Positions 1 through 50,884 of a DNA stretch of 50,884 nucleotides are shown one piece after another (the stretch's first letter is position 1; every line of letters begins with the position of its first letter). A model generated the notes under the pieces. That model was not told the origin of the DNA and made no database searches. It saw only the letters and a list, made by a program, of their open reading frames with translations. The position numbers and the translations under genes are program-made. The stretch is from Holophagaceae bacterium. Lineage in GTDB: Bacteria; Acidobacteriota; Holophagae; Holophagales; Holophagaceae. The stretch covers positions 1-50,884 of the forward strand of contig JAAXXS010000007.1 in NCBI GenBank assembly GCA_013334395.1, given 5' to 3'.

Positions 1-178
1 CCACGATCTGGCGCTGCTCGTTCATGATCACGGCGTAGGTGTCCACAGCCTCGAGCACCGCCCGGGCCACGAGATCCCCGAGGCAGAGCTCGGCCTGCCC
101 AGCCACCTCCGTGGGCGTCGCCCTGCCCGGCGAAGCAGAAGAGGACTCCTGCTCGCGCGGAAGCCTGTCCTCTTGCAT
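1..178 (-). CDS. Partial protein, possible PAS-type signalling protein (N-terminal 59 residues)
   Basis: This gene runs off the left edge; only its first 59 codons are present, starting at an ATG at 178. The N-terminus is a polar, Ser/Ala-rich stretch. It is followed by a helix-like segment (LGDLVARAVLEAVDTYAVIM) ending in NEQRQIV, which resembles the first strand and turn of PAS sensor domains. A PAS-containing histidine kinase or diguanylate cyclase is therefore plausible, but no catalytic domain is visible. No neighbour shares its strand closely: the next minus-strand gene ends at 243. Identity is uncertain because of truncation. Confidence 0.45.
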   Translation of the reverse strand, partial: MQEDRLPREQESSSASPGRATPTEVAGQAELCLGDLVARAVLEAVDTYAVIMNEQRQIV

Positions 179-242
179 GGTTGCCTCGTGACTCAAGTAT
201 GCCCTGGAGTCACTCAGGAAAAAACCATTCTCCACCGACAGG

Positions 243-1016
243 TCAGAACCGCAGCTGCTGCCACCCTAGACGAAGGATCAAGGCGGTCACGACGCCGATG
301 AACACCCCCCGCACCCAGCGGCTCCCCTTGTTCAGGGCCACGTGGGCGCCCAGGTAGCCGCCCACCCCGTTGGCGGCGGCCATACCCAGGGCCACCGAGG
401 GCAGCCAGCTTCCCTGCCCGACGAAGAGGACCATGGCGGTCAGGTTCGAGGCCCAGTTGACGCTCTTGGCCAGGGCCGAGGCCCGCAGGAAGTCCGAGCC
501 CAGCACGGCCACGAAGAGAAATATCAGCACCGAGCCGGTCCCCGGGCCGAAGAAGCCGTCGTAGAAGCCCAGGGCCAGAGCGATGAGGGCCGCCAGCCCC
601 CGCCGGTGGTTGAGACCGAAGCGCGGCGCATGCAGCTGTCCCAGGTCCGGCTTCAGCAGGGTGAAGGCCAGCATGGCCACCAGGAGGCCCAGCATCACCG
701 GGCGCAGGAAGTCCCCGTGCACCCGATAGGTGAGCCAGACGCCGGCGGAGGCCCCCAGCCCTGAGGCCAGGACCGGTCCCACCATCTCCCGCCAGGCGAG
801 GGTGCCGGAGCGCAGGAACTTCCCCGCCGCCATGCTCGAGCCCGCCACGGCCACCACCTTGTTGGTGCCGAGCAGGGTGGGCAGCGGCGTGCCCACCGGC
901 AGGGCGAGCATCAGGGCGGGCACCGTGATCAGCCCGCCGCCGCCCACGATGGCGTCGATGAAGCCCGCCAGCAGCGCGGCGAGCATGAGGAGGAGCAGGA
1001 CCGGGAGGCTGGGCAC
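243..1016 (-). CDS. TauE/SafE-family sulfite exporter-like membrane permease
   Basis: A 257-residue integral membrane protein of the TauE/SafE (DUF81) family, which exports sulfite, sulfoacetate or related organic anions. The two family repeats are visible: GFIDAIVGGGGLITVP near residues 18-33 and GFYDGFFGPGTGS near 150-163, with about eight hydrophobic segments. Length is typical. The start is a GTG at 1016 without a clear Shine-Dalgarno site; an ATG at 986 is an alternative. It lies only 9 bases after the frr stop on the same strand, so the two are probably co-transcribed, although no functional link is obvious. The substrate cannot be told from the sequence. Confidence 0.88.
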   Translation of the reverse strand: MPSLPVLLLLMLAALLAGFIDAIVGGGGLITVPALMLALPVGTPLPTLLGTNKVVAVAGSSMAAGKFLRSGTLAWREMVGPVLASGLGASAGVWLTYRVHGDFLRPVMLGLLVAMLAFTLLKPDLGQLHAPRFGLNHRRGLAALIALALGFYDGFFGPGTGSVLIFLFVAVLGSDFLRASALAKSVNWASNLTAMVLFVGQGSWLPSVALGMAAANGVGGYLGAHVALNKGSRWVRGVFIGVVTALILRLGWQQLRF

Positions 1017-1025
1017 CGGGGGCGA

Positions 1026-1601
1026 TCAGACTTTGAGGATCTCCACTTCCTTGTGCTTCATGGCCTCGTCGATCTCCTTGATGTGGGCGTCAGTGAGCTT
1101 CTGGATGTCCTCGAGGGTCTTCTTGGCCAGGTCCTCGGAGATATGGCCTTCCTTGAGCTTCTCCAGCTTCTTCACGTCCTCGTTGGCGTCGCGGCGGATG
1201 TTGCGCACGCCGGTCTTGATCTCCTCGCCGAGGCGGTGCAGCACCTTCACCAGGTCCCGACGGCGCTCCTCCGTGAGCATGGGGATGGGCAGGCGGATCA
1301 CATTGCCGTCATTGGAGGGGTTGATGCCCAGGTCGGACTTGAGGATGGCGGTCTCGCAGGCCTTGATGGCGCTCTTGTCGAAGGGCTGCACGACGAGCAT
1401 CCCGGCCTCGGGCACGGAAACCGTGGCCATCTGGTTCAGGGGGACGGTGGACCCGTAGTAGTCCACATGGACGTTGTCCAGGAGGCTGGCGTTGGCGCGG
1501 CCGGTGCGGATGGTGGCCATCTCCTTCTTGAGGGCCTCCACGGACGAATGCATCCGGCGCTTGGTCTCCTGCAGGATGGCATCGGTTGTCTGGGCGGTCA
1601 T
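1026..1601 (-). CDS. frr: Ribosome recycling factor
   Basis: Ribosome recycling factor works with EF-G in the cytoplasm to split the post-termination ribosome and release mRNA. The product is 191 residues, close to the usual 185. It shows the family core RTGRANASLLDNV near residues 31-43, VDYYGS.VPLNQ, and the C-terminal helical arm DLVKVLHRLGEEIKTGVRN.RRDAN. The ATG at 1601 is preceded at 5 bases by GAGGTG, which fixes the start; the longer upstream reading frame is out of character for the family. Unlike many bacteria, tsf and pyrH are not adjacent: a 382-bp non-coding stretch lies upstream and a TauE-like permease follows. Confidence 0.97.
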   Translation of the reverse strand: MTAQTTDAILQETKRRMHSSVEALKKEMATIRTGRANASLLDNVHVDYYGSTVPLNQMATVSVPEAGMLVVQPFDKSAIKACETAILKSDLGINPSNDGNVIRLPIPMLTEERRRDLVKVLHRLGEEIKTGVRNIRRDANEDVKKLEKLKEGHISEDLAKKTLEDIQKLTDAHIKEIDEAMKHKEVEILKV

Positions 1602-1983
1602 GGGCACCTCGAGAGCGTCGGGAAGGCTTCCTTTATACCCCAGGATGGCCTTGGTCACCGAGCGAGCCCGTGAAGGGGGAGGTCCATTGGGCGGAGCTCG
1701 GGCCGGTTCAGGACCACTCGTTCCTCCAGCCCGATCCCGGGACAGACCCTGGATGGGGGAGACCCGGGCAGCACACGTTACACCACCCAAGCGAGGTCGC
1801 TCTGAGGGCGCCGCGCAGCGGGGGACAAGGACGGTTGCATCCAGCGGCTTCCCATGGCTCAGGCCCAGCGCTTCCGGCGACCAAGTCCCCACCCGGGAGA
1901 CAAGCCCCTGGCTATGATGGGTCCTGTTCTCCCTGAGCACGTTTGGATTGCATGGTAAAATACCAACCTATCTGGAGGTTCTG
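1602..1983. other. 382-bp gap between divergent frr and hydrolase genes
   Basis: GC-rich sequence with open frames on both strands, but none has a credible start, ribosome-binding site or protein-like composition. It was examined for RNase P, SRP, tmRNA and cobalamin-riboswitch motifs and none was recognised. Near the right end a small palindrome TGGTA-AAA-TACCA (1953-1965) overlaps a TAAAAT -10-like hexamer (1955-1960) in front of the hydrolase gene. Otherwise nothing is recognised. Confidence 0.4.
1632..1658 (-). promoter_or_regulatory. Possible frr promoter
   Basis: On the minus strand a TATAAA -10-like hexamer (1637-1632) lies about 30 bases before the frr start codon. A weak -35-like GTGACC sits at 1658-1653 with a 15-bp spacer, shorter than the usual 17. 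Only the -10 element is convincing. Confidence 0.3.
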
Positions 1984-2793
1984 ATGCGCACCTTCCACCT
2001 GCTGGCTCCTCTCGTGTCCCTGGCCCTGGCTGCCGCACCCGGCACCACCGAGATGCTCCTCACCAGCGCCGATGGCTTTGCCCTCAAGGGCACCCTCACC
2101 TTGCCTGCAGTAAAGGGCAAGGCCCCCGTGGTCATCCTGGCCCATCAGTTCCGCACGGATCGCGCGGGCTGGGCGCCTCTGGCCGAGCGGCTGGCGGCCC
2201 GGGGCATCGGCACCCTGGCCCTGGACCTCCGCGGCCACGGCGCCAGCACCCTGAAGGGCGGCGCTGAGGTGAGTGTCACCGGCGATTTCATGGCCTCGGC
2301 GAAGGCCGTGGGCTTCGACAGCATCCCCGCCGACCTTGCCCAGGCCGCGGTCTGGCTGCGCAGCCAGCCTGGCGTGGACGGCCGCCGCATCGGCCTCGCG
2401 GGTTCAAGCGTGGGCGCCTTCGCGGCGCTCTTGGCCGCCCCGCAGGTCAAGCCCGTGGCCATCCTCACCCTCAGCCCCGCAGGCACCGGCGCCTTCGGCG
2501 AGGGCGCCCGCGAGAAGCTCAAGGGCGCCCTGCTCGAAGCAAAGGCTTCAACGCTGGTCCTGGCCGCCGCCGAGGACAAGGACGCCTACCAGAACGCCCA
2601 GAGCCTGGCGAACCAGCCCGGTGTGGCCCTCAGCCTCAGGGAGGGCAAAGAGCACGGCTTCGCCTTCTTCAAGGACCACGCCGACCTCATGGCCGTCTTC
2701 TTCGGCGAATACCTCACCTACCACCGCACCGGACAGAAATACGTCCAGCCCGTGAAGGAAGTGGCCAAGCCTGCCACCGACCCTGCCAAGTAG
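1984..2793 (+). CDS. Secreted alpha/beta hydrolase (dienelactone hydrolase-like)
   Basis: A 269-residue serine hydrolase with a cleavable signal peptide (MRTFHLLAPLVSLALAAAP). After it the alpha/beta-hydrolase fold is readable: a VVILAHQF strand with the oxyanion region, LALDLRGHGAST, the nucleophile elbow G-S-S-V-G, an acidic residue in AAAEDKDAY and the catalytic histidine in KEHGFAFF. The ATG at 1984 is preceded by GGAGG at 7 bases, so the upstream in-frame ATG at 1948 is rejected. It is a single-gene unit closed by a strong hairpin at 2805-2839. The natural substrate is unknown; export to the periplasm or outside is inferred. Confidence 0.85.
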   Translation: MRTFHLLAPLVSLALAAAPGTTEMLLTSADGFALKGTLTLPAVKGKAPVVILAHQFRTDRAGWAPLAERLAARGIGTLALDLRGHGASTLKGGAEVSVTGDFMASAKAVGFDSIPADLAQAAVWLRSQPGVDGRRIGLAGSSVGAFAALLAAPQVKPVAILTLSPAGTGAFGEGAREKLKGALLEAKASTLVLAAAEDKDAYQNAQSLANQPGVALSLREGKEHGFAFFKDHADLMAVFFGEYLTYHRTGQKYVQPVKEVAKPATDPAK

Positions 2794-2804
2794 CCCCAAC
2801 AGGA

Positions 2805-2839
2805 AAGGGCCGCCGATGCGAGACGCATCGGCGGCCCTT
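2805..2839. terminator. Bidirectional hairpin terminator between hydrolase and aceA
   Basis: A perfect 16-bp stem (2805-2820 with 2824-2839) around an AGA loop lies between two convergent genes. The bases following it are only moderately T-rich on each strand, but the stem is long enough to serve both transcripts. Confidence 0.8.
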
Positions 2840-2861
2840 CTCATTCATCATGCAGAGCTTC

Positions 2862-4136
2862 CTAATGGAACTGCTGGGACTCGGTGGAGCCCACCAGGGC
2901 CAGCGTCGAGGCCAGCCCGCCGCTGATGGCCTGGGCCACCTCGTCGAAGTAGCCGGTGCCGACCTCGCGCTGGTGCTTGGTGGCGGTGTAGCCGCGCGCT
3001 TCGGAGGCGAACTCCGCTTCCTGCAGCCGCGAGTAGGCGGTCATGTGCTCGGTGCGGTAGGCGTTGGCCAGCTCGAACATGCCGTGGTTGAGGCTGTGGA
3101 AGCCCGCCAGGGTGATGAACTGGAACTTGTAGCCCATGGCGCCCAGCTCCTGCTGGAAGGTGGCGATCTCCTCGTCCGACAGCTTCTTCTTCCAGTTAAA
3201 GGAGGGCGAGCAGTTGTAGGCGAGCAGCTTGCCCGGGAACTCCGCATGGACACCCTCGGCGAACTCGCGGGCCTCCTTGAGGTCGGGCGTGGAGGTCTCG
3301 CACCAGATCATGTCGGCGTAGGGCGCGTAGGCCTTGGCGCGGGCGATGGCCATCTGGACGCCGCCGGTGATGCGGTGGAAGCCTTCGGGCGTACGCTCTC
3401 CCGTGAGGAAGGGCTTGTCGCGATCGTCGATGTCGGAGGTGATCAGGCGAGCGGAGTCCGCGTCCGTGCGGGCGATGACCAGGGTCGGCACGTCCAGGAC
3501 GTCCGCTGCCAGGCGGGCGGCGACGAGGGTGCGGATGAAGTGGCCCGTGGGGATGAGCACCTTGCCGCCCAGGTGACCGCACTTCTTCTCGCTGGAGAGC
3601 TGGTCCTCGAAGTGGACACCGGCGGCGCCCGCTTCGATCATGCCCTTCATCAGCTCGAAGGCGTTGAGGGGTCCGCCGAAGCCGGCTTCCGCATCGGCGA
3701 TGATGGGCAGGAACCAGTCGCGGCTGACGCCGCCCTCGCCGTGCTCCACCTGATCCGCCCGCTGGAGGGCGTTGTTCAGGCGCTTCACCAGGGTGGGAAC
3801 CGAGTTGGCCGGGTAGAGGCTCTGGTCGGGGTAGCTCTGCCCCGAGCTGTTGGCGTCCGCGGCCACCTGCCAGCCGGAGCAGTAGATGGCCTTGAGGCCG
3901 GCCTTGGCCATCTGCACGGCCTGGCCGCCGGTCATGGCGCCCAGGGCGCGGGCGGGCTCCTCCTGCTGGACGAGCCTCCAGAGCTTGCGGGCGCCCATCT
4001 GGGCGAGGGTGTGGTCGATGCGGACGCTGCCGCGAAGCTTCTTCACGGTGTCGGCACTGTAGGGACGGACGATGCCCTCCCAGCGGTTGGCAGAGAAGTC
4101 GTCATCGAGAGCGGGGATGGGGAAGCGGGGGGTCAT
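2862..4136 (-). CDS. aceA: Isocitrate lyase
   Basis: Isocitrate lyase cleaves isocitrate to glyoxylate and succinate, the first glyoxylate-bypass step used for growth on acetate or fatty acids. The 424-residue protein carries the family signature K-K-C-G-H-L-G-G-K at residues 184-192, with Cys186 as the catalytic base. It also has the Mg-binding region ADAEAGFGG and the C-terminal [16 protein letters not shown]. Length matches the bacterial short form. The start codon follows GAGGTG at a proper distance. It is divergent from a RamB/ScfR-type regulator across a 150-bp region full of TCAAT half-sites, suggesting direct control by that neighbour. Malate synthase is not in the window. Confidence 0.98.
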
Positions 4137-4173
4137 GGTTCACCTCGAAAAGGGTTGTGGGTGGTGGTGCTAT

Positions 4174-4275
4174 GTCAATGATTGACCTATACTGGACCGA
4201 GTCAATGAACCTAAGCATTGATAGGGGTTAAGTCGAAAATTTTTGTCAATTGTCATCATTGATTTTGTAAATTGA
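4174..4275. promoter_or_regulatory. Array of TCAAT/ATTGA half-sites between aceA and its putative regulator
   Basis: Seven copies of a 5-bp half-site occur in 102 bases. TCAAT is at 4175, 4202 and 4246, and ATTGA is at 4181, 4217, 4258 and 4271. They form inverted pairs: GTCAA-TGA-TTGAC (4174-4186), TCAATG-8-CATTGA (4202-4221) and a wide TCAATT...AATTGA pair (4246-4275). A possible promoter for the regulator is TTGTCA (4243-4248), 17 bp, TGTAAA (4266-4271). The pattern looks like a multi-site operator for the divergent XRE-type regulator; this role is inferred. Confidence 0.55.
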
Positions 4276-4290
4276 TGTAAAGGAATGGCC

Positions 4291-5736
4291 ATGCCCTCCG
4301 CCCCTCCCAACAAGCCCGCGTCGCGCCTCGGCGCCAAGATCCGCCTCCTCCGCCGCCAGGAGGGACTCAACCAGGTGCAGCTCGCCGAGGCCCTGGGCAT
4401 CAGCCCCAGCTACCTGAACCTCATCGAGGGCAATAAGCGGCCCCTCACCGCCCCGCTGCTCATCCGCCTGGCCCAGCGGTTCCACCTGGACCTCACGGCG
4501 CTGGCCCCCGAGGAGGACCAGCGCCTGTCGGATGACCTCATGGAGGTCTTCGGGGATCCGCTCTTCGAGGCCCTGGGGCTGCAGGCCCAGGATGTGCGCG
4601 AGCTTGTGCAGAACAGTCCCCAGTTGGCCCGGGGCGTGTTCGAGCTCTACCGCGCCTACCAGCACACCCAGGACAGCCTAGGCACCCTCTCCACCAAGCT
4701 CAGCGATGGCCAGGGCTTCGACCCCGAGGCCACGCGGCTGCCCTCCGAGGAAGTCGGCGACTTCATCCAGCAGGCCATGAACCACTTCCCGGAGCTGGAG
4801 ACCGCCGCGGAGGCGCTGTGGACCACCGCCGCCCTTGATCCGGACAACCCCTTCCCTGGCCTGGTGGCTGCCTGCGAGGCCCGGGGGCTCCAGGTGCGCG
4901 TCCACCGCGTATCCGAATACCCGGGCCTGCTGCGCCGCTACGATCCGGATCGGCGCACGATCAGCCTCTCGGAGTTGCTGACGCAGCGCAGCCGCAGCTT
5001 CCAGCTGGCCCACCAGCTGGCGCTGCTGGAGCAGGGCGAGCTCCTGGAGCGCCACACCCAGCACCCCCTGCTGCGCACGCCCGCCTCCCGGGCCCTGGCG
5101 CGGGTGGCGCTGGCCAACTACTTCGCCAGCGCCGTGCTCATGCCCTACGAGCCCTTCCTGCGGGCCGCCCGGACCGAGCGCTATGACATCGACATCCTGG
5201 CCCGGCGCTTCCAGACCAGCTTCGAGCAGGTCTGCCACCGCCTGACCTCCCTGCGCCGCCCGGGCCTGGAGGGCGTGCCCTTCCACTTCCTGCGCATCGA
5301 CATCGCCGGCAACATCTCCAAGAGCTTCTCGGCCTCGGGCATCCGCTTCGCCCGCTTCTCCGGCGCCTGCCCCCGCTGGAATGCCCACGCGGCCTTCCTC
5401 ACGCCGGGCCTGATCCGCACCCAGATCAGCGAGATGCCGGACGGCCGCAAGTATTTCTGCATCGCCCGCACGCTCCAGAAGGACACCGGCGGCTACCGGG
5501 GCCAGCACGCCATGCAGGCCGTGGGCCTGGGCTGCGAGATGGGCTACGCCAAGGACCTGATCTACGCCGACGGCCTGCGCCTGGATCAGCCGCCGGTCCC
5601 CATCGGCGTCACCTGCCGCCTCTGCGAGCGCACGGACTGCGAGCAGCGCGCCTTCCCGCCCATGCAGCAGGCCTTCAAGATCGAGGAGAACCTGCGCCGG
5701 ACCAGCTTCTACGCCCGGATTGAGGGCGACTCCTAA
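4291..5736 (+). CDS. XRE/ScfR (RamB-like) short-chain fatty-acid-type transcriptional regulator
   Basis: A cytoplasmic DNA-binding regulator of about 481 residues. The N-terminal helix-turn-helix (XRE) spans roughly residues 12-70 with QVQLAEALGISPSYLNLIEGNKRPLT. The middle is an IrrE/ImmA-like region, and the C-terminal DUF2083-type module has the cysteine cluster GVTCRLCERTDC. This layout matches RamB of actinobacteria and the ScfR family, which sense acyl-CoA or short-chain fatty-acid status and control glyoxylate and methylcitrate genes. The ATG at 4291 is favoured over 4285 because AAAGGA lies 6 bases upstream of it. Divergence from aceA fits control of isocitrate lyase. Confidence 0.9.
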   Translation: MPSAPPNKPASRLGAKIRLLRRQEGLNQVQLAEALGISPSYLNLIEGNKRPLTAPLLIRLAQRFHLDLTALAPEEDQRLSDDLMEVFGDPLFEALGLQAQDVRELVQNSPQLARGVFELYRAYQHTQDSLGTLSTKLSDGQGFDPEATRLPSEEVGDFIQQAMNHFPELETAAEALWTTAALDPDNPFPGLVAACEARGLQVRVHRVSEYPGLLRRYDPDRRTISLSELLTQRSRSFQLAHQLALLEQGELLERHTQHPLLRTPASRALARVALANYFASAVLMPYEPFLRAARTERYDIDILARRFQTSFEQVCHRLTSLRRPGLEGVPFHFLRIDIAGNISKSFSASGIRFARFSGACPRWNAHAAFLTPGLIRTQISEMPDGRKYFCIARTLQKDTGGYRGQHAMQAVGLGCEMGYAKDLIYADGLRLDQPPVPIGVTCRLCERTDCEQRAFPPMQQAFKIEENLRRTSFYARIEGDS

Positions 5737-5760
5737 CTGAGGATCGAAGTGCCCGTTGAA

Positions 5761-5783
5761 AATCTAACTTCCAAAGTTAGATT
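5761..5783. terminator. Small hairpin between convergent regulator and acyltransferase genes
   Basis: AATCTAACT (5761-5769) pairs perfectly with AGTTAGATT (5775-5783) around a 5-base loop, in an AT-rich patch between two convergent genes. On the minus strand it is followed by a short T-rich run; on the plus strand there is none. Probably a weak terminator. Confidence 0.5.
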
Positions 5784-5793
5784 CCCAATAGGC

Positions 5794-6840
5794 TCAGCCC
5801 CGCCCCAGCCGCCCGGCCGGCTCTTCGATCCAACGGTGCACGGCAGCGGCGGCCACCAGGGCCAGACCCAAGGCCAGGCCGAAGCCCAGCTGTCCGGAGA
5901 CATGCGGCGCCACCAGCTTCATGGTGAAGGGATGCAGCAGGTACAGGCCGAAACTCCAGGCGCCGAGGCGCGTGAGGGCTTTCCCCAGCCAGCCTAACTC
6001 CTGATGGCGGGTGAAGGCCGCCAGGGCCACGAGGAGCGTCACCACCACCAGGTAGCGGTAGCGCAGCCAGCCCGTGAGCGCCGTGAGGTGGTCGAAGAAC
6101 TGGGGCGCGGGCCGCAGCAGCAGCCAGAGCAGGGGCAGGGCCAGCAGCAACGCGACTTTGGGATCCAGCCGCTCCTCGGTGCGCTCGTGGAGCCCTGCGA
6201 GCAGGCCACCCCAGGCCAGGAGGAAGAGCTGGTTGGGCGCCAGCACGTAGACGTGGAAGCGGTCTGCTTGGGCCTCGGCCATGACACCATGCAGCGTCGA
6301 GGGCAGGCTCCACAGCCAGAGCCCGAAGGCCAGCGCCACCAGGAAGGTCAGGCCACCCTTGTCCCGCAGCCAGGCCAGCGCGGGGTAGACGAAGTAGAGC
6401 AGCGAGACCAGGCCCACATACCAGCCGCCGGTCACCAGGGCGTGGTTGGGGTGGAAGGCGCCGAAGGTGAGGGTGAGGTTCTCCAGCAGGAACCGCGGCG
6501 TCGGATCCGGTCCCATGCCCAGGTGGAACGCGAGGTTCAGACCACAGGCCAGGTAGAAGACCGGAGCCAGGCGCAGGAACCGGCGCAGCCAGAAGCGGCC
6601 CAGCCCTTCTTTCTGGACGCGCTGCCAGGAGGCCGTCCGGAACAGCAGGAAGCCGCTGAGGACGAAGAAGGCTGACACGCTGTAGTTGCCGAGCTTGGCC
6701 GTGGCCATGTTCATGCCGGAGCCGGACCGCGACAGGTCGAACCACACGCTGAGGTGATAGACCGCCACGCTGAGGGCGAGGACGCCCCGCAGGGGATCCA
6801 GCAGACCCAGGCGCCCGGCGGGCCTAGCGGTAACGGACAA
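5794..6840 (-). CDS. Acyltransferase 3 family (OafA/YrhL-like) membrane protein
   Basis: A 348-residue polytopic membrane protein of the acyltransferase-3 family, which O-acylates surface polysaccharides or lipids. Family marks are LLDPLRGVLALSVAVYHL at the N-terminus, with the catalytic-type histidine in YHL, then SAFFVLSGFLLFR and FWLRRFLRLAPVFYLA, and about ten hydrophobic segments. The best start is TTG at 6840, which overlaps the end of purM by 17 bases on the same strand. No ATG near the N-terminus would preserve the conserved LDPLRG motif. It is probably co-transcribed with purM. The acceptor substrate is not predictable. Confidence 0.87.
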   Translation of the reverse strand: MSVTARPAGRLGLLDPLRGVLALSVAVYHLSVWFDLSRSGSGMNMATAKLGNYSVSAFFVLSGFLLFRTASWQRVQKEGLGRFWLRRFLRLAPVFYLACGLNLAFHLGMGPDPTPRFLLENLTLTFGAFHPNHALVTGGWYVGLVSLLYFVYPALAWLRDKGGLTFLVALAFGLWLWSLPSTLHGVMAEAQADRFHVYVLAPNQLFLLAWGGLLAGLHERTEERLDPKVALLLALPLLWLLLRPAPQFFDHLTALTGWLRYRYLVVVTLLVALAAFTRHQELGWLGKALTRLGAWSFGLYLLHPFTMKLVAPHVSGQLGFGLALGLALVAAAAVHRWIEEPAGRLGRG

Positions 6841-7861
6841 GGCCCGAACCCGCGGTCAGGCGCCCCAGGATCCAGGCGGGCTCTTCGCTCTCGTGGAGGC
6901 GGTCGAGCACCTCCGCCGCCACGTCAGCCTTCGCCACCAGCACCATGCCCACGCCCAGGTTCAGGGCCTGGCGGGCGTCGTCGAGGCCCAGGCCGCCCTT
7001 CTCCATGAGGAAGCGGAACAGGGCCGGGATCTGCCAGCTGGCGGTGTCGATCTCCGCGTCCAGCGTCTTCGGCAGCACGCGCGGGAGGTTGTCCGTCAGG
7101 CCGCCGCCGGTGATGTGGGCCATGGCGACCAGCTTCCCCGCCTTGACCAGGGGCATGACTGGCGCCAGGTAGCTGCGGTGGATGGCCAGCAGGGCCTGGC
7201 CCACGGTGCGGTCGGTGCCGGGCAGGGGATCGTTCACCTCGAGCTTTTCAAGCTCGAAGCAGACCTTGCGGGCCAGGGAGTAGCCGTTGGTGTGCAGGCC
7301 CGAGCTGGGTAGGCCGATGAGGACATCCCCTTCACCCATGGCCTCGAGACGGGGCAGCAGGTCCGCCTCGCCCACGACGCCCACGATGGTGCCCGCCACA
7401 TCCACCTCGCCTTCGGCGTAGACGCCGGGCATCTCGGCCAGCTCACCGCCGATGAGGGCCGCGCCCGCGGCTTGGCAGGCGGTGGCCATGCCTAGAACGA
7501 TCTGCTCGATGACCTCGGGCTCCAACTGCTGGGCGGCGATGTAGTCCAGGAAGAAGAGGGGCCGGGCCCCCTGGACCAGGATGTCGTTGATGCAGTGGTT
7601 CACCAGGTCCTGGCCCACCGTGTCCCAGATGCCGGCCCGCCGGGCCACCTTCATCTTGGTGCCGACTCCGTCCATGCTGCTCACGAGGATGGGCTTGGCC
7701 TCAGGGAAGCGGGCGTCGAAGAGGCCGCCGAAGAGGCCGATGTCGCTGCGGACACCCGGGGTCTTGGTAGCCCTGACATGGGGCTTGATGCGCCGGAGCG
7801 CCTCGTCCTGACGGCTGATGTCGACGCCGCTGGACGCGTAACTGACCTTCTTTTCGCTCAT
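6824..7861 (-). CDS. purM: Phosphoribosylformylglycinamidine cyclo-ligase
   Basis: PurM (AIR synthetase) closes the imidazole ring in step five of purine biosynthesis, using ATP. The 345-residue product matches family length. It shows the N-terminal SYASSGVDISRQDEALRRIK, the SSMDGVGTKMKVA strand, NDILVQGARPLFFLDY, the LIGGELAEMPG region and HITGGGLTDNLPRVLP near residues 245-260. The ATG at 7861 has GGAG upstream, while extension to 7915 adds non-conserved residues. It overlaps the downstream acyltransferase gene and is divergent from an unknown Ala-rich protein. Confidence 0.97.
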   Translation of the reverse strand: MSEKKVSYASSGVDISRQDEALRRIKPHVRATKTPGVRSDIGLFGGLFDARFPEAKPILVSSMDGVGTKMKVARRAGIWDTVGQDLVNHCINDILVQGARPLFFLDYIAAQQLEPEVIEQIVLGMATACQAAGAALIGGELAEMPGVYAEGEVDVAGTIVGVVGEADLLPRLEAMGEGDVLIGLPSSGLHTNGYSLARKVCFELEKLEVNDPLPGTDRTVGQALLAIHRSYLAPVMPLVKAGKLVAMAHITGGGLTDNLPRVLPKTLDAEIDTASWQIPALFRFLMEKGGLGLDDARQALNLGVGMVLVAKADVAAEVLDRLHESEEPAWILGRLTAGSGLVRYR

Positions 7862-7949
7862 CGCCACTCCCGGGTCCCTCATGATCCCATAGCCATCTCG
7901 TGGGACCGGGGCCAACCTTCCACCGGAAAAGGCCTATGCTGGGAGTGTC

Positions 7950-8618
7950 ATGGACGCGCTCGCCATCAGCCCCCTCGGCACCTACGGCCTCAAGCCGCCG
8001 GCCACCGTCTTGGCGACCCCGAAGGTCCAGGCCTACGCCCAGGATTCGGCCAACACCGCAGTCCAGCGCTTGGCGCAAGAGCTGGCCCAGGGGTTGTTCC
8101 GCCAGAGCCTGCAGGCGGTGGCCCTCGCCCCCGTCGTGGAGCCTGCCGCGGCCAGCCCGAGCTTCGACTCCACCGCCACCGCCTCCCTGCTGGCGGCCCT
8201 GACCGCCCCGCAGGCCCCGACGGGCACCACCTCGGCCGCCACCTCCCTCTCCGCCACCCAGGCCACGGCACCCAGTCAGCCGGTCACCACCGCCAGCCAG
8301 ACCCTGCCGCAAGACCTCAGCGCCCTCCAGGACACCTTCCAGACCGGCGCCAGTGTGGACTTCGCCCTCCAGACGGCGCTGCGCTTCGGGGCCGGCGTGG
8401 TCACCCCGGCGGGGCAGACCAGCCTGCCCGGCGAGTTGAGCGCCGGTCTGGTCCGGGATGCCGCCGCGGTGCCCCGGCTAAGAAACCTGCAGCCCAACGC
8501 CGGTGGACCGGGGCCCGAGGCCTTTGCCCAGACCCAGGCCCAGCTCGACCGGGTGCTGCGGACCTACACGCCGCCGCCGGTCCCCGAGGTGGCCACTCAG
8601 CTGGATCTGCTGGCCTAG
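7950..8618 (+). CDS. Unknown Ala/Thr/Gln-rich protein
   Basis: I do not recognise this 222-residue protein. It begins MDALAISPLGTYGL and is rich in Ala, Thr, Gln and Pro, with a low-complexity middle (about residues 65-115) flanked by helix-forming segments such as SANTAVQRLAQELAQGLFRQSLQAV. There is no signal peptide or membrane segment. GGGAG precedes the ATG by 4 bases and the third codon positions are strongly GC, so it looks translated. It sits between divergent purM and a cell-wall lipoprotein gene 33 bases downstream. Flagellar genes lie 1.3 kb further on, so a role as a low-complexity export or chaperone-type protein is possible but unsupported. Confidence 0.6.
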   Translation: MDALAISPLGTYGLKPPATVLATPKVQAYAQDSANTAVQRLAQELAQGLFRQSLQAVALAPVVEPAAASPSFDSTATASLLAALTAPQAPTGTTSAATSLSATQATAPSQPVTTASQTLPQDLSALQDTFQTGASVDFALQTALRFGAGVVTPAGQTSLPGELSAGLVRDAAAVPRLRNLQPNAGGPGPEAFAQTQAQLDRVLRTYTPPPVPEVATQLDLLA

Positions 8619-8651
8619 GGTTCAGACCACTCCAGGTGCTAGGATCCAGGC

Positions 8652-9458
8652 ATGTTGTCCCGTAGCACGATGCGCAGCCTGGGGATGGGTCCGTCACTGG
8701 CCCTAGGCCTGCTCCTGCTGTCCGGCTGCTCGCGTCCCCCGCGCCCGACCCCGGAGCGCCCTCTTCCCAAGCCCGAGCCCGCCCCGAAAGCGAAGCCCCT
8801 GGCCCGTCTGGGGTTTACCCTGCAGGCCGGCGCTTTCGCCAAGGCCGAGAATGCCGCGCGGTTCTCCGAGGCCCTGCAGGCTCAAGGACTGGAGGCCACC
8901 TACTATGCCTCCGGCGACGGCCTCTACCGGGTCCGCTTCGGGGACTTCAGCACCCGGGAGAAGGCCCGGGACCGGGGCGCCGCCCTCAAGGCTGCGGGGG
9001 TGATCGAGGCCTACTGGGTGGTGGCGCCGGACGGCTCCGCCCCCACGGCCCCCGGGCCCAGCCGGTTCCGGCCCACGGATGAGCGCGGCCTGCGCGGCAG
9101 CCTGGTGGAGACAGCCAAGGGCTACATGGGGGTGCCCTACCTCTTCGGCGGCACCACAGACCGTGGCTTCGACTGCAGCGGCCTCACCGGGGCGGTCTAC
9201 CGGCTCAATGGCCTGCGCCTCCCCCGCAACTCCCAGGCGCAGTTCGAGGCGGGGACCCCGGTGGACCTGGACCGGGCCCGCCCGGGGGACCTGCTGTTCT
9301 TCGACACCAAAGCCGCCGGTCGGGTCAGCCATGTCGGCCTGTACCTCGGCAAGGGGACGTTCATCCACGCGCCCAGCCCGGGACGCAGCATCCGTAAGGA
9401 CGAGCTCGCCGACCCCTACTTCCGGAAGACCCTCCTGGGGGCCCGGACCTACCTCTGA
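8652..9458 (+). CDS. SPOR-domain NlpC/P60 lipoprotein, probable murein endopeptidase
   Basis: A 268-residue envelope lipoprotein predicted to cut peptide bonds in peptidoglycan. The signal peptide ends in the lipobox LLSGC with Cys26 as the lipidated residue. A proline-rich linker follows, then a SPOR-type domain (about residues 52-125, FTLQAGAFAKAENAARF...YYASGDGLYRVRFGDF) that binds denuded glycan. The C-terminal NlpC/P60 domain (about 148-268) has the catalytic Cys175 in FDCSGL, His227 in SHVGLYLG and His239 in FIHA. The combination suggests action at septal or remodelled wall. AGGA lies upstream of the ATG. No partner gene is adjacent. Confidence 0.92.
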   Translation: MLSRSTMRSLGMGPSLALGLLLLSGCSRPPRPTPERPLPKPEPAPKAKPLARLGFTLQAGAFAKAENAARFSEALQAQGLEATYYASGDGLYRVRFGDFSTREKARDRGAALKAAGVIEAYWVVAPDGSAPTAPGPSRFRPTDERGLRGSLVETAKGYMGVPYLFGGTTDRGFDCSGLTGAVYRLNGLRLPRNSQAQFEAGTPVDLDRARPGDLLFFDTKAAGRVSHVGLYLGKGTFIHAPSPGRSIRKDELADPYFRKTLLGARTYL

Positions 9459-9509
9459 GGCGCCCTGCTCCCGGCGGCCTCGGATTTTTTTCGTAACCAG
9501 ATCGATTTT

Positions 9510-9540
9510 TTGAAAATTGATTCCCGAATTGGCCTACACT
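9510..9540 (+). promoter_or_regulatory. Possible cold-shock gene promoter
   Basis: TTGAAA (9510-9515) and TACACT (9535-9540) are separated by 19 bp in an AT-rich patch. Transcription from here would give the roughly 95-base 5' leader typical of csp mRNAs. The spacer is longer than ideal, so this is tentative. Confidence 0.35.
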
Positions 9541-9641
9541 GACAGTCTCCCGTCTGTTGTACGGGCCAAATAAGCGTTGCCACCTCGCCTGGAAGGGTCA
9601 GCGCATTTTCATCCAGGACGAAGAAAAGTTAGGAAGTCATC

Positions 9642-9845
9642 ATGGCTCAAGGCACCGTCAAGTGGTTCAACGCCGAAAAGGGTTTCGGATTCATCACCCC
9701 CGATGAGGGAGGTGCGGACCTGTTCGTGCATCACTCCGCGATCGAGACCACGGGTTTCCGTACCCTGGACGAGAATCAGCGCGTCAGCTTCCAGGTTGGC
9801 CAGGGCCAGAAGGGCCCCCAGGCTACCAACGTCCAGAAGATCTGA
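9642..9845 (+). CDS. Cold-shock domain protein
   Basis: A 67-residue single cold-shock domain protein that binds single-stranded RNA or DNA and acts as an RNA chaperone. Both RNA-binding motifs are intact: KGFGFI (RNP1) near residues 15-20 and LFVHHS (RNP2) near 28-33, after the canonical [11 protein letters not shown] start. A leader of about 100 bases and an AGGAAG ribosome site precede it, and a strong rho-independent terminator follows at 9864, so it is a monocistronic unit. Whether it is cold-induced or constitutive cannot be judged from the sequence. Confidence 0.97.
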
Positions 9846-9863
9846 GCCTCACCGCTCGATCTG

Positions 9864-9894
9864 AATCGGCCTCCTTCGGGAGGCCGATTTTTTT
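9864..9894 (+). terminator. Rho-independent terminator of the cold-shock gene
   Basis: AATCGGCCTCC (9864-9874), a TTCG tetraloop, GGAGGCCGATT (9879-9889), then an uninterrupted T run to 9894. This is a textbook intrinsic terminator. Confidence 0.95.
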
Positions 9895-9952
9895 GGCATC
9901 CCTTTGGCGGTAGTCCCCTTGTCCCCGCCGCTGGCTGGGCGAGAGGTGCCCA

Positions 9953-10696
9953 ATGGATTCTGGATACTATGTCGCCGCCGGCAGCCTGAAGGCGCGGTCC
10001 TTCCAGCTGGACGTGGTGGCGAACAACCTGGCGAATGCGGCCACCGTGGGCTACAAGCCCGACCAGGCCTTCTTCGCCGTGTTCAACAAGGCCGAGGGCA
10101 GCGGGCGGAGGCTGCCCCTGAGCGGCCATCTCAATGATGGTGTGGTGTTTGCCGAGACTGGCGTGGTCACCGAGCAGGGCAGCCTGCGTGCCACCGGGCG
10201 CCCCCTGGATCTGGCCATTGAGGGCAACGCCTTCCTGACCATCAAGACCCCGGCCGGCGTCCGGGTCACCCGCGATGGTCGCCTCCAGCTGGGGAAGGAT
10301 GGCCAGCTCCAGGCCATGGACGGCAACCCCGCACTCGGCAAAAACGGCCAACCCATCCTCGCCGACCCCAAGAACGGGAATATCTCCATCAGCGCCGACG
10401 GCACCGTCTCCCAGAAGGAGCAGGTGCTGGGCCAGCTGGACCTGAAGGCCTTCGAGAAGGCCGGCAGCCTGAAGCGCACCGGCGCCCTCCGCTTTGATCC
10501 CGCCGGGGCCGCCGAGGCGCCCATCAAGGCCACGGTCACCCAGGGGCACCTGGAGCAGAGTGGCGTGGATGCGGCCTCCACCATGGTGGAGATGATCCGG
10601 CTGAACCGCCTCTACGAGCTGAGCCTCAAGGTGGCCTCGACCATCAGCAACGACCTGGATGCCAGGTCCATCAACGATATAGCCATGTCCAGGTAG
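9953..10696 (+). CDS. flgF: Flagellar basal-body rod protein FlgF
   Basis: FlgF is a proximal-rod subunit of the flagellar basal body, exported by the flagellar type III apparatus. The 247-residue protein has the rod/hook N-terminal signature DVVANNLANAATVGYK (residues 20-35) and the internal DLAIEGNAFLTIKTPAGVRVTRDGRL. Its C-terminal helix QSGVDAASTMVEMIRLNRLYELSLKV is typical of the FlgE/F/G family. Length is typical for FlgF. It is followed 50 bases later by flgG and then flgA, a partial rod/P-ring operon; flgH, flgI and flgJ are not in the window. Confidence 0.9.
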   Translation: MDSGYYVAAGSLKARSFQLDVVANNLANAATVGYKPDQAFFAVFNKAEGSGRRLPLSGHLNDGVVFAETGVVTEQGSLRATGRPLDLAIEGNAFLTIKTPAGVRVTRDGRLQLGKDGQLQAMDGNPALGKNGQPILADPKNGNISISADGTVSQKEQVLGQLDLKAFEKAGSLKRTGALRFDPAGAAEAPIKATVTQGHLEQSGVDAASTMVEMIRLNRLYELSLKVASTISNDLDARSINDIAMSR

Positions 10697-10746
10697 TCCT
10701 TAACCTTCAGCTATTTAACCTGCAGTGATTTCCCCAGGAGGTTCCC

Positions 10747-11535
10747 ATGATGCGTGCAATGTGGTCGGCAGCGGCGGGCATGAATGTCCAGCAATACAAC
10801 ATGGACACCATTTCCAACAACTTGGCGAACGTGAACACCACTGGCTACAAGAAGGCCCGGGCCGAGTTCCAGGATCTGCTCTACCAGACCGTGAACCTGG
10901 CGGGCACCAGCTCCAGCAACAGCACCTCGATCCCCTCGGGCATCCAGATGGGCCACGGCGCCAAGCTGCAGAGCCTCATGCGGCAGTACAGCACGGGCAA
11001 CCTGAGGCAGACGGGCAACCGCTTCGACATGGCCATCGAGGGGGACGGCTTCTTCAAGGTCACCATGCCGGACGGCACCATGGCCTACACCCGGGACGGC
11101 GGCTTCACCACCGACCAGAACGGCGCCCTGGTGAACTCGGCGGGCTACCTGCTGGACCCCCAGATCACCATTCCCCAGGACGCTCTCAGCGTGACCGTGG
11201 CCCCAGACGGCACCGTGAGCGTGACCCAGACCGGCCAGACCCAGCCCCAGCAGGTGGGCCAGATCACCCTGTCGCACTTCATCAACCCCACGGGCCTGAA
11301 CCAGCTGGGCCGCAACCTGCTGCAGCCTACCCTCGCCAGCGGCGACGCCATTGACGGCACGCCCGGCGCCGACGGCCTGGGCACCATCGCCCAGGGCTCC
11401 CTGGAAGTCTCCAACGTGGACGTGGCCGAGGAGATGGTGAACATGATCATCGGCCAGCGGGCCTATGAGGCCAACTCCAAGACCATCCAGACCGTGGACA
11501 ACATGCTCAGCCTCGTGGCCAACCTCAAGCGCTAG
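10747..11535 (+). CDS. flgG: Flagellar basal-body distal rod protein FlgG
   Basis: FlgG builds the distal rod that crosses the peptidoglycan. The 262-residue sequence is highly family-like: MMRAMWSAAAGMNVQQYNMDTISNNLANVNTTGYKK at the N-terminus, FDMAIEGDGFFKVTMPDGTMAYTRDG in the middle and the C-terminal LEVSNVDVAEEMVNMI.GQRAYEANSK. The ATG is preceded by CAGGAGG at 10736-10742. It belongs to the flgF-flgG-flgA transcription unit, with flgA starting 16 bases after its stop. Confidence 0.97.
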   Translation: MMRAMWSAAAGMNVQQYNMDTISNNLANVNTTGYKKARAEFQDLLYQTVNLAGTSSSNSTSIPSGIQMGHGAKLQSLMRQYSTGNLRQTGNRFDMAIEGDGFFKVTMPDGTMAYTRDGGFTTDQNGALVNSAGYLLDPQITIPQDALSVTVAPDGTVSVTQTGQTQPQQVGQITLSHFINPTGLNQLGRNLLQPTLASGDAIDGTPGADGLGTIAQGSLEVSNVDVAEEMVNMIIGQRAYEANSKTIQTVDNMLSLVANLKR

Positions 11536-11551
11536 TCAGAGAGCCGCAACC

Positions 11552-12235
11552 ATGCGCACCGCCGCCTTCCTGCTCCTGGCCCTGCCCGCCCTCGTGGCCC
11601 AGGCGCCCTCCGCCTCCCCCGCCGAGAAGCTGGCGGATGTGGCCCTGGCCTTCGCCCAGCGCGAGGCCAAGGCCTTCGGCGGCGAGCACCAGTTCAAGCT
11701 GGCCCAGCTGCCGCGGGTGCCCGCCGTCCGGGCGGGTGCGCTCACCTTTGAGCCCACCCACCTGAGCAAGCGCGAGCCCCTGGGCCGCTTCTTCGTGGTG
11801 GTGACCCTGAAGGTGGATGGCGAGCGGGTCGGCATGGTCCGGGTGGACCTGGAAGGCCACTGGGTGGGCAACCTGCTGCGCGCCAAGAGCGACCTCAGCC
11901 GCAAGAGCGAGCTGACCGCCGACCAGGTGGAGTCTGGACCCTTTGAGGGCGTGCCGCCGGAAGGGGCCCTCACCGAGCTTCCCACGGGCTACCGGCTCAT
12001 GCGCTCAGTGGTCTCAGGCAAGATCCTCACCCGGGGCGACCTGGAGGGCGTCCCCCTCGTGCAGTCCGGCGACAAGGTCCGCCTCACGAGCTCCCATGAG
12101 TCCCTGACCATCAGCGTGGACACCACCGCCCGCAGCCGGGCCGGCCTGGGCGAGAGGGTGAGGCTGGAAGCCCCAGGCGCCCGCCGCACCGTCACCGCCA
12201 TCGTCACTGGCCCCGGGGAAGCCAAGCTCCCATAG
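11552..12235 (+). CDS. flgA: Flagellar P-ring assembly chaperone FlgA
   Basis: FlgA is a periplasmic chaperone for assembly of FlgI into the P ring. The 227-residue protein has an N-terminal signal peptide (MRTAAFLLLALPALVAQ), a central beta-rich region, and a C-terminal SAF-type domain. The latter is readable as SDLSRKSELTADQVE, MRSVVSGKILTRGDLEGVPLVQSGDKVRL and RAGLGERVRLEAPGARRTVTAIVTGPGEAKL. The ATG at 11552 is chosen because the signal peptide begins there; its ribosome site (AGAG) is weak, as expected for coupling to flgG 16 bases upstream. flgH and flgI do not follow, which is unusual. Confidence 0.88.
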   Translation: MRTAAFLLLALPALVAQAPSASPAEKLADVALAFAQREAKAFGGEHQFKLAQLPRVPAVRAGALTFEPTHLSKREPLGRFFVVVTLKVDGERVGMVRVDLEGHWVGNLLRAKSDLSRKSELTADQVESGPFEGVPPEGALTELPTGYRLMRSVVSGKILTRGDLEGVPLVQSGDKVRLTSSHESLTISVDTTARSRAGLGERVRLEAPGARRTVTAIVTGPGEAKLP

Positions 12236-12311
12236 CATCCGGAAGCGTGCTTATTCCCTTGGCCGGGCAGGCGTTCGACCGTATTCTTGACCCTTGCGCA
12301 AGGAGGAGCCC

Positions 12312-12659
12312 ATGGCTCACGAAGGTCACGAACACGGACCGAACTGTAACCACGACAACGATGATTCCTTCGAGATCGAAGTGGTAGAACTCGAAGACGA
12401 GAACGGCGAAAAGGAAGAGTTCGCCATCCTCGAGGAGCTCGAGTTCGAGGGCCGCAACTTCGCCATTCTCGCCCCCCTGGCTGAGCTGCAGGCCCAGGAA
12501 GAGGGCACCGCCGATCCCGAAGAGGGCCTGAGCCTGGAGATCTTCGAGGTCAAGGACGACATGTTCACGCCTCTGGACGACGAGCCCCTGGCCGAGCGCC
12601 TCATGAAGCACCTCGACGAGCAGGAAGCCAAGCTCAAGGCCGAGGAAGAGAAGGACTGA
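12312..12659 (+). CDS. DUF1292-like acidic protein with His-rich N-terminus
   Basis: A 115-residue, strongly acidic cytoplasmic protein resembling DUF1292 proteins, whose function is unknown. After MAHEGHEHGPNCNHDNDD, which could bind metal through its His/Cys residues, comes the family-like core EVVELEDENGEKEEFAILEE, then EGRNFAILAPL and LEIFEVKDDMFTPLDDE, and a helical acidic tail. AAGGAGG lies 5 bases before the ATG at 12312. It is closed by a GC-rich hairpin at 12679-12704. It stands 76 bases after flgA but is probably a separate unit. Confidence 0.8.
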   Translation: MAHEGHEHGPNCNHDNDDSFEIEVVELEDENGEKEEFAILEELEFEGRNFAILAPLAELQAQEEGTADPEEGLSLEIFEVKDDMFTPLDDEPLAERLMKHLDEQEAKLKAEEEKD

Positions 12660-12678
12660 CCCCTTTCCTGCCCACCTG

Positions 12679-12704
12679 CGAAGGCCCCCGGACGGGGGCC
12701 TTCG
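12679..12704 (+). terminator. GC-rich hairpin after the DUF1292-like gene
   Basis: CGAAGGCCCCCG (12679-12690) pairs with CGGGGGCCTTCG (12693-12704). The stem is perfect, but the following bases (TGCGTCTGG) hold few T residues, so termination may be partial. Confidence 0.65.
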
Positions 12705-12735
12705 TGCGTCTGGGAGAACGAAGTAGGCTGGAAGG

Positions 12736-14688
12736 ATGTTGTCCGATCCCGTTCGCTTCACCGGCCGAATCCTTTTCCTATCGGAGGATCCGGCGCGGAT
12801 CCTCCGCCAGCTCGCGGGCGAAGACCTGACGCTGGAAGCGGCAGGACCCCTCAGGGACCAGATCAGCACCGACGAGATCACGCCCGCCCACATCTGCTAC
12901 CACTACGACGAGAAGCTGGGTGACTTCCCCTACCTGGGCCTGCGCTGCGGTGGCGTGTCCCCCATCGGGGTGGGCGCCGTGCGGGCCGGCGGCTTCGCGG
13001 TCAGCGTGGCGGGCAAGCGACGGGGCAAGGGCAGCAGCCGCGAGGCCAGTCCCTACGCCGAGTGGTGCGCCGGCCTCCGCCTGGTGCTCGCCGAGAGCTT
13101 CGAGCGCATCTACCGCCAGAACTGCCAGAACCTGGGCCTCCTCACCAGCACCGACTTCGGCCTGGTGCCGCGCCTGCGCCGGGGCGAGGTCATTCCCCTC
13201 GCCGAGTTCACGGACGGACTCGACCCGGTCACCGCCGAGATCGTGCGGCGCGGCGGCCTCTTCCCCTACAACGCCGCGCGGCTGACGGGCGAGGTGGCCC
13301 CGCCCCTCCCCGAGCACGCGGTCCGCCCCATGACCTACGCGGAGAAGCTGCTGGCCCGCCACGCCATGGTGGATGCCGCTGCCGGCCAGACGGGGCTGCC
13401 CGCCGCGCGGCCCGGCGACGGCCTCTTCGTGAAGGCGGACTGGCGCTTCAGCCACGAATACGTGACCCCCATGGCCGCCCGCTTCCTGGAACAGGCCCTG
13501 GGGCCCGACGCGGTCGTCCGCGATCCCGCGTCCATCCTGGCCTTCCGCGACCACCTCACCTTCCTGCACCACAGCATCCACCCGGACCACCGGGCCATGG
13601 GCCTGCTGGCGGTGGCCGAGGGCCTGAAGCCCGCCCAGGAGGCCTTCTGCGCCCGCCATGGCATCCGCCTCCACGGCGAGCTTCCCGATGGGTCTGGCAG
13701 CGAGGGCATCTGCCACGCCCTCATGACCGAGCGCTATGCCTGCCCCGGTCAGGTGGTCGTGGGCACGGACTCGCACACCCCCCACTCGGGCGCCCTGGGC
13801 TGCCTGGCCTTCGGCATCGGCACCACAGACATCGCCTGCGCCTGGGTCACCGGCGATGTCCGCGTCACGGTGCCGCCCACCCTGCGGGTGCGCCTCAACG
13901 GCCGGCTGCGGCCCGGCGTGTCCGCCAAGGATCTGGTCCTGCACCTGCTGGCCCAGCCCCTGATCCGCGAGGGCGGCGCCCTCGGCCACGTCATCGAGTA
14001 CCAGGGCGAGGGCCTGTTCGATCTGGACACGGACGAGCGCGCCACCCTGACCAACATGGCCGCCGAGATCGGCGGCTTCACGGGCCTGGTGGCCCCGGAC
14101 GCGGAGACCTGCCGCTTCATCCGAGAGCGCCGGGGCGTGGAGCTGGTCCTGGAGCCCTGGATGCGCGGCGACGAGGGCGCCGACTACGCCCACACCCTGG
14201 ACCTCGACTGCGCCACCCTGAGCCCCATGTTGGCCCGCCCCGGCGACCCCGGCAACGGCCTGGCCCTGGCGGACCTCGCCGAGGCGGTACCCATCGACAT
14301 CGCCTACCTGGGCAGCTGCACCGGGGGCAAGCGCGAAGACCTCCGCCGGGCCTACGAGGCCATCCGCCCCGCAGCCTTGGCGGGCCGCCGCGTCCCCGAG
14401 GGTGTGCAGTTCTTCGTGCAGTGCGGCAGCGAGGACGTGCGCCGCCACGCCGAAGCAGAGGGCTGGATCAAAGCCTTTGAGGCCGTCGGCGCCGTGGTGC
14501 TCGGCAGCTCCTGCGGGGCCTGCATCAATGCCGGTCCCGGCGTGTCCAGCCGGCCGGACCAGGTCACGATCAGTGCCATCAACCGGAACTTCCCCGGCCG
14601 CAGCGGACCGGGCCAGATGTGGCTGGCCAGCCCCGCCACCGTCGCCGCCAGCGCCCTCGCCGGGCGCATCGTCGGAGCCGAGTCGTGA
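12736..14688 (+). CDS. Aconitase/isopropylmalate-dehydratase family protein with swivel domain first
   Basis: A 650-residue Fe-S hydro-lyase of the aconitase superfamily. Residues about 1-185 form a LeuD-like swivel domain (SPIGVGAVRAGG, GKGSSREASPYAEW, FERIYRQNCQNLGLL). Residues about 195-650 form the LeuC-like catalytic part (MTYAEKLLARH, FLHHSIHPDHRAMGL, VVVGTDSHTPHSGALG, YLGSCTGGK, GSSCGACINAGPG). The cluster ligands are Cys528, Cys593 and Cys596. In standard aconitases the swivel domain is at the C-terminus, so the order here is swapped. The substrate (citrate, homocitrate, methylcitrate, isopropylmalate) cannot be assigned. Its stop overlaps the next start (GTGA), implying translational coupling. 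Confidence 0.85.
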   Translation: MLSDPVRFTGRILFLSEDPARILRQLAGEDLTLEAAGPLRDQISTDEITPAHICYHYDEKLGDFPYLGLRCGGVSPIGVGAVRAGGFAVSVAGKRRGKGSSREASPYAEWCAGLRLVLAESFERIYRQNCQNLGLLTSTDFGLVPRLRRGEVIPLAEFTDGLDPVTAEIVRRGGLFPYNAARLTGEVAPPLPEHAVRPMTYAEKLLARHAMVDAAAGQTGLPAARPGDGLFVKADWRFSHEYVTPMAARFLEQALGPDAVVRDPASILAFRDHLTFLHHSIHPDHRAMGLLAVAEGLKPAQEAFCARHGIRLHGELPDGSGSEGICHALMTERYACPGQVVVGTDSHTPHSGALGCLAFGIGTTDIACAWVTGDVRVTVPPTLRVRLNGRLRPGVSAKDLVLHLLAQPLIREGGALGHVIEYQGEGLFDLDTDERATLTNMAAEIGGFTGLVAPDAETCRFIRERRGVELVLEPWMRGDEGADYAHTLDLDCATLSPMLARPGDPGNGLALADLAEAVPIDIAYLGSCTGGKREDLRRAYEAIRPAALAGRRVPEGVQFFVQCGSEDVRRHAEAEGWIKAFEAVGAVVLGSSCGACINAGPGVSSRPDQVTISAINRNFPGRSGPGQMWLASPATVAASALAGRIVGAES

Positions 14689-16625
14689 TCGATCCCATCC
14701 TGGCGGCCCGCTACCGAGCGATGGTGCTGACCGCCCTCGCCCGGCCCGGCGCCCCTGACCTCGCGGGAAGGCGGGTCCTGGTGGTGGATGCGTCAGCCCA
14801 GCGCCTAGGTCTGCTGGAAGGCGGCCGCCTGGTCTTCGAGGCCGCCATCTCCACCGCCTTGAATGGCCTGGGCTGCCAGGAGAACTCCTACCGCACGCCC
14901 ACGGGCTGGCACCGCATCCAGGCCTGCCTTGGCGCCGGGGCGGAGCCAGGCACCGTCTTCCGCGCCAAGGCGCCCACGGGCGAGGTCTGGCGCGGCGAGC
15001 CCCGCACCGAGGACCTCATCCTCACTCGGGTGCTGCCCCTGGAAGGCCTGGAGGGAGGCTGGAACCGCGGCCCCGGCCTCGACTCCTTCGAGCGCTTCAT
15101 CTACCTGCACGGCACCAACCAGGAGGGACTGCTGGGACAAGCGGTCTCCCACGGCTGCGTGCGGCTGGGCAACGCCGACGTCGTGGACCTCTTCGACCGC
15201 GTGGCGGTGGGGGATCCCGTGCTCATCGCCGACAAGCTGTCGGGTGATGGCCTGGGGCTCGGCCGACTCCACTTCGCGGGCGTGGCGGGCAGCGGCATGA
15301 GCGCCCTGGCCCAGTTCGTGGCCATGAAGGGAGGCCGCGCCAGCGGCAGCGACCGCAGCTTCGACCGCGGCCAGCGCCCCGAGGACCGCGCCCGGCTCGA
15401 AGCCCTGGGCGTGACGATCTTCCCCCAGGACGGGGCGGGCCTTGCGGGTGACTGCGCGGCCCTGGTGGTATCCACCGCCGTGGAGGAAGACGTGCCCGAT
15501 GTGGCGGCAGCCCGGCGCCTGGGCGTGCCCGTGCTGCACCGCTCCGAGCTGCTGGCGCACCTGGTGGCGCGCTACCGCACCGTGGCCGTGACCGGCACCA
15601 GCGGCAAGTCCACCACCGCCGCCATGGTCTTCGCCATCCTCCGGGACGCGGGGCGCGATCCTTCGATCATCACCGGCGGCGAGTTGGTGGAGCTGCAGCA
15701 GGAAGGCCTCTGGGGCAATGCCTGGGCCGGGCAGTCCGACCTGCTGGTCATCGAGGCCGACGAGAGCGATGGCTCCGTGGTGCGCTACCACCCCGCCCTG
15801 GGCGTGCTGCTCAACCTCCAGCGGGACCACAAGGAGATGGACGCCGTTGCGGAGATGTTCCGCACCTTCCGATCCCAGCTGCGCGAAGGCGCCCTGGTGG
15901 GCGAGGCTGACAACCTGCGGGAGTTCGCCGTTGGCGCCACGGTCTTCGGCTGCGGGCCCGAGGCCGCCTTCCGGGCCGAGGCCATTCAGGCGGGCCCCGA
16001 GGGCACCACCTTCACGGTGCGCCAGCAGACCTTCCGGTTGCCGGTCCCGGGCCGACACAACCTGGAGAACGCGCTCGCGGCCATGGCGGCCTGCGCCGCT
16101 CTCGGCGTGCCCCTGGCGGCCATGGCCGCACCCCTGGCCGGCTTCCAGGGAGTGGCCCGCCGGTTCCAGGTGCTGGGCACCGCCCGCGGCGTCACCGTAG
16201 TGGACGACTTCGGCCACAACCCCGCCAAGGTCGCGGCCTCCATCCGGGCCGCGCACCTGCGGGTGGCGGCCACGGGCGGCCGGGTGTTGGCCATCTTCCA
16301 GCCCCACGGCTTCGGCCCCCTCAAGTTCCTGCGCGCGGACTTTGTGGAGACCTTCGCCACCGAGCTGCGGCCTCAGGACCGGCTCTGGTTCCTGGATGTC
16401 TTCTACGCCGGCGGCACCGCCGCCCGGGACATCAGCAGCGCGGAGGTTATCGGAGACATCCTGCCGCGCCTCGGCACCGCCGAGCACGCCCCCTCCCGGG
16501 GCTGGCTCGTGGATCGCCTGGCCGCCGAGGCCCAACCCGGCGACCTCATCCTGGTGATGGGCGCCCGGGATCCCTCCCTCACGGAGCTATCCCGGCAGAT
16601 CCTCACGCGGCTGGCGGGTCAGTAG
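14685..16625 (+). CDS. YkuD (L,D-transpeptidase/carboxypeptidase-like) domain fused to a MurC/Mpl-type ligase
   Basis: A 646-residue two-domain protein. Residues about 30-185 are a YkuD domain with His142 in YLHGTNQEG and the catalytic motif S-H-G-C-V-R (Cys158). Residues about 195-646 are a Mur ligase of the MurC/Mpl type: GVAGSGMSALA (199-209), ATP loop TGTSGKST (303-310), EADESDGS, LNLQRDH, VDDFGHNP and IFQPHGFGPLKFL. No signal peptide is visible, so both domains should be cytoplasmic. A cytoplasmic YkuD enzyme would more likely trim recycled tetrapeptides than cross-link walls, and the Mur part could ligate the resulting peptide to UDP-MurNAc; both roles are inference. The GTG start overlaps the aconitase-like stop by 4 bases. 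Confidence 0.88.
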   Translation: MIDPILAARYRAMVLTALARPGAPDLAGRRVLVVDASAQRLGLLEGGRLVFEAAISTALNGLGCQENSYRTPTGWHRIQACLGAGAEPGTVFRAKAPTGEVWRGEPRTEDLILTRVLPLEGLEGGWNRGPGLDSFERFIYLHGTNQEGLLGQAVSHGCVRLGNADVVDLFDRVAVGDPVLIADKLSGDGLGLGRLHFAGVAGSGMSALAQFVAMKGGRASGSDRSFDRGQRPEDRARLEALGVTIFPQDGAGLAGDCAALVVSTAVEEDVPDVAAARRLGVPVLHRSELLAHLVARYRTVAVTGTSGKSTTAAMVFAILRDAGRDPSIITGGELVELQQEGLWGNAWAGQSDLLVIEADESDGSVVRYHPALGVLLNLQRDHKEMDAVAEMFRTFRSQLREGALVGEADNLREFAVGATVFGCGPEAAFRAEAIQAGPEGTTFTVRQQTFRLPVPGRHNLENALAAMAACAALGVPLAAMAAPLAGFQGVARRFQVLGTARGVTVVDDFGHNPAKVAASIRAAHLRVAATGGRVLAIFQPHGFGPLKFLRADFVETFATELRPQDRLWFLDVFYAGGTAARDISSAEVIGDILPRLGTAEHAPSRGWLVDRLAAEAQPGDLILVMGARDPSLTELSRQILTRLAGQ

Positions 16626-17629
16626 ATGTTCCCGTTGTCCTGGGTGGACTCCAGCACCCCGGCGACAGCGGAGACCGTGTAGCTGTCCCCCCCTACGCCC
16701 GTCCATGCGTCCAGGTTGAAGGTGTCGCCGGGGCCAATCCGGTAGACCGCGATGTTGCGGTAGGTCAGCGGTTTCTTGCTGCTGCAGACCTGGGGGGCCC
16801 CCGGCGCTTGCAGGAAGTAGACTAGGCCGCTCCCCACGACCGTGCCCTTACCGGTCTCGTCGATGAGCAGCGCCGTCTGCTCGTCGATGGAGACCCCGCG
16901 CGGCGGGTTGAGCGTGGACCAGCCAAGGAGGTAGAGGCGGCCCAGGAAGGCAAGGTCACGGCCCATCCGGTCGCGCGTGACGAAGTGGGGATCACTGATC
17001 ATGCCGCCCAGGTGCGGAGCCGTGACGAAGTTCCGGTCGAAGGACATGTAGCGGTTGAACGGGTCCGCGAGGGCCTGGCTGGAGGTCACCCCCTGGCTGG
17101 CCTGCGCCGCATAGATGAACTGCGTCAGCACGTTCATGCCGGCACTGGTGCCGCCGATCGGGACGCCCTTGTTGATCTGCTCCTGGAGGGCGCCCTGGAC
17201 GGCGGTCCCCTTCCAGTAGTTGAGGTAGTTGGACTGGTCGCCGCCGGCGATCCAGATCGCTTCCGCGTTGCGAATGATGGTCGCCACGCGGGCATCGTTG
17301 GCGGCGGTAATCGTCGGGATGATGAGCGTGGCAACGGAGTTCACGCCCGGACAGAGGCCCTTGATATACGGGTTGTAGGCATCGGTCCCGGTCGCCCGGA
17401 TCACCAGGAAATCGCCATTGACGCCCCGGTTGGACATCCAGACGAAGGCCGCGTCCACATCGGTTCCGCCTCCCATCAGGACGGTCCCGCCCTGGAGTCC
17501 CGTCCGGGTGACATCCACCGCAGAGCCGACCCGGAAGTAGGAGTAGGGCAGCTTGGCGCCCGCCGAGGCGGGACCCGCCGCACCGATCAGGAGCCACAGC
17601 CAGCACAAAAACGCAGCGAATCGCCTCAC
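16619..17629 (-). CDS. Secreted cyanophycinase-like peptidase (family S51)
   Basis: A 336-residue exported serine peptidase of the cyanophycinase/S51 type, which in characterised relatives hydrolyses beta-Asp-Arg peptides. It has a signal peptide (MRRFAAFLCWLWLLIGAAGPASA). It then shows the S51 core: LMGGGTDVDAAF, IWIAGGDQSNYL (residues 125-136), the nucleophile motif G-G-T-S-A-G-M with Ser162, and GVSIDEQTALLI. The GTG at 17629 is chosen because AAGGAGGTG precedes it by 6 bases, and an upstream ATG lacks a signal-like start. Its stop overlaps the convergent Mur-fusion stop by 7 bases. Export means it acts on an extracellular or periplasmic peptide; cyanophycin itself is only one option. Confidence 0.87.
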   Translation of the reverse strand: MRRFAAFLCWLWLLIGAAGPASAGAKLPYSYFRVGSAVDVTRTGLQGGTVLMGGGTDVDAAFVWMSNRGVNGDFLVIRATGTDAYNPYIKGLCPGVNSVATLIIPTITAANDARVATIIRNAEAIWIAGGDQSNYLNYWKGTAVQGALQEQINKGVPIGGTSAGMNVLTQFIYAAQASQGVTSSQALADPFNRYMSFDRNFVTAPHLGGMISDPHFVTRDRMGRDLAFLGRLYLLGWSTLNPPRGVSIDEQTALLIDETGKGTVVGSGLVYFLQAPGAPQVCSSKKPLTYRNIAVYRIGPGDTFNLDAWTGVGGDSYTVSAVAGVLESTQDNGNIY

Positions 17630-18072
17630 GACACACCTCCTTGTTGAGCAGGACACAGCGAGCGGCGGGACAAATGTGTATTTATCTATATTTGCTACTC
17701 GTTTTATCTAATTTATCTAAGACAACCCCCCTGTCAATACGTCAGGGACAATCCCCAGGCTTGTCTCCCTCCAGACTCGGGTTCCAGCTCAAGAAGAGCC
17801 CCCCCTCCACAGCGAAAGCAGCTGATCCCGGCCACGCAGCCTTGGCGCAGACTCTGAAGGCGCCCTTCGCAGGCTGTTGATTTTTCGGAGTCATCCTTTC
17901 TTGGAATCTTGTTTTCCTCAGTGCTGAGAGTACATTGCTGATCGGTCTTCCAAAGACGATGTGGTGGTGTGTGCTCTGCACCGAATGGGGGAGTGTTCCT
18001 TCCGTTCTGTTCACCGTATTCCCCAAGGTATGGCCACCCAGGCCTGCCCGACTTGCCTCCAGGAGGTATCCC
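17630..18072. other. 443-bp divergent intergenic region, AT-rich near the cyanophycinase gene
   Basis: Bases 17670-17725 are conspicuously AT-rich (TTTATCTATATTTG, TTTTATCTAATTTATCT) compared with the rest of the window and probably contain the promoter of the minus-strand cyanophycinase-like gene. The middle part shows no credible coding frame. A plus-strand promoter candidate is listed separately at 17909. Confidence 0.4.
17909..17936 (+). promoter_or_regulatory. Possible promoter of the M4 peptidase gene with a palindrome in the spacer
   Basis: TTGTTT (17909-17914), a 16-bp spacer and TACATT (17931-17936). The spacer holds the perfect inverted repeat CTCAG-TG-CTGAG (17917-17928), a position where a repressor would block RNA polymerase. 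The leader to the start codon would be about 130 bases. Confidence 0.4.
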
Positions 18073-19872
18073 ATGCGCAGCTCCCGACCGTCCGTCCTGA
18101 CCCAGGCCCTCGTGTTGATGCTGGTGGCGGCTCCGCTCTTCGCGGACCGGCCCACGCTGGCGCCCGCAGACCTTCAGCTGCTGCAGGCAGGCCAGGCGCA
18201 GCGGGTCCTGGCCGCCAGCCAGAACCTCCACGCCCAGCGCGAGCGCCTGGGAATTGATAGCGCCCATGCCTTCCGGCCTGGGACCGCCCACACGGACGCC
18301 TTCGGTGAGACGCACGCCCGCTTCAGGCAGACCTACCTGGGGGTTCCCGTGTGGGAGGGGGACGCCATCACCCACACGGACGCCACCGGAAAGCACCAGG
18401 AGCCGACCCTCCACACCTTCCCGCACATCTTCATCAGCGTGGACCCTTCCCTGCGGGCCTCAGAGGCCCTGGCAACGGCTCACGCGGACCTGAGTCCCCT
18501 TGGGTCCTATGCCAATGAGCCCACCGCTGTGCTGGTGGTGCTGCCGGAGACCCTGCCCGGACTGCGGGCCGGGGCCCGCACGAAGACCCTGGAGAAGGCG
18601 AACGCCTCGGAGATCGAGCACCAGGTCCTGCGCTACACCCTGGCCTGGCACGTCCACACGGAGCTGGAGAATGGCACCGAGGAGACCCGCCACACGGACT
18701 ACCTCGTCAACGCCCACACCGGCGCCATCCTGAAGAAGTGGGACACCCTCCAAACGGGTAAGCCTGGCGGAGGGGTCAAGGCCACCCCAGCGGTAGGGTC
18801 CGGAACCTCCCAGTGGTATGGCTCCGTGGTCCTCAACACGGCCCTGAGCGGCAGCACCTATCAGCTGTCGGACCTCACCCGGGCTGCGGGCGGGGCGGCC
18901 AACAGCACCTACAACCTGAACAACAAGACCTCCGGCAAAGGCACGCTCTATACCGATGCCGACAACGCCTGGGGGGATGGCGCCTGGTATAGCGGCACGA
19001 CTATCTCCACGACCAGCGCCACCGGCCAGACTGCCGCCGTGGACGCCCACCGGGGGCTGCAGGCGACCTGGGACTTCTACCAGAGTGTCTTCGGCCGCAA
19101 CGGCATCGACAACGCCGGCAAGGCCGCCTACAACCGCGTTCACTACAGCAGGAACTACGACAACGCCTTCTGGTCCGACAGCTGCTTCTGCATGACCTAC
19201 GGCGACGGGAACAGCAGCGGCTCCCATGGCGAGGCCGACCTGGACACCTGCGGCCACGAGGTGAGCCACGGCGTCTGCTCCTCTGAGGCCAACCTCACCT
19301 ACTCCGGCGAGAGCGGCGGACTCAATGAGGCCACCTCGGACATCCTGGGCACCATGGTGGAGTTCTGGGTGCTCGGCGGCGCCTCGGGAAGCACCATTCC
19401 CGCCGCGGGCTCCATCACCGTCGGCACGAAGACGGTCAGCGCCAACTACAAGCTGTTCGAGAACTCCTGGAACCATGCCAGCCCCTACGAGGCGCTCCGC
19501 TGGATGCACAAGCCCAGCCGGGACGGGGTCAGCCCCGACTTCTGGAGCTCCACCCTGGGGAAGCTGGACGTGCACTACAGCAGCGGCGTGGCCAACCACT
19601 TCTTCTTCCTGCTGGCCCACGGCTCGTCCATCGATCCCCTCACGGGACCTGAGCCCAGCCCCCTCATGAATGGCATCGCGAGCGTCACCGGCATCGGCAA
19701 CGACAAGGCTGCCCGCATCTGGTACAAGGCCCTCACGGACTACATGACCGCGGGCACCAACTATGCCGGCGCCCGCACCGCGACCCTCAGCGCAGCGGCG
19801 TCCCTCTACGGTGCCTCGTCGGCCGAATATGCCGCCGTGCAGACGGCCTGGACAGCGGTGAACGTGCAGTAG
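18073..19872 (+). CDS. Secreted M4 (thermolysin-type) metallopeptidase
   Basis: A 599-residue secreted zinc endopeptidase. It has a signal peptide (MRSSRPSVLTQALVLMLVAAPLFA), an FTP/PepSY-type propeptide (about residues 50-230, including HARFRQTYLGVPVWEGDAITH) and an M4 catalytic domain. Zinc ligands are His395 and His399 in HEVSH and Glu419 in GGLNEATSD, with exactly the thermolysin spacing. Later motifs include SGVANHFFFLLAHG, corresponding to the substrate-binding helix, and ARIWYKALTDYM. AGGAGG lies 6 bases before the ATG at 18073. The propeptide implies autoprocessing after export. It is probably a nutrient-acquiring protease, transcribed alone. Confidence 0.95.
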   Translation: MRSSRPSVLTQALVLMLVAAPLFADRPTLAPADLQLLQAGQAQRVLAASQNLHAQRERLGIDSAHAFRPGTAHTDAFGETHARFRQTYLGVPVWEGDAITHTDATGKHQEPTLHTFPHIFISVDPSLRASEALATAHADLSPLGSYANEPTAVLVVLPETLPGLRAGARTKTLEKANASEIEHQVLRYTLAWHVHTELENGTEETRHTDYLVNAHTGAILKKWDTLQTGKPGGGVKATPAVGSGTSQWYGSVVLNTALSGSTYQLSDLTRAAGGAANSTYNLNNKTSGKGTLYTDADNAWGDGAWYSGTTISTTSATGQTAAVDAHRGLQATWDFYQSVFGRNGIDNAGKAAYNRVHYSRNYDNAFWSDSCFCMTYGDGNSSGSHGEADLDTCGHEVSHGVCSSEANLTYSGESGGLNEATSDILGTMVEFWVLGGASGSTIPAAGSITVGTKTVSANYKLFENSWNHASPYEALRWMHKPSRDGVSPDFWSSTLGKLDVHYSSGVANHFFFLLAHGSSIDPLTGPEPSPLMNGIASVTGIGNDKAARIWYKALTDYMTAGTNYAGARTATLSAAASLYGASSAEYAAVQTAWTAVNVQ

Positions 19873-19953
19873 CTCCCCGAGACGCCCTGCGGCCTCTTCC
19901 CTGCTGGCTCAGCTACCCTGGCACCCGCGCGAGCAGGCCTGATGTCAGTGGTT

Positions 19954-20361
19954 CTATTTGTCCAGCTCGAGCATGAGGGCGTAGCACCGCTCGAGGCGCA
20001 CCTTCTGGATGCCCGCGGCGATCTTCTCGGCCTTCTCCTTCTCCCCCGCCAGAATGGCCGGCACCAGCTCGGTCTCGCGGGTGTGCTTGAATGCCTCCCA
20101 GGTCTCCTTGAGCTCCTTGAACTGGGGCCCCCGGCCCGCTGGGGCCTTCATCTTCGCGAGGTGGGCGCTCACGGCGTTGGCCGTATCCTTGACCAGCTTC
20201 TGCTGCTCGGGTCCGCGCTTCCCGGGGTAGAGCACCATGGTCACCAGCTCCTTGCGGGCCGTCTCCGTCTCGCTCTTGAGCACCGCGAAGTCCCCGGCGG
20301 AAAGCGGCAGCACGGCGCCAAGCAGCAGGGTGAAGACAGGCAGTGCGAGGGACCTTTTCAT
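19954..20361 (-). CDS. Secreted small helical protein of unknown function
   Basis: A 135-residue protein with a clear signal peptide (MKRSLALPVFTLLLGAVLPLSAG). The remainder is a charged, mainly helical chain: KSETETARKELVTMVLYPGKRGPEQQKLVKDTANAVSAHL and KELKETWEAFKHTRETELVPAILAGEKEKAEKIAAGIQKVR. The pattern recalls four-helix-bundle periplasmic sensory domains (MCP_1/TarH-like), but there is no signalling domain and no haem motif. GGAGG precedes the start at a good distance. It is convergent with the M4 peptidase and 160 bases from folE. Function unknown. Confidence 0.72.
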   Translation of the reverse strand: MKRSLALPVFTLLLGAVLPLSAGDFAVLKSETETARKELVTMVLYPGKRGPEQQKLVKDTANAVSAHLAKMKAPAGRGPQFKELKETWEAFKHTRETELVPAILAGEKEKAEKIAAGIQKVRLERCYALMLELDK

Positions 20362-20527
20362 GGGACCTCCAGGGGTTCGGCCGGGCCTTGGGCCCGGGCG
20401 TTAGGCTCTGATCGGCCTCCCATCCTCATTCTTGAGGACAGAAAGGTCCTCTGAATTTGAGCCGACCTGCGGGATCCGCTCATGCCCCCTGGAAGGCCGC
20501 TATACACTGAGGCCGTGAGGAGAGGCC

Positions 20528-21067
20528 ATGGATGAGGCGCGAACCGCCCGAGCTGTGCGGGAGCTGCTGGCCAGCCTCGGCCAGGACCCGGACGCTCCGG
20601 AGCTGCAGGCTACCCCAGCCCGGGTCGCCGACTTCTGGAGAGAGCGGCTGGCGGGCTACGACACCGATCTCGCCGCGGAGCTGAAGCCCCTGCCCGGGGT
20701 GCTGGCCCCGGTGCCCGTCATCCTTGAGCGCATCCCTTTCGTCAGCACCTGTGAGCACCACCTGGCCCCCTTCGAAGGCCATGCCACCGTAGGCTACCTG
20801 CCCGGAATCGGCGGCACCATCGGGCTCTCCAAGCTGGTCCGCGTGGTGCAGGCCTATGCCTGGCGCCTGCAGGTGCAGGAACGCATGGCCCAGCAGATCG
20901 CCGAGGCGCTCGAGACCCACCTCCGACCTGCTGCCTGGGGCGTCCAGCTCGTGGCGGTCCACACCTGCATGAGCCACCGGGGCGTCCACACCCCCGGCGT
21001 ACCCGTCCGGACCACCCTGCTGGGCGGGACCTGGGCGACGCAGCCTCCGCCGCCCTTCCAGGTCTAG
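20528..21067 (+). CDS. folE: GTP cyclohydrolase I
   Basis: FolE converts GTP to 7,8-dihydroneopterin triphosphate, the first step to folate, and feeds other pterin or deazapurine routes. The 179-residue protein has the zinc site C-E-H-H at residues 75-78 and Cys147 in HTCMSHRG, plus the active-site segment PFEGHATVGYLPGIGGTIGLSKLVRVV. ARVADFWRERLAGY is the usual N-terminal helix. The short form without extension is normal. GAGGAGAGG (20517-20525) precedes the ATG. It is followed 8 bases after its stop by a STAS-like gene and then a YaiI gene, likely one operon. Confidence 0.95.
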   Translation: MDEARTARAVRELLASLGQDPDAPELQATPARVADFWRERLAGYDTDLAAELKPLPGVLAPVPVILERIPFVSTCEHHLAPFEGHATVGYLPGIGGTIGLSKLVRVVQAYAWRLQVQERMAQQIAEALETHLRPAAWGVQLVAVHTCMSHRGVHTPGVPVRTTLLGGTWATQPPPPFQV

Positions 21068-21075
21068 GGGCAGCC

Positions 21076-21447
21076 ATGTTCGAAGTCCGCTCCGACCCCG
21101 ACCGGAACCGGCTCTACCTCACCATGGCTGGGCGCCTCGACAGCGCCGAGCGGCAGACGATCATCAAGGCCATCCTCACCGAGGCCGGCAAGCTCAGCGA
21201 GGGCTTCGGCGTGGTCTCGGACATCTCCGGGCTCTACGCCTCGGACCAGGAAGGCTTCAAGGATTTCCTGCGCGCCAAGTCCGGCCTCAAGCTCAAGGGC
21301 GCCGGTCCCGTGGTCAGGGTCGTCAAGATCCCCCTCAGCCGCATCCAGGCAGAGCGGATCAGCACCGAGGCCGGCTACGAGGCCGTGGAGGTCTCCAGCC
21401 TGGAAGAGGCGGACCGGTGGCTGGATGCCGCGGGAGAGGCGCCTTGA
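21076..21447 (+). CDS. STAS/SpoIIAA-like small protein
   Basis: A 123-residue cytoplasmic protein with alternating strands and helices (NRLYLTMAGRLDSAERQTIIKAILTEAGKL, GFGVVSDISGLYASDQEG, PVVRVVKIP, ERISTEAGYEAVEVSSLEEADRWL). This pattern fits STAS or SpoIIAA-like folds, in which DISGL occupies the position of the phospho-acceptor loop. The assignment rests on pattern only. It starts 8 bases after folE and its TGA overlaps the TTG start of the next gene, so it is part of a three-gene operon. Confidence 0.6.
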   Translation: MFEVRSDPDRNRLYLTMAGRLDSAERQTIIKAILTEAGKLSEGFGVVSDISGLYASDQEGFKDFLRAKSGLKLKGAGPVVRVVKIPLSRIQAERISTEAGYEAVEVSSLEEADRWLDAAGEAP

Positions 21448-21926
21448 CGGCAACCCCAGGCGCGGTCTCCATCCGCATCTTCGTGGATGCGGACGCCTGT
21501 CCGGTGAAGGACGAGATCTTCCGCGTGGCGCTCCGCTGCGGGCTCCGGGTCTTCGTGGTCTCCAACTCGCTGCTGCGGATCCCGCGCAACCCGCTGTTCG
21601 AGGCCGTGGTGGTGGCCCGGGGCATCTTCGACGGGGCCGATGACTGGATTGCCGAGCGCGTCACCCCCACAGACATCGCCGTGACGGCGGACATCCCTCT
21701 GGCCGCCCGCTGCCTGGAGCAGGGCGCCCGGGTCCTGGACGCCAAGGGCCGCATCTACTCGCCCGAATCCATCGGCGACGCCCTGGCCAGCCGCGAACTC
21801 ATGGCCAACCTCCGGGCCATGGGAGAGATGGGTGGCGGCCCCGCTCCCTTCACCCCCCGGGACCGTTCGACCTTTCTGCAGCGGCTGGACGACCTGATCC
21901 AGGCCATCCGGCGTGGCTCGCGGTAG
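21444..21926 (+). CDS. YaiI/UPF0178 (DUF188) family protein
   Basis: A 160-residue protein of the YaiI/YqxD family, related to PIN-like nucleases but of unknown activity. Conserved marks are IFVDADACPVKDEIFRVA (about residues 12-29) and VSNSLLRIPRNP. Further on are GADDWIAERVTPTDIAVTADIPLAARCLEQGARVLDAKG and the C-terminal FTPRDRSTFLQRLDDLI. The TTG at 21444 overlaps the previous stop (TTGA) and has GGGAGAGG 4 bases upstream. This start keeps the product at family length, while an earlier in-frame ATG would add unrelated residues. Confidence 0.9.
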   Translation: MTATPGAVSIRIFVDADACPVKDEIFRVALRCGLRVFVVSNSLLRIPRNPLFEAVVVARGIFDGADDWIAERVTPTDIAVTADIPLAARCLEQGARVLDAKGRIYSPESIGDALASRELMANLRAMGEMGGGPAPFTPRDRSTFLQRLDDLIQAIRRGSR

Positions 21927-21977
21927 ACTGGCACAAAGGCAGGAGTGGATCCAACCTTCGTGATGATCGGATAAGCC

Positions 21978-22160
21978 ATGGCCAGGAAGCCCAACTACAA
22001 CTTCGAGAAGCGCCAGAAGGATCTGGCCCGGATCAAGAAGAAGGAAGAGAAGTTGCAGAAGAAGGCCCTCAAGAAGGATGCCCTCGGCAACGACATTCCC
22101 GAGGGCGACGAGCCGGAAGACGAAACCACCGAGACCCCTTCGGAAGCCGACCAGGCCTGA
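21978..22160 (+). CDS. Small highly charged conserved protein
   Basis: A 60-residue protein: a basic helical first half (MARKPNYNFEKRQKDLARIKKKEEKLQKKALKK) and an acidic second half (GDEPEDETTETPSEAD). Very similar small Lys-rich proteins starting with NYNFEKRQ are widespread in proteobacteria and relatives and are annotated as hypothetical. The basic part may bind nucleic acid; nothing more can be said. It is 51 bases after the YaiI gene and ends shortly before a hairpin at 22189. Confidence 0.75.
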   Translation: MARKPNYNFEKRQKDLARIKKKEEKLQKKALKKDALGNDIPEGDEPEDETTETPSEADQA

Positions 22161-22188
22161 GTCAACTCTCGACATATCGTCAATACAC

Positions 22189-22223
22189 CTCGCGGCCCGT
22201 CGGGAAAAACCCCGGGCCGCGAG
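22189..22223. terminator. Hairpin terminator before the rubrerythrin gene
   Basis: CTCGCGGCCCG (22189-22199) pairs with CGGGCCGCGAG (22213-22223), with further GGG/CCC pairing around an A5 loop. Only a short T stretch follows. It separates the small-protein gene from the oxidative-stress block. Confidence 0.65.
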
Positions 22224-22235
22224 CCTTGTAAATTC

Positions 22236-22250
22236 TGAAAATCATTCAAT
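22236..22250. promoter_or_regulatory. Possible Fur/PerR-like box ahead of the rubrerythrin gene
   Basis: The 15-mer TGAAAATCATTCAAT lies in an AT-rich island. It matches the 7-1-7 Fur/PerR consensus TGATAAT-N-ATTATCA in six of seven left-half positions and three of seven right-half positions. A TTGACT -35-like hexamer follows at 22254-22259, but no good -10 was found at 17 bp. Rubrerythrin, dps and sod genes are typical PerR/Fur targets, which motivates the call. Confidence 0.3.
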
Positions 22251-22325
22251 GGTTTGACTTATTGCTTTGGCACGGCAATGGCTCTACCTTGAGGCCGTCG
22301 CACTGCGGCCCCCCAAGGAGACACC

Positions 22326-22790
22326 ATGTCCTTCCCCGAGTCCAAGACCCACCAGAACCTCAAGGCCGCCTTTGCCGGCGAGAGCCAGGCGAACCGCCGC
22401 TACACCTGGATGGCCCAGGTGGCTGAGAAAGAAGGCCTGCCCGAGGTGGCTGCGCTCTTCAAGCACAGCGCCGACGGCGAGACCGGCCATGCCCTGAAGC
22501 ACCTCATGTACCTGGCGGCCCAGGCCGGCGATCCCGCCACGGGCATGCCCCTGGGCGACACCCTGACCAACCTGAAGTCCGCGGTGGCCGGCGAGACCTA
22601 CGAATACACCGACATGTATCCCGAGTTCGCGCGCCTGGCCCGGGAAGAGGGCTTTGCCGAGATCGCCGCCTGGTTCGAAACCCTGGCCAAGGTCGAGCGC
22701 TTCCACGCCGGCCGCTTCCAGGATGCCCTCACGCGGCTGCAGACCGGCACCATGGCCGCCCCCGACGCGGACATCGCGAAGCACGTCTGA
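22326..22790 (+). CDS. Rubrerythrin-family diiron protein without rubredoxin domain
   Basis: A 154-residue ferritin-like diiron protein that probably reduces hydrogen peroxide. The four-helix core carries [12 protein letters not shown] (Glu ligand), [36 protein letters not shown] and [14 protein letters not shown]. Together these give the E and E-x-x-H metal ligands of the family. The C-terminal rubredoxin domain of classic rubrerythrin is absent, so an external electron donor is needed. CAAGGAG precedes the ATG. It heads a block with a DUF3501-like protein, Dps and SOD, all serving peroxide and superoxide defence. Confidence 0.93.
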
Positions 22791-22797
22791 GGCCGCC

Positions 22798-23346
22798 GTG
22801 AACCTGGTCTTCGACCCCGCCATCGAGCGTGAGCGGTATCTCGCCCGAAAGGACTTCCTTGCCCGCCAGGCGGCGCTTCGCCTGGACCTGGCCGAGGGCA
22901 TCAGCTTTCAGCCCGAGACGGCCGAGAGCGTCGAAGACCAGGTGATTGAAACGCTCTGGGCCGAAGGCAAGACGCCTGAGACCACGAATTGGGAGGAACT
23001 GGCCGAGGCCCGGGCCTCCTTCGCCGTGCTCGCGCCCCGCCGAGAGTCCGGCGGCTGGTCCCTGGCCGCGACCCTGATGCTGGGGTTCCCGGACGCCATC
23101 AGGGACCAGCGCCTGGCGGCGCTCCAGCATTTCCCGGATCGCCTGGAGCTGGAGCTGGCGAACGGCTCCCGAATCGCCCCAGCCGTGGACCGGGGCACCG
23201 CCGGCCCCGAAGACCGCCTGCCCGCTGTGCTGGCCCAGCGCTACCTGATCCCGGACGGCAACCCAATCGCCGCCCTTGTCTCCAACCACGCCGAGGTCCC
23301 CGGCCGCTGGCCTGCGCCCGCCGCCTGGGCCCACTGGCCTTCCTAA
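22798..23346 (+). CDS. DUF3501-like protein
   Basis: A 182-residue protein starting at a GTG 7 bases after the rubrerythrin stop. The arrangement of segments resembles DUF3501: [24 protein letters not shown], then [17 protein letters not shown], then [37 protein letters not shown] and [17 protein letters not shown]3501 genes are often found next to rubrerythrin genes, which supports the call. Sequence divergence is considerable, so the family assignment is moderate. No metal motif or membrane segment is seen; the function of DUF3501 is not established. It is almost certainly co-transcribed with its neighbours. Confidence 0.62.
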
Positions 23347-23356
23347 GGAGATGCGC

Positions 23357-23800
23357 ATGAACCGATCTGTCATTGAGCACCTGAACACCGAGCTGGCCAC
23401 TGCCTTCGTGCTGGCCCTGAACGCCAAGCGCTACCACTGGACCGTCACCGGCCCGCACTTCCGCGACTACCACCTGCGCTTCGAGGAGCTCTACATCGCC
23501 GCCGACGGCACCGTGGACGAGCTGGCGGAGCGAATCCGCATGCTGGGCGGCATCCCCCTGCACAGCCCAGCCCAGATCGAGGCCCAGACCGCCGCCACCA
23601 TCTCCAGCCCCACGACACGGCTGGACCCCGAAGCGATGCTGAAGGAAGCCCTCGCCAACGAGGAGACCGTGGTGTCCCTGCTGCACGAGGGCATCGACCA
23701 GGCCACCGCCGCCGGGGATCCGGGCACCGCCGACCTGCTCACCCGCTTCGTCCAGATCCACGAGAAAGAGGCCTGGTTCCTGCGCGAAATGCTGGGCTGA
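23357..23800 (+). CDS. dps: Dps-family ferritin-like DNA-binding/iron-storage protein
   Basis: A 147-residue Dps protein that oxidises Fe(II) with peroxide and stores iron in a dodecameric shell, protecting DNA. The inter-subunit ferroxidase residues are intact: His27 in KRYHW, His39 in DYHLRFEELY, and Asp54 and Glu58 in VDELAERI. The ATG at 23357 is chosen because AAGGAG lies 6 bases upstream; the ATG at 23351 abuts it. The N-terminus is short, without a Lys-rich tail, so DNA binding may be weak. It sits 10 bases after the DUF3501-like gene. Confidence 0.95.
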   Translation: MNRSVIEHLNTELATAFVLALNAKRYHWTVTGPHFRDYHLRFEELYIAADGTVDELAERIRMLGGIPLHSPAQIEAQTAATISSPTTRLDPEAMLKEALANEETVVSLLHEGIDQATAAGDPGTADLLTRFVQIHEKEAWFLREMLG

Positions 23801-23873
23801 AACCGGGGGACCCCTATTCCCGACTTTTTTGGTAAACTACTCGTCCGCGCCCAGCGCACTCCAGGAGATCCCC

Positions 23874-24452
23874 ATGGCTTACACCGCTAAATCCTATGAC
23901 CACCTCAAGGGCGGCGCCCTCAAAGGGCTGAGCGACGCCCAGCTGGACCAGCACTTCACGCTCTACAAGGGCTACGTCGCCAAGCTCAACGAGATCGAGG
24001 AGCGGCTGGCCACGGTGGACAACACCAAGCCCAACTACTCGTTCAACGAGTTCAGCGAGCTGAAGCGCCGCGAAGCGGTGGCCTTCAACGGCTCCTTCCT
24101 GCACGAGCTCTACTTCGAGAACCTCGGTGCCGACAGCACCGTCAGCGCGGGCCTGAAGGCCGCCTTTGACGCCGCCGGCGGCCAGGACAAGGTCGTCGCC
24201 GACCTCAAGGCCACGGCCATGGGCGGTCCCGGCTGGGCCCTGCTCACCCGCAACCGCCGCGACGGCAAGCTGCACACCTACTTCGTTGCCGAGCACCACC
24301 TGGGCCTGCCCATCGAGCAGGACCTGCTCGTGGTGCTCGACAGCTGGGAGCACGCGTTCATGGTGGATTACGGCATCGCCCGCGCGAAGTACATCGAGAC
24401 CTTCGTCGAGAACATCAAGTGGTCTGAGGTCTCCAAGCGCTTCGGCGCCTAA
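23874..24452 (+). CDS. sodB: Superoxide dismutase, Fe/Mn type
   Basis: A 192-residue Fe/Mn superoxide dismutase converting superoxide to peroxide and oxygen. Metal ligands are His27 (LDQHFTLYKGYV), His77 (NGSFLHELYFENL), Asp156 and His160 (LDSWEHAFMVDYG). The sequence departs from the classic HHxKHH pattern of E. coli SodB; related divergent SODs are known in Geobacter-like bacteria. Fe versus Mn preference is not decided. CAGGAG precedes the ATG at 23874. It ends the oxidative-stress block and is followed by a long hairpin. Confidence 0.93.
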   Translation: MAYTAKSYDHLKGGALKGLSDAQLDQHFTLYKGYVAKLNEIEERLATVDNTKPNYSFNEFSELKRREAVAFNGSFLHELYFENLGADSTVSAGLKAAFDAAGGQDKVVADLKATAMGGPGWALLTRNRRDGKLHTYFVAEHHLGLPIEQDLLVVLDSWEHAFMVDYGIARAKYIETFVENIKWSEVSKRFGA

Positions 24453-24479
24453 AGATCAAGACTCACCTCGAAGACCGCG

Positions 24480-24527
24480 AAGACCACGAAGGAAGACGGA
24501 GCAGTCCGTCTTCCCTCGTGGTCTTTT
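24480..24527 (+). terminator. Long hairpin after the superoxide dismutase gene
   Basis: Two 10-bp stems separated by one mismatch (24480-24500 with 24505-24525) around a GCAG loop, followed by TT. The left arm belongs to a 9-base periodic run of CGAAGAC-type units beginning at 24467. The structure lies between convergent genes and can serve as a terminator in both directions. Confidence 0.75.
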
Positions 24528-24552
24528 CGACTTGGTGGTTAGATTTTTTCAG

Positions 24553-25593
24553 CTACTTCCCCTGCGCCGCGCGGGAGGCGCGAAGGACGGCGCGGAAGAC
24601 GTCCTCGACGCCCTGGATGTCCAGGCCTGCTTCCTGGGCCCACTCGCGGCGGGCCTGAAGCTGGGCGCTCTCGCGATCCGGGTCGTGGATCGGCAGGCTC
24701 ATTTCGGCCTTGGCCCGGCCGGCCCGCAGGACCAGCTCCGTGCGCCGGGCCAGCAGCGCGACCAGTTCCTGGTCCAGCGTGTCGATGTGGTTGCGGGCCT
24801 CCTGCAGCATCGGCGACCGGGCCCCCAGGTCGGGGATGGCCAGCTGCTCCTCGCCTCCGCTGATCTGGGCTTCCGCCAGGGACTGGTGGATGGCGGACAG
24901 GGCCTCCAGCAGGCCCACCCGGGCGCCCTGAGCGAAGGGATTCTGGTTCTGGAGGACCGCGAAGAGGTGGCCCGCATCCTCGCGAACCGATTCCAGGGTG
25001 TGGGCGATGGCATGGAAGGAGGGCGGCGTGAAGGGCAGCTCTGCCCCGGCGCCCACGGCCAGCAGTCCTTTGGCGATGAAGAACGTGAGGGCATGGGTGG
25101 TGGCCATGACGCGATCGTGGTCCTCGGCGCTCTGCTGCAGCACCTCGCAGCCCAGGCGGCGGAACAGGGACTCCACCCGCGCTGCCGCGGCCGGATGCTG
25201 CGGCGCCGCGCAGAGCACCACCCGCAGGGGTCGCTCGGCCCGGGCCAGGCTCACGGGTCCGAACAGCGGGTGGGTCCCGGCGTAGGGGATGGCCGAGCCC
25301 AGGTGCTGGGCCATCAGGGCGCAGGGACCCACCTTCACGCTGCCGACGTCGAACAGCAGGTGGTCGGGCCGCAGGTGGGGCCGCAGCTGCTTGAGGACAC
25401 CCTCCAGGGCCGGAATGGGCACCGCCAGCACCAGGACCTCATGGCCCTCGACCAGGTCCAGCACGCTGGCCGCCCGGCACTCGGCCGGGACCGGGGCCAC
25501 GGGATCCCAGGCTCGGTAGGGCAACCCTGCTTCGCGGAGCAGCGAGCCCAGGGCCACCCCGAAGCGGCCGTATCCCAGGATGCCGATGCGCAT
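24553..25593 (-). CDS. tyrA: Prephenate dehydrogenase-chorismate mutase fusion (dehydrogenase first)
   Basis: A bifunctional 346-residue enzyme of tyrosine synthesis. Residues 1 to about 255 form an NAD(P)-dependent prephenate dehydrogenase: ILGYGRFG at 4-11, LFDVGSVKVGPC, YAGTHPLFGP and ATTHALTFFIAKGLL. Residues about 262-346 are an AroQ-type chorismate mutase: ARNHIDTLDQELVALLARRTELVLRAGRAKAEMSLPIHDPDRE. E. coli TyrA has the opposite order, with mutase first. The ATG at 25593 heads the Rossmann strand directly. It stands alone between convergent sod and divergent arsR. Confidence 0.92.
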   Translation of the reverse strand: MRIGILGYGRFGVALGSLLREAGLPYRAWDPVAPVPAECRAASVLDLVEGHEVLVLAVPIPALEGVLKQLRPHLRPDHLLFDVGSVKVGPCALMAQHLGSAIPYAGTHPLFGPVSLARAERPLRVVLCAAPQHPAAAARVESLFRRLGCEVLQQSAEDHDRVMATTHALTFFIAKGLLAVGAGAELPFTPPSFHAIAHTLESVREDAGHLFAVLQNQNPFAQGARVGLLEALSAIHQSLAEAQISGGEEQLAIPDLGARSPMLQEARNHIDTLDQELVALLARRTELVLRAGRAKAEMSLPIHDPDRESAQLQARREWAQEAGLDIQGVEDVFRAVLRASRAAQGK

Positions 25594-25700
25594 GGAGCTC
25601 CCTCGCTAAGTGGTTTGATCCTACCGCAGCAGGCCCAGAATGGCCGCCCCCGGGGACCCATGGCCCGGGGCAGGATCCTCGCCCAGCGGAGGGTTCAAAA

Positions 25701-25729
25701 TGATATTTCGATAATTTCCGATATATACT
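25701..25729 (+). promoter_or_regulatory. Promoter of the arsR-arsP operon
   Basis: A TATACT -10 hexamer (25724-25729) lies 17 bp after a TGATAT -35-like hexamer (25701-25706). The spacer holds direct repeats ATTTCGATA and ATTTCCGATA (25705-25723 region), AT-rich against a GC-rich background and a plausible ArsR operator. Confidence 0.5.
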
Positions 25730-25788
25730 GGAGTTTGTCCCCCGACACCTTGTCAGGTGCACGGGAGGATCAGGAGGAGGTGCCCGCC

Positions 25789-26187
25789 ATGGCCGAGGAG
25801 CTGCGAACCCTGGTGGAGCGATTGAAGGCAGTCTCCCACCCGCTGCGCCTGCGGGTGCTGTCCCTCCTTGAGCTCGGCGAGCTGTGCAACTGCCAGATCG
25901 CCGAGACCCTTCAGGTGCCCGCGTCCTCGGTGTCCGAGGCCCTGCGGGAGCTGCGGCGGGCGGGCTTTGTGGCAGAACGGAAGGACGGCCGCTGGGTCTT
26001 CATGTCCCTGGTCACCCGGGAGCTCGCGTCCCCCTTCCTCAAGGGCCTCCTCGAGGAGGCGGCCGCGGTCCCCGAGGTCCAGCAGGACCGGGTCCGGGCC
26101 CAGGCGGTGACAGCGCTGGCGATCCCCGTGGTCTGTTCCAAGGTGCAGCGGGATGCACCGACCGAGCGCGAGGCCACCCATGTCTGA
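25789..26187 (+). CDS. arsR: ArsR/SmtB-family metalloregulator
   Basis: A 132-residue winged-helix repressor that releases DNA on binding As(III) or similar. It has the ArsR core HPLRLRVLSLLELGELCNCQIAETLQVPASSVSEALRELRRAGFV. Cys33 and Cys35 form the C-x-C metalloid site in the recognition-helix region; a further Cys lies in VVCSKV near the C-terminus. AGGAGGAGGTG precedes the ATG at 25789. Its stop lies 8 bases inside the following permease gene, so the two are coupled and the operon is probably autoregulated. Confidence 0.93.
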   Translation: MAEELRTLVERLKAVSHPLRLRVLSLLELGELCNCQIAETLQVPASSVSEALRELRRAGFVAERKDGRWVFMSLVTRELASPFLKGLLEEAAAVPEVQQDRVRAQAVTALAIPVVCSKVQRDAPTEREATHV

Positions 26188-27226
26188 CGGATCGGTCCAG
26201 GCCTCCCCCTTCCGGCGGGGCGGCTGGCTCCTGCTCGCGCTTCCGCTCTGGGTGTTCCTCTACGCCGTCAATCACGCCGTGTCGGAATGGATCGCCTTCC
26301 GCCTGCTGGGCCTTACCCCGAAGTCGCACCTGGGCGAGGCCGTCGCCTTCCTCTTCTACGACACCCCGAAGGTGCTGCTGCTCCTCACGCTGGTGGTGTT
26401 CATCGTCACCTTCATCCAGACCTTCGTGAACCCAGGCAGGGTGCGGGACGCCCTCTCCAAGCGGCGTCCGGGACTCGGCAACGCGCTGGCCTCCCTCTTC
26501 GGCGTCGTCACGCCCTTCTGTTCCTGCTCGGCGGTGCCGCTGTTCATCGGCTTCCTGCGGGCGGGCGTGCCCCTCGGCGTGACGTTCAGCTTCCTGGTGG
26601 CCGCGCCCATGATCAACGAGGTGGCCCTGGGGATGCTCTTCGCGATGTTCGGCTGGAAGATCGCCGCCCTCTACGCCGGAACCGGCCTGGCCATCGCCTT
26701 CACCTCGGGCCTCATCCTCGGACAGCTCAACATGGAGCGGCACCTGGAGGGCTGGGTGCAGGACGCACTGAAGGGCCCCGCCCTGGGTGAACTCGAGGAA
26801 GAAACCCCCACCCTGCCCGCCCGCATCGAGCTGGCCATCCAGGGTGTGAAGGAGATCGTGGGCAAGGTCTGGCCCTACATCCTGGCGGGCATCGCGGTGG
26901 GCGCCTTCATCCACGGCTATGTGCCCGAGAGCCTCATGGCGGGCCTGCTCGGCAAGAACCACTGGTACGGCGTGCCCCTGGCCGTGCTGATCGGCGTGCC
27001 CCTCTACTCCAATGCCGCTGGCGTCATGCCCATCGTGGAGGCGCTGCTGGGCAAGGGCGCCGCCCTGGGTTCCACGCTGGCCTTCATGATGGCGGTCATC
27101 GGACTGTCCCTGCCCGAGACCATCATCCTCAGCAAGGTGATGCGCCCCCGGCTCATCGCGACCTTCGTCTCTGTCGTTGCCCTCGGCATCCTGCTGGTGG
27201 GCTATCTCTTCAACGCCATCCTCTAG
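26180..27226 (+). CDS. arsP: ArsP-type permease (probable organoarsenical efflux)
   Basis: A 348-residue integral membrane protein of the predicted-permease family that includes ArsP, an exporter of trivalent methyl- and aromatic arsenicals. The key motif FGVVTPFCSCSAVPLFIGFLRAGVPLG lies near residues 110-136, with the paired cysteines C-S-C. Other marks are FLVAAPMINEVALGML, VGVPLYSNAAGVMPIVEALL and MRPRLIATF. About eight to ten hydrophobic helices are present. It starts inside the arsR stop region and is followed by a 77-residue thioredoxin-like gene 8 bases later. The substrate is inferred from family and context. Confidence 0.87.
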   Translation: MSDGSVQASPFRRGGWLLLALPLWVFLYAVNHAVSEWIAFRLLGLTPKSHLGEAVAFLFYDTPKVLLLLTLVVFIVTFIQTFVNPGRVRDALSKRRPGLGNALASLFGVVTPFCSCSAVPLFIGFLRAGVPLGVTFSFLVAAPMINEVALGMLFAMFGWKIAALYAGTGLAIAFTSGLILGQLNMERHLEGWVQDALKGPALGELEEETPTLPARIELAIQGVKEIVGKVWPYILAGIAVGAFIHGYVPESLMAGLLGKNHWYGVPLAVLIGVPLYSNAAGVMPIVEALLGKGAALGSTLAFMMAVIGLSLPETIILSKVMRPRLIATFVSVVALGILLVGYLFNAIL

Positions 27227-27234
27227 GAGCCCCC

Positions 27235-27468
27235 ATGCTCATCGAAGTCTTCGGTCCCGGTTGCATGAAGTGCCAGACCATGGAGAAGCACGCCAAGGAA
27301 GCCGTCGCGCAGTCCGGCGGGGAGCACCAGGTGGTGAAGGTCTCGGACTATGCCGCCATGGTCGCCCGGGGCGTCCTCAGCACCCCCGCGCTCGCCCTGG
27401 ACGGTCAGCTGAAGTTCCAGGGGCGTGTGGCCAGCGCCGACGAGATCCTGGCCCTGCTCAAGGGCTGA
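27235..27468 (+). CDS. Small thioredoxin-fold redox protein (CMKC)
   Basis: A 77-residue redox-active disulfide protein of the MTH895/TM0996 type: a single thioredoxin-like fold with Cys10-Met-Lys-Cys13 at the N-terminus of helix 1 and the cis-Pro segment GVLSTPALALDG. It has no signal peptide, so it is cytoplasmic. Such genes habitually follow ArsP-like permease genes, where they probably bind or reduce the metalloid substrate. It follows the permease after 8 bases and precedes another thioredoxin-like gene. Confidence 0.9.
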   Translation: MLIEVFGPGCMKCQTMEKHAKEAVAQSGGEHQVVKVSDYAAMVARGVLSTPALALDGQLKFQGRVASADEILALLKG

Positions 27469-27515
27469 GGTCGCGCCCGGATCCACCTTCCTTCTGCCAG
27501 CCATCAGGAGATCCC

Positions 27516-27902
27516 ATGCCCGTCCCGCGCCCTGCCGCGTTTGTGTTCGCCCTCTCGGGTTCCCTCTTCGCGCAGGGCCATGTCCCGGCGCTGGAGCCCC
27601 CGGGCCTCAGCCAGATCCTGACTTCGAAGAAGTGGACCGTCATCGAGTTCGGCGGTCCCACCTGCGTTCCCTGCGTGAAGATGCAGCCGATCCTGGCCGA
27701 GCTCCAGCAGACCTTCGGAACCCGGGCCCAGATCCGGAACTTCTACGTCACCGAGCACCCCCGGGAAGCCCAGGCGCACAAGATCATGGTCATGCCCACC
27801 CAGGTGGTGTTCGATCCCTCCGGCAGGGAAGTGGCCCGCCACATCGGCTACTGGCCCAAGGACGAGTTCCTCGCCGCCCTGGCCAAGGCTGGACTGAAGT
27901 AA
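27516..27902 (+). CDS. Exported thioredoxin-family protein (CVPC)
   Basis: A 128-residue thioredoxin with a short hydrophobic N-terminus resembling a signal peptide (MPVPRPAAFVFALSGSLFAQG). The redox site is Cys50-Val-Pro-Cys53 in EFGGPTCVPCVKM, and the cis-Pro loop is VMPTQVVFDPSG. CAGGAG precedes the ATG at 27516. Its TAA shares one base with the start of the CcdA-like gene, so the pair is coupled. It probably receives electrons from that membrane protein on the periplasmic side. Confidence 0.88.
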   Translation: MPVPRPAAFVFALSGSLFAQGHVPALEPPGLSQILTSKKWTVIEFGGPTCVPCVKMQPILAELQQTFGTRAQIRNFYVTEHPREAQAHKIMVMPTQVVFDPSGREVARHIGYWPKDEFLAALAKAGLK

Positions 27903-28612
27903 TGGACACCTGGATCGGCCGCCTGGCGGATCTGGTGGCCCAGGCCCCGGCCTACCAGCAGCTGGGACTCGTGTTCCTGGGCGGCCTGCTCACCTCGGCC
28001 AATCCCTGCGTCCTCGTGGCCGCACCCTTGGTGGTGGGCTTCACCGGAGGCACCCGGGAAGGCCGGCACCACCCCATGGTGCTCTCGGCCGTTTTCGTCC
28101 TGGGTCTGGCTGCGGCTTTCACCCTCCTGGGCCTCGTCGCCGCCCTGACCGGCAGCCTCATGGGCGATGTGGGCTGGGGCTGGAAGGCGTTGCTGGGGCT
28201 GGTCCTGCTGGCCATGGGCTTGCACCTCCTGGGACTGTTCGCGCTCCCCACGCCCTCCCACAGCCACCTGGCGCGCTTCCATGGCGCGGGGCTCTTGGGT
28301 GCCTTCGCCCTCGGGGGCCTCACTGGCACCCTCTCGGCCCCCTGTGCCACCCCGGCCCTGGCGGCCGTGCTCACCATCGTCGCCCTGCAGAAGAAGGTCC
28401 TCTGGGGCGGCGTGCTGCTGTTCACCTATGCGCTGGGCCATGTCCTGTTGCTGTTCCTGGCCGGCGCGTCCTCCGGGTGGGCCAGCAGGTATGCCGAGAG
28501 CCACTTCTCCCGTGTCCTGGGCCGCTGGCTGCCCCGAGCCATGGGCCTGCTGCTGACGGGCTGTGCCATCTGGGTGCTGGCCCTGGCCTGGAAGGCGAAG
28601 TTCCAGACCTGA
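27902..28612 (+). CDS. CcdA/DsbD-like transmembrane thiol-disulfide exchange protein
   Basis: A 236-residue membrane protein with about six helices, of the CcdA/DsbD-beta family, which moves electrons from cytoplasmic thioredoxin across the membrane. The two characteristic membrane cysteines are Cys36 in LLTSANPCVLVAAP and Cys148 in GTLSAPCATPAL. A histidine-rich loop (SHSHLARFHG) lies near residue 120. Related proteins in arsEFG clusters are regarded as arsenical permeases, so a transport role is an alternative. It overlaps the thioredoxin gene by one base. Confidence 0.87.
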   Translation: MDTWIGRLADLVAQAPAYQQLGLVFLGGLLTSANPCVLVAAPLVVGFTGGTREGRHHPMVLSAVFVLGLAAAFTLLGLVAALTGSLMGDVGWGWKALLGLVLLAMGLHLLGLFALPTPSHSHLARFHGAGLLGAFALGGLTGTLSAPCATPALAAVLTIVALQKKVLWGGVLLFTYALGHVLLLFLAGASSGWASRYAESHFSRVLGRWLPRAMGLLLTGCAIWVLALAWKAKFQT

Positions 28613-28676
28613 ACAAGGTCGCGCGCCCTCCCTTTCGCCAGGGATGGGCTTCCACCGGACACCGAGGAGCTCCTGC

Positions 28677-29117
28677 ATGCGAACCACACTCCTACTGCTG
28701 ATGCTGCTCTCGACAGGTGCGCCCCTCCTGGCCCAGGAGGCTCCGCTGTTCACGCTTGAGCAGTATCTGCTCGACTTCGACTATGCCGAACGGCGCGACA
28801 TGAAGATCGGCAGCAAGGAGCTCGTGAAGCTGCTGAAAGAGAAGAAGGCTGTCCTGGTCGACATCCGGTTCCAGGAGGAATTCACAGCCTGGCGCATGGG
28901 CTTCGGGCTGCACATCCCCTTGAATGAGTTGCCCAAGCGGCTCAAAGAGCTGGACCGGACAAAACTGGTGGTGACCGCCTGCCCCCACAAGGATCGCTCA
29001 GCACTGGCCATGGCCTATCTCAAGACCCGGGGCTTCGATGTGAAGTATCTGGAGGATGGGCTGCTGGGGCTGGCCGAGCTGCTGCGGGGCGACAAGGTCC
29101 TGGAACTGTCCCGCTGA
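28677..29117 (+). CDS. Secreted rhodanese-domain protein
   Basis: A 146-residue exported single-domain rhodanese. A signal peptide (MRTTLLLLMLLSTGAPLLAQ) is followed by SKELVKLLKEKKAVLVDIRFQEEFTAWRM, and an active-site loop A-C-P-H-K-D-R-S with the persulfide-forming Cys102. GAGGAG precedes the ATG. It ends the plus-strand arsR-arsP-thioredoxin-CcdA series and may use reducing equivalents brought out by the CcdA-like protein. It could handle sulfane sulfur or an oxyanion; the substrate is unknown. Confidence 0.87.
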   Translation: MRTTLLLLMLLSTGAPLLAQEAPLFTLEQYLLDFDYAERRDMKIGSKELVKLLKEKKAVLVDIRFQEEFTAWRMGFGLHIPLNELPKRLKELDRTKLVVTACPHKDRSALAMAYLKTRGFDVKYLEDGLLGLAELLRGDKVLELSR

Positions 29118-29141
29118 CCCAGCTCCGAGCCAGGGTCTGGT

Positions 29142-29969
29142 TCAGAACCGCTCGGCCTTCAGCTGCTCCAATCGCCGCCGGATCTCGTCGCGCCCCGCGC
29201 GGAAGCGCGCCCTCAGGTTGTCTGGGGTCAGGCTGGGGTCGTCACTGGCGGGGTCGGGAATGGGCCAGTGCAGGCGCTCCGCCTTGCCCAGGAACAGGGG
29301 GCAGACTTCCTCGGCGCAGAGGGTTATGACGAGGTCCACCGTGGCCGGGTCGATGTCCTGGACGCTCTTGGAGGTGTGGGCGGTGGCGTCGATGCCCTGC
29401 TCGGCGAGGACTTCGATGGCGTAGGGATTCACGTGGCTGGGGCGGCTGCCGGCGCTCTGGATCCGCAGGTCGGGCCATAGCTGCCGCGCGAGGCCTTCGC
29501 CCATCTGGGAGCGGGCGCTGTTGGCGACGCAGAGGAACAGAATGGAGCGGATCATGGGGCGCCTCTTCTTGCGGGAGGTCATCACGCAGGCGCACTCGCC
29601 GTGGAGGATGGCCTCGGGATCGGTGTCGAGCGGCAGGCCTTCCTGGTCCCAGGCGAGCATGCCGCCATTCAGGCAGGCGACTTCGCTGTAGCCGTGGTCC
29701 AGGAGGAGGTGGGCGGCGTCCTTGGTGAACACGCCGGAGGTGTCCGCCAGCAGCAATGGACGGCCAGCAGGCAGCTCCGAGAGCAGCCCCGGCAGCTCCT
29801 GGTGGGGGAGGTGGATGGCCTCCGGCACCCGGAACGCCTTCATCTCGACGAGCTCATCGGCGCGGAGGTCCACCAGGAGCGCCCCGTCCTGCAGGGCGCT
29901 GAGGGCTTCCTTCGGGCCGATAAACCGCAGCCCCTGGATGATCATGCCCTTGCCGTCGAAGGCGCCCAT
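29142..29969 (-). CDS. arsC: Degenerate rhodanese domain fused to thioredoxin-type arsenate reductase
   Basis: A 275-residue fusion. Residues about 15-115 are a rhodanese fold ([41 protein letters not shown]). The catalytic loop reads [11 protein letters not shown], with Asp76 where the active Cys belongs, so it should be inactive as a sulfurtransferase. Residues about 140-275 are a low-molecular-weight phosphatase-like ArsC with P-loop C147-V-A-N-S-A-R153 and relay cysteines Cys218 and Cys223 in TLCAEEVCP. The product reduces arsenate to arsenite using thioredoxin. GAGGTG precedes the ATG. It is last in the arsR-arsM-ACR3 operon, 3 bases after the exporter gene. Confidence 0.9.
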
Positions 29970-29972
29970 GGC

Positions 29973-31070
<1,098 letters not shown>

Positions 31071-31082
31071 GGGAGCCTCCGG

Positions 31083-31919
31083 CTAGGCCGACTTGCGGGC
31101 GGAGATGATCATGCTGGTGATGTAGTCCGACGGCTTCGTGCCCGCCGGAAGCATCGCCAGCAGGTCGTCGATCAGGGGGTCGTCCGTGGGCAGCATCGCC
31201 TCGATGGCCTCGCCCTTGGGGGTGAAGGCCCGGTCCACGAGGCCCGCGGCCGCGGTCATGGCCTGCAGGTCCGTCAGGAGGGGCGCGCCGGAGATACAGC
31301 CCACCAGGGCCTGCACACTTTCCTGAACCGCCTCGGGCAGGGGACGCAGCAGCACCATGTCCGAGATGGAGACCCGTCCCCCGGGCTTCAGCACGCGGGC
31401 GATCTCGCGCCAGACCTTGGGCTGGTCCGGGCTCAGGTTCAGCACGCAGTTGGAGAGGACCACATCCACGGAGGCATCCGGCAAGGGGATCGCCTCGATC
31501 TGGCCCTGGTGGAAGGTCACGTTGCCCAGTCCCGTGCGGCGGCGGAACTCGGCGGCGTTGGCGCGGGCCTTGGCCAGCATCTCCCGCGTCATGTCGACCC
31601 CATGCACGTGGCCCTCGGGCCCGACCCGCTGGGCCGCCAGGAAGGCGTCCATGCCGGCCCCGCTGCCGAGGTCCAGGACGACCTCTCCGGCCTTCAGCTC
31701 GGCCAGCGCCGTGGGGTTGCCGCAGGAGAGGCCCAGGTTGGCCCCCTCGGGGAGCGTGGCCAGCTCCGCATCCGAGTAGCCGACGCCCTGGGCGATCTCT
31801 CCGACCCGTCCACTGCCGCAGCAGCTGGACTGGGGGCCGCAGCAGCCGCCGCCAATGCTGGCGATCTTGCCGTAGGCGTCCTGGACCTTCCGGTGGGTGG
31901 GATGCGGGGTCGCTTCCAT
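31083..31919 (-). CDS. arsM: Arsenite S-adenosylmethionine methyltransferase
   Basis: ArsM methylates As(III) to mono-, di- and trimethyl species. The 278-residue protein has the SAM motif VLDLGSGAGMDAFLA (residues 81-95). The three conserved arsenic-binding cysteines are Cys66 (NLGLSCG), Cys158 (SNCVLNLS) and Cys208 (VGCISGA). An extra cysteine pair-rich segment GGGCCGPQSSCCGSG sits at residues 23-37. The ATG at 31919 has AAGGAG upstream; an earlier in-frame ATG overlaps that site and is rejected. It follows arsR after 14 bases. Confidence 0.95.
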   Translation of the reverse strand: MEATPHPTHRKVQDAYGKIASIGGGCCGPQSSCCGSGRVGEIAQGVGYSDAELATLPEGANLGLSCGNPTALAELKAGEVVLDLGSGAGMDAFLAAQRVGPEGHVHGVDMTREMLAKARANAAEFRRRTGLGNVTFHQGQIEAIPLPDASVDVVLSNCVLNLSPDQPKVWREIARVLKPGGRVSISDMVLLRPLPEAVQESVQALVGCISGAPLLTDLQAMTAAAGLVDRAFTPKGEAIEAMLPTDDPLIDDLLAMLPAGTKPSDYITSMIISARKSA

Positions 31920-31933
31920 GGGGGCTCCTTGGA

Positions 31934-32257
31934 TCAAAGACAGTGGGGATCTCGACAGCCGCTGCCACAGCAGTCCTGCCAGAGGTATTCCGTCAGGGCC
32001 CGCAGCTGATCGAAGCAGGCGGCATAGCGGATGGTCGTGCCCTGCCGGCGGGCTCGCAGCAGCCCGGCCTCCGTGAGGTCCGCCAGGTGGTGGCTGAGGG
32101 TCGAGGCAGGCAGACCCACCCGGGCCTGGATCTGCCCCGCCGGGGTGCCCTCTACGGGGCCCTGCACCACGGCGCGGACGATGGCCAGCCGGCCACCATG
32201 GGCCAGGGCCTTCAGCTGCCGGGTGATGTGGGAGAGGACGGGGTCAGTGGCGGTCAT
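31934..32257 (-). CDS. arsR: ArsR-family repressor with C-terminal cysteine cluster
   Basis: A 107-residue winged-helix regulator heading the arsM-acr3-arsC operon. The DNA-binding part reads GLPASTLSHHLADLTEAGLLRARRQG. The usual C-x-C site in the recognition region is missing. Instead there is a C-terminal cluster, CCGSGCRDPHC, that should bind arsenite, as in the ArsR types with C-terminal sensing cysteines. The promoter lies so close that the mRNA begins at or within a few bases of the ATG at 32257, and no ribosome-binding site is present. Confidence 0.92.
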   Translation of the reverse strand: MTATDPVLSHITRQLKALAHGGRLAIVRAVVQGPVEGTPAGQIQARVGLPASTLSHHLADLTEAGLLRARRQGTTIRYAACFDQLRALTEYLWQDCCGSGCRDPHCL

Positions 32258-32265
32258 GGGACTTA

Positions 32266-32294
32266 ATTCTAAAATTCTAGAAATAAGAAATCAA
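32266..32294 (-). promoter_or_regulatory. Promoter-operator of arsR-arsM-acr3-arsC, giving a near-leaderless mRNA
   Basis: On the minus strand TTGATT (32294-32289), exactly 17 bp, then TAGAAT (32271-32266). The spacer contains the palindrome TTCTAGAA (32275-32282), a likely ArsR operator. Only 8 bases separate the -10 element from the ATG, so the transcript must start at or near the start codon. Confidence 0.75.
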
Positions 32295-32340
32295 GACCCC
32301 AATTTTGACCTGCCCTGGCTTTTCCAAGGTTCCGGGAAGC

Positions 32341-32718
32341 CTACTTCGAGCAGCCGCAGTCGTCGCCGCAGTCGCCCTTTTCCTTGCCCTCGGCTTCGCA
32401 GGCACAGTCGTCCCCGCAGGCGCCCTTCTCTTTGCCCTCGGTCTCGCAACAACCGCCACCGCCGCAGCAGCCGCCGCCCTCGGTGAGGGTGGTCTCCGCC
32501 AGGGCCAGCATCATCTGGTGGGGATCGCCCTTGACCCGCAGGGCCATGTTCACGGCCTGGATCATGTCGTCCTTGGAGACGCCCAGGGCCTCAAGGCGGG
32601 AGGTGTGGGCCCGGAAGGCCCGCTCGGCGTTGGCGCCCACCGCCGCGCCGAGGGCGACGAGGTTCAGGGTGATCTCGGCAAGCCCGGTGTCGGCCTGGGG
32701 GGCGGTCTGAGTGGTCAT
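32341..32718 (-). CDS. AhpD/carboxymuconolactone decarboxylase-like protein lacking CxxC, with metallothionein-like tail
   Basis: A 125-residue protein. Residues about 12-78 follow the AhpD/CMD helical pattern (EITLNLVALGAAVGANAERAFRAHTSRLEALGVSKDDMIQAVNMALRVKG). The redox CxxC expected after GAN is replaced by Ala31-Glu-Arg-Ala34. The tail (81-125) holds ten cysteines: GGGCCGGGGCC and two 16-residue repeats of the form E-x-E-G-K-E-K-G-x-C-G-D-D-C-x-C. The tail looks fit to bind soft metals or arsenite. It follows an arsR gene on the same strand (30 bases) and ends near the other arsR promoter. Function is unknown; metalloid sequestration is inference. Confidence 0.8.
   Translation of the reverse strand: MTTQTAPQADTGLAEITLNLVALGAAVGANAERAFRAHTSRLEALGVSKDDMIQAVNMALRVKGDPHQMMLALAETTLTEGGGCCGGGGCCETEGKEKGACGDDCACEAEGKEKGDCGDDCGCSK
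32350..32445 (-). repeat. Two tandem 48-bp units encoding the Cys-rich tail
   Basis: Copies at 32445-32398 and 32397-32350 encode residues 92-107 and 108-123. The proteins differ at only three positions (Thr/Ala, Ala/Asp, Ala/Gly), and synonymous differences at the DNA level show the duplication is not brand new. Confidence 0.85.
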
Positions 32719-32748
32719 GGAGGCTCCTAGGAGGGGTTTCAGTGAAGG

Positions 32749-33132
32749 TCAGGCAGGATCTGCGACCGGGTCGGTGCAGGGGACGGGCGCACTGGCGGCG
32801 CAGCGGAGCTCGCGGGCATGGGTCTGGTCACGGTCCAGCTCCGCAGCAGCGGAGGCCATGAGCGGCCAGAGCGCTTCCAGCACGGAGCGGGAGGCGGCGG
32901 CGTCCGTCAGGGCGACGTGCACCCAGCGGCCCACCTTGCGCTCCTGAACCAGGCCCGCTCGGCGCAGGTCCGTCAGGTGCTCGGAGACGGTGGAGGGGGC
33001 CAGCCGCAGGATCTCGGCCACCTGGCAGACGCAGAGCTCCCCATCCCGCAGCAAGGCCAGGATGCGCAGGCGCACGGGATGCGCCAGGGCTTTGAGGAGT
33101 TCGACCAGAGGCCGGAGAGAGCTCATCGTCAT
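32749..33132 (-). CDS. arsR: ArsR/SmtB-family metalloregulator
   Basis: A 127-residue winged-helix repressor with the classic ArsR metalloid site: Cys34 and Cys36 in GELCVCQVAEILRLAPSTVSEHLTDLRRAGLVQERKVGRWV. Two further cysteines lie near the C-terminus (RCAASAPVPC). Either ATG at 33132 or at 33126 may start it; GAGA lies about 6 bases before the latter. It precedes the Cys-tailed AhpD-like gene on the same strand. The upstream sequence TTCGCAAATACGAGAA (33147-33132 region) is a possible operator overlapping the start. Confidence 0.9.
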   Translation of the reverse strand: MTMSSLRPLVELLKALAHPVRLRILALLRDGELCVCQVAEILRLAPSTVSEHLTDLRRAGLVQERKVGRWVHVALTDAAASRSVLEALWPLMASAAAELDRDQTHARELRCAASAPVPCTDPVADPA

Positions 33133-33234
33133 TTCTCGTATTTGCGAACAGAACCAGTCTACCGCCGGGATAAGCCCTTGTCATGCCTCACAACATGAGG
33201 TTTGCTGGAAAGACCTCACCCGGGAGTCCAGCTC

Positions 33235-34719
33235 ATGCGGCCCAATCCAGTCCTGCTGACCGTTGCCCTGACCGCCGTCCTCCAGGCCCAGTCCCCCTTC
33301 CAGTCCGCCGCGCCGACCCCTTCCCCGGTGCCTGTGCTGGCCAGCTACCCGGATACCCCCGCCGGCAAGCTGCTGCGCGAGATCAAGGAACATGCAGGCG
33401 TGGTGGAATGGGTGGAGTATCTGGCGGACATGATCGGCCCCCGCCTCACGGGCTCGGAGCCGCTGCGGCGCGCCCAGGCCTGGGCCATGGCCGAGGCGAG
33501 GGCCCTCGGCGCCGTGAACGTCCACGAGGAGGCCTACGACTTTGGCCTGGCCTGGACCCGCGGCATCGACAGCGCCCGCCTGCTCACCCAGAACGGCCTC
33601 CGCTTCCGCGTGGATCAACTGGCCTGGTCGCCGGCCACCAAGGGGCCCGTGCAGGGCGAGCTGCTGCTGGTGGACGCCCGCAACCTGGAGGAGCTGCAGG
33701 CCTTCAAGGGTCGCCTGAAGGGAAGGATCCTGCTGCGCAGCAACCCCGAGGACAAGCGGCCGCCCCTGGGCCGCCGCGGCGGGGGCGACATGGCGGCCTA
33801 TCAGGCCGAGCAGACAGCCATGACCCGGTTCCTTATCGACGAGGGCGCCCTGGCGACCCTGTCCATGTCCGGCCGGAAGAACGGCCTCGGCTTCACCTCC
33901 AGTGGCCCGGGCCGCGATCCCAGGAAGCCCGCCCTGCCCGCCGCCTACGTGCCGCAGGAGCCCTACCGCATGCTGCTGCGCCAGATGGCACGGCAGGAGC
34001 CGGTGCGGCTGGAGCTCTCCCTGGGCGGCACCTTCTCGGCCAAGCCGGTGCAGGCCCACAACGTCGTCGCCGAAATCAAGGGCACCGACAAGGCCGACGA
34101 GGTGGTCATCGTCGGCGGCCACCTGGACAGCTGGGACCTGGGCACCGGCGCCACGGACAACGCCACCGGCAGCGCCGTGTGCCTGGAGGTGCTGCGGGCC
34201 CTGCAGGCCACGGGCCTCAAGCCCCGCCGCACCCTGCGCATCATCCTGTGGAGCGGCGAGGAGCAGGGCCTGCTGGGCTCCCGGGCCTATGTGGAGGCCC
34301 ACAAGGCCGAGCTGGACGCCATCCAGGCGGTCCTCGTCCACGACATGGGCACGGGCATGGTCAAGGGCTTCGAGCTGCAAGGCCGCGAGAACTGCCGGGG
34401 CCTCATGGCCCAGGCCATCGCCCCCCTCAACGACCTCGGCGTGCGCGAGCTGCCCCTGCGCACCATGAACGGCACCGACCACGCCGCCTATGATCGCGCC
34501 GGGGTGCCTGCCTTTGCGGCCATCCAGGAGTCTGTGGACTACTTCGAGGGCACCCACCACAGCCAGGTGGACTTCCCGGATCACGTGCGCCCGGACCAGC
34601 TGATCCAGGGCGCCCAGGCCATGGCCGTCACCGCCTGGGAGCTGCTGAACATGGAGGGCCGCCTGCCCCACGGGATCGTGGCCCGGACCCCGGCCCCGCC
34701 GGCGGTCACCAGGCCCTGA
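33235..34719 (+). CDS. Secreted M28-family zinc aminopeptidase/carboxypeptidase
   Basis: A 494-residue exported metallopeptidase of family M28. After a signal-like N-terminus (MRPNPVLLTVALTAVLQAQS) and a PA-type insert comes the catalytic domain. Zinc ligands include His296 in VGGHLDSWDLG, Asp308 in ATDNATGS, Glu342/Glu343 in SGEEQGLLGS, an Asp in VLVHDMGTG and a His in THHSQVDFPDHV. This is the plasma glutamate carboxypeptidase-like branch. CGGGAG precedes the ATG at 33235. It is convergent with the K+-channel gene, 13 bases apart. Confidence 0.93.
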   Translation: MRPNPVLLTVALTAVLQAQSPFQSAAPTPSPVPVLASYPDTPAGKLLREIKEHAGVVEWVEYLADMIGPRLTGSEPLRRAQAWAMAEARALGAVNVHEEAYDFGLAWTRGIDSARLLTQNGLRFRVDQLAWSPATKGPVQGELLLVDARNLEELQAFKGRLKGRILLRSNPEDKRPPLGRRGGGDMAAYQAEQTAMTRFLIDEGALATLSMSGRKNGLGFTSSGPGRDPRKPALPAAYVPQEPYRMLLRQMARQEPVRLELSLGGTFSAKPVQAHNVVAEIKGTDKADEVVIVGGHLDSWDLGTGATDNATGSAVCLEVLRALQATGLKPRRTLRIILWSGEEQGLLGSRAYVEAHKAELDAIQAVLVHDMGTGMVKGFELQGRENCRGLMAQAIAPLNDLGVRELPLRTMNGTDHAAYDRAGVPAFAAIQESVDYFEGTHHSQVDFPDHVRPDQLIQGAQAMAVTAWELLNMEGRLPHGIVARTPAPPAVTRP

Positions 34720-34732
34720 GCGGAGTTCCCCC

Positions 34733-35785
34733 CTAGACCTTGCCCTCGGCCAGCCGCGTCAGGGTCTCCAGGGCATCGGCCGGTCCCATGATGAGGATCT
34801 CATCCCCGGCCTGGAAGCGTTCATCCCCGGAAGGATTGAAGCGAAGCCCTGCGCCGGGGTGCACGAGGCCCACCAGCAGCGCCCCCGTGGCGTGCCGGAG
34901 CCGCGCTTCCCGGAGGGTCTGGCCGACGAGGGGCGAGGCAGGCGCGATGGTGATGCGCTCCAGGCCCAGCTCCAGCTGCTCCTGCTGCAGCACCACATCG
35001 AAGAAGTTCATCATCTCGGGCTTCAGGAGAAGGCCCGCCATGCGGCGCCCACCGATCTCATAGGGACTCACGATGTGGTCAGCGCCCGCGGCCCGCAGCT
35101 GCCGCTCGGTGCCCAGCTTCGCGCTGCGGGCCACCACGGGCATGTCGGGGCGGATCTGCTTCACGGTGAGGGTCACCAGCACGTTGTCCGCGTCCGTGGT
35201 GAGGGCGGTGATCAGCCCCCGGGCGTTGCGAACCCCGGCGCGCTCCAGGGTGAGGTCATCCATGGCGTTGCCGTAGAGGATCAGCTCGCCGGAGAAGCGG
35301 GGGCTGCGGCCCTTGGTCTCGTCCTGCTCGATGATCACGAAGGGGACTCCCGCCTTCTTCAGCTCCCAGGCAGCCTGGAAGCCCATCTTGCCGAAGCCGC
35401 AGACAATGACATGGTCTTTGAGGTCGTCCAGGCGCTTCAGCATGCGGCGCTCCATGAGGTAGCCCCGGAGGTCACCCTCGAGGAGCAGGGCCGTGAGGTT
35501 CGAGAGGGCGTAGGTGGCCACACCCAGGCCGACGATGAGGTAGAAGATCGTGAACAGCTTGGTATTGGCGTTGACCTCGCCCATCTCCCGGAACCCCACC
35601 GTGAACAGGGTGGTGATGGCCATGTAGAAGGAGTCGAGCGTGCCCAGGCGGGACAGCAGGTGGTAGCCCAGCGCGCCCGCCAGGATGACCACGGCCAGCA
35701 GCACCAGGGTGTAGCGCAGCCGCACCAGGGGGGCGTCGGTGTCAGGGCTCCGGGACGGCAGGGGAAAGGGTCCGTTCAGGCGCAT
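34733..35785 (-). CDS. Two-helix K+-channel-like protein with TrkA-N/TrkA-C domains
   Basis: A 350-residue membrane protein built like MthK-type channels. It has two transmembrane helices (about residues 26-45 and 76-98) around a pore loop, then a TrkA-N Rossmann domain (HVIVCGFGKMGFQAAWELKKAG) and a TrkA-C domain at the C-terminus (APASPLVGQTLREARL...). The pore loop reads ITTLFTVGFREMGEV, so the selectivity filter is T-V-G-F-R-E instead of TVGYGD; potassium selectivity is uncertain. The ATG at 35785 begins one base after the thioesterase stop, implying co-transcription. Confidence 0.87.
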   Translation of the reverse strand: MRLNGPFPLPSRSPDTDAPLVRLRYTLVLLAVVILAGALGYHLLSRLGTLDSFYMAITTLFTVGFREMGEVNANTKLFTIFYLIVGLGVATYALSNLTALLLEGDLRGYLMERRMLKRLDDLKDHVIVCGFGKMGFQAAWELKKAGVPFVIIEQDETKGRSPRFSGELILYGNAMDDLTLERAGVRNARGLITALTTDADNVLVTLTVKQIRPDMPVVARSAKLGTERQLRAAGADHIVSPYEIGGRRMAGLLLKPEMMNFFDVVLQQEQLELGLERITIAPASPLVGQTLREARLRHATGALLVGLVHPGAGLRFNPSGDERFQAGDEILIMGPADALETLTRLAEGKV

Positions 35786-35786
35786 C

Positions 35787-36230
35787 TCAGCCACCCAGCC
35801 CATGCTTGATGGCGAAGTTGGCGGTACACAGCGCAACCAGGCTGCCGCCGCAGGTGAGCCGGCACTCCACGATGGCGCCGCGGCCCGAGAACCGGATCAC
35901 CCGGCCCTCGCCGATGACCTCGCCCTTGGCGGGCTCCAGGTAGCGGATGTGCAGGTCTGAGGTGGCGAAGGGCATGGCGCCGTCGAAGGCTGTGCTGAGG
36001 GCCATGGCGCCTACCATGTCGGCCATGGTGGCGAGCACCCCGCCATTCACGATGCCCCGGGAGCTGTTCAGCACCGCCTTGGTCGGCAGCAATCGCATGA
36101 TGGCGCCGCCTGGTTCCGTGGACTCGACGGTGAGCCCCCAGTCCTTGATGAGCTCCCAGGGATGAAACCGCGCGCGGAGACGCTCCGTGAGATCCGGAGC
36201 CAAGGTCTCTGGGATCAGCGGCCGGGGCAT
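35787..36230 (-). CDS. PaaI/YdiI-like hotdog-fold thioesterase
   Basis: A 147-residue hotdog-fold protein likely to hydrolyse acyl- or aryl-CoA thioesters. The core is NSSRGIVNGGVLATMADMVGAMALSTAF (HGG-like position replaced by NGG, with Asp71 as a probable catalytic acid). It is followed by TSDLHIRYLEPAKGEVIGEGRVIRFSGRGAIVECRL, the typical strand series. It is the first gene of a two-gene unit with the channel protein. The MITE-like element lies just upstream (from 36252), so the element may carry or disturb its promoter. Confidence 0.87.
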   Translation of the reverse strand: MPRPLIPETLAPDLTERLRARFHPWELIKDWGLTVESTEPGGAIMRLLPTKAVLNSSRGIVNGGVLATMADMVGAMALSTAFDGAMPFATSDLHIRYLEPAKGEVIGEGRVIRFSGRGAIVECRLTCGGSLVALCTANFAIKHGLGG

Positions 36231-36251
36231 GGTTAATCCTATCCGCTCCGA

Positions 36252-36520
36252 GAGCTTGTCCGTGAATTAGACACGCTCGCGCTGGGAGCGCCAGGCGAGC
36301 TTGGCACGGAAGGCGCCGCTGACCGTAGTGGTGGCTACGGGCAAGGCGCCTGACAGAGCCAGGCGACGCCTGCCGCCCCAGCCCGAAGGGACGGGCCAAG
36401 CCGCGTGCCCAGCGGCGTCAGAGGCCTTGAACGATGCCACCACATCGCCCTGCGGCCCTTTCCTTGCTGGATCACGCGGCTTGGCATCGTCGCGAGCATG
36501 CCTAATTCACGGGCAATCTC
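36252..36520. mobile_element. MITE-like element with 30-bp imperfect terminal inverted repeats, no transposase
   Basis: A 269-bp segment is bounded by inverted repeats 36252-36281 and 36491-36520, which match at 26 of 30 positions around a perfect 11-bp core (CCGTGAATTAG / CTAATTCACGG). Internally it is GC-rich and full of hairpins, for example CCGTAG-TGGTGG-CTACGG. No reading frame resembles a transposase. No clear target-site duplication is seen. Its right end coincides with the last base of the mrp stop codon. Confidence 0.72.
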
Positions 36521-37554
36521 TAAAGCCCCAGAACGCTCTTCAGGGTGTCGGCCATGCCCTTGAAGACCAGGGTCTGGGGACTGTCCGGGTGTTCCACCAC
36601 CAGCGGCTTGCCGCTGTCGCCGCCCTCGCGGATGGCCAGGTCGATGGGCACCTCGCCCAGGAAGGGCAGGTCCATACGCAGAGCAGCCGCCTTCACGCCG
36701 CCGTGGCCGAAGATCTGGGTCTCCTGGCCGCAGCCCGGGCAGATGAAGCTGCTCATGTTCTCAATGATGCCGAGGATCGGCACCTTGACCGTGCCGAACA
36801 TGCCGATGGCCTTCCGCGCGTCGAGGAACGCCACGTCCTGGGGCGTGCTGACGATGACCGCGCCGTCCACCTGGGCATTCTGGATCAGGGTGAGCTGCAC
36901 GTCGCCGGTACCCGGGGGCAGGTCGATGAAGAGCACGTCGAGGTCGCCCCAGGCCACATCCTTCAGGAACTGCTGCAGGGCCTTGTTGAGCATCGCGCCG
37001 CGCCAGATGACCGGACGGTCCTCCTCGATGAGCACGCCCATGGACATGACCTTCAGGCCGAAGGCATCCAGGGGGAGGATCTGCCCCTCGGGGGTGGCCA
37101 GGGGCGAGTCCTTGAGGCCCAGCATCATCGGCACCGAGGGGCCGTAGATGTCCGAGTCCAGCAGGCCCACCTTGAGGCCCAGCTGGGACATCGCCAGGGC
37201 CAGGTTGATGGTCACCGTGCTCTTGCCAACGCCGCCCTTGCCCGAACCGACCACCACGCAGCGCTTGATGCCGGGGATCAGGTTCTTGAACTCCACCTGG
37301 GCGGTCTTCTCCCAGCCGATCTCGATCTCGGCAGCTTCGACGCCAGGCTGGTTGAGAATGATCTCCTCCAGGGCCTCCTTGATGGCCTGGACCCGGTCCT
37401 GGTAGGACTCCATGAGCTGGAGCAGCACCGTGACCTTGCCTTCGGTGACATCAATGCCCTTCAGCGCCTTGAGGTTGGCGAGGGTGCCCGAGGTCCCGGG
37501 GACCACATAACCATTGAGGGCTTCGAACAGGGCGGCGCGGCTGATCTTCGTCAT
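36520..37554 (-). CDS. apbC: Mrp/NBP35-family Fe-S cluster carrier ATPase
   Basis: A 344-residue P-loop ATPase that carries and delivers Fe-S clusters. The N-terminal MIP18/DUF59 domain covers about residues 5-80. The ATPase part has the deviant Walker A G-K-G-G-V-G-K-S at residues 105-112, LLDSDIYGPSVPMMLGL, DLPPGTGDVQLTLIQ and the cluster-binding FICPGCGQET. The last codon is directly followed by TAG, whose final base is also the end of the MITE-like element. It lies downstream of the molybdoenzyme operon and could help its Fe-S maturation. Confidence 0.96.
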   Translation of the reverse strand: MTKISRAALFEALNGYVVPGTSGTLANLKALKGIDVTEGKVTVLLQLMESYQDRVQAIKEALEEIILNQPGVEAAEIEIGWEKTAQVEFKNLIPGIKRCVVVGSGKGGVGKSTVTINLALAMSQLGLKVGLLDSDIYGPSVPMMLGLKDSPLATPEGQILPLDAFGLKVMSMGVLIEEDRPVIWRGAMLNKALQQFLKDVAWGDLDVLFIDLPPGTGDVQLTLIQNAQVDGAVIVSTPQDVAFLDARKAIGMFGTVKVPILGIIENMSSFICPGCGQETQIFGHGGVKAAALRMDLPFLGEVPIDLAIREGGDSGKPLVVEHPDSPQTLVFKGMADTLKSVLGL

Positions 37555-37686
37555 GCGTGTCTCCAGCCCCCCAGTCTGCCACGGGCCGGATAGAAGTCGA
37601 AACAGGCATCATTGAAATATCGAGATCCAGGAGGCTCCAGCCCCCTGGCAACGGCGACCCCTGGCCAGCCTGGTCAGGTCCTGGCG

Positions 37687-37842
37687 TCAGGGCAGGGTCT
37701 CGGTGATGGTCCTGGAGACCTGCTTGAACTCCCGCATGCCCTGGCCCAGGGACTTGCCCAGCTGGGGCAGCCGCGAGGGACCAAAGAACACCAACAGGGC
37801 GACGCCGAGGAGCAGAAACTCTGTCATGCCGAGATTGCCCAT
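37687..37842 (-). CDS. tatA: Short TatA/E-type twin-arginine translocase subunit
   Basis: A 51-residue Tat pore component: one membrane helix (MTEFLLLGVALLVFFG) and the amphipathic helix PSRLPQLGKSLGQGMREFKQV with the hallmark F-G-P-x-x-L-P-x-L-G-x-x-L-G. It lacks the long charged tail of typical TatA. GGGAG lies before the ATG at 37842; a longer upstream frame is unlikely. It comes 57 bases after the Tat-dependent molybdoenzyme gene in the same direction, so the exporter piece appears dedicated to, or at least co-expressed with, that cargo. Confidence 0.9.
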   Translation of the reverse strand: MGNLGMTEFLLLGVALLVFFGPSRLPQLGKSLGQGMREFKQVSRTITETLP

Positions 37843-37899
37843 CGGGTCTCCCAGGAAAGCATGGGGGCGCGGTCGCGGCCGCGCCCCCGGAGCCAAGGC

Positions 37900-40800
37900 T
37901 CAGGCCTTCACCTTCACGAGCTTCACGCGGGTGTCGTAGAAGCTGACGCTGCCACCCACCTTGTCGATCATGCAGGTGTTCTTCAGGTAGGGATCGATCC
38001 ACATGGCCGCGTTGGCGTGGATGCCGCCACCGCGCTTGGGGTCGCCCTTGATCACGGTCCCATCGACCGTCATGTCGGCGGCGCCGGTGGCCCAGTGGCC
38101 GTGGCCGAGCGTGAAGGTGACGATGCCGGGCCGGATGGTCTCGGTGGGCAGCACCTTCCCGATCATGGCTTTCGTCTTGCCGTTCTTCAGGTCGTATTCG
38201 CCCTTGGGGTTGGTGGCCGAGACCACCTTGACCTTCTGGCCCTTGCGGAGGCCCAGGCGCTTGGCGTCACTGGTGTGGATGATGATGGCATTCTCGGGCA
38301 TGTGGGAGGACAGGTAGCTGTTGGCGATGGTGCGGGACTTGGTCATGCGCACATCGCGCTGGGTCACCAGGTGCAGGTCGTGGCCCTTCATGAACGCCGT
38401 GGGCTCCTCACCCATGACGTTGACGATGGGGACGAACCGCGCCAGACCAAAGAAGTGCTTGCCGGTGAAGGCGTCCTTCGCCTTCCAGGTCTTCTCCTGG
38501 TACAGGTTCACCTGCTTGCCCCACTTGTTGGCCACCATATCGCCCTTGAAGCTGGCTTCCTGGGTGTCGAAGCGCCCCCCGTGGTTGAGCACGTAGACCA
38601 CCTTCTTCCAGCTCGCGCCACAGATGGCCTGCCAGCGATTAAGGTCGAAGACGCTCTTGGGCAGGTGCTTGCGGCCCTTGAGGAAGATCTCGAGGTCCTT
38701 GTCCGTGGCGTCCGGCACGGATTCTTTGCCGTCGTGGGCGACGTTGGCCACCATGCGGAGGTAGAAGTCGTCGGGACGGCGCAGGTCCTGACCTGGGCCA
38801 AAGGCGTCCTTGCCGAAGCCGGGCAGTCCGAGTCGCTCGGCCAACCCCAACCAGACTGCCTCGACGGACAGCGGCTGTGCCTCGCCAAAGACCGTCACGA
38901 CCTCGTTGGGGGAGGCGATCACCGGCTGGCGGACGGGCTGCACCTTCACCGGCATGTTCGGGTGGGAGCCCATGAACTCCCAGCGTTCCATGTAGTGCAG
39001 GTCCGGGATGATGTAGTCCGCATACATGGAGGTGGTGCCGATGGTGATGTCACTGGCGAAGTAGAGCGGGATGCGGTCCAGGTTCGTCAGGGCCTCGATC
39101 TGGGTCTGCCCGGCGGGCAGGGAGTAGGTCGGGGCACCCATGTAGGAGAACAGGGCCTTGATGCCGTAGGGATAGGCATCCGCGCAGCTGGGGATGATCT
39201 CCTCGTAGACATCCGAGGCCAGGGGCCACCAGTTCCGCTTGGCGGGGTAGTTCGCGAAGATGGTGGATTCCTCGTACTTCGCATCGTGGCGGATGATCGA
39301 GAGCCCGAAGGGCTTCCCCGCCTTGGGGGTGAGCTTGGCCAGGGGGAAGGGCTGGCGGTCAGTCTTGCTGCCCGAGGCGTCGAAGGTGGACGCCACGATC
39401 ATGCCGCCCTTCCAGTCGAAGCTGCCGATGAGCATATTCAGGTGCATGAGCGTCGAGATATTGTAGAAGCCGTTCGTGTGCTGGGCCGGGCCCCGGTGCA
39501 TGTCCACGCCCGCCTTCTTGCCGTGGGAGGTGAACTCCTTGGCCACCTCCTGGATGACCTTCTCGGTGCTGCCGCAGATCTCGGCCCACTGGGCGAGCGT
39601 CTTCTCCTTGGCCGCTTCGAGCATGATCTGGAGGGACGTCTTCACCTTCACGGGTTCCTTGCCACCTGCCAGTGTCAGGCCATCGACGAACAGCTCGCCC
39701 ACCACGGGGTTCTTGTCGTCATTGGGATCGAAGGCGACGGGCTTGCCATCCTGTAGGGCCACCAGGTATTCGAAGGTATATTCCTTGCCGTCCTTGTCTT
39801 TCCTCATCTCCTTCGGCTTGAGGCCGATGTCGGAGGCCCGCAAGAAGGCGCCGGGAGTGCCGTCCTTCTCGAGCTTCACCAACCAGGCGCCGTTGGACCA
39901 GGTGGTCTCCTTGTTCGCGGCGGCAGCGCCCTTGTTGCAGGCGGCCAGGTACTTCGCGTCGTAGCGCTTGTTCTCCAGGATCCAGCGGATCATGCCCTGG
40001 GCGAAGGCGGCATCGGTGCCCGGCTTCACGGGGATCCAGCGGCTGCCCTTGGCCGCGAGCTTGGTGAAGCGGGGATCCATGACGGCGATCTTCAGCTGAC
40101 CGTCCGCCATGCGCTGGGTGATGCGGGGGGTCCGGTTGGAGGGGCCGTAGTTGCCGTCGAAAAGGTTGGCCCCCACGAACAGCACGAACTCCGCGTGCTC
40201 CAGGTCCACCTGCCAGTAGAACTTCTGCCCGTCCTTGAAGGTGTCGCCCACGTACTGCTCGCTGATGGCCTTGGAGGCGAAGTAGAGCGAGCCCTGGCAA
40301 ACCGTCGTGTGGCCGTGGGTGTTCGCGGTCCCAAAGGCGCCGTTGAAGCGGGCGGCGAAGTCGGAGCGCCCACCTTTCTTACGGCCCCACATGTAGACGA
40401 ACTGGTTGTTCTTGGGGCCGAAGTCCGGGTGCTCAGGATCGATCAGGTGGTGCAGGTTGCCGGCGTGCTTGGTCTTGAACTGGGCCACCGTCAGCTTCTT
40501 CTTGCGGATCAGTTCCACGTCGGAAGCCATCTCGGCGAAGACCTTGGGATCCCGCAGGCTCCAGATCTCCTTCATGCCGGTCACGACGCGGTTCTCCTCG
40601 CCAGGCACCTGGGCGAAGAGCTTGCCGCCGTTGGCGATCTCGTCCATGGCCTGGGCGAAGGGGATGGACTGCCACTTGCCCTCGCCGCGCTTGCCCGCGC
40701 GCTTGAGAACCTTGCGGATGCGCCAGGGATCGTAGGCGCCGGTGTGCCCCGCCTGACCCTTTGGGCAGATGCCAGAGTCCACGCGGGCGGCCCGGTCCAG

Positions 40801-41133
40801 ACCCTCGGTCATGGGCAGGTGGGGATTCAGCGTGAAGGGGTTGTAGGGGTTGCCGTCAATCTTCACGGCCACACCGTTGATCACCTTTACCTTGATGCCG
40901 CACCCGGTATTGCAGTTGAGGCAGGCGCTGTAGAGGGTGTTCTCCGCCTTGGCCAGCTCGTAGAGTTCTTTCTCGCCCAGCTGCCCGGCCTCGGCCTTGG
41001 CAATCAGGTCCTGGGCGAAGGACATCTTCGAGGCAGCGAAGGCGCTGCAGCCCGTGATGGCGCTGAAATTCAGGAAGCCGCGGCGGGACAGGCCCTCCTG
41101 GCCGGCGAGGACTGGGGTCAGCTTCTTAGCCAT
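37900..41133 (-). CDS. Tat-exported molybdopterin oxidoreductase, large catalytic subunit (TtrA/SrdA-like)
   Basis: A 1077-residue periplasmic molybdenum enzyme of the DMSO-reductase superfamily. The Tat signal is L-S-R-R-G-F-L at residues 15-21. A [4Fe-4S] site follows (Cys71, Cys74, Cys78, Cys123). Cys279 in THGHTTVCQGS is the probable Mo ligand. KIDGNPYNPF and overall size fit tetrathionate or selenate reductase-type subunits more than nitrate or formate enzymes. The substrate (tetrathionate, selenate, arsenate, polysulfide) cannot be fixed. Its start overlaps the preceding Fe-S subunit gene by 8 bases, and tatA follows. No membrane anchor gene is present. Confidence 0.9.
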   Translation of the reverse strand: MAKKLTPVLAGQEGLSRRGFLNFSAITGCSAFAASKMSFAQDLIAKAEAGQLGEKELYELAKAENTLYSACLNCNTGCGIKVKVINGVAVKIDGNPYNPFTLNPHLPMTEGLDRAARVDSGICPKGQAGHTGAYDPWRIRKVLKRAGKRGEGKWQSIPFAQAMDEIANGGKLFAQVPGEENRVVTGMKEIWSLRDPKVFAEMASDVELIRKKKLTVAQFKTKHAGNLHHLIDPEHPDFGPKNNQFVYMWGRKKGGRSDFAARFNGAFGTANTHGHTTVCQGSLYFASKAISEQYVGDTFKDGQKFYWQVDLEHAEFVLFVGANLFDGNYGPSNRTPRITQRMADGQLKIAVMDPRFTKLAAKGSRWIPVKPGTDAAFAQGMIRWILENKRYDAKYLAACNKGAAAANKETTWSNGAWLVKLEKDGTPGAFLRASDIGLKPKEMRKDKDGKEYTFEYLVALQDGKPVAFDPNDDKNPVVGELFVDGLTLAGGKEPVKVKTSLQIMLEAAKEKTLAQWAEICGSTEKVIQEVAKEFTSHGKKAGVDMHRGPAQHTNGFYNISTLMHLNMLIGSFDWKGGMIVASTFDASGSKTDRQPFPLAKLTPKAGKPFGLSIIRHDAKYEESTIFANYPAKRNWWPLASDVYEEIIPSCADAYPYGIKALFSYMGAPTYSLPAGQTQIEALTNLDRIPLYFASDITIGTTSMYADYIIPDLHYMERWEFMGSHPNMPVKVQPVRQPVIASPNEVVTVFGEAQPLSVEAVWLGLAERLGLPGFGKDAFGPGQDLRRPDDFYLRMVANVAHDGKESVPDATDKDLEIFLKGRKHLPKSVFDLNRWQAICGASWKKVVYVLNHGGRFDTQEASFKGDMVANKWGKQVNLYQEKTWKAKDAFTGKHFFGLARFVPIVNVMGEEPTAFMKGHDLHLVTQRDVRMTKSRTIANSYLSSHMPENAIIIHTSDAKRLGLRKGQKVKVVSATNPKGEYDLKNGKTKAMIGKVLPTETIRPGIVTFTLGHGHWATGAADMTVDGTVIKGDPKRGGGIHANAAMWIDPYLKNTCMIDKVGGSVSFYDTRVKLVKVKA

Positions 41134-41878
41134 GGAGCACCTCCAGGTTCTTGTCCGAGATGTAGTAGACCCGGGGCTTGGTGCCCTTCTTGGCCTTCAG
41201 GAACTGGGTCTTGTTCGCCTTGAGCAGCTGGGCCACCAGGCTCGTCGGGTCGTTGGCATCACCGTAGTAGGTCGCCCGGCCGATGCAGGTCGTCACGCAC
41301 TCGGGCAGCATCCCGCTGCTCAGCCGGTGCACACAGAAGTGGCACTTCCGGACCTTCCCGATGGGGGCTTCATCGGCCTTCCGGTTCCGCTTGACGCCGT
41401 ACTCGTAGGAGGCCGCCGTCTCGTAGCCCTGGGGGGTCGCCTCGTAGAACTTGCCCGCATCCAGCGTCCGGGCCGTATAGGGGCAGGCGGGAACGCAGGA
41501 CTCGCAGCCGATGCAGGTGTCGTAGTTGATCTTCACCAGCCCGGCGCCGGGACCCTCGGTCTCCTTCCAGGTGGCGCGCTCCTTCGGCGTCTGCGGCACC
41601 GGGCAGGCGGCAACACAGGGGGGGTTGTCGCAGTGCATGCAGGGCTGGGGCAGGTAGGTCCGGGCGGGAGTCGGATACTTCCCCGACTCGAACTCGTGGA
41701 CAGGCCGGTAGTAGAGCTTCGGCGGCAGCTTGTTCTCCACCTGGCAGGCGATGGTGCAGCCATGGCAGCCCACGCACTTCCGGAGGTCGATGACCATGAC
41801 CCAGCGGCGGGCCTTGTCAGGCCGTCGAAGCGAGCGCTCCAGATCCTGCTGCAAGGTGATGAGAACATCCTGTGCCAT
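41126..41878 (-). CDS. Ferredoxin-type electron-transfer subunit with four [4Fe-4S] sites
   Basis: A 250-residue iron-sulfur protein of the TtrB/PsrB/DmsB type that passes electrons to the molybdenum subunit. Sixteen cysteines lie in four groups: CVGCHGCTIAC (residues 35-45), CMHCDNPPCVAAC, CIGCESCVPAC and CHFC...CVTTC. No own signal peptide is visible, so it should be exported piggyback with its Tat-signal partner. It is the first gene of the operon, and its stop overlaps the large-subunit start by 8 bases. Confidence 0.95.
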   Translation of the reverse strand: MAQDVLITLQQDLERSLRRPDKARRWVMVIDLRKCVGCHGCTIACQVENKLPPKLYYRPVHEFESGKYPTPARTYLPQPCMHCDNPPCVAACPVPQTPKERATWKETEGPGAGLVKINYDTCIGCESCVPACPYTARTLDAGKFYEATPQGYETAASYEYGVKRNRKADEAPIGKVRKCHFCVHRLSSGMLPECVTTCIGRATYYGDANDPTSLVAQLLKANKTQFLKAKKGTKPRVYYISDKNLEVLHG

Positions 41879-41962
41879 TGAAACCCTCCTAGGTAAACCA
41901 GGGGCTCCGTTCGGGAGTCGTGGAATTTAGGATGAGGTGGGTATCTATTAGATCAAACCCGA

Positions 41963-41978
41963 TGTGATGACCATCACT
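41963..41978. promoter_or_regulatory. CRP/FNR-family-like palindrome between molybdoenzyme operon and rrf2-type gene
   Basis: TGTGATGACCATCACT contains perfect 6-bp arms, GTGATG (41964-41969) and CATCAC (41972-41977), and matches TGTGA-N6-TCACA at nine of ten positions. It lies 85 bases before the minus-strand operon and 119 bases before the Rrf2 gene. Confidence 0.6.
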
Positions 41979-42096
41979 CCAAGGACTTGAGCATCCCCTG
42001 ATTGACTGCAGGAAAACTCCCAGACCCTGTGACCCAGATCGCCTCCAGGGCTGTTCTAGTGGTATTTCAGGCGACCAAGCCGATCATGCGACTCCG

Positions 42097-42597
42097 ATGA
42101 ACCCCCTCTTCCCCCTCTCCCGCTCCACCGGCTATGCCATCCAGGCTCTCTCCTGTCTGGAGGAGCCGGGGGGGCAGCCCTATCTGGTCCAGGTGGTGGC
42201 CCAGTGCACGGGGATCTCGCCTTCCTACCTCGCCAAGCTCATGCGACGGCTGGCCCAGAAGGGCCTGATCGTCGCCAAGCGTGGCAAGAACGGCGGCATC
42301 GTACTGGCCCGCCCTGCCCTGGAAATCTCTCTCTATGATCTGGCCGAGGCCGTGGACGGTGCCCAATGGCGAGACCACTGCGTCATGGGGCTCCCAGAAT
42401 GCTCCAGTGAGCACCCCTGCGAGCTCCATGAGCTGTGGCTGGCGGGTCGGGATCCCCTGCTCGCCCGGATGAAGTCCCTGTCCCTTGCGGGACTCGCCGC
42501 CAACCACGCCTTCAGCGCCCAGGCCTGCCGGGCGATCCACAAAGGGGAGGGCGGGAACCAGGGAGCCTCAGGCTGCGGCTGTCACGCCAAGCCCTGA
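42097..42597 (+). CDS. Rrf2-family Fe-S-type transcriptional regulator
   Basis: A 166-residue winged-helix regulator of the Rrf2 family (IscR, NsrR, RsrR relatives). The DNA-binding segment is PYLVQVVAQCTGISPSYLAKLMRRLAQKGLIVAKRGKNGGIVLARP. Three cysteines in the usual cluster positions, Cys95, Cys102 and Cys108 (HCVMGLPECSSEHPC), indicate a redox- or NO-sensing cluster. The C-terminal tail adds CGCH. It is divergent from the molybdoenzyme operon, so control of that operon by redox or iron-sulfur status is likely but unproven. Confidence 0.92.
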   Translation: MNPLFPLSRSTGYAIQALSCLEEPGGQPYLVQVVAQCTGISPSYLAKLMRRLAQKGLIVAKRGKNGGIVLARPALEISLYDLAEAVDGAQWRDHCVMGLPECSSEHPCELHELWLAGRDPLLARMKSLSLAGLAANHAFSAQACRAIHKGEGGNQGASGCGCHAKP

Positions 42598-42619
42598 GAC
42601 CCGCAGGCCCTCGCTGCTC

Positions 42620-44752
42620 CTAGATATCGGGATCCAGGGGCCCCAGCTTCTGGGTCAGGGCGCCCACGCCGCTGGCGAGGAGAGTGTGCTCGTAGATGCG
42701 GAGCTGGCTGCGCAGGGGGGGATCCTGCAGGTCCAGGCCCCGACGGAGGACCGCACCATCTTGGCCGATGACCCGACCCTTGAGGGTGTCGTGCAGCTGC
42801 AGCTCCAGCATCTCCACCACCTGGGCCGCCAGCAGGGGGTCGGTCAGGGGGAAGGCCAGCTCCACCCGGCGCTCCAGGTTCCGCGGCATGAGGTCCGCGC
42901 TGGACAGCAGCGTCTCCGGCTGGCCGTCGTTGGCGAAGTGGTAGATGCGGGCGTGCTCCAGGAAGCGGTCGATGATCGAGATGGCGCGGATGTTCTCGGA
43001 CAGGCCCGGGACGCCGGGACGCAGGCAGCAGGTGCCCCGCACGATGAGATCGACCTTGACGCCCTCGCGGCTGGCCTCGTAGAGCAGCTGGATGACCTGG
43101 GGATCTACCAGGGCGTTCATCTTGAGCACCATGCGGGCGGGGCGGCCCTCGCGGGCGTGGGCGATCTCCCGCTGGATACGGACCTTGAGGGCCTTCTTCA
43201 GGTACTGGGGCGCCAGCAGCAGCCGGTGGAACCGGGGCGGCCGGGTGTAGCCCGTGAGCATGTTGAACAGGTTGGAGAGGTCCTCGCCGTATTCAGGCCG
43301 GGCCGTCAGCAGGCCCAGATCGGAGTACAGACGGCTGGTGCGCTCGTTGTAGTTGCCGGTGCCGAGGTGGCAGTAGCGCTTGATGACGCCACCCTCCTGG
43401 CGCACCACGAGGCAGGCCTTGCAGTGGATCTTGTGGTTGGGCAGGCCGTAGACCACGTGGACGCCGGTCAGCTCCAGGCGCCGCGCCCAGGCGATGTTGG
43501 CGGCCTCGTCGAAGCGCGCCCGCAGCTCCACGATGGCGGCCACCTGCTTGCCCCGCTCCGCGGCCCGCTCCAGAGCGGCCGCGACGGGGCTGTGGGCGGT
43601 CACCCGGTAGAGGGTCATCTTGATGGCCAGGACCTTGGGATCCTCCGCCGCCTCGCGCACGAAGCGCACGACACTGTCATCGAAGCTCTGGTAGGGGTGG
43701 TGCAGCAGGATGTCGTTCTTGGCGATGGCCTCGAAGATGCTGCCGCCCTGGTCCAGCTGGGGAGCAGGCAGCGGCGGCAGGGGCGAGTCCTTCAGCCGGG
43801 GGAAATCCAGCTGGCCGTAGAGCTGCATCAGGTCCGAGAAGGCCGTGAGCCCCTTGGTGGGATAGAGGTCCTCCGGGCTCAGGTCCATCTCCTCGATGAG
43901 CAGGTCCAGGACCTTGGCCGAGATGCCCTGCTCGTACTGGAGGCGCACCACCGCACCGCGGCGGCGGTCCCGGAGGCTCTCCTCCACGGTCTTGAGCAGG
44001 TCTTCGGAGGGATCCTCCTCCACCGGCAGGTCGGAATCCCGGGTGACCCGGATGGCGTGGCAGCTCTTCACGGTGTAGCCCAGGAAGAGGCGGGACAGGT
44101 GGTGCTGGACCACGTCCTCGAGCATCACGAAGGCCTGCGTGCCCGGCGCCGAGGGCACCCGCAGGAAGCGGGAGGCCTGGCCCGTGGGCACGTGGATGAA
44201 GGACAGTTCCGAGGCCGGCAGATGCCCATCCAGCTGGTCCTCATCCGGCTCCAGCTCAACCACCAGCACCAGGGCGCGGTTGCCCAGGCGGGGGAAGGGG
44301 TGGCCCGTGTCCACGGCCAGCGGAGTAATGAGTGGCAGGAGGCTCCGCTCGAAGTAGTCGAGCAGGAAGGCGGCCTGGACCTCGTCCAGGTTCCGGGGGT
44401 TCAGGATCTGAATCCCCTGGGCCTCCATCTGGGGCTCGAGGATGGCGTGGAAGAGCTCGTGCTGGCGGGCGGAGTAGGCGTGGATCTTGGAGGACACCCG
44501 CTCCAGAAGCTGCCGGGGCGTCAGACCGTCATGGCCCGGCTGGGTGATGCCCGCATCGATCTGCCGCCAGATCCCGGCCACCCGCACCATGAAGAACTCG
44601 TCCCAGTTGCTGGAGACGATGCTGAGGAACTTCACCCGCTCCAAGAGGGGCACCGTGGGATCCTCGGCCTCCTCCATGACCCGGGCGTTGAAGTCCAGCC
44701 AGCTCAGCTCGCGGTTGAGCAGTTCCTCGGGGCGGGGGATGGGATGGAACAC
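42620..44752 (-). CDS. ppk1: Polyphosphate kinase 1
   Basis: PPK1 polymerises the gamma-phosphate of ATP into polyphosphate at the membrane. The 710-residue protein has the N-terminal LLNRELSWLDFNARVMEEAEDPTVPLLERVKFLSI and the central ILLHHPYQSFDDSVVRFV...VLAIKMTLYRV. The phospho-histidine motif is NHKIHCK with His443, and YCHLGTGNYNERTSRLYSDLGLLT follows. The GTG at 44752 is chosen because AGAGGA precedes it and the family begins there; the open frame continues upstream through rplY on the other strand only by chance. A Pho box elsewhere in the window hints at phosphate control, but none was seen here. Confidence 0.97.
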   Translation of the reverse strand: MFHPIPRPEELLNRELSWLDFNARVMEEAEDPTVPLLERVKFLSIVSSNWDEFFMVRVAGIWRQIDAGITQPGHDGLTPRQLLERVSSKIHAYSARQHELFHAILEPQMEAQGIQILNPRNLDEVQAAFLLDYFERSLLPLITPLAVDTGHPFPRLGNRALVLVVELEPDEDQLDGHLPASELSFIHVPTGQASRFLRVPSAPGTQAFVMLEDVVQHHLSRLFLGYTVKSCHAIRVTRDSDLPVEEDPSEDLLKTVEESLRDRRRGAVVRLQYEQGISAKVLDLLIEEMDLSPEDLYPTKGLTAFSDLMQLYGQLDFPRLKDSPLPPLPAPQLDQGGSIFEAIAKNDILLHHPYQSFDDSVVRFVREAAEDPKVLAIKMTLYRVTAHSPVAAALERAAERGKQVAAIVELRARFDEAANIAWARRLELTGVHVVYGLPNHKIHCKACLVVRQEGGVIKRYCHLGTGNYNERTSRLYSDLGLLTARPEYGEDLSNLFNMLTGYTRPPRFHRLLLAPQYLKKALKVRIQREIAHAREGRPARMVLKMNALVDPQVIQLLYEASREGVKVDLIVRGTCCLRPGVPGLSENIRAISIIDRFLEHARIYHFANDGQPETLLSSADLMPRNLERRVELAFPLTDPLLAAQVVEMLELQLHDTLKGRVIGQDGAVLRRGLDLQDPPLRSQLRIYEHTLLASGVGALTQKLGPLDPDI

Positions 44753-44837
44753 GGGAGTCCTCTTGGACGGATGGTAACCACCTGCTGTAACAAACTGATG
44801 GTACGCCTTCCCTGGCGGTCGGCACGAAGATCTTCCT

Positions 44838-44865
44838 TTGAATCCAAGGGTTTTTCGGGCAGAAT
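44838..44865 (+). promoter_or_regulatory. Possible rplY promoter
   Basis: TTGAAT (44838-44843), a 16-bp spacer and CAGAAT (44860-44865), 95 bases before the rplY start codon. It lies in the 207-bp region divergent from ppk1. Confidence 0.45.
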
Positions 44866-44959
44866 CACGGGTTCGGCCCTCCATCGGGAGGGCATGACCG
44901 GTCCGCCCGGACCCATCCCAACGAGAGGGCAGCCGACGCTGCCAGGTAGGAGGAACCAA

Positions 44960-45598
44960 ATGTCCCAGGAAACCCTGATCGTTCCCAAGCGCGAGTCTTT
45001 CGGCAAGGCCGCCATCCGCGACCTCAAGGCCAGCGGCATGATCCCCGCCGTGGTCTACGGCCTCAACGAGCCCCCTGTCGCTATCGCCATCAGCCCCAAG
45101 GTTGTGGCCCGGGTGCTGGCCAGCGACGCCGGCATGAACTCCGTGATGTTCCTCCAGCGCGAGGGCACCGACATCAAGCGCCACGTCATCATCAAGGACC
45201 TGCAGCGCGACCCCATCACCTCCCGCCTGCGCCACGTCGACTTCATGCGCGTGGACATGACCCTCAAGGTCCGCGTGAAGGTGCCTGTGCGCCTCGTCGG
45301 CACCTCTGTGGGTGTCAAGGCCATGGGCGGCGTGCTTGACTTCGCCCACCGCGAGATCGAGCTCGAGTGCCTGCCCAGCATGATCCCCGCCCACATCGAC
45401 GTGGACATCACCAACCTGGCCGTGGGTGACAGCATCCGCTTCGAGCAGATCAACCTCGGCCCCAACGTCATCATCACCGGCGACGCACACCAGGTGGTCT
45501 GCTCCGTCCACGGCAAGGCTGCCGAGGAAGAAGTCGCCGCCGTCGCCGCCGCCGAGCCCGAAGTGGCCAAGAAGGGCAAGAAGGAAGACAAGAAGTAG
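44960..45598 (+). CDS. rplY: 50S ribosomal protein L25/general stress protein Ctc
   Basis: L25 of the long Ctc/TL5 form (212 residues), which binds 5S rRNA. The N-terminal RNA-binding domain reads LIVPKRESFGKAAIRDLKASGMIPAVVYGLNEPPVAIAIS. The beta-rich TL5 C-domain has DPITSRLRHVDFMRVDMTLKVRVKVPVRLVG and GDSIRFEQINLGPNVIITGDA. It ends in an Ala/Glu/Lys-rich tail. TAGGAGGAA lies just before the ATG. It is followed by pth after two hairpins, the common rplY-pth pairing. Confidence 0.96.
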   Translation: MSQETLIVPKRESFGKAAIRDLKASGMIPAVVYGLNEPPVAIAISPKVVARVLASDAGMNSVMFLQREGTDIKRHVIIKDLQRDPITSRLRHVDFMRVDMTLKVRVKVPVRLVGTSVGVKAMGGVLDFAHREIELECLPSMIPAHIDVDITNLAVGDSIRFEQINLGPNVIITGDAHQVVCSVHGKAAEEEVAAVAAAEPEVAKKGKKEDKK

Positions 45599-45624
45599 GC
45601 TCTTCACCCTTTATTGTTCTGTGC

Positions 45625-45652
45625 GAGAAACGCGGCCCTGGCCGCGTTTCTC
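45625..45652 (+). terminator. Hairpin after rplY
   Basis: GAGAAACGCGGC (45625-45636) pairs perfectly with GCCGCGTTTCTC (45641-45652) around CCTG. Only a weak T-rich stretch follows, so read-through to pth is possible. Confidence 0.65.
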
Positions 45653-45655
45653 ATT

Positions 45656-45680
45656 AACGCGCAGGCGCAGCCTGCGCGTT
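45656..45680. terminator. Second hairpin directly before pth
   Basis: AACGCGCAGGC (45656-45666) pairs with GCCTGCGCGTT (45670-45680) around GCA. It ends 12 bases before the pth start codon, so it could influence pth translation as well as termination. Confidence 0.5.
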
Positions 45681-45692
45681 TGGACGGAATCT

Positions 45693-46283
45693 ATGTGGAC
45701 CCTCGTACCTCTAGGCAATCCCGGTCCTGAATACCAGGACACGCGCCACAACCTCGGACGGCTGCTGCTCCAGCGCTGGATGGCGGAGCGGAACCTTGGG
45801 CCGACCCCCCGCAAGCGCTTCCCCTCGGGCACCCTCTACCCGCTGGCGCCGAACCTGCAGGCGCTGGTGCCGATCACCTACATGAACCTCTCGGGCGAGG
45901 TCTGCGCCCAGGCAGAGGCCGCGGGCATCTACCCCCGCCGGTTGGTGCTGCTCCACGACGACAAGGACCTTTCCCTGGGCACCGGGCGCTTCCGCCTGAA
46001 CGGCTCAGACGGCGGCCACAACGGCTTGAGGTCGATCTTCGAGTGCCTCGGCACCCCGGACGTCGCCCGCCTGCGCCTGGGCATCGGCCCCTTCCAGCGG
46101 CCCCTGGTGGACTTCGTGCTGGAGCCCTGGACCGACCCTGAGTGGGAGGTCATCGGCCGCCTGGACGCCCCCTTCGCCCGGTTCCTCGAGCTACTCGGCG
46201 CCGCCGAGACGCTGGACGGAATCGCGAACCAGGTGAACAGCGCGCTGTTCTGGGGTGACCCGGTTCCGGGCTCCGGTGGCTAG
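45693..46283 (+). CDS. pth: Peptidyl-tRNA hydrolase
   Basis: Pth cleaves peptidyl-tRNAs released from stalled ribosomes. The 196-residue protein shows LVPLGNPGPEYQDTRHNLGRLLL with Asn9 and catalytic His19. It also has PITYMNLSGE, LLHDDKDLSLGTGRFRLNGSDGGHNGLRSI and the C-terminal RLRLGIGPFQRP...DFVLEPW. The ATG at 45693 starts immediately at the conserved strand. Ribosome-binding signal is weak (GGACGGAA upstream). Its stop codon shares CTAG with the stop of the convergent membrane-protein gene. Confidence 0.95.
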   Translation: MWTLVPLGNPGPEYQDTRHNLGRLLLQRWMAERNLGPTPRKRFPSGTLYPLAPNLQALVPITYMNLSGEVCAQAEAAGIYPRRLVLLHDDKDLSLGTGRFRLNGSDGGHNGLRSIFECLGTPDVARLRLGIGPFQRPLVDFVLEPWTDPEWEVIGRLDAPFARFLELLGAAETLDGIANQVNSALFWGDPVPGSGG

Positions 46284-46735
46284 TCTTTCCCCACGGCACG
46301 GTTGAAGAAGATCAGCGCCCCCATCACCAGGGTGATGGCCAGGGCGAAATACAGGGTGGCCTGAGGATCCTTCCACTCCACCAGGTGCTCCAGGAACGTG
46401 ACGGCCATGAAGAGAATCAGGATCTGGCTCAGGCGGCTCTTGATGTCATGCAGGTCATGGATCACCAGCCAGCCCGGCAGATCCAGGTTCCCGATGAACA
46501 GCTCATAGAGACCCACGGCGAAGATGTAGAGGCCCACGGCGATCAGGAACTTGTCCATGAGCTCGATCAGCCGCACCACCGTCAGGGGGTCCGCCCCCCC
46601 GGTCTGGACCAGGCCCAGGATCACGACCCCGGTCTTGACGAGGCCCCAGAGGAAGACCGCCAGGGACGCCGCCAGGGATGAGAGCACCCCGATCACCACC
46701 AGGTAGCGACTGCCTTCCAGCATCCGTTTCAGCAC
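46280..46735 (-). CDS. YqhA/UPF0114-family membrane protein
   Basis: A 151-residue inner-membrane protein of the YqhA family with three to four hydrophobic segments: YLVVIGVLSSLAASLAVFLWGL, LIAVGLYIFAVGLYELFIG, LILFMAVTFLEHLVEW and TLYFALAITLVMGALIFF. NLDLPGWLVIHDLHDIKSRLSQ is the conserved loop. GTG at 46735 is the likely start, with ATG at 46723 as an alternative. Function is unknown; relatives are found beside redox and stress genes. It is convergent with pth and shares the CTAG stop overlap. Confidence 0.85.
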   Translation of the reverse strand: MLKRMLEGSRYLVVIGVLSSLAASLAVFLWGLVKTGVVILGLVQTGGADPLTVVRLIELMDKFLIAVGLYIFAVGLYELFIGNLDLPGWLVIHDLHDIKSRLSQILILFMAVTFLEHLVEWKDPQATLYFALAITLVMGALIFFNRAVGKD

Positions 46736-46840
46736 AGGACCCCCATGTGAAGTTGGATGATACCTGCCAGGAATCCGTTGGGACAGGAAGCTCTGCCCCA
46801 AAGATGAGAGGATGGTCCCCTACCTGAACCCGGAGTTCCC

Positions 46841-48934
46841 ATGGCCTCCCGTGCCCTGCTGGTTGCCCTCATGACCCTGCCCGTCCTCGCCGCCGATCCT
46901 TCCGCCACCCCCAACCCGTTCTTCACGGAGTGGAAGACCCCCTTCGGCGTGCCCCCTTTCGCTGCGATCCAGGAGGAGCACTTCCTTCCGGCCATCAAGG
47001 AAGGCATGGCCCGCCAGAAGCGGGAAGTGGCTGCCATCACGGCCTCCCAGGAGGCTCCGACCTTCCAGAACACCGTGGTCGCCCTGGATCAGGCCGGCCA
47101 GTTCTCCGAGCGGGTGATGTCCGTCTTCTCGAACCTCGTGGGAGCCGAGACCACCCCCAAGCTGCAGGCCGTGAACCGGGAGGCCATGCCCCTCCTGTCC
47201 GCCCACCGGGATGACATCCAGTTCGACCCGATCCTGTTCAAGCGGGTCAAGGCCGTCTGGGAGGCCCGGACCGGCCTGAAGCTCGAGCCGGACCAGGCCC
47301 GCCTCCTGGAGCGCACCTACAAGAGCTTCGTCCGCTCGGGAGCCGCCCTGGACGCCCCGGCCCAGACCCGCATGCGAGCCATCAATCATGAGCAGAGCCG
47401 CCTGGGCGTGGACTTCGGCGACCGCCTCCTCAAGGCCACCAAGAGCTTCAGCCTGCTGGTGACGGATCCTAAGGACCTGGCGGGCCTGCCGGAAGGCACC
47501 CGCATGGCCGCCGCCGCTGCCGCCAGAAAGACCGGGCAGGACGGTAAGTGGCTGTTCACCCTGGACGGCCCCAGCATCTGGCCCTTCCTGGAGTACGCCC
47601 AGAACCGGGAGCTGCGCCGCCGCCTCCTCACGGGCTACCTGGAGCGCTGCAACCAGGGCGGGGACACCGACACCAACGCCATTGTGAGCCGCGTGGCCGC
47701 CCTGCGGGCGGAGAAGGCGAAGCTGCTGGGCTACCGCACCTGGGCCGACTTCGCCCTCGAGGAGAACATGGCCAAGGATCCCAAGGGCGTCTACGGCCTG
47801 CTGGACCAGATCTGGAAGCCCGCCCTGGAGGTGGCCAAGCGGGAGCGCGCGGAGCTGCAGGCCATGATGGCGAAAGACTTCCCGGGCCAGAAGCTGGAGC
47901 CCTGGGACTGGCGCTACTACGCCGAGAAGGTCAAGCAGGCGAAGTACGACTTCGACGAGGAGTCTGTGAAGCCCTATTTCGCCCTGGACGCCGTCCGCCA
48001 AGGCGCCTTCGCGGTGGCGACGAAGCTCTACGGCCTCGCCTTCAGCGAGGTGAAGGACATCCCGATCTATCAGAAGGACGTCCGCTGCTTCGAGGTGAAG
48101 GAGGCCGACGGCCGCCACCTGGGCCTGCTCTACCTGGACTACCACCCGCGGCCCGGCAAGCGGGGCGGGGCCTGGAAGAGCAACTACCGGTCCAGCTGGC
48201 TGAAGGACGGCAAGCGGGTGGATCCCGTGGTGGTGAACGTCTGCAACTTCACGGCCCCCACGGGCAACCGCCCGGCGCTGCTCACCTCCGATGAGGTGAG
48301 CACCCTCTTCCACGAGTTCGGTCACGCCCTCCACGGCCTCTTCTATGCTGGCCGCTACCGGGCCACGGAAGGCACGCCCCGGGACTTCGTGGAGCTGCCC
48401 AGCCAGGTCATGGAGAACTGGGCCATGGAGCCCGAGGTGCTGCGGCTCTATGCGAAGCACCACCAGACCGGCGAGGTGATCCCAGACGCCCTGGTGGCGA
48501 AGATGCACCGGGCGGCCACCTTCGGCCAAGGCTTCGCCACCGTGGAATACATGGCGGCCTCCCTCCTGGACATGGACTGGCACACCCTGACCGACACCAA
48601 GCCCCAGGACACCGCCGCCTTCGAGAAGGCCTCCCTCGCCAAGTGGGGCCTCATCGCCGAGATCCCCCCCCGCTACCGCAGCCCCTACTTCAACCACATC
48701 ATGGGCGGCTACGCGGCGGGCTACTACAGCTACATCTGGAGTGCCGTGCTGGATAGCGACGCCTTCCAGGCCTTCAAGGAGAAGGGCAACCTGTTCGACC
48801 CCGCCACGGCTGCGAAGTTCCGGGCCGAGGTCCTCTCCCGGGGCGGCACCGAGGACCCGGCGCTGCTCTACCGGCGGTTCCGGGGCGCGGACCCAAAGGT
48901 GGGTCCCCTGCTGGAGAAGCGCGGGCTCAAGTAG
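46841..48934 (+). CDS. Exported M3-family oligopeptidase (Dcp-like)
   Basis: A 697-residue zinc peptidase of family M3 (peptidyl-dipeptidase Dcp/oligopeptidase A type). A signal peptide (MASRALLVALMTLPVLAADP) suggests a periplasmic location. The catalytic helix H-E-F-G-H-A-L-H has His491, Glu492 and His495, with the third ligand in ELPSQVMENWAMEPE. Other family marks are YLDYHPRPGKRGGAW and GGYAAGYYSYIWSAVLDSDAF near the C-terminus. It should degrade short peptides, complementing the M4 and M28 peptidases of this window. Confidence 0.95.
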   Translation: MASRALLVALMTLPVLAADPSATPNPFFTEWKTPFGVPPFAAIQEEHFLPAIKEGMARQKREVAAITASQEAPTFQNTVVALDQAGQFSERVMSVFSNLVGAETTPKLQAVNREAMPLLSAHRDDIQFDPILFKRVKAVWEARTGLKLEPDQARLLERTYKSFVRSGAALDAPAQTRMRAINHEQSRLGVDFGDRLLKATKSFSLLVTDPKDLAGLPEGTRMAAAAAARKTGQDGKWLFTLDGPSIWPFLEYAQNRELRRRLLTGYLERCNQGGDTDTNAIVSRVAALRAEKAKLLGYRTWADFALEENMAKDPKGVYGLLDQIWKPALEVAKRERAELQAMMAKDFPGQKLEPWDWRYYAEKVKQAKYDFDEESVKPYFALDAVRQGAFAVATKLYGLAFSEVKDIPIYQKDVRCFEVKEADGRHLGLLYLDYHPRPGKRGGAWKSNYRSSWLKDGKRVDPVVVNVCNFTAPTGNRPALLTSDEVSTLFHEFGHALHGLFYAGRYRATEGTPRDFVELPSQVMENWAMEPEVLRLYAKHHQTGEVIPDALVAKMHRAATFGQGFATVEYMAASLLDMDWHTLTDTKPQDTAAFEKASLAKWGLIAEIPPRYRSPYFNHIMGGYAAGYYSYIWSAVLDSDAFQAFKEKGNLFDPATAAKFRAEVLSRGGTEDPALLYRRFRGADPKVGPLLEKRGLK

Positions 48935-49093
48935 CTTCCTCGTCCCAACGCAGGGGCCGCGAACCCTCCGGGGCATTACTTTGTGTTGATCTACAAGCCC
49001 TTTCGCGCGAAACTGGTCCTTCGCGTCCTCCGCTGGAGGGCTCTTCCTTGCTCCCGGAATCCAATGGGGGCTTCACATCCACAAGGAGGACAG

Positions 49094-49483
49094 ATGCGTC
49101 ACTACGAGACCATCTTCATCGCCTCCCCTACGCTGACGGACGAGCAATCGGATGAGCTCGTCAAGCTGTACGAGGGGATCATTGCCGAGCAGGGTGGCGA
49201 ACTGCTCAAGACCGACAAGTGGGGCCGCAAGAAGTTGGCCTACGAAGTCCAGAAGTTCAGCGAGGGCTACTACACCCTGTTCGAGATGAATGCGGGCCCC
49301 ACCCTCATCGCCGAGCTCGAGCGCCGCTTCCGCAACAACGACGCGGTCATCAAGTACATGAGCGTCCGCCTGGATGAGGCCGAGAAGTCTGCCGGCCGCA
49401 CCAAGCAGCGCATCGAGCGTGAGGCCAAGCGCAAGGCCCAGGCCGGGATCAAGGAACGTTCCGCTGAAGAGGTGATGGGATGA
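49094..49483 (+). CDS. rpsF: 30S ribosomal protein S6
   Basis: S6 (129 residues) binds S18 and 16S rRNA in the platform of the small subunit. The sequence [65 protein letters not shown] is canonical. A Lys/Arg/Glu-rich C-terminal tail extends it beyond the core. AAGGAGGACAG gives a strong ribosome site before the ATG at 49094. The stop overlaps the rpsR start by 4 bases (ATGA). ssb, often between the two, is absent. Confidence 0.97.
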
Positions 49484-49746
49484 AGCGCCGCGCCGATGCC
49501 AAGAAGGGCAAGCCCAAGAAGAAGAAGGCTTTTGGGGGACGACGCGCCAAGTTCTGCAAGTTCTGCGTCGAGAAGTCCCTCATGATCGACTACAAGGACG
49601 TGAAGACCCTCCAGGCCTTCACTCCCGAGCGCGGCAAGGTGCTGCCCCGCCGCACCAGCGGCGTCTGCGCCATCCACCAGCGCGAGCTCGTGGAAGCCAT
49701 CAAGCGCGCCCGCAACATCGCGCTGCTGCCTTTCGCCACGGACTAG
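49480..49746 (+). CDS. rpsR: 30S ribosomal protein S18
   Basis: S18 (88 residues) pairs with S6. It has a Lys/Arg-rich N-terminus and retains zinc-type ligands: Cys in [10 protein letters not shown] and in [10 protein letters not shown], the C+ form. The core reads [50 protein letters not shown]. It is translationally coupled to rpsF. rplI, the common third gene, does not follow; a terminator does. Confidence 0.97.
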
Positions 49747-49763
49747 TCTTCGCTGGCACGCTC

Positions 49764-49791
49764 AGAAAAGCCGCCTCCGGGCGGCTTTTCT
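49764..49791 (+). terminator. Rho-independent terminator of rpsF-rpsR
   Basis: AGAAAAGCCGCC (49764-49775), loop TCCG, GGCGGCTTTTCT (49780-49791), followed by GTTGTC. The AAAA/TTTT base of the stem makes it effective in both directions. Confidence 0.85.
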
Positions 49792-49803
49792 GTTGTCAGG
49801 AAG

Positions 49804-49835
49804 AGGTGCTGGCTCCGGGGGAGGAGCCAGCACCT
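49804..49835. terminator. Second strong hairpin before the TonB receptor gene
   Basis: A perfect 13-bp stem, AGGTGCTGGCTCC (49804-49816) with GGAGCCAGCACCT (49823-49835). No T run follows on the plus strand. It lies between the rpsR terminator and the Pho box and may insulate the downstream promoter. Confidence 0.5.
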
Positions 49836-49851
49836 GCGGCGGGTCGTTCGA

Positions 49852-49873
49852 TTGTCATAAAAATGTCACAAAA
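49852..49873 (+). promoter_or_regulatory. Pho box ahead of the TonB-dependent receptor
   Basis: Two 11-base direct repeats, TTGTCAT-AAAA (49852-49862) and ATGTCAC-AAAA (49863-49873), closely match the PhoB consensus (CTGTCAT-AAAA-CTGTCAC) in spacing and sequence. It is 174 bases upstream of the receptor start. Nothing else in the gap from 49747 to 50046 looks coding; a TTGATC-GCT-GATCAA palindrome lies at 49969-49983. Confidence 0.7.
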
Positions 49874-50046
49874 TCTAGCATGACAGCATTTAGTGGACAT
49901 TGATGACCCGTTTCTGTTTTATTAATCGGAGCTCCCGGCTCTTCCTTAAATCGCAAGGAAGGACGCTGTTGATCGCTGATCAACCCCGACCCGTCTACCT
50001 CTGCTCAACCTGGCCCCGCCTTCACTCCCCAACCTCCGAGAGGATC

Positions 50047-50884
50047 ATGCGCCGACACTCCACCCTTCCCGCCCTGCTCTCCGGCCTCGCCCTCGTGATG
50101 GCGTCCGCTGGCCTCCACGCCGAAGATCCCGCCCCCAAGAAGGCCGAACCGGCCCCCAAGAAGGCGGCCGAGAAGGCCAAGAAACCCAAGAAGGAGGACA
50201 TCCCCTCCGCCGTGGTCGTCGTCTCCGCCACCCGGACGGAACGCGCCGAGAAGGAGACCACTACCACCGTGACCGTCTCCACGGAGAAGGAGCTGGAGCG
50301 GCAGCTGGTGGGCAACATCATCGACCTCACCCGCTTCGAGGCGGGCGTGGAGGTGGGCAACGACCCCAGCCGCAAGGGTGCCTCCACCTACAGCATCCGC
50401 GGCATTGGCGGCAACCGCGTGCTGATCCAGGTGGATGGCGTGACCCTTCCGGATGGCGCCGAAGCCGGGCGCGGCATGAGCCGGGACTATGTGGATGTGG
50501 ATGCCCTCAAGCGGGTGGAGATCCTGCGTGGCGGCGGCTCCGCCCTCTACGGCAGCGACGCCCTGGCCGGCGTGGTGACCTACACCACCAAGGATGCTGC
50601 GGATGTGCTGAGCCCCGAGGGCCGCTTTGGCGGAGGCCTGAAGGTCGGCTACGCCAGCGTCGACAACCAGAAATCCACCACCGCCACCGTGGCCGGGCGA
50701 GTCGGGAACCTGGATGGCATCGTCGTGGCGACGCGCCGTCAGGGCAATGAATACACTCCGATCCTGGGCACCCCGAACCCCCTCAACCTGGAGACCAAGA
50801 GCCTGCTGGCCAAGCTGGGCTGGAAGCCCAACGAGGCCAACCAGCTGCGCCTGGGCTTCCAGAGCTATCGCCGCAACTCGGAAA
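50047..50884 (+). CDS. TonB-dependent outer-membrane receptor (N-terminal part, runs off the right edge)
   Basis: The first 279 residues of an outer-membrane receptor. A signal peptide (MRRHSTLPALLSGLALVMASAGLHA) is followed by a Lys/Pro/Ala-rich linker (residues about 27-50) and a TonB-box-like segment SAVVVVSATRTERAEKE. The plug domain follows: LVGNIIDLTRFEAGVEVGND, GASTYSIRGIGGNRVLIQVDGV, DVDALKRVEILRGGGSALYGSDALAGVVTYTTK. The barrel has just begun when the window ends. AGAGG lies just before the ATG. The Pho box upstream suggests uptake of a phosphorus compound or of another nutrient under phosphate limitation; the ligand is not known. Confidence 0.92.
   Translation, partial: MRRHSTLPALLSGLALVMASAGLHAEDPAPKKAEPAPKKAAEKAKKPKKEDIPSAVVVVSATRTERAEKETTTTVTVSTEKELERQLVGNIIDLTRFEAGVEVGNDPSRKGASTYSIRGIGGNRVLIQVDGVTLPDGAEAGRGMSRDYVDVDALKRVEILRGGGSALYGSDALAGVVTYTTKDAADVLSPEGRFGGGLKVGYASVDNQKSTTATVAGRVGNLDGIVVATRRQGNEYTPILGTPNPLNLETKSLLAKLGWKPNEANQLRLGFQSYRRNSE

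Follow-up and report, generated by a model that had tools for sequence, protein, structure and literature searches.

The stretch of DNA analysed here (the window, 50,884 nucleotides) encodes a 646-residue protein in which a YkuD domain and a Mur ligase are joined in one polypeptide, and we put at about three in four the probability that this fusion is a cytoplasmic bifunctional peptidoglycan-recycling enzyme that trims tetrapeptide and ligates tripeptide. We observe the two-part architecture and its conservation, a separate ligase clade with an altered amino-acid pocket, and repeated linkage of that clade to L,D-carboxypeptidases. An ElsL-like YkuD domain, a pocket that is not that of MurC and a MurC encoded elsewhere in the genome support the recycling role proposed in the initial annotation, while the two enzymatic activities, the peptide as substrate and possible channelling are what we infer. 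In our proposal, the YkuD half would trim tetrapeptide to tripeptide in the manner of ElsL, and the C-terminal Mur ligase would, like Mpl, join the tripeptide to UDP-MurNAc at the expense of ATP, bypassing MurC, MurD and MurE. With trimming coupled to ligation, tetrapeptide, which the cell cannot use, would not reach the precursor pool.

The fusion gene and its conservation

The gene (14685–16625, plus strand, as are all features given below) runs from a GTG start to a TAG stop in one unbroken frame, the GTG sharing 4 bases with the stop codon of an aconitase-like gene upstream. Residues 30–181 (14772–15227) match the YkuD family (Pfam PF03734, E 3e-21; 76.9 bits, where the cut-off is 23.4), and include the active-site His142 (15108–15110), invariant across fusions and ElsL proteins (45/45), and the SHGCVR motif of residues 155–160 (15147–15164), in which the motif and the alignment mark Cys158 as catalytic. 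A short linker (residues 184–193, 15234–15263), delimited by alignment and variable in the dN/dS comparison, leads into three ligase domains: an N-terminal domain for UDP-MurNAc binding (residues 195–298, 15267–15578; Pfam Mur_ligase, E 6e-18), a middle domain for ATP binding (residues 302–470, 15588–16094; Mur_ligase_M, E 2e-16) that contains the P-loop TGTSGKST (residues 303–310, 15591–15614), and a C-terminal domain for the incoming amino acid or peptide (residues 492–628, 16158–16568; Mur_ligase_C, E 2e-16). The single frame and the Pfam matches confirm that YkuD is joined in frame to a complete three-domain Mur ligase, and His142, S155-H-G-C158-V-R160 and the ATP loop at 303–310 lie exactly where the initial annotation had placed them.

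Full-length fusions of this kind turn up in about 50 further species-level genomes (Holophagaceae, with Geothrix among them, and Methyloceanibacter), single-contig ones included, and dN/dS values of 0.11–0.18 in both parts indicate purifying selection on each half. A frameshift or assembly artefact joining two genes is ruled out by these intact copies and dN/dS values; broken copies were seen only in L046 and L049, both draft genomes. Of the five Methyloceanibacter fusions, four carry Cys or Gln in place of the SHGC histidine, making the activity of YkuD less sure there. The architecture had been thought to be without a described example. It is not unique to the host protein, but our searches of open-licence papers found no YkuD–Mur ligase fusion in the literature. 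Consecutive peptidoglycan steps are likewise united in one polypeptide in MurC-Ddl and MurE-MurF (NF011171, NF008896) and in MurB-MurC of Verrucomicrobium spinosum (PMC4803751); those fusions, however, join biosynthetic steps, whereas the present one would join a recycling hydrolase to a ligase.

The YkuD half resembles ElsL

Over residues 33–181, the YkuD half scores 120 bits (E 8e-35) with the ElsL model NF040925, against 28 bits with models of exported L,D-transpeptidases. This score is below the equivalog-type cut-off of 270 bits, which was reached in 0 of 249 Pseudomonadota genomes, and within the 110–210 bits of proteobacterial ElsL-like proteins. At E 1e-20, NF040925 gave no matches in 14 control genomes, including that of E. 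coli, which has exported L,D-transpeptidases. At least 20 residues of the YkuD half do not vary across the 45 sequences of ElsL proteins and fusions. Hydropathy also bears out the claim that the protein has no signal peptide: neither a signal peptide nor a membrane anchor was found in the N-terminus by this measure, the most hydrophobic stretch of 15 residues within positions 1–60 reaching 1.33 compared with 2.01 for the E. coli LdtB signal, and we saw no indication that the YkuD domain is exported. The sole element ahead of YkuD in the AlphaFold model is a predicted helix at residues 4–18. We assign the YkuD half, on its sequence, to the ElsL-like cytoplasmic L,D-carboxypeptidase type, with a predicted activity to match.

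ElsL/LdtJ of Acinetobacter baumannii (PMC8649774) is likewise a leaderless YkuD protein with the same catalytic motif and many of the same invariant residues, and it carries out the trimming of tetrapeptide to tripeptide that we expect of the fusion. ElsL stands alone, with ∼160 residues, whereas the YkuD domain of the fusion is joined to a Mur ligase; the published search for ElsL orthologs retained only proteins of 105–200 residues (PMC8649774), and missed the fusions because of this limit.

The same sequence evidence would fit a YkuD domain that acts after ligation, converting UDP-MurNAc-tetrapeptide to UDP-MurNAc-tripeptide and so proof-reading the product of its own ligase. Mpl takes tetra- and pentapeptide (PMC3060825), and untrimmed tetrapeptide precursors are harmful (PMC8649774), both of which speak for such a step. 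We nevertheless regard this order of events as unlikely, given that disaccharide-tetrapeptide is an ElsL substrate (PMC8649774) and that stand-alone LdcA and ElsL enzymes work before Mpl, and we prefer trimming followed by ligation.

The ligase half is neither a typical MurC nor an Mpl

The best match of the ligase is the murC model TIGR01082 (306–307 bits, E 6e-91; 282–312 bits for the other fusions), short of the curated cut-off of 335, while the Mpl model TIGR01081 gives 122 bits against a cut-off of 388.7. In the AlphaFold model of the fusion (mean pLDDT 81.6), the ligase part matches MurC structures with TM-scores (by target) of up to 0.86, and its ATP and UDP-MurNAc motifs are MurC-like. 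That the MurC score exceeds the Mpl score, and that the fold is nearest MurC, we counted against our preferred reading.

Placing the ligase in a tree with MurC and Mpl puts it outside both, in a clade of 60 sequences (16 fused and 44 stand-alone, the latter alpha- and deltaproteobacterial) with an SH-aLRT of 100 on a long branch; MurC (SH-aLRT 88) and Mpl (SH-aLRT 100) form clades of their own. The Mpl motif (S/T)AFFDKRSK is present in 17 of 21 Mpl and in 0 of 60 members of the fusion-ligase clade. Thus, of the initial assignment to a MurC/Mpl type, the complete Mur ligase stands, but membership of the Mpl family does not, in view of the separate clade, the missing motif and the higher MurC score.

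The residues that surround the incoming L-Ala in MurC are invariant (21/21). In the fusion, the clade signature DDFGHNPAK (residues 507–515, 16203–16229) and the segment FQPHGFGP (residues 538–545, 16296–16319), the latter with residue roles taken from PMC3060825, occupy this region. Phe509, Asn512 and Lys515 stand where MurC has Tyr352, His355 and Glu358 (E. coli numbering), changes found in 59, 60 and 60 of the 60 clade members, respectively. Gly542 (57/60) and Pro545 (56/60) replace Arg383 and Arg386 of E. coli MurC, equivalent to Arg377 and Arg380 of H. influenzae, the two arginines that contact the incoming L-Ala (PMC3060825). Of the H. influenzae pocket (Tyr346, His348, His376, Arg377 and Arg380), only both histidines are kept, Tyr346 being Phe, Arg377 Gly and Arg380 Pro.

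Mpl of E. coli and Psychrobacter arcticus (PMC3060825) shares with the fusion ligase the Tyr to Phe change, the absence of both L-Ala arginines, and the setting of a three-domain UDP-MurNAc ligase that operates in recycling beside a separate MurC. It differs in clade and sequence (∼30% identity), and at the same pocket positions, where the fusion clade has G/P, N and K, Mpl has S/M, H and A. MurC, the closest in fold and model, retains the same UDP-MurNAc and ATP motifs, yet the MurC of the same genome is only 33% identical and belongs to the other clade, with the L-Ala pocket that the fusion has replaced. The clade is apparently a distinct, MurC-derived and Mpl-analogous family that has gone undescribed.

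Recycling genes and gene neighbourhoods

A canonical MurC is encoded separately in the host genome (555 bits against the cut-off of 335), which rules out the ligase as a replacement for MurC. A separate MurC is likewise present in 16 of 20 tested genomes with this ligase in full. Neither an E. coli-type mpl nor a second YkuD protein was found in the host genome, so that the YkuD domain of the fusion is the only one. The search for ldcA did find one LdcA-family (S66) protein, L071, but this carries a Tat-like leader and looks exported; it might be cytoplasmic if that leader has been misjudged. The genome also encodes AmpG (436 bits), a NagZ-type GH3 and a cluster of NagB-II, MurQ, an AmpG-like transporter, a NagK-like protein and an AmpD-type amidase.

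An S66 (LdcA) gene adjoins the ligase in 30 of the 44 stand-alone members (18 in divergent orientation, 12 co-directional and downstream of the ligase), and in one further member, L061, S66 is fused to the C-terminus of the ligase. No carboxypeptidase gene was found within the flank examined in the remaining 13, some of which lie at contig ends. MurC loci carried no S66 gene (0/20). In Alphaproteobacteria (L058, L061, L062, L064, L160 and others) the same ligase clade is thus coupled to a cytoplasmic-type L,D-carboxypeptidase, differing from the fusion in that the partner is the serine enzyme LdcA, beside or fused to the ligase, rather than the cysteine enzyme YkuD. In L057, a Holophagaceae member without YkuD, an S66 gene lies just downstream (muramoyltetrapeptide carboxypeptidase model, E 1e-58), and one L,D-carboxypeptidase has there taken the other's place. 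The ligase being linked to S66 or to YkuD, two unrelated L,D-carboxypeptidase families therefore alternate as its partner, and the fusion is one case within a larger group of ligases with L,D-carboxypeptidases as partners. The 13 members lacking such a neighbour, the SHGC changes in Methyloceanibacter and the location of L071 were also counted against our reading.

The aconitase-like gene is kept beside the fusion only within Geothrix, which does not make a conserved operon. The Mur-ligase-like gene directly upstream in L037, L041 and L049 is murD, a neighbour that we counted in favour of our reading and that removes one link to cyanophycin, and the cyanophycinase-like gene beside the window's fusion was not seen conserved next to the fusion, which removes the other. 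A plasmid search returned distant MurC matches only.

Could the ligase instead be a second MurC isozyme, adding L-Ala, with a YkuD domain that is regulatory or minor? Its best model, nearest structures and MurC-like ATP and UDP-MurNAc motifs would suggest so. However, it scores under the MurC cut-off beside a full-scoring MurC, the L-Ala-contacting residues are lost clade-wide, and a MurC would not be expected to have two unrelated families of carboxypeptidase as partners, nor do MurC loci show such coupling, making an isozyme slightly less credible even than proof-reading after ligation. That the YkuD domain edits stem peptides in the cytoplasm by transpeptidation or D-amino-acid exchange is the least probable of all, since although YkuD enzymes are mostly transpeptidases, with a catalytic Cys and His common to all, this one has no signal peptide, is far closer to the ElsL carboxypeptidase than to exported transpeptidase models, and is replaced elsewhere in the clade by S66, a hydrolase. 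It is the coupling to L,D-carboxypeptidases, together with the pocket changes and the separate MurC, that leads us to infer Mpl-like ligation.

Implications for peptide recycling

No LdcA or Mpl was found in Caulobacter (PMC13046382, PMC11980594) or Agrobacterium (PMC9790009), for which breakdown of the peptide to amino acids has been proposed. Among 289 sampled genomes of Alphaproteobacteria (the class of Porphyrobacter), we found E. coli-type Mpl in none and the fusion-clade ligase in about 35, most often beside an L,D-carboxypeptidase. On balance we lean towards the view that the clade is a second, independently derived family of murein peptide ligases, an offshoot of MurC that stands in for Mpl without sharing its origin. 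It would be repeatedly coupled to whichever L,D-carboxypeptidase is available (S66 divergent, downstream or fused at the C-terminus, or an ElsL-type YkuD fused at the N-terminus) and would supply peptide reuse where this was thought to be lacking, with the fusion channelling peptide such that tetrapeptide is never ligated. If the clade is indeed a peptide ligase, this would explain how cells escape the tetrapeptide precursors that do harm in the absence of ElsL or LdcA. Neighbouring trimming and ligating activities, in one case a single polypeptide, could then be tested together in one tube, and direct reuse of peptide would be commoner than has been thought.

A single conserved frame encodes a YkuD domain and a Mur ligase

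The fusion gene (window 14685-16625, + strand) is a single unbroken frame of 646 residues, in which Pfam places a YkuD domain at residues 30-181 and a complete three-domain Mur ligase at residues 195-628, all well over the curated cut-offs; the active-site letters named for both domains in the initial annotation were found at their residues. A genome scan recovered the same full-length fusion at ∼50 loci, in Holophagaceae and in Methyloceanibacter/Hyphomicrobiaceae, the nearest being from uncultured Holophagaceae (90-94% identity). Within a 396-genome sample of the phylum the fusion is present in all 26 members of the genus (in one as two pieces of one frame) and in most other genera of the family, and is absent from sampled genomes outside the family. 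The YkuD and ligase halves each show dN/dS of 0.11-0.18, and the ten-residue linker is variable. Given the single frame, the recurrence at full length and the constraint on both halves, we conclude that the fusion is real, as first proposed. An AlphaFold model (22 sequences; pLDDT 81.6, pTM 0.79) is confident over most of the two domains, the loops 61-69, 122-137 and 576-579 being of low confidence; channelling between the two active sites would be a guess.

The GTG with which the fusion gene begins overlaps the stop codon of the gene upstream, so the two may be co-translated. That upstream gene (12736-14688, + strand) encodes a 650-residue aconitase/3-isopropylmalate-dehydratase-like protein, whose conservation beside the fusion is restricted to Geothrix (82-95% identity), to which our organism appears to be related. 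In this single chain the usual order is inverted, with the large-subunit region (199-647) coming after a LeuD-like small-subunit region (41-138). A secreted-looking cyanophycinase-like protein (16619-17656, − strand; TIGR02069, under the model cut-off) converges on the fusion gene, and we see no role for it. At three fusion loci (L037, L041 and L049) murD immediately precedes the fusion.

The ligase belongs to neither MurC nor Mpl

A tree of 102 ligases resolves three groups. Besides Mpl (support 100) and MurC (88) there is a third clade (100), whose branch measures 1.14 changes per column and which comprises 16 fused and 44 stand-alone members. The ligase had been described as MurC/Mpl-type; it is a complete Mur ligase, but it falls in this third clade rather than in either family. 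Its identity falls from 61-92% with other fusions, through 33-44% with stand-alone members, to 30-35% with MurC and 25-30% with Mpl, and Foldseek ranks MurC structures first (TM by target up to 0.86) and Mpl after (0.66). The fused ligases group together in a single clade (SH-aLRT 100), those of the alphaproteobacterial Methyloceanibacter among them, which suggests that the fusion gene was transferred between phyla as a unit.

Five positions of the incoming-amino-acid pocket, invariant in 21 MurC proteins, are altered in the third clade (E. coli numbering), which has Phe for Tyr352 (59/60), Asn for His355 (60/60), Lys for Glu358 (60/60), Gly for Arg383 (57/60) and Pro for Arg386 (56/60). In H. 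influenzae MurC the residues in contact with L-Ala include this Tyr and both Arg (PMC3060825). Mpl likewise lacks both arginines, but with different replacements, and its motif (S/T)AFFDKRSK occurs in none of the 60 third-clade ligases. Separate clade, replaced pocket and missing motif together argue that the ligase is by descent neither MurC nor Mpl, and that its pocket would hold something other than L-Ala.

A separate murC, which the initial annotation had proposed as a check, is present in the genome (555 bits, full-scoring), with no further MurC- or Mpl-like protein besides it. Full-length MurC (>480 bits) likewise occurs in 16 of 20 genomes with a third-clade ligase, the remaining four being incomplete or fragmented.

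The YkuD half resembles a cytoplasmic L,D-carboxypeptidase

The YkuD half matches the model for ElsL, a demonstrated cytoplasmic L,D-carboxypeptidase (PMC8649774), at 120 bits (NCBIfam NF040925; E 8e-35). Against models of exported transpeptidases it scores 28 bits only. The ElsL match is below the 270-bit cut-off of its model, which none of 249 Pseudomonadota genomes reaches, their ElsL-like proteins scoring 110-210 bits; control genomes, E. coli included, hold no ElsL-like match at E 1e-20. The 45 sequences of fusions and ElsL proteins have more than 20 invariant residues in common, including the surroundings of His142 and Cys158. Four of five Methyloceanibacter proteins carry Cys or Gln in place of the His of SHGC, the motif reading SCGC or SQGC at L044, L045, L047 and L048 (Methyloceanibacter and kin), with Ser, Gly, Cys and Arg retained. 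The genome (96% completeness) holds no second YkuD protein and so, within that completeness, the organism seemingly lacks a periplasmic L,D-transpeptidase of this family.

Third-clade ligases are coupled to L,D-carboxypeptidases

The strongest new evidence is the coupling of this ligase to L,D-carboxypeptidases. An S66 (LdcA family) gene adjoins the ligase in 30 of the 44 stand-alone members, mostly within 150 bases, either divergently upstream (18) or downstream on the same strand (12). On one profile the S66 proteins of one gene order score clearly apart from those of the other (about 340-480 versus 120-190 bits), so the association probably has more than one origin. Beyond these 30, a rumen alphaproteobacterium (L061:3452-5752) has ligase and C-terminal S66 LdcA domain in a single protein, a mirror-image second fusion. 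At L057, a Holophagaceae locus, the ligase is 67% identical and lacks YkuD, and the gene just downstream encodes an S66 protein that matches muramoyltetrapeptide carboxypeptidase (E 1e-58); LdcA substitutes for YkuD where the latter is absent. No S66 neighbour was found at 20 MurC loci, with a flank of only 1.5 kb in 17 of them. Two unrelated families catalysing the same reaction, in four arrangements, point to the tripeptide that this reaction yields as the ligase substrate. One third-clade member without an S66 neighbour (L054:2741-5601) is followed by another cell-wall peptide enzyme, an NlpC/P60 protein of the dipeptidyl-peptidase kind that contains SH3 domains.

We found neither the fusion nor a third-clade peptide ligase described in the open-licence literature; the ElsL ortholog search would not have seen the fusion, because it left out proteins >200 residues (PMC8649774). 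Caulobacter (PMC13046382, PMC11980594) and Agrobacterium (PMC9790009) are reported to have neither LdcA nor Mpl, and peptide degradation was inferred for both. In Porphyrobacter's class Mpl was found in 0 of 289 sampled genomes, versus 131 of 200 over the whole of that phylum, and ∼35 of the 289 carry the third-clade ligase.

Place in peptidoglycan recycling

The genome encodes AmpG (436 bits), a NagZ-type GH3 and a compact amino-sugar and peptidoglycan recycling cluster (locus L255, contig C160, 49-8799) with NagB-II, MurQ, a second AmpG-like transporter, NagX-like, GHL10, a NagK-like kinase, a glutamate-racemase-like protein and an AmpD-type amidase that also carries a peptidoglycan-binding domain, as has been reported for Caulobacter AmiR (PMC13046382). 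The single S66 protein of this genome starts RRAFLRNTLLAALSTQLAPAVLGAG, a sequence resembling a Tat leader, so the fusion is likely its cytoplasmic L,D-carboxypeptidase. The recycling role first proposed is thus supported and extended, with both activities assigned from homology and context. ElsL-type carboxypeptidase and Mpl-like ligation are known kinds, and the ligase clade is the more novel part of the finding. On this reading the fusion would supply peptide reuse, the single gap left by the recycling genes named above.
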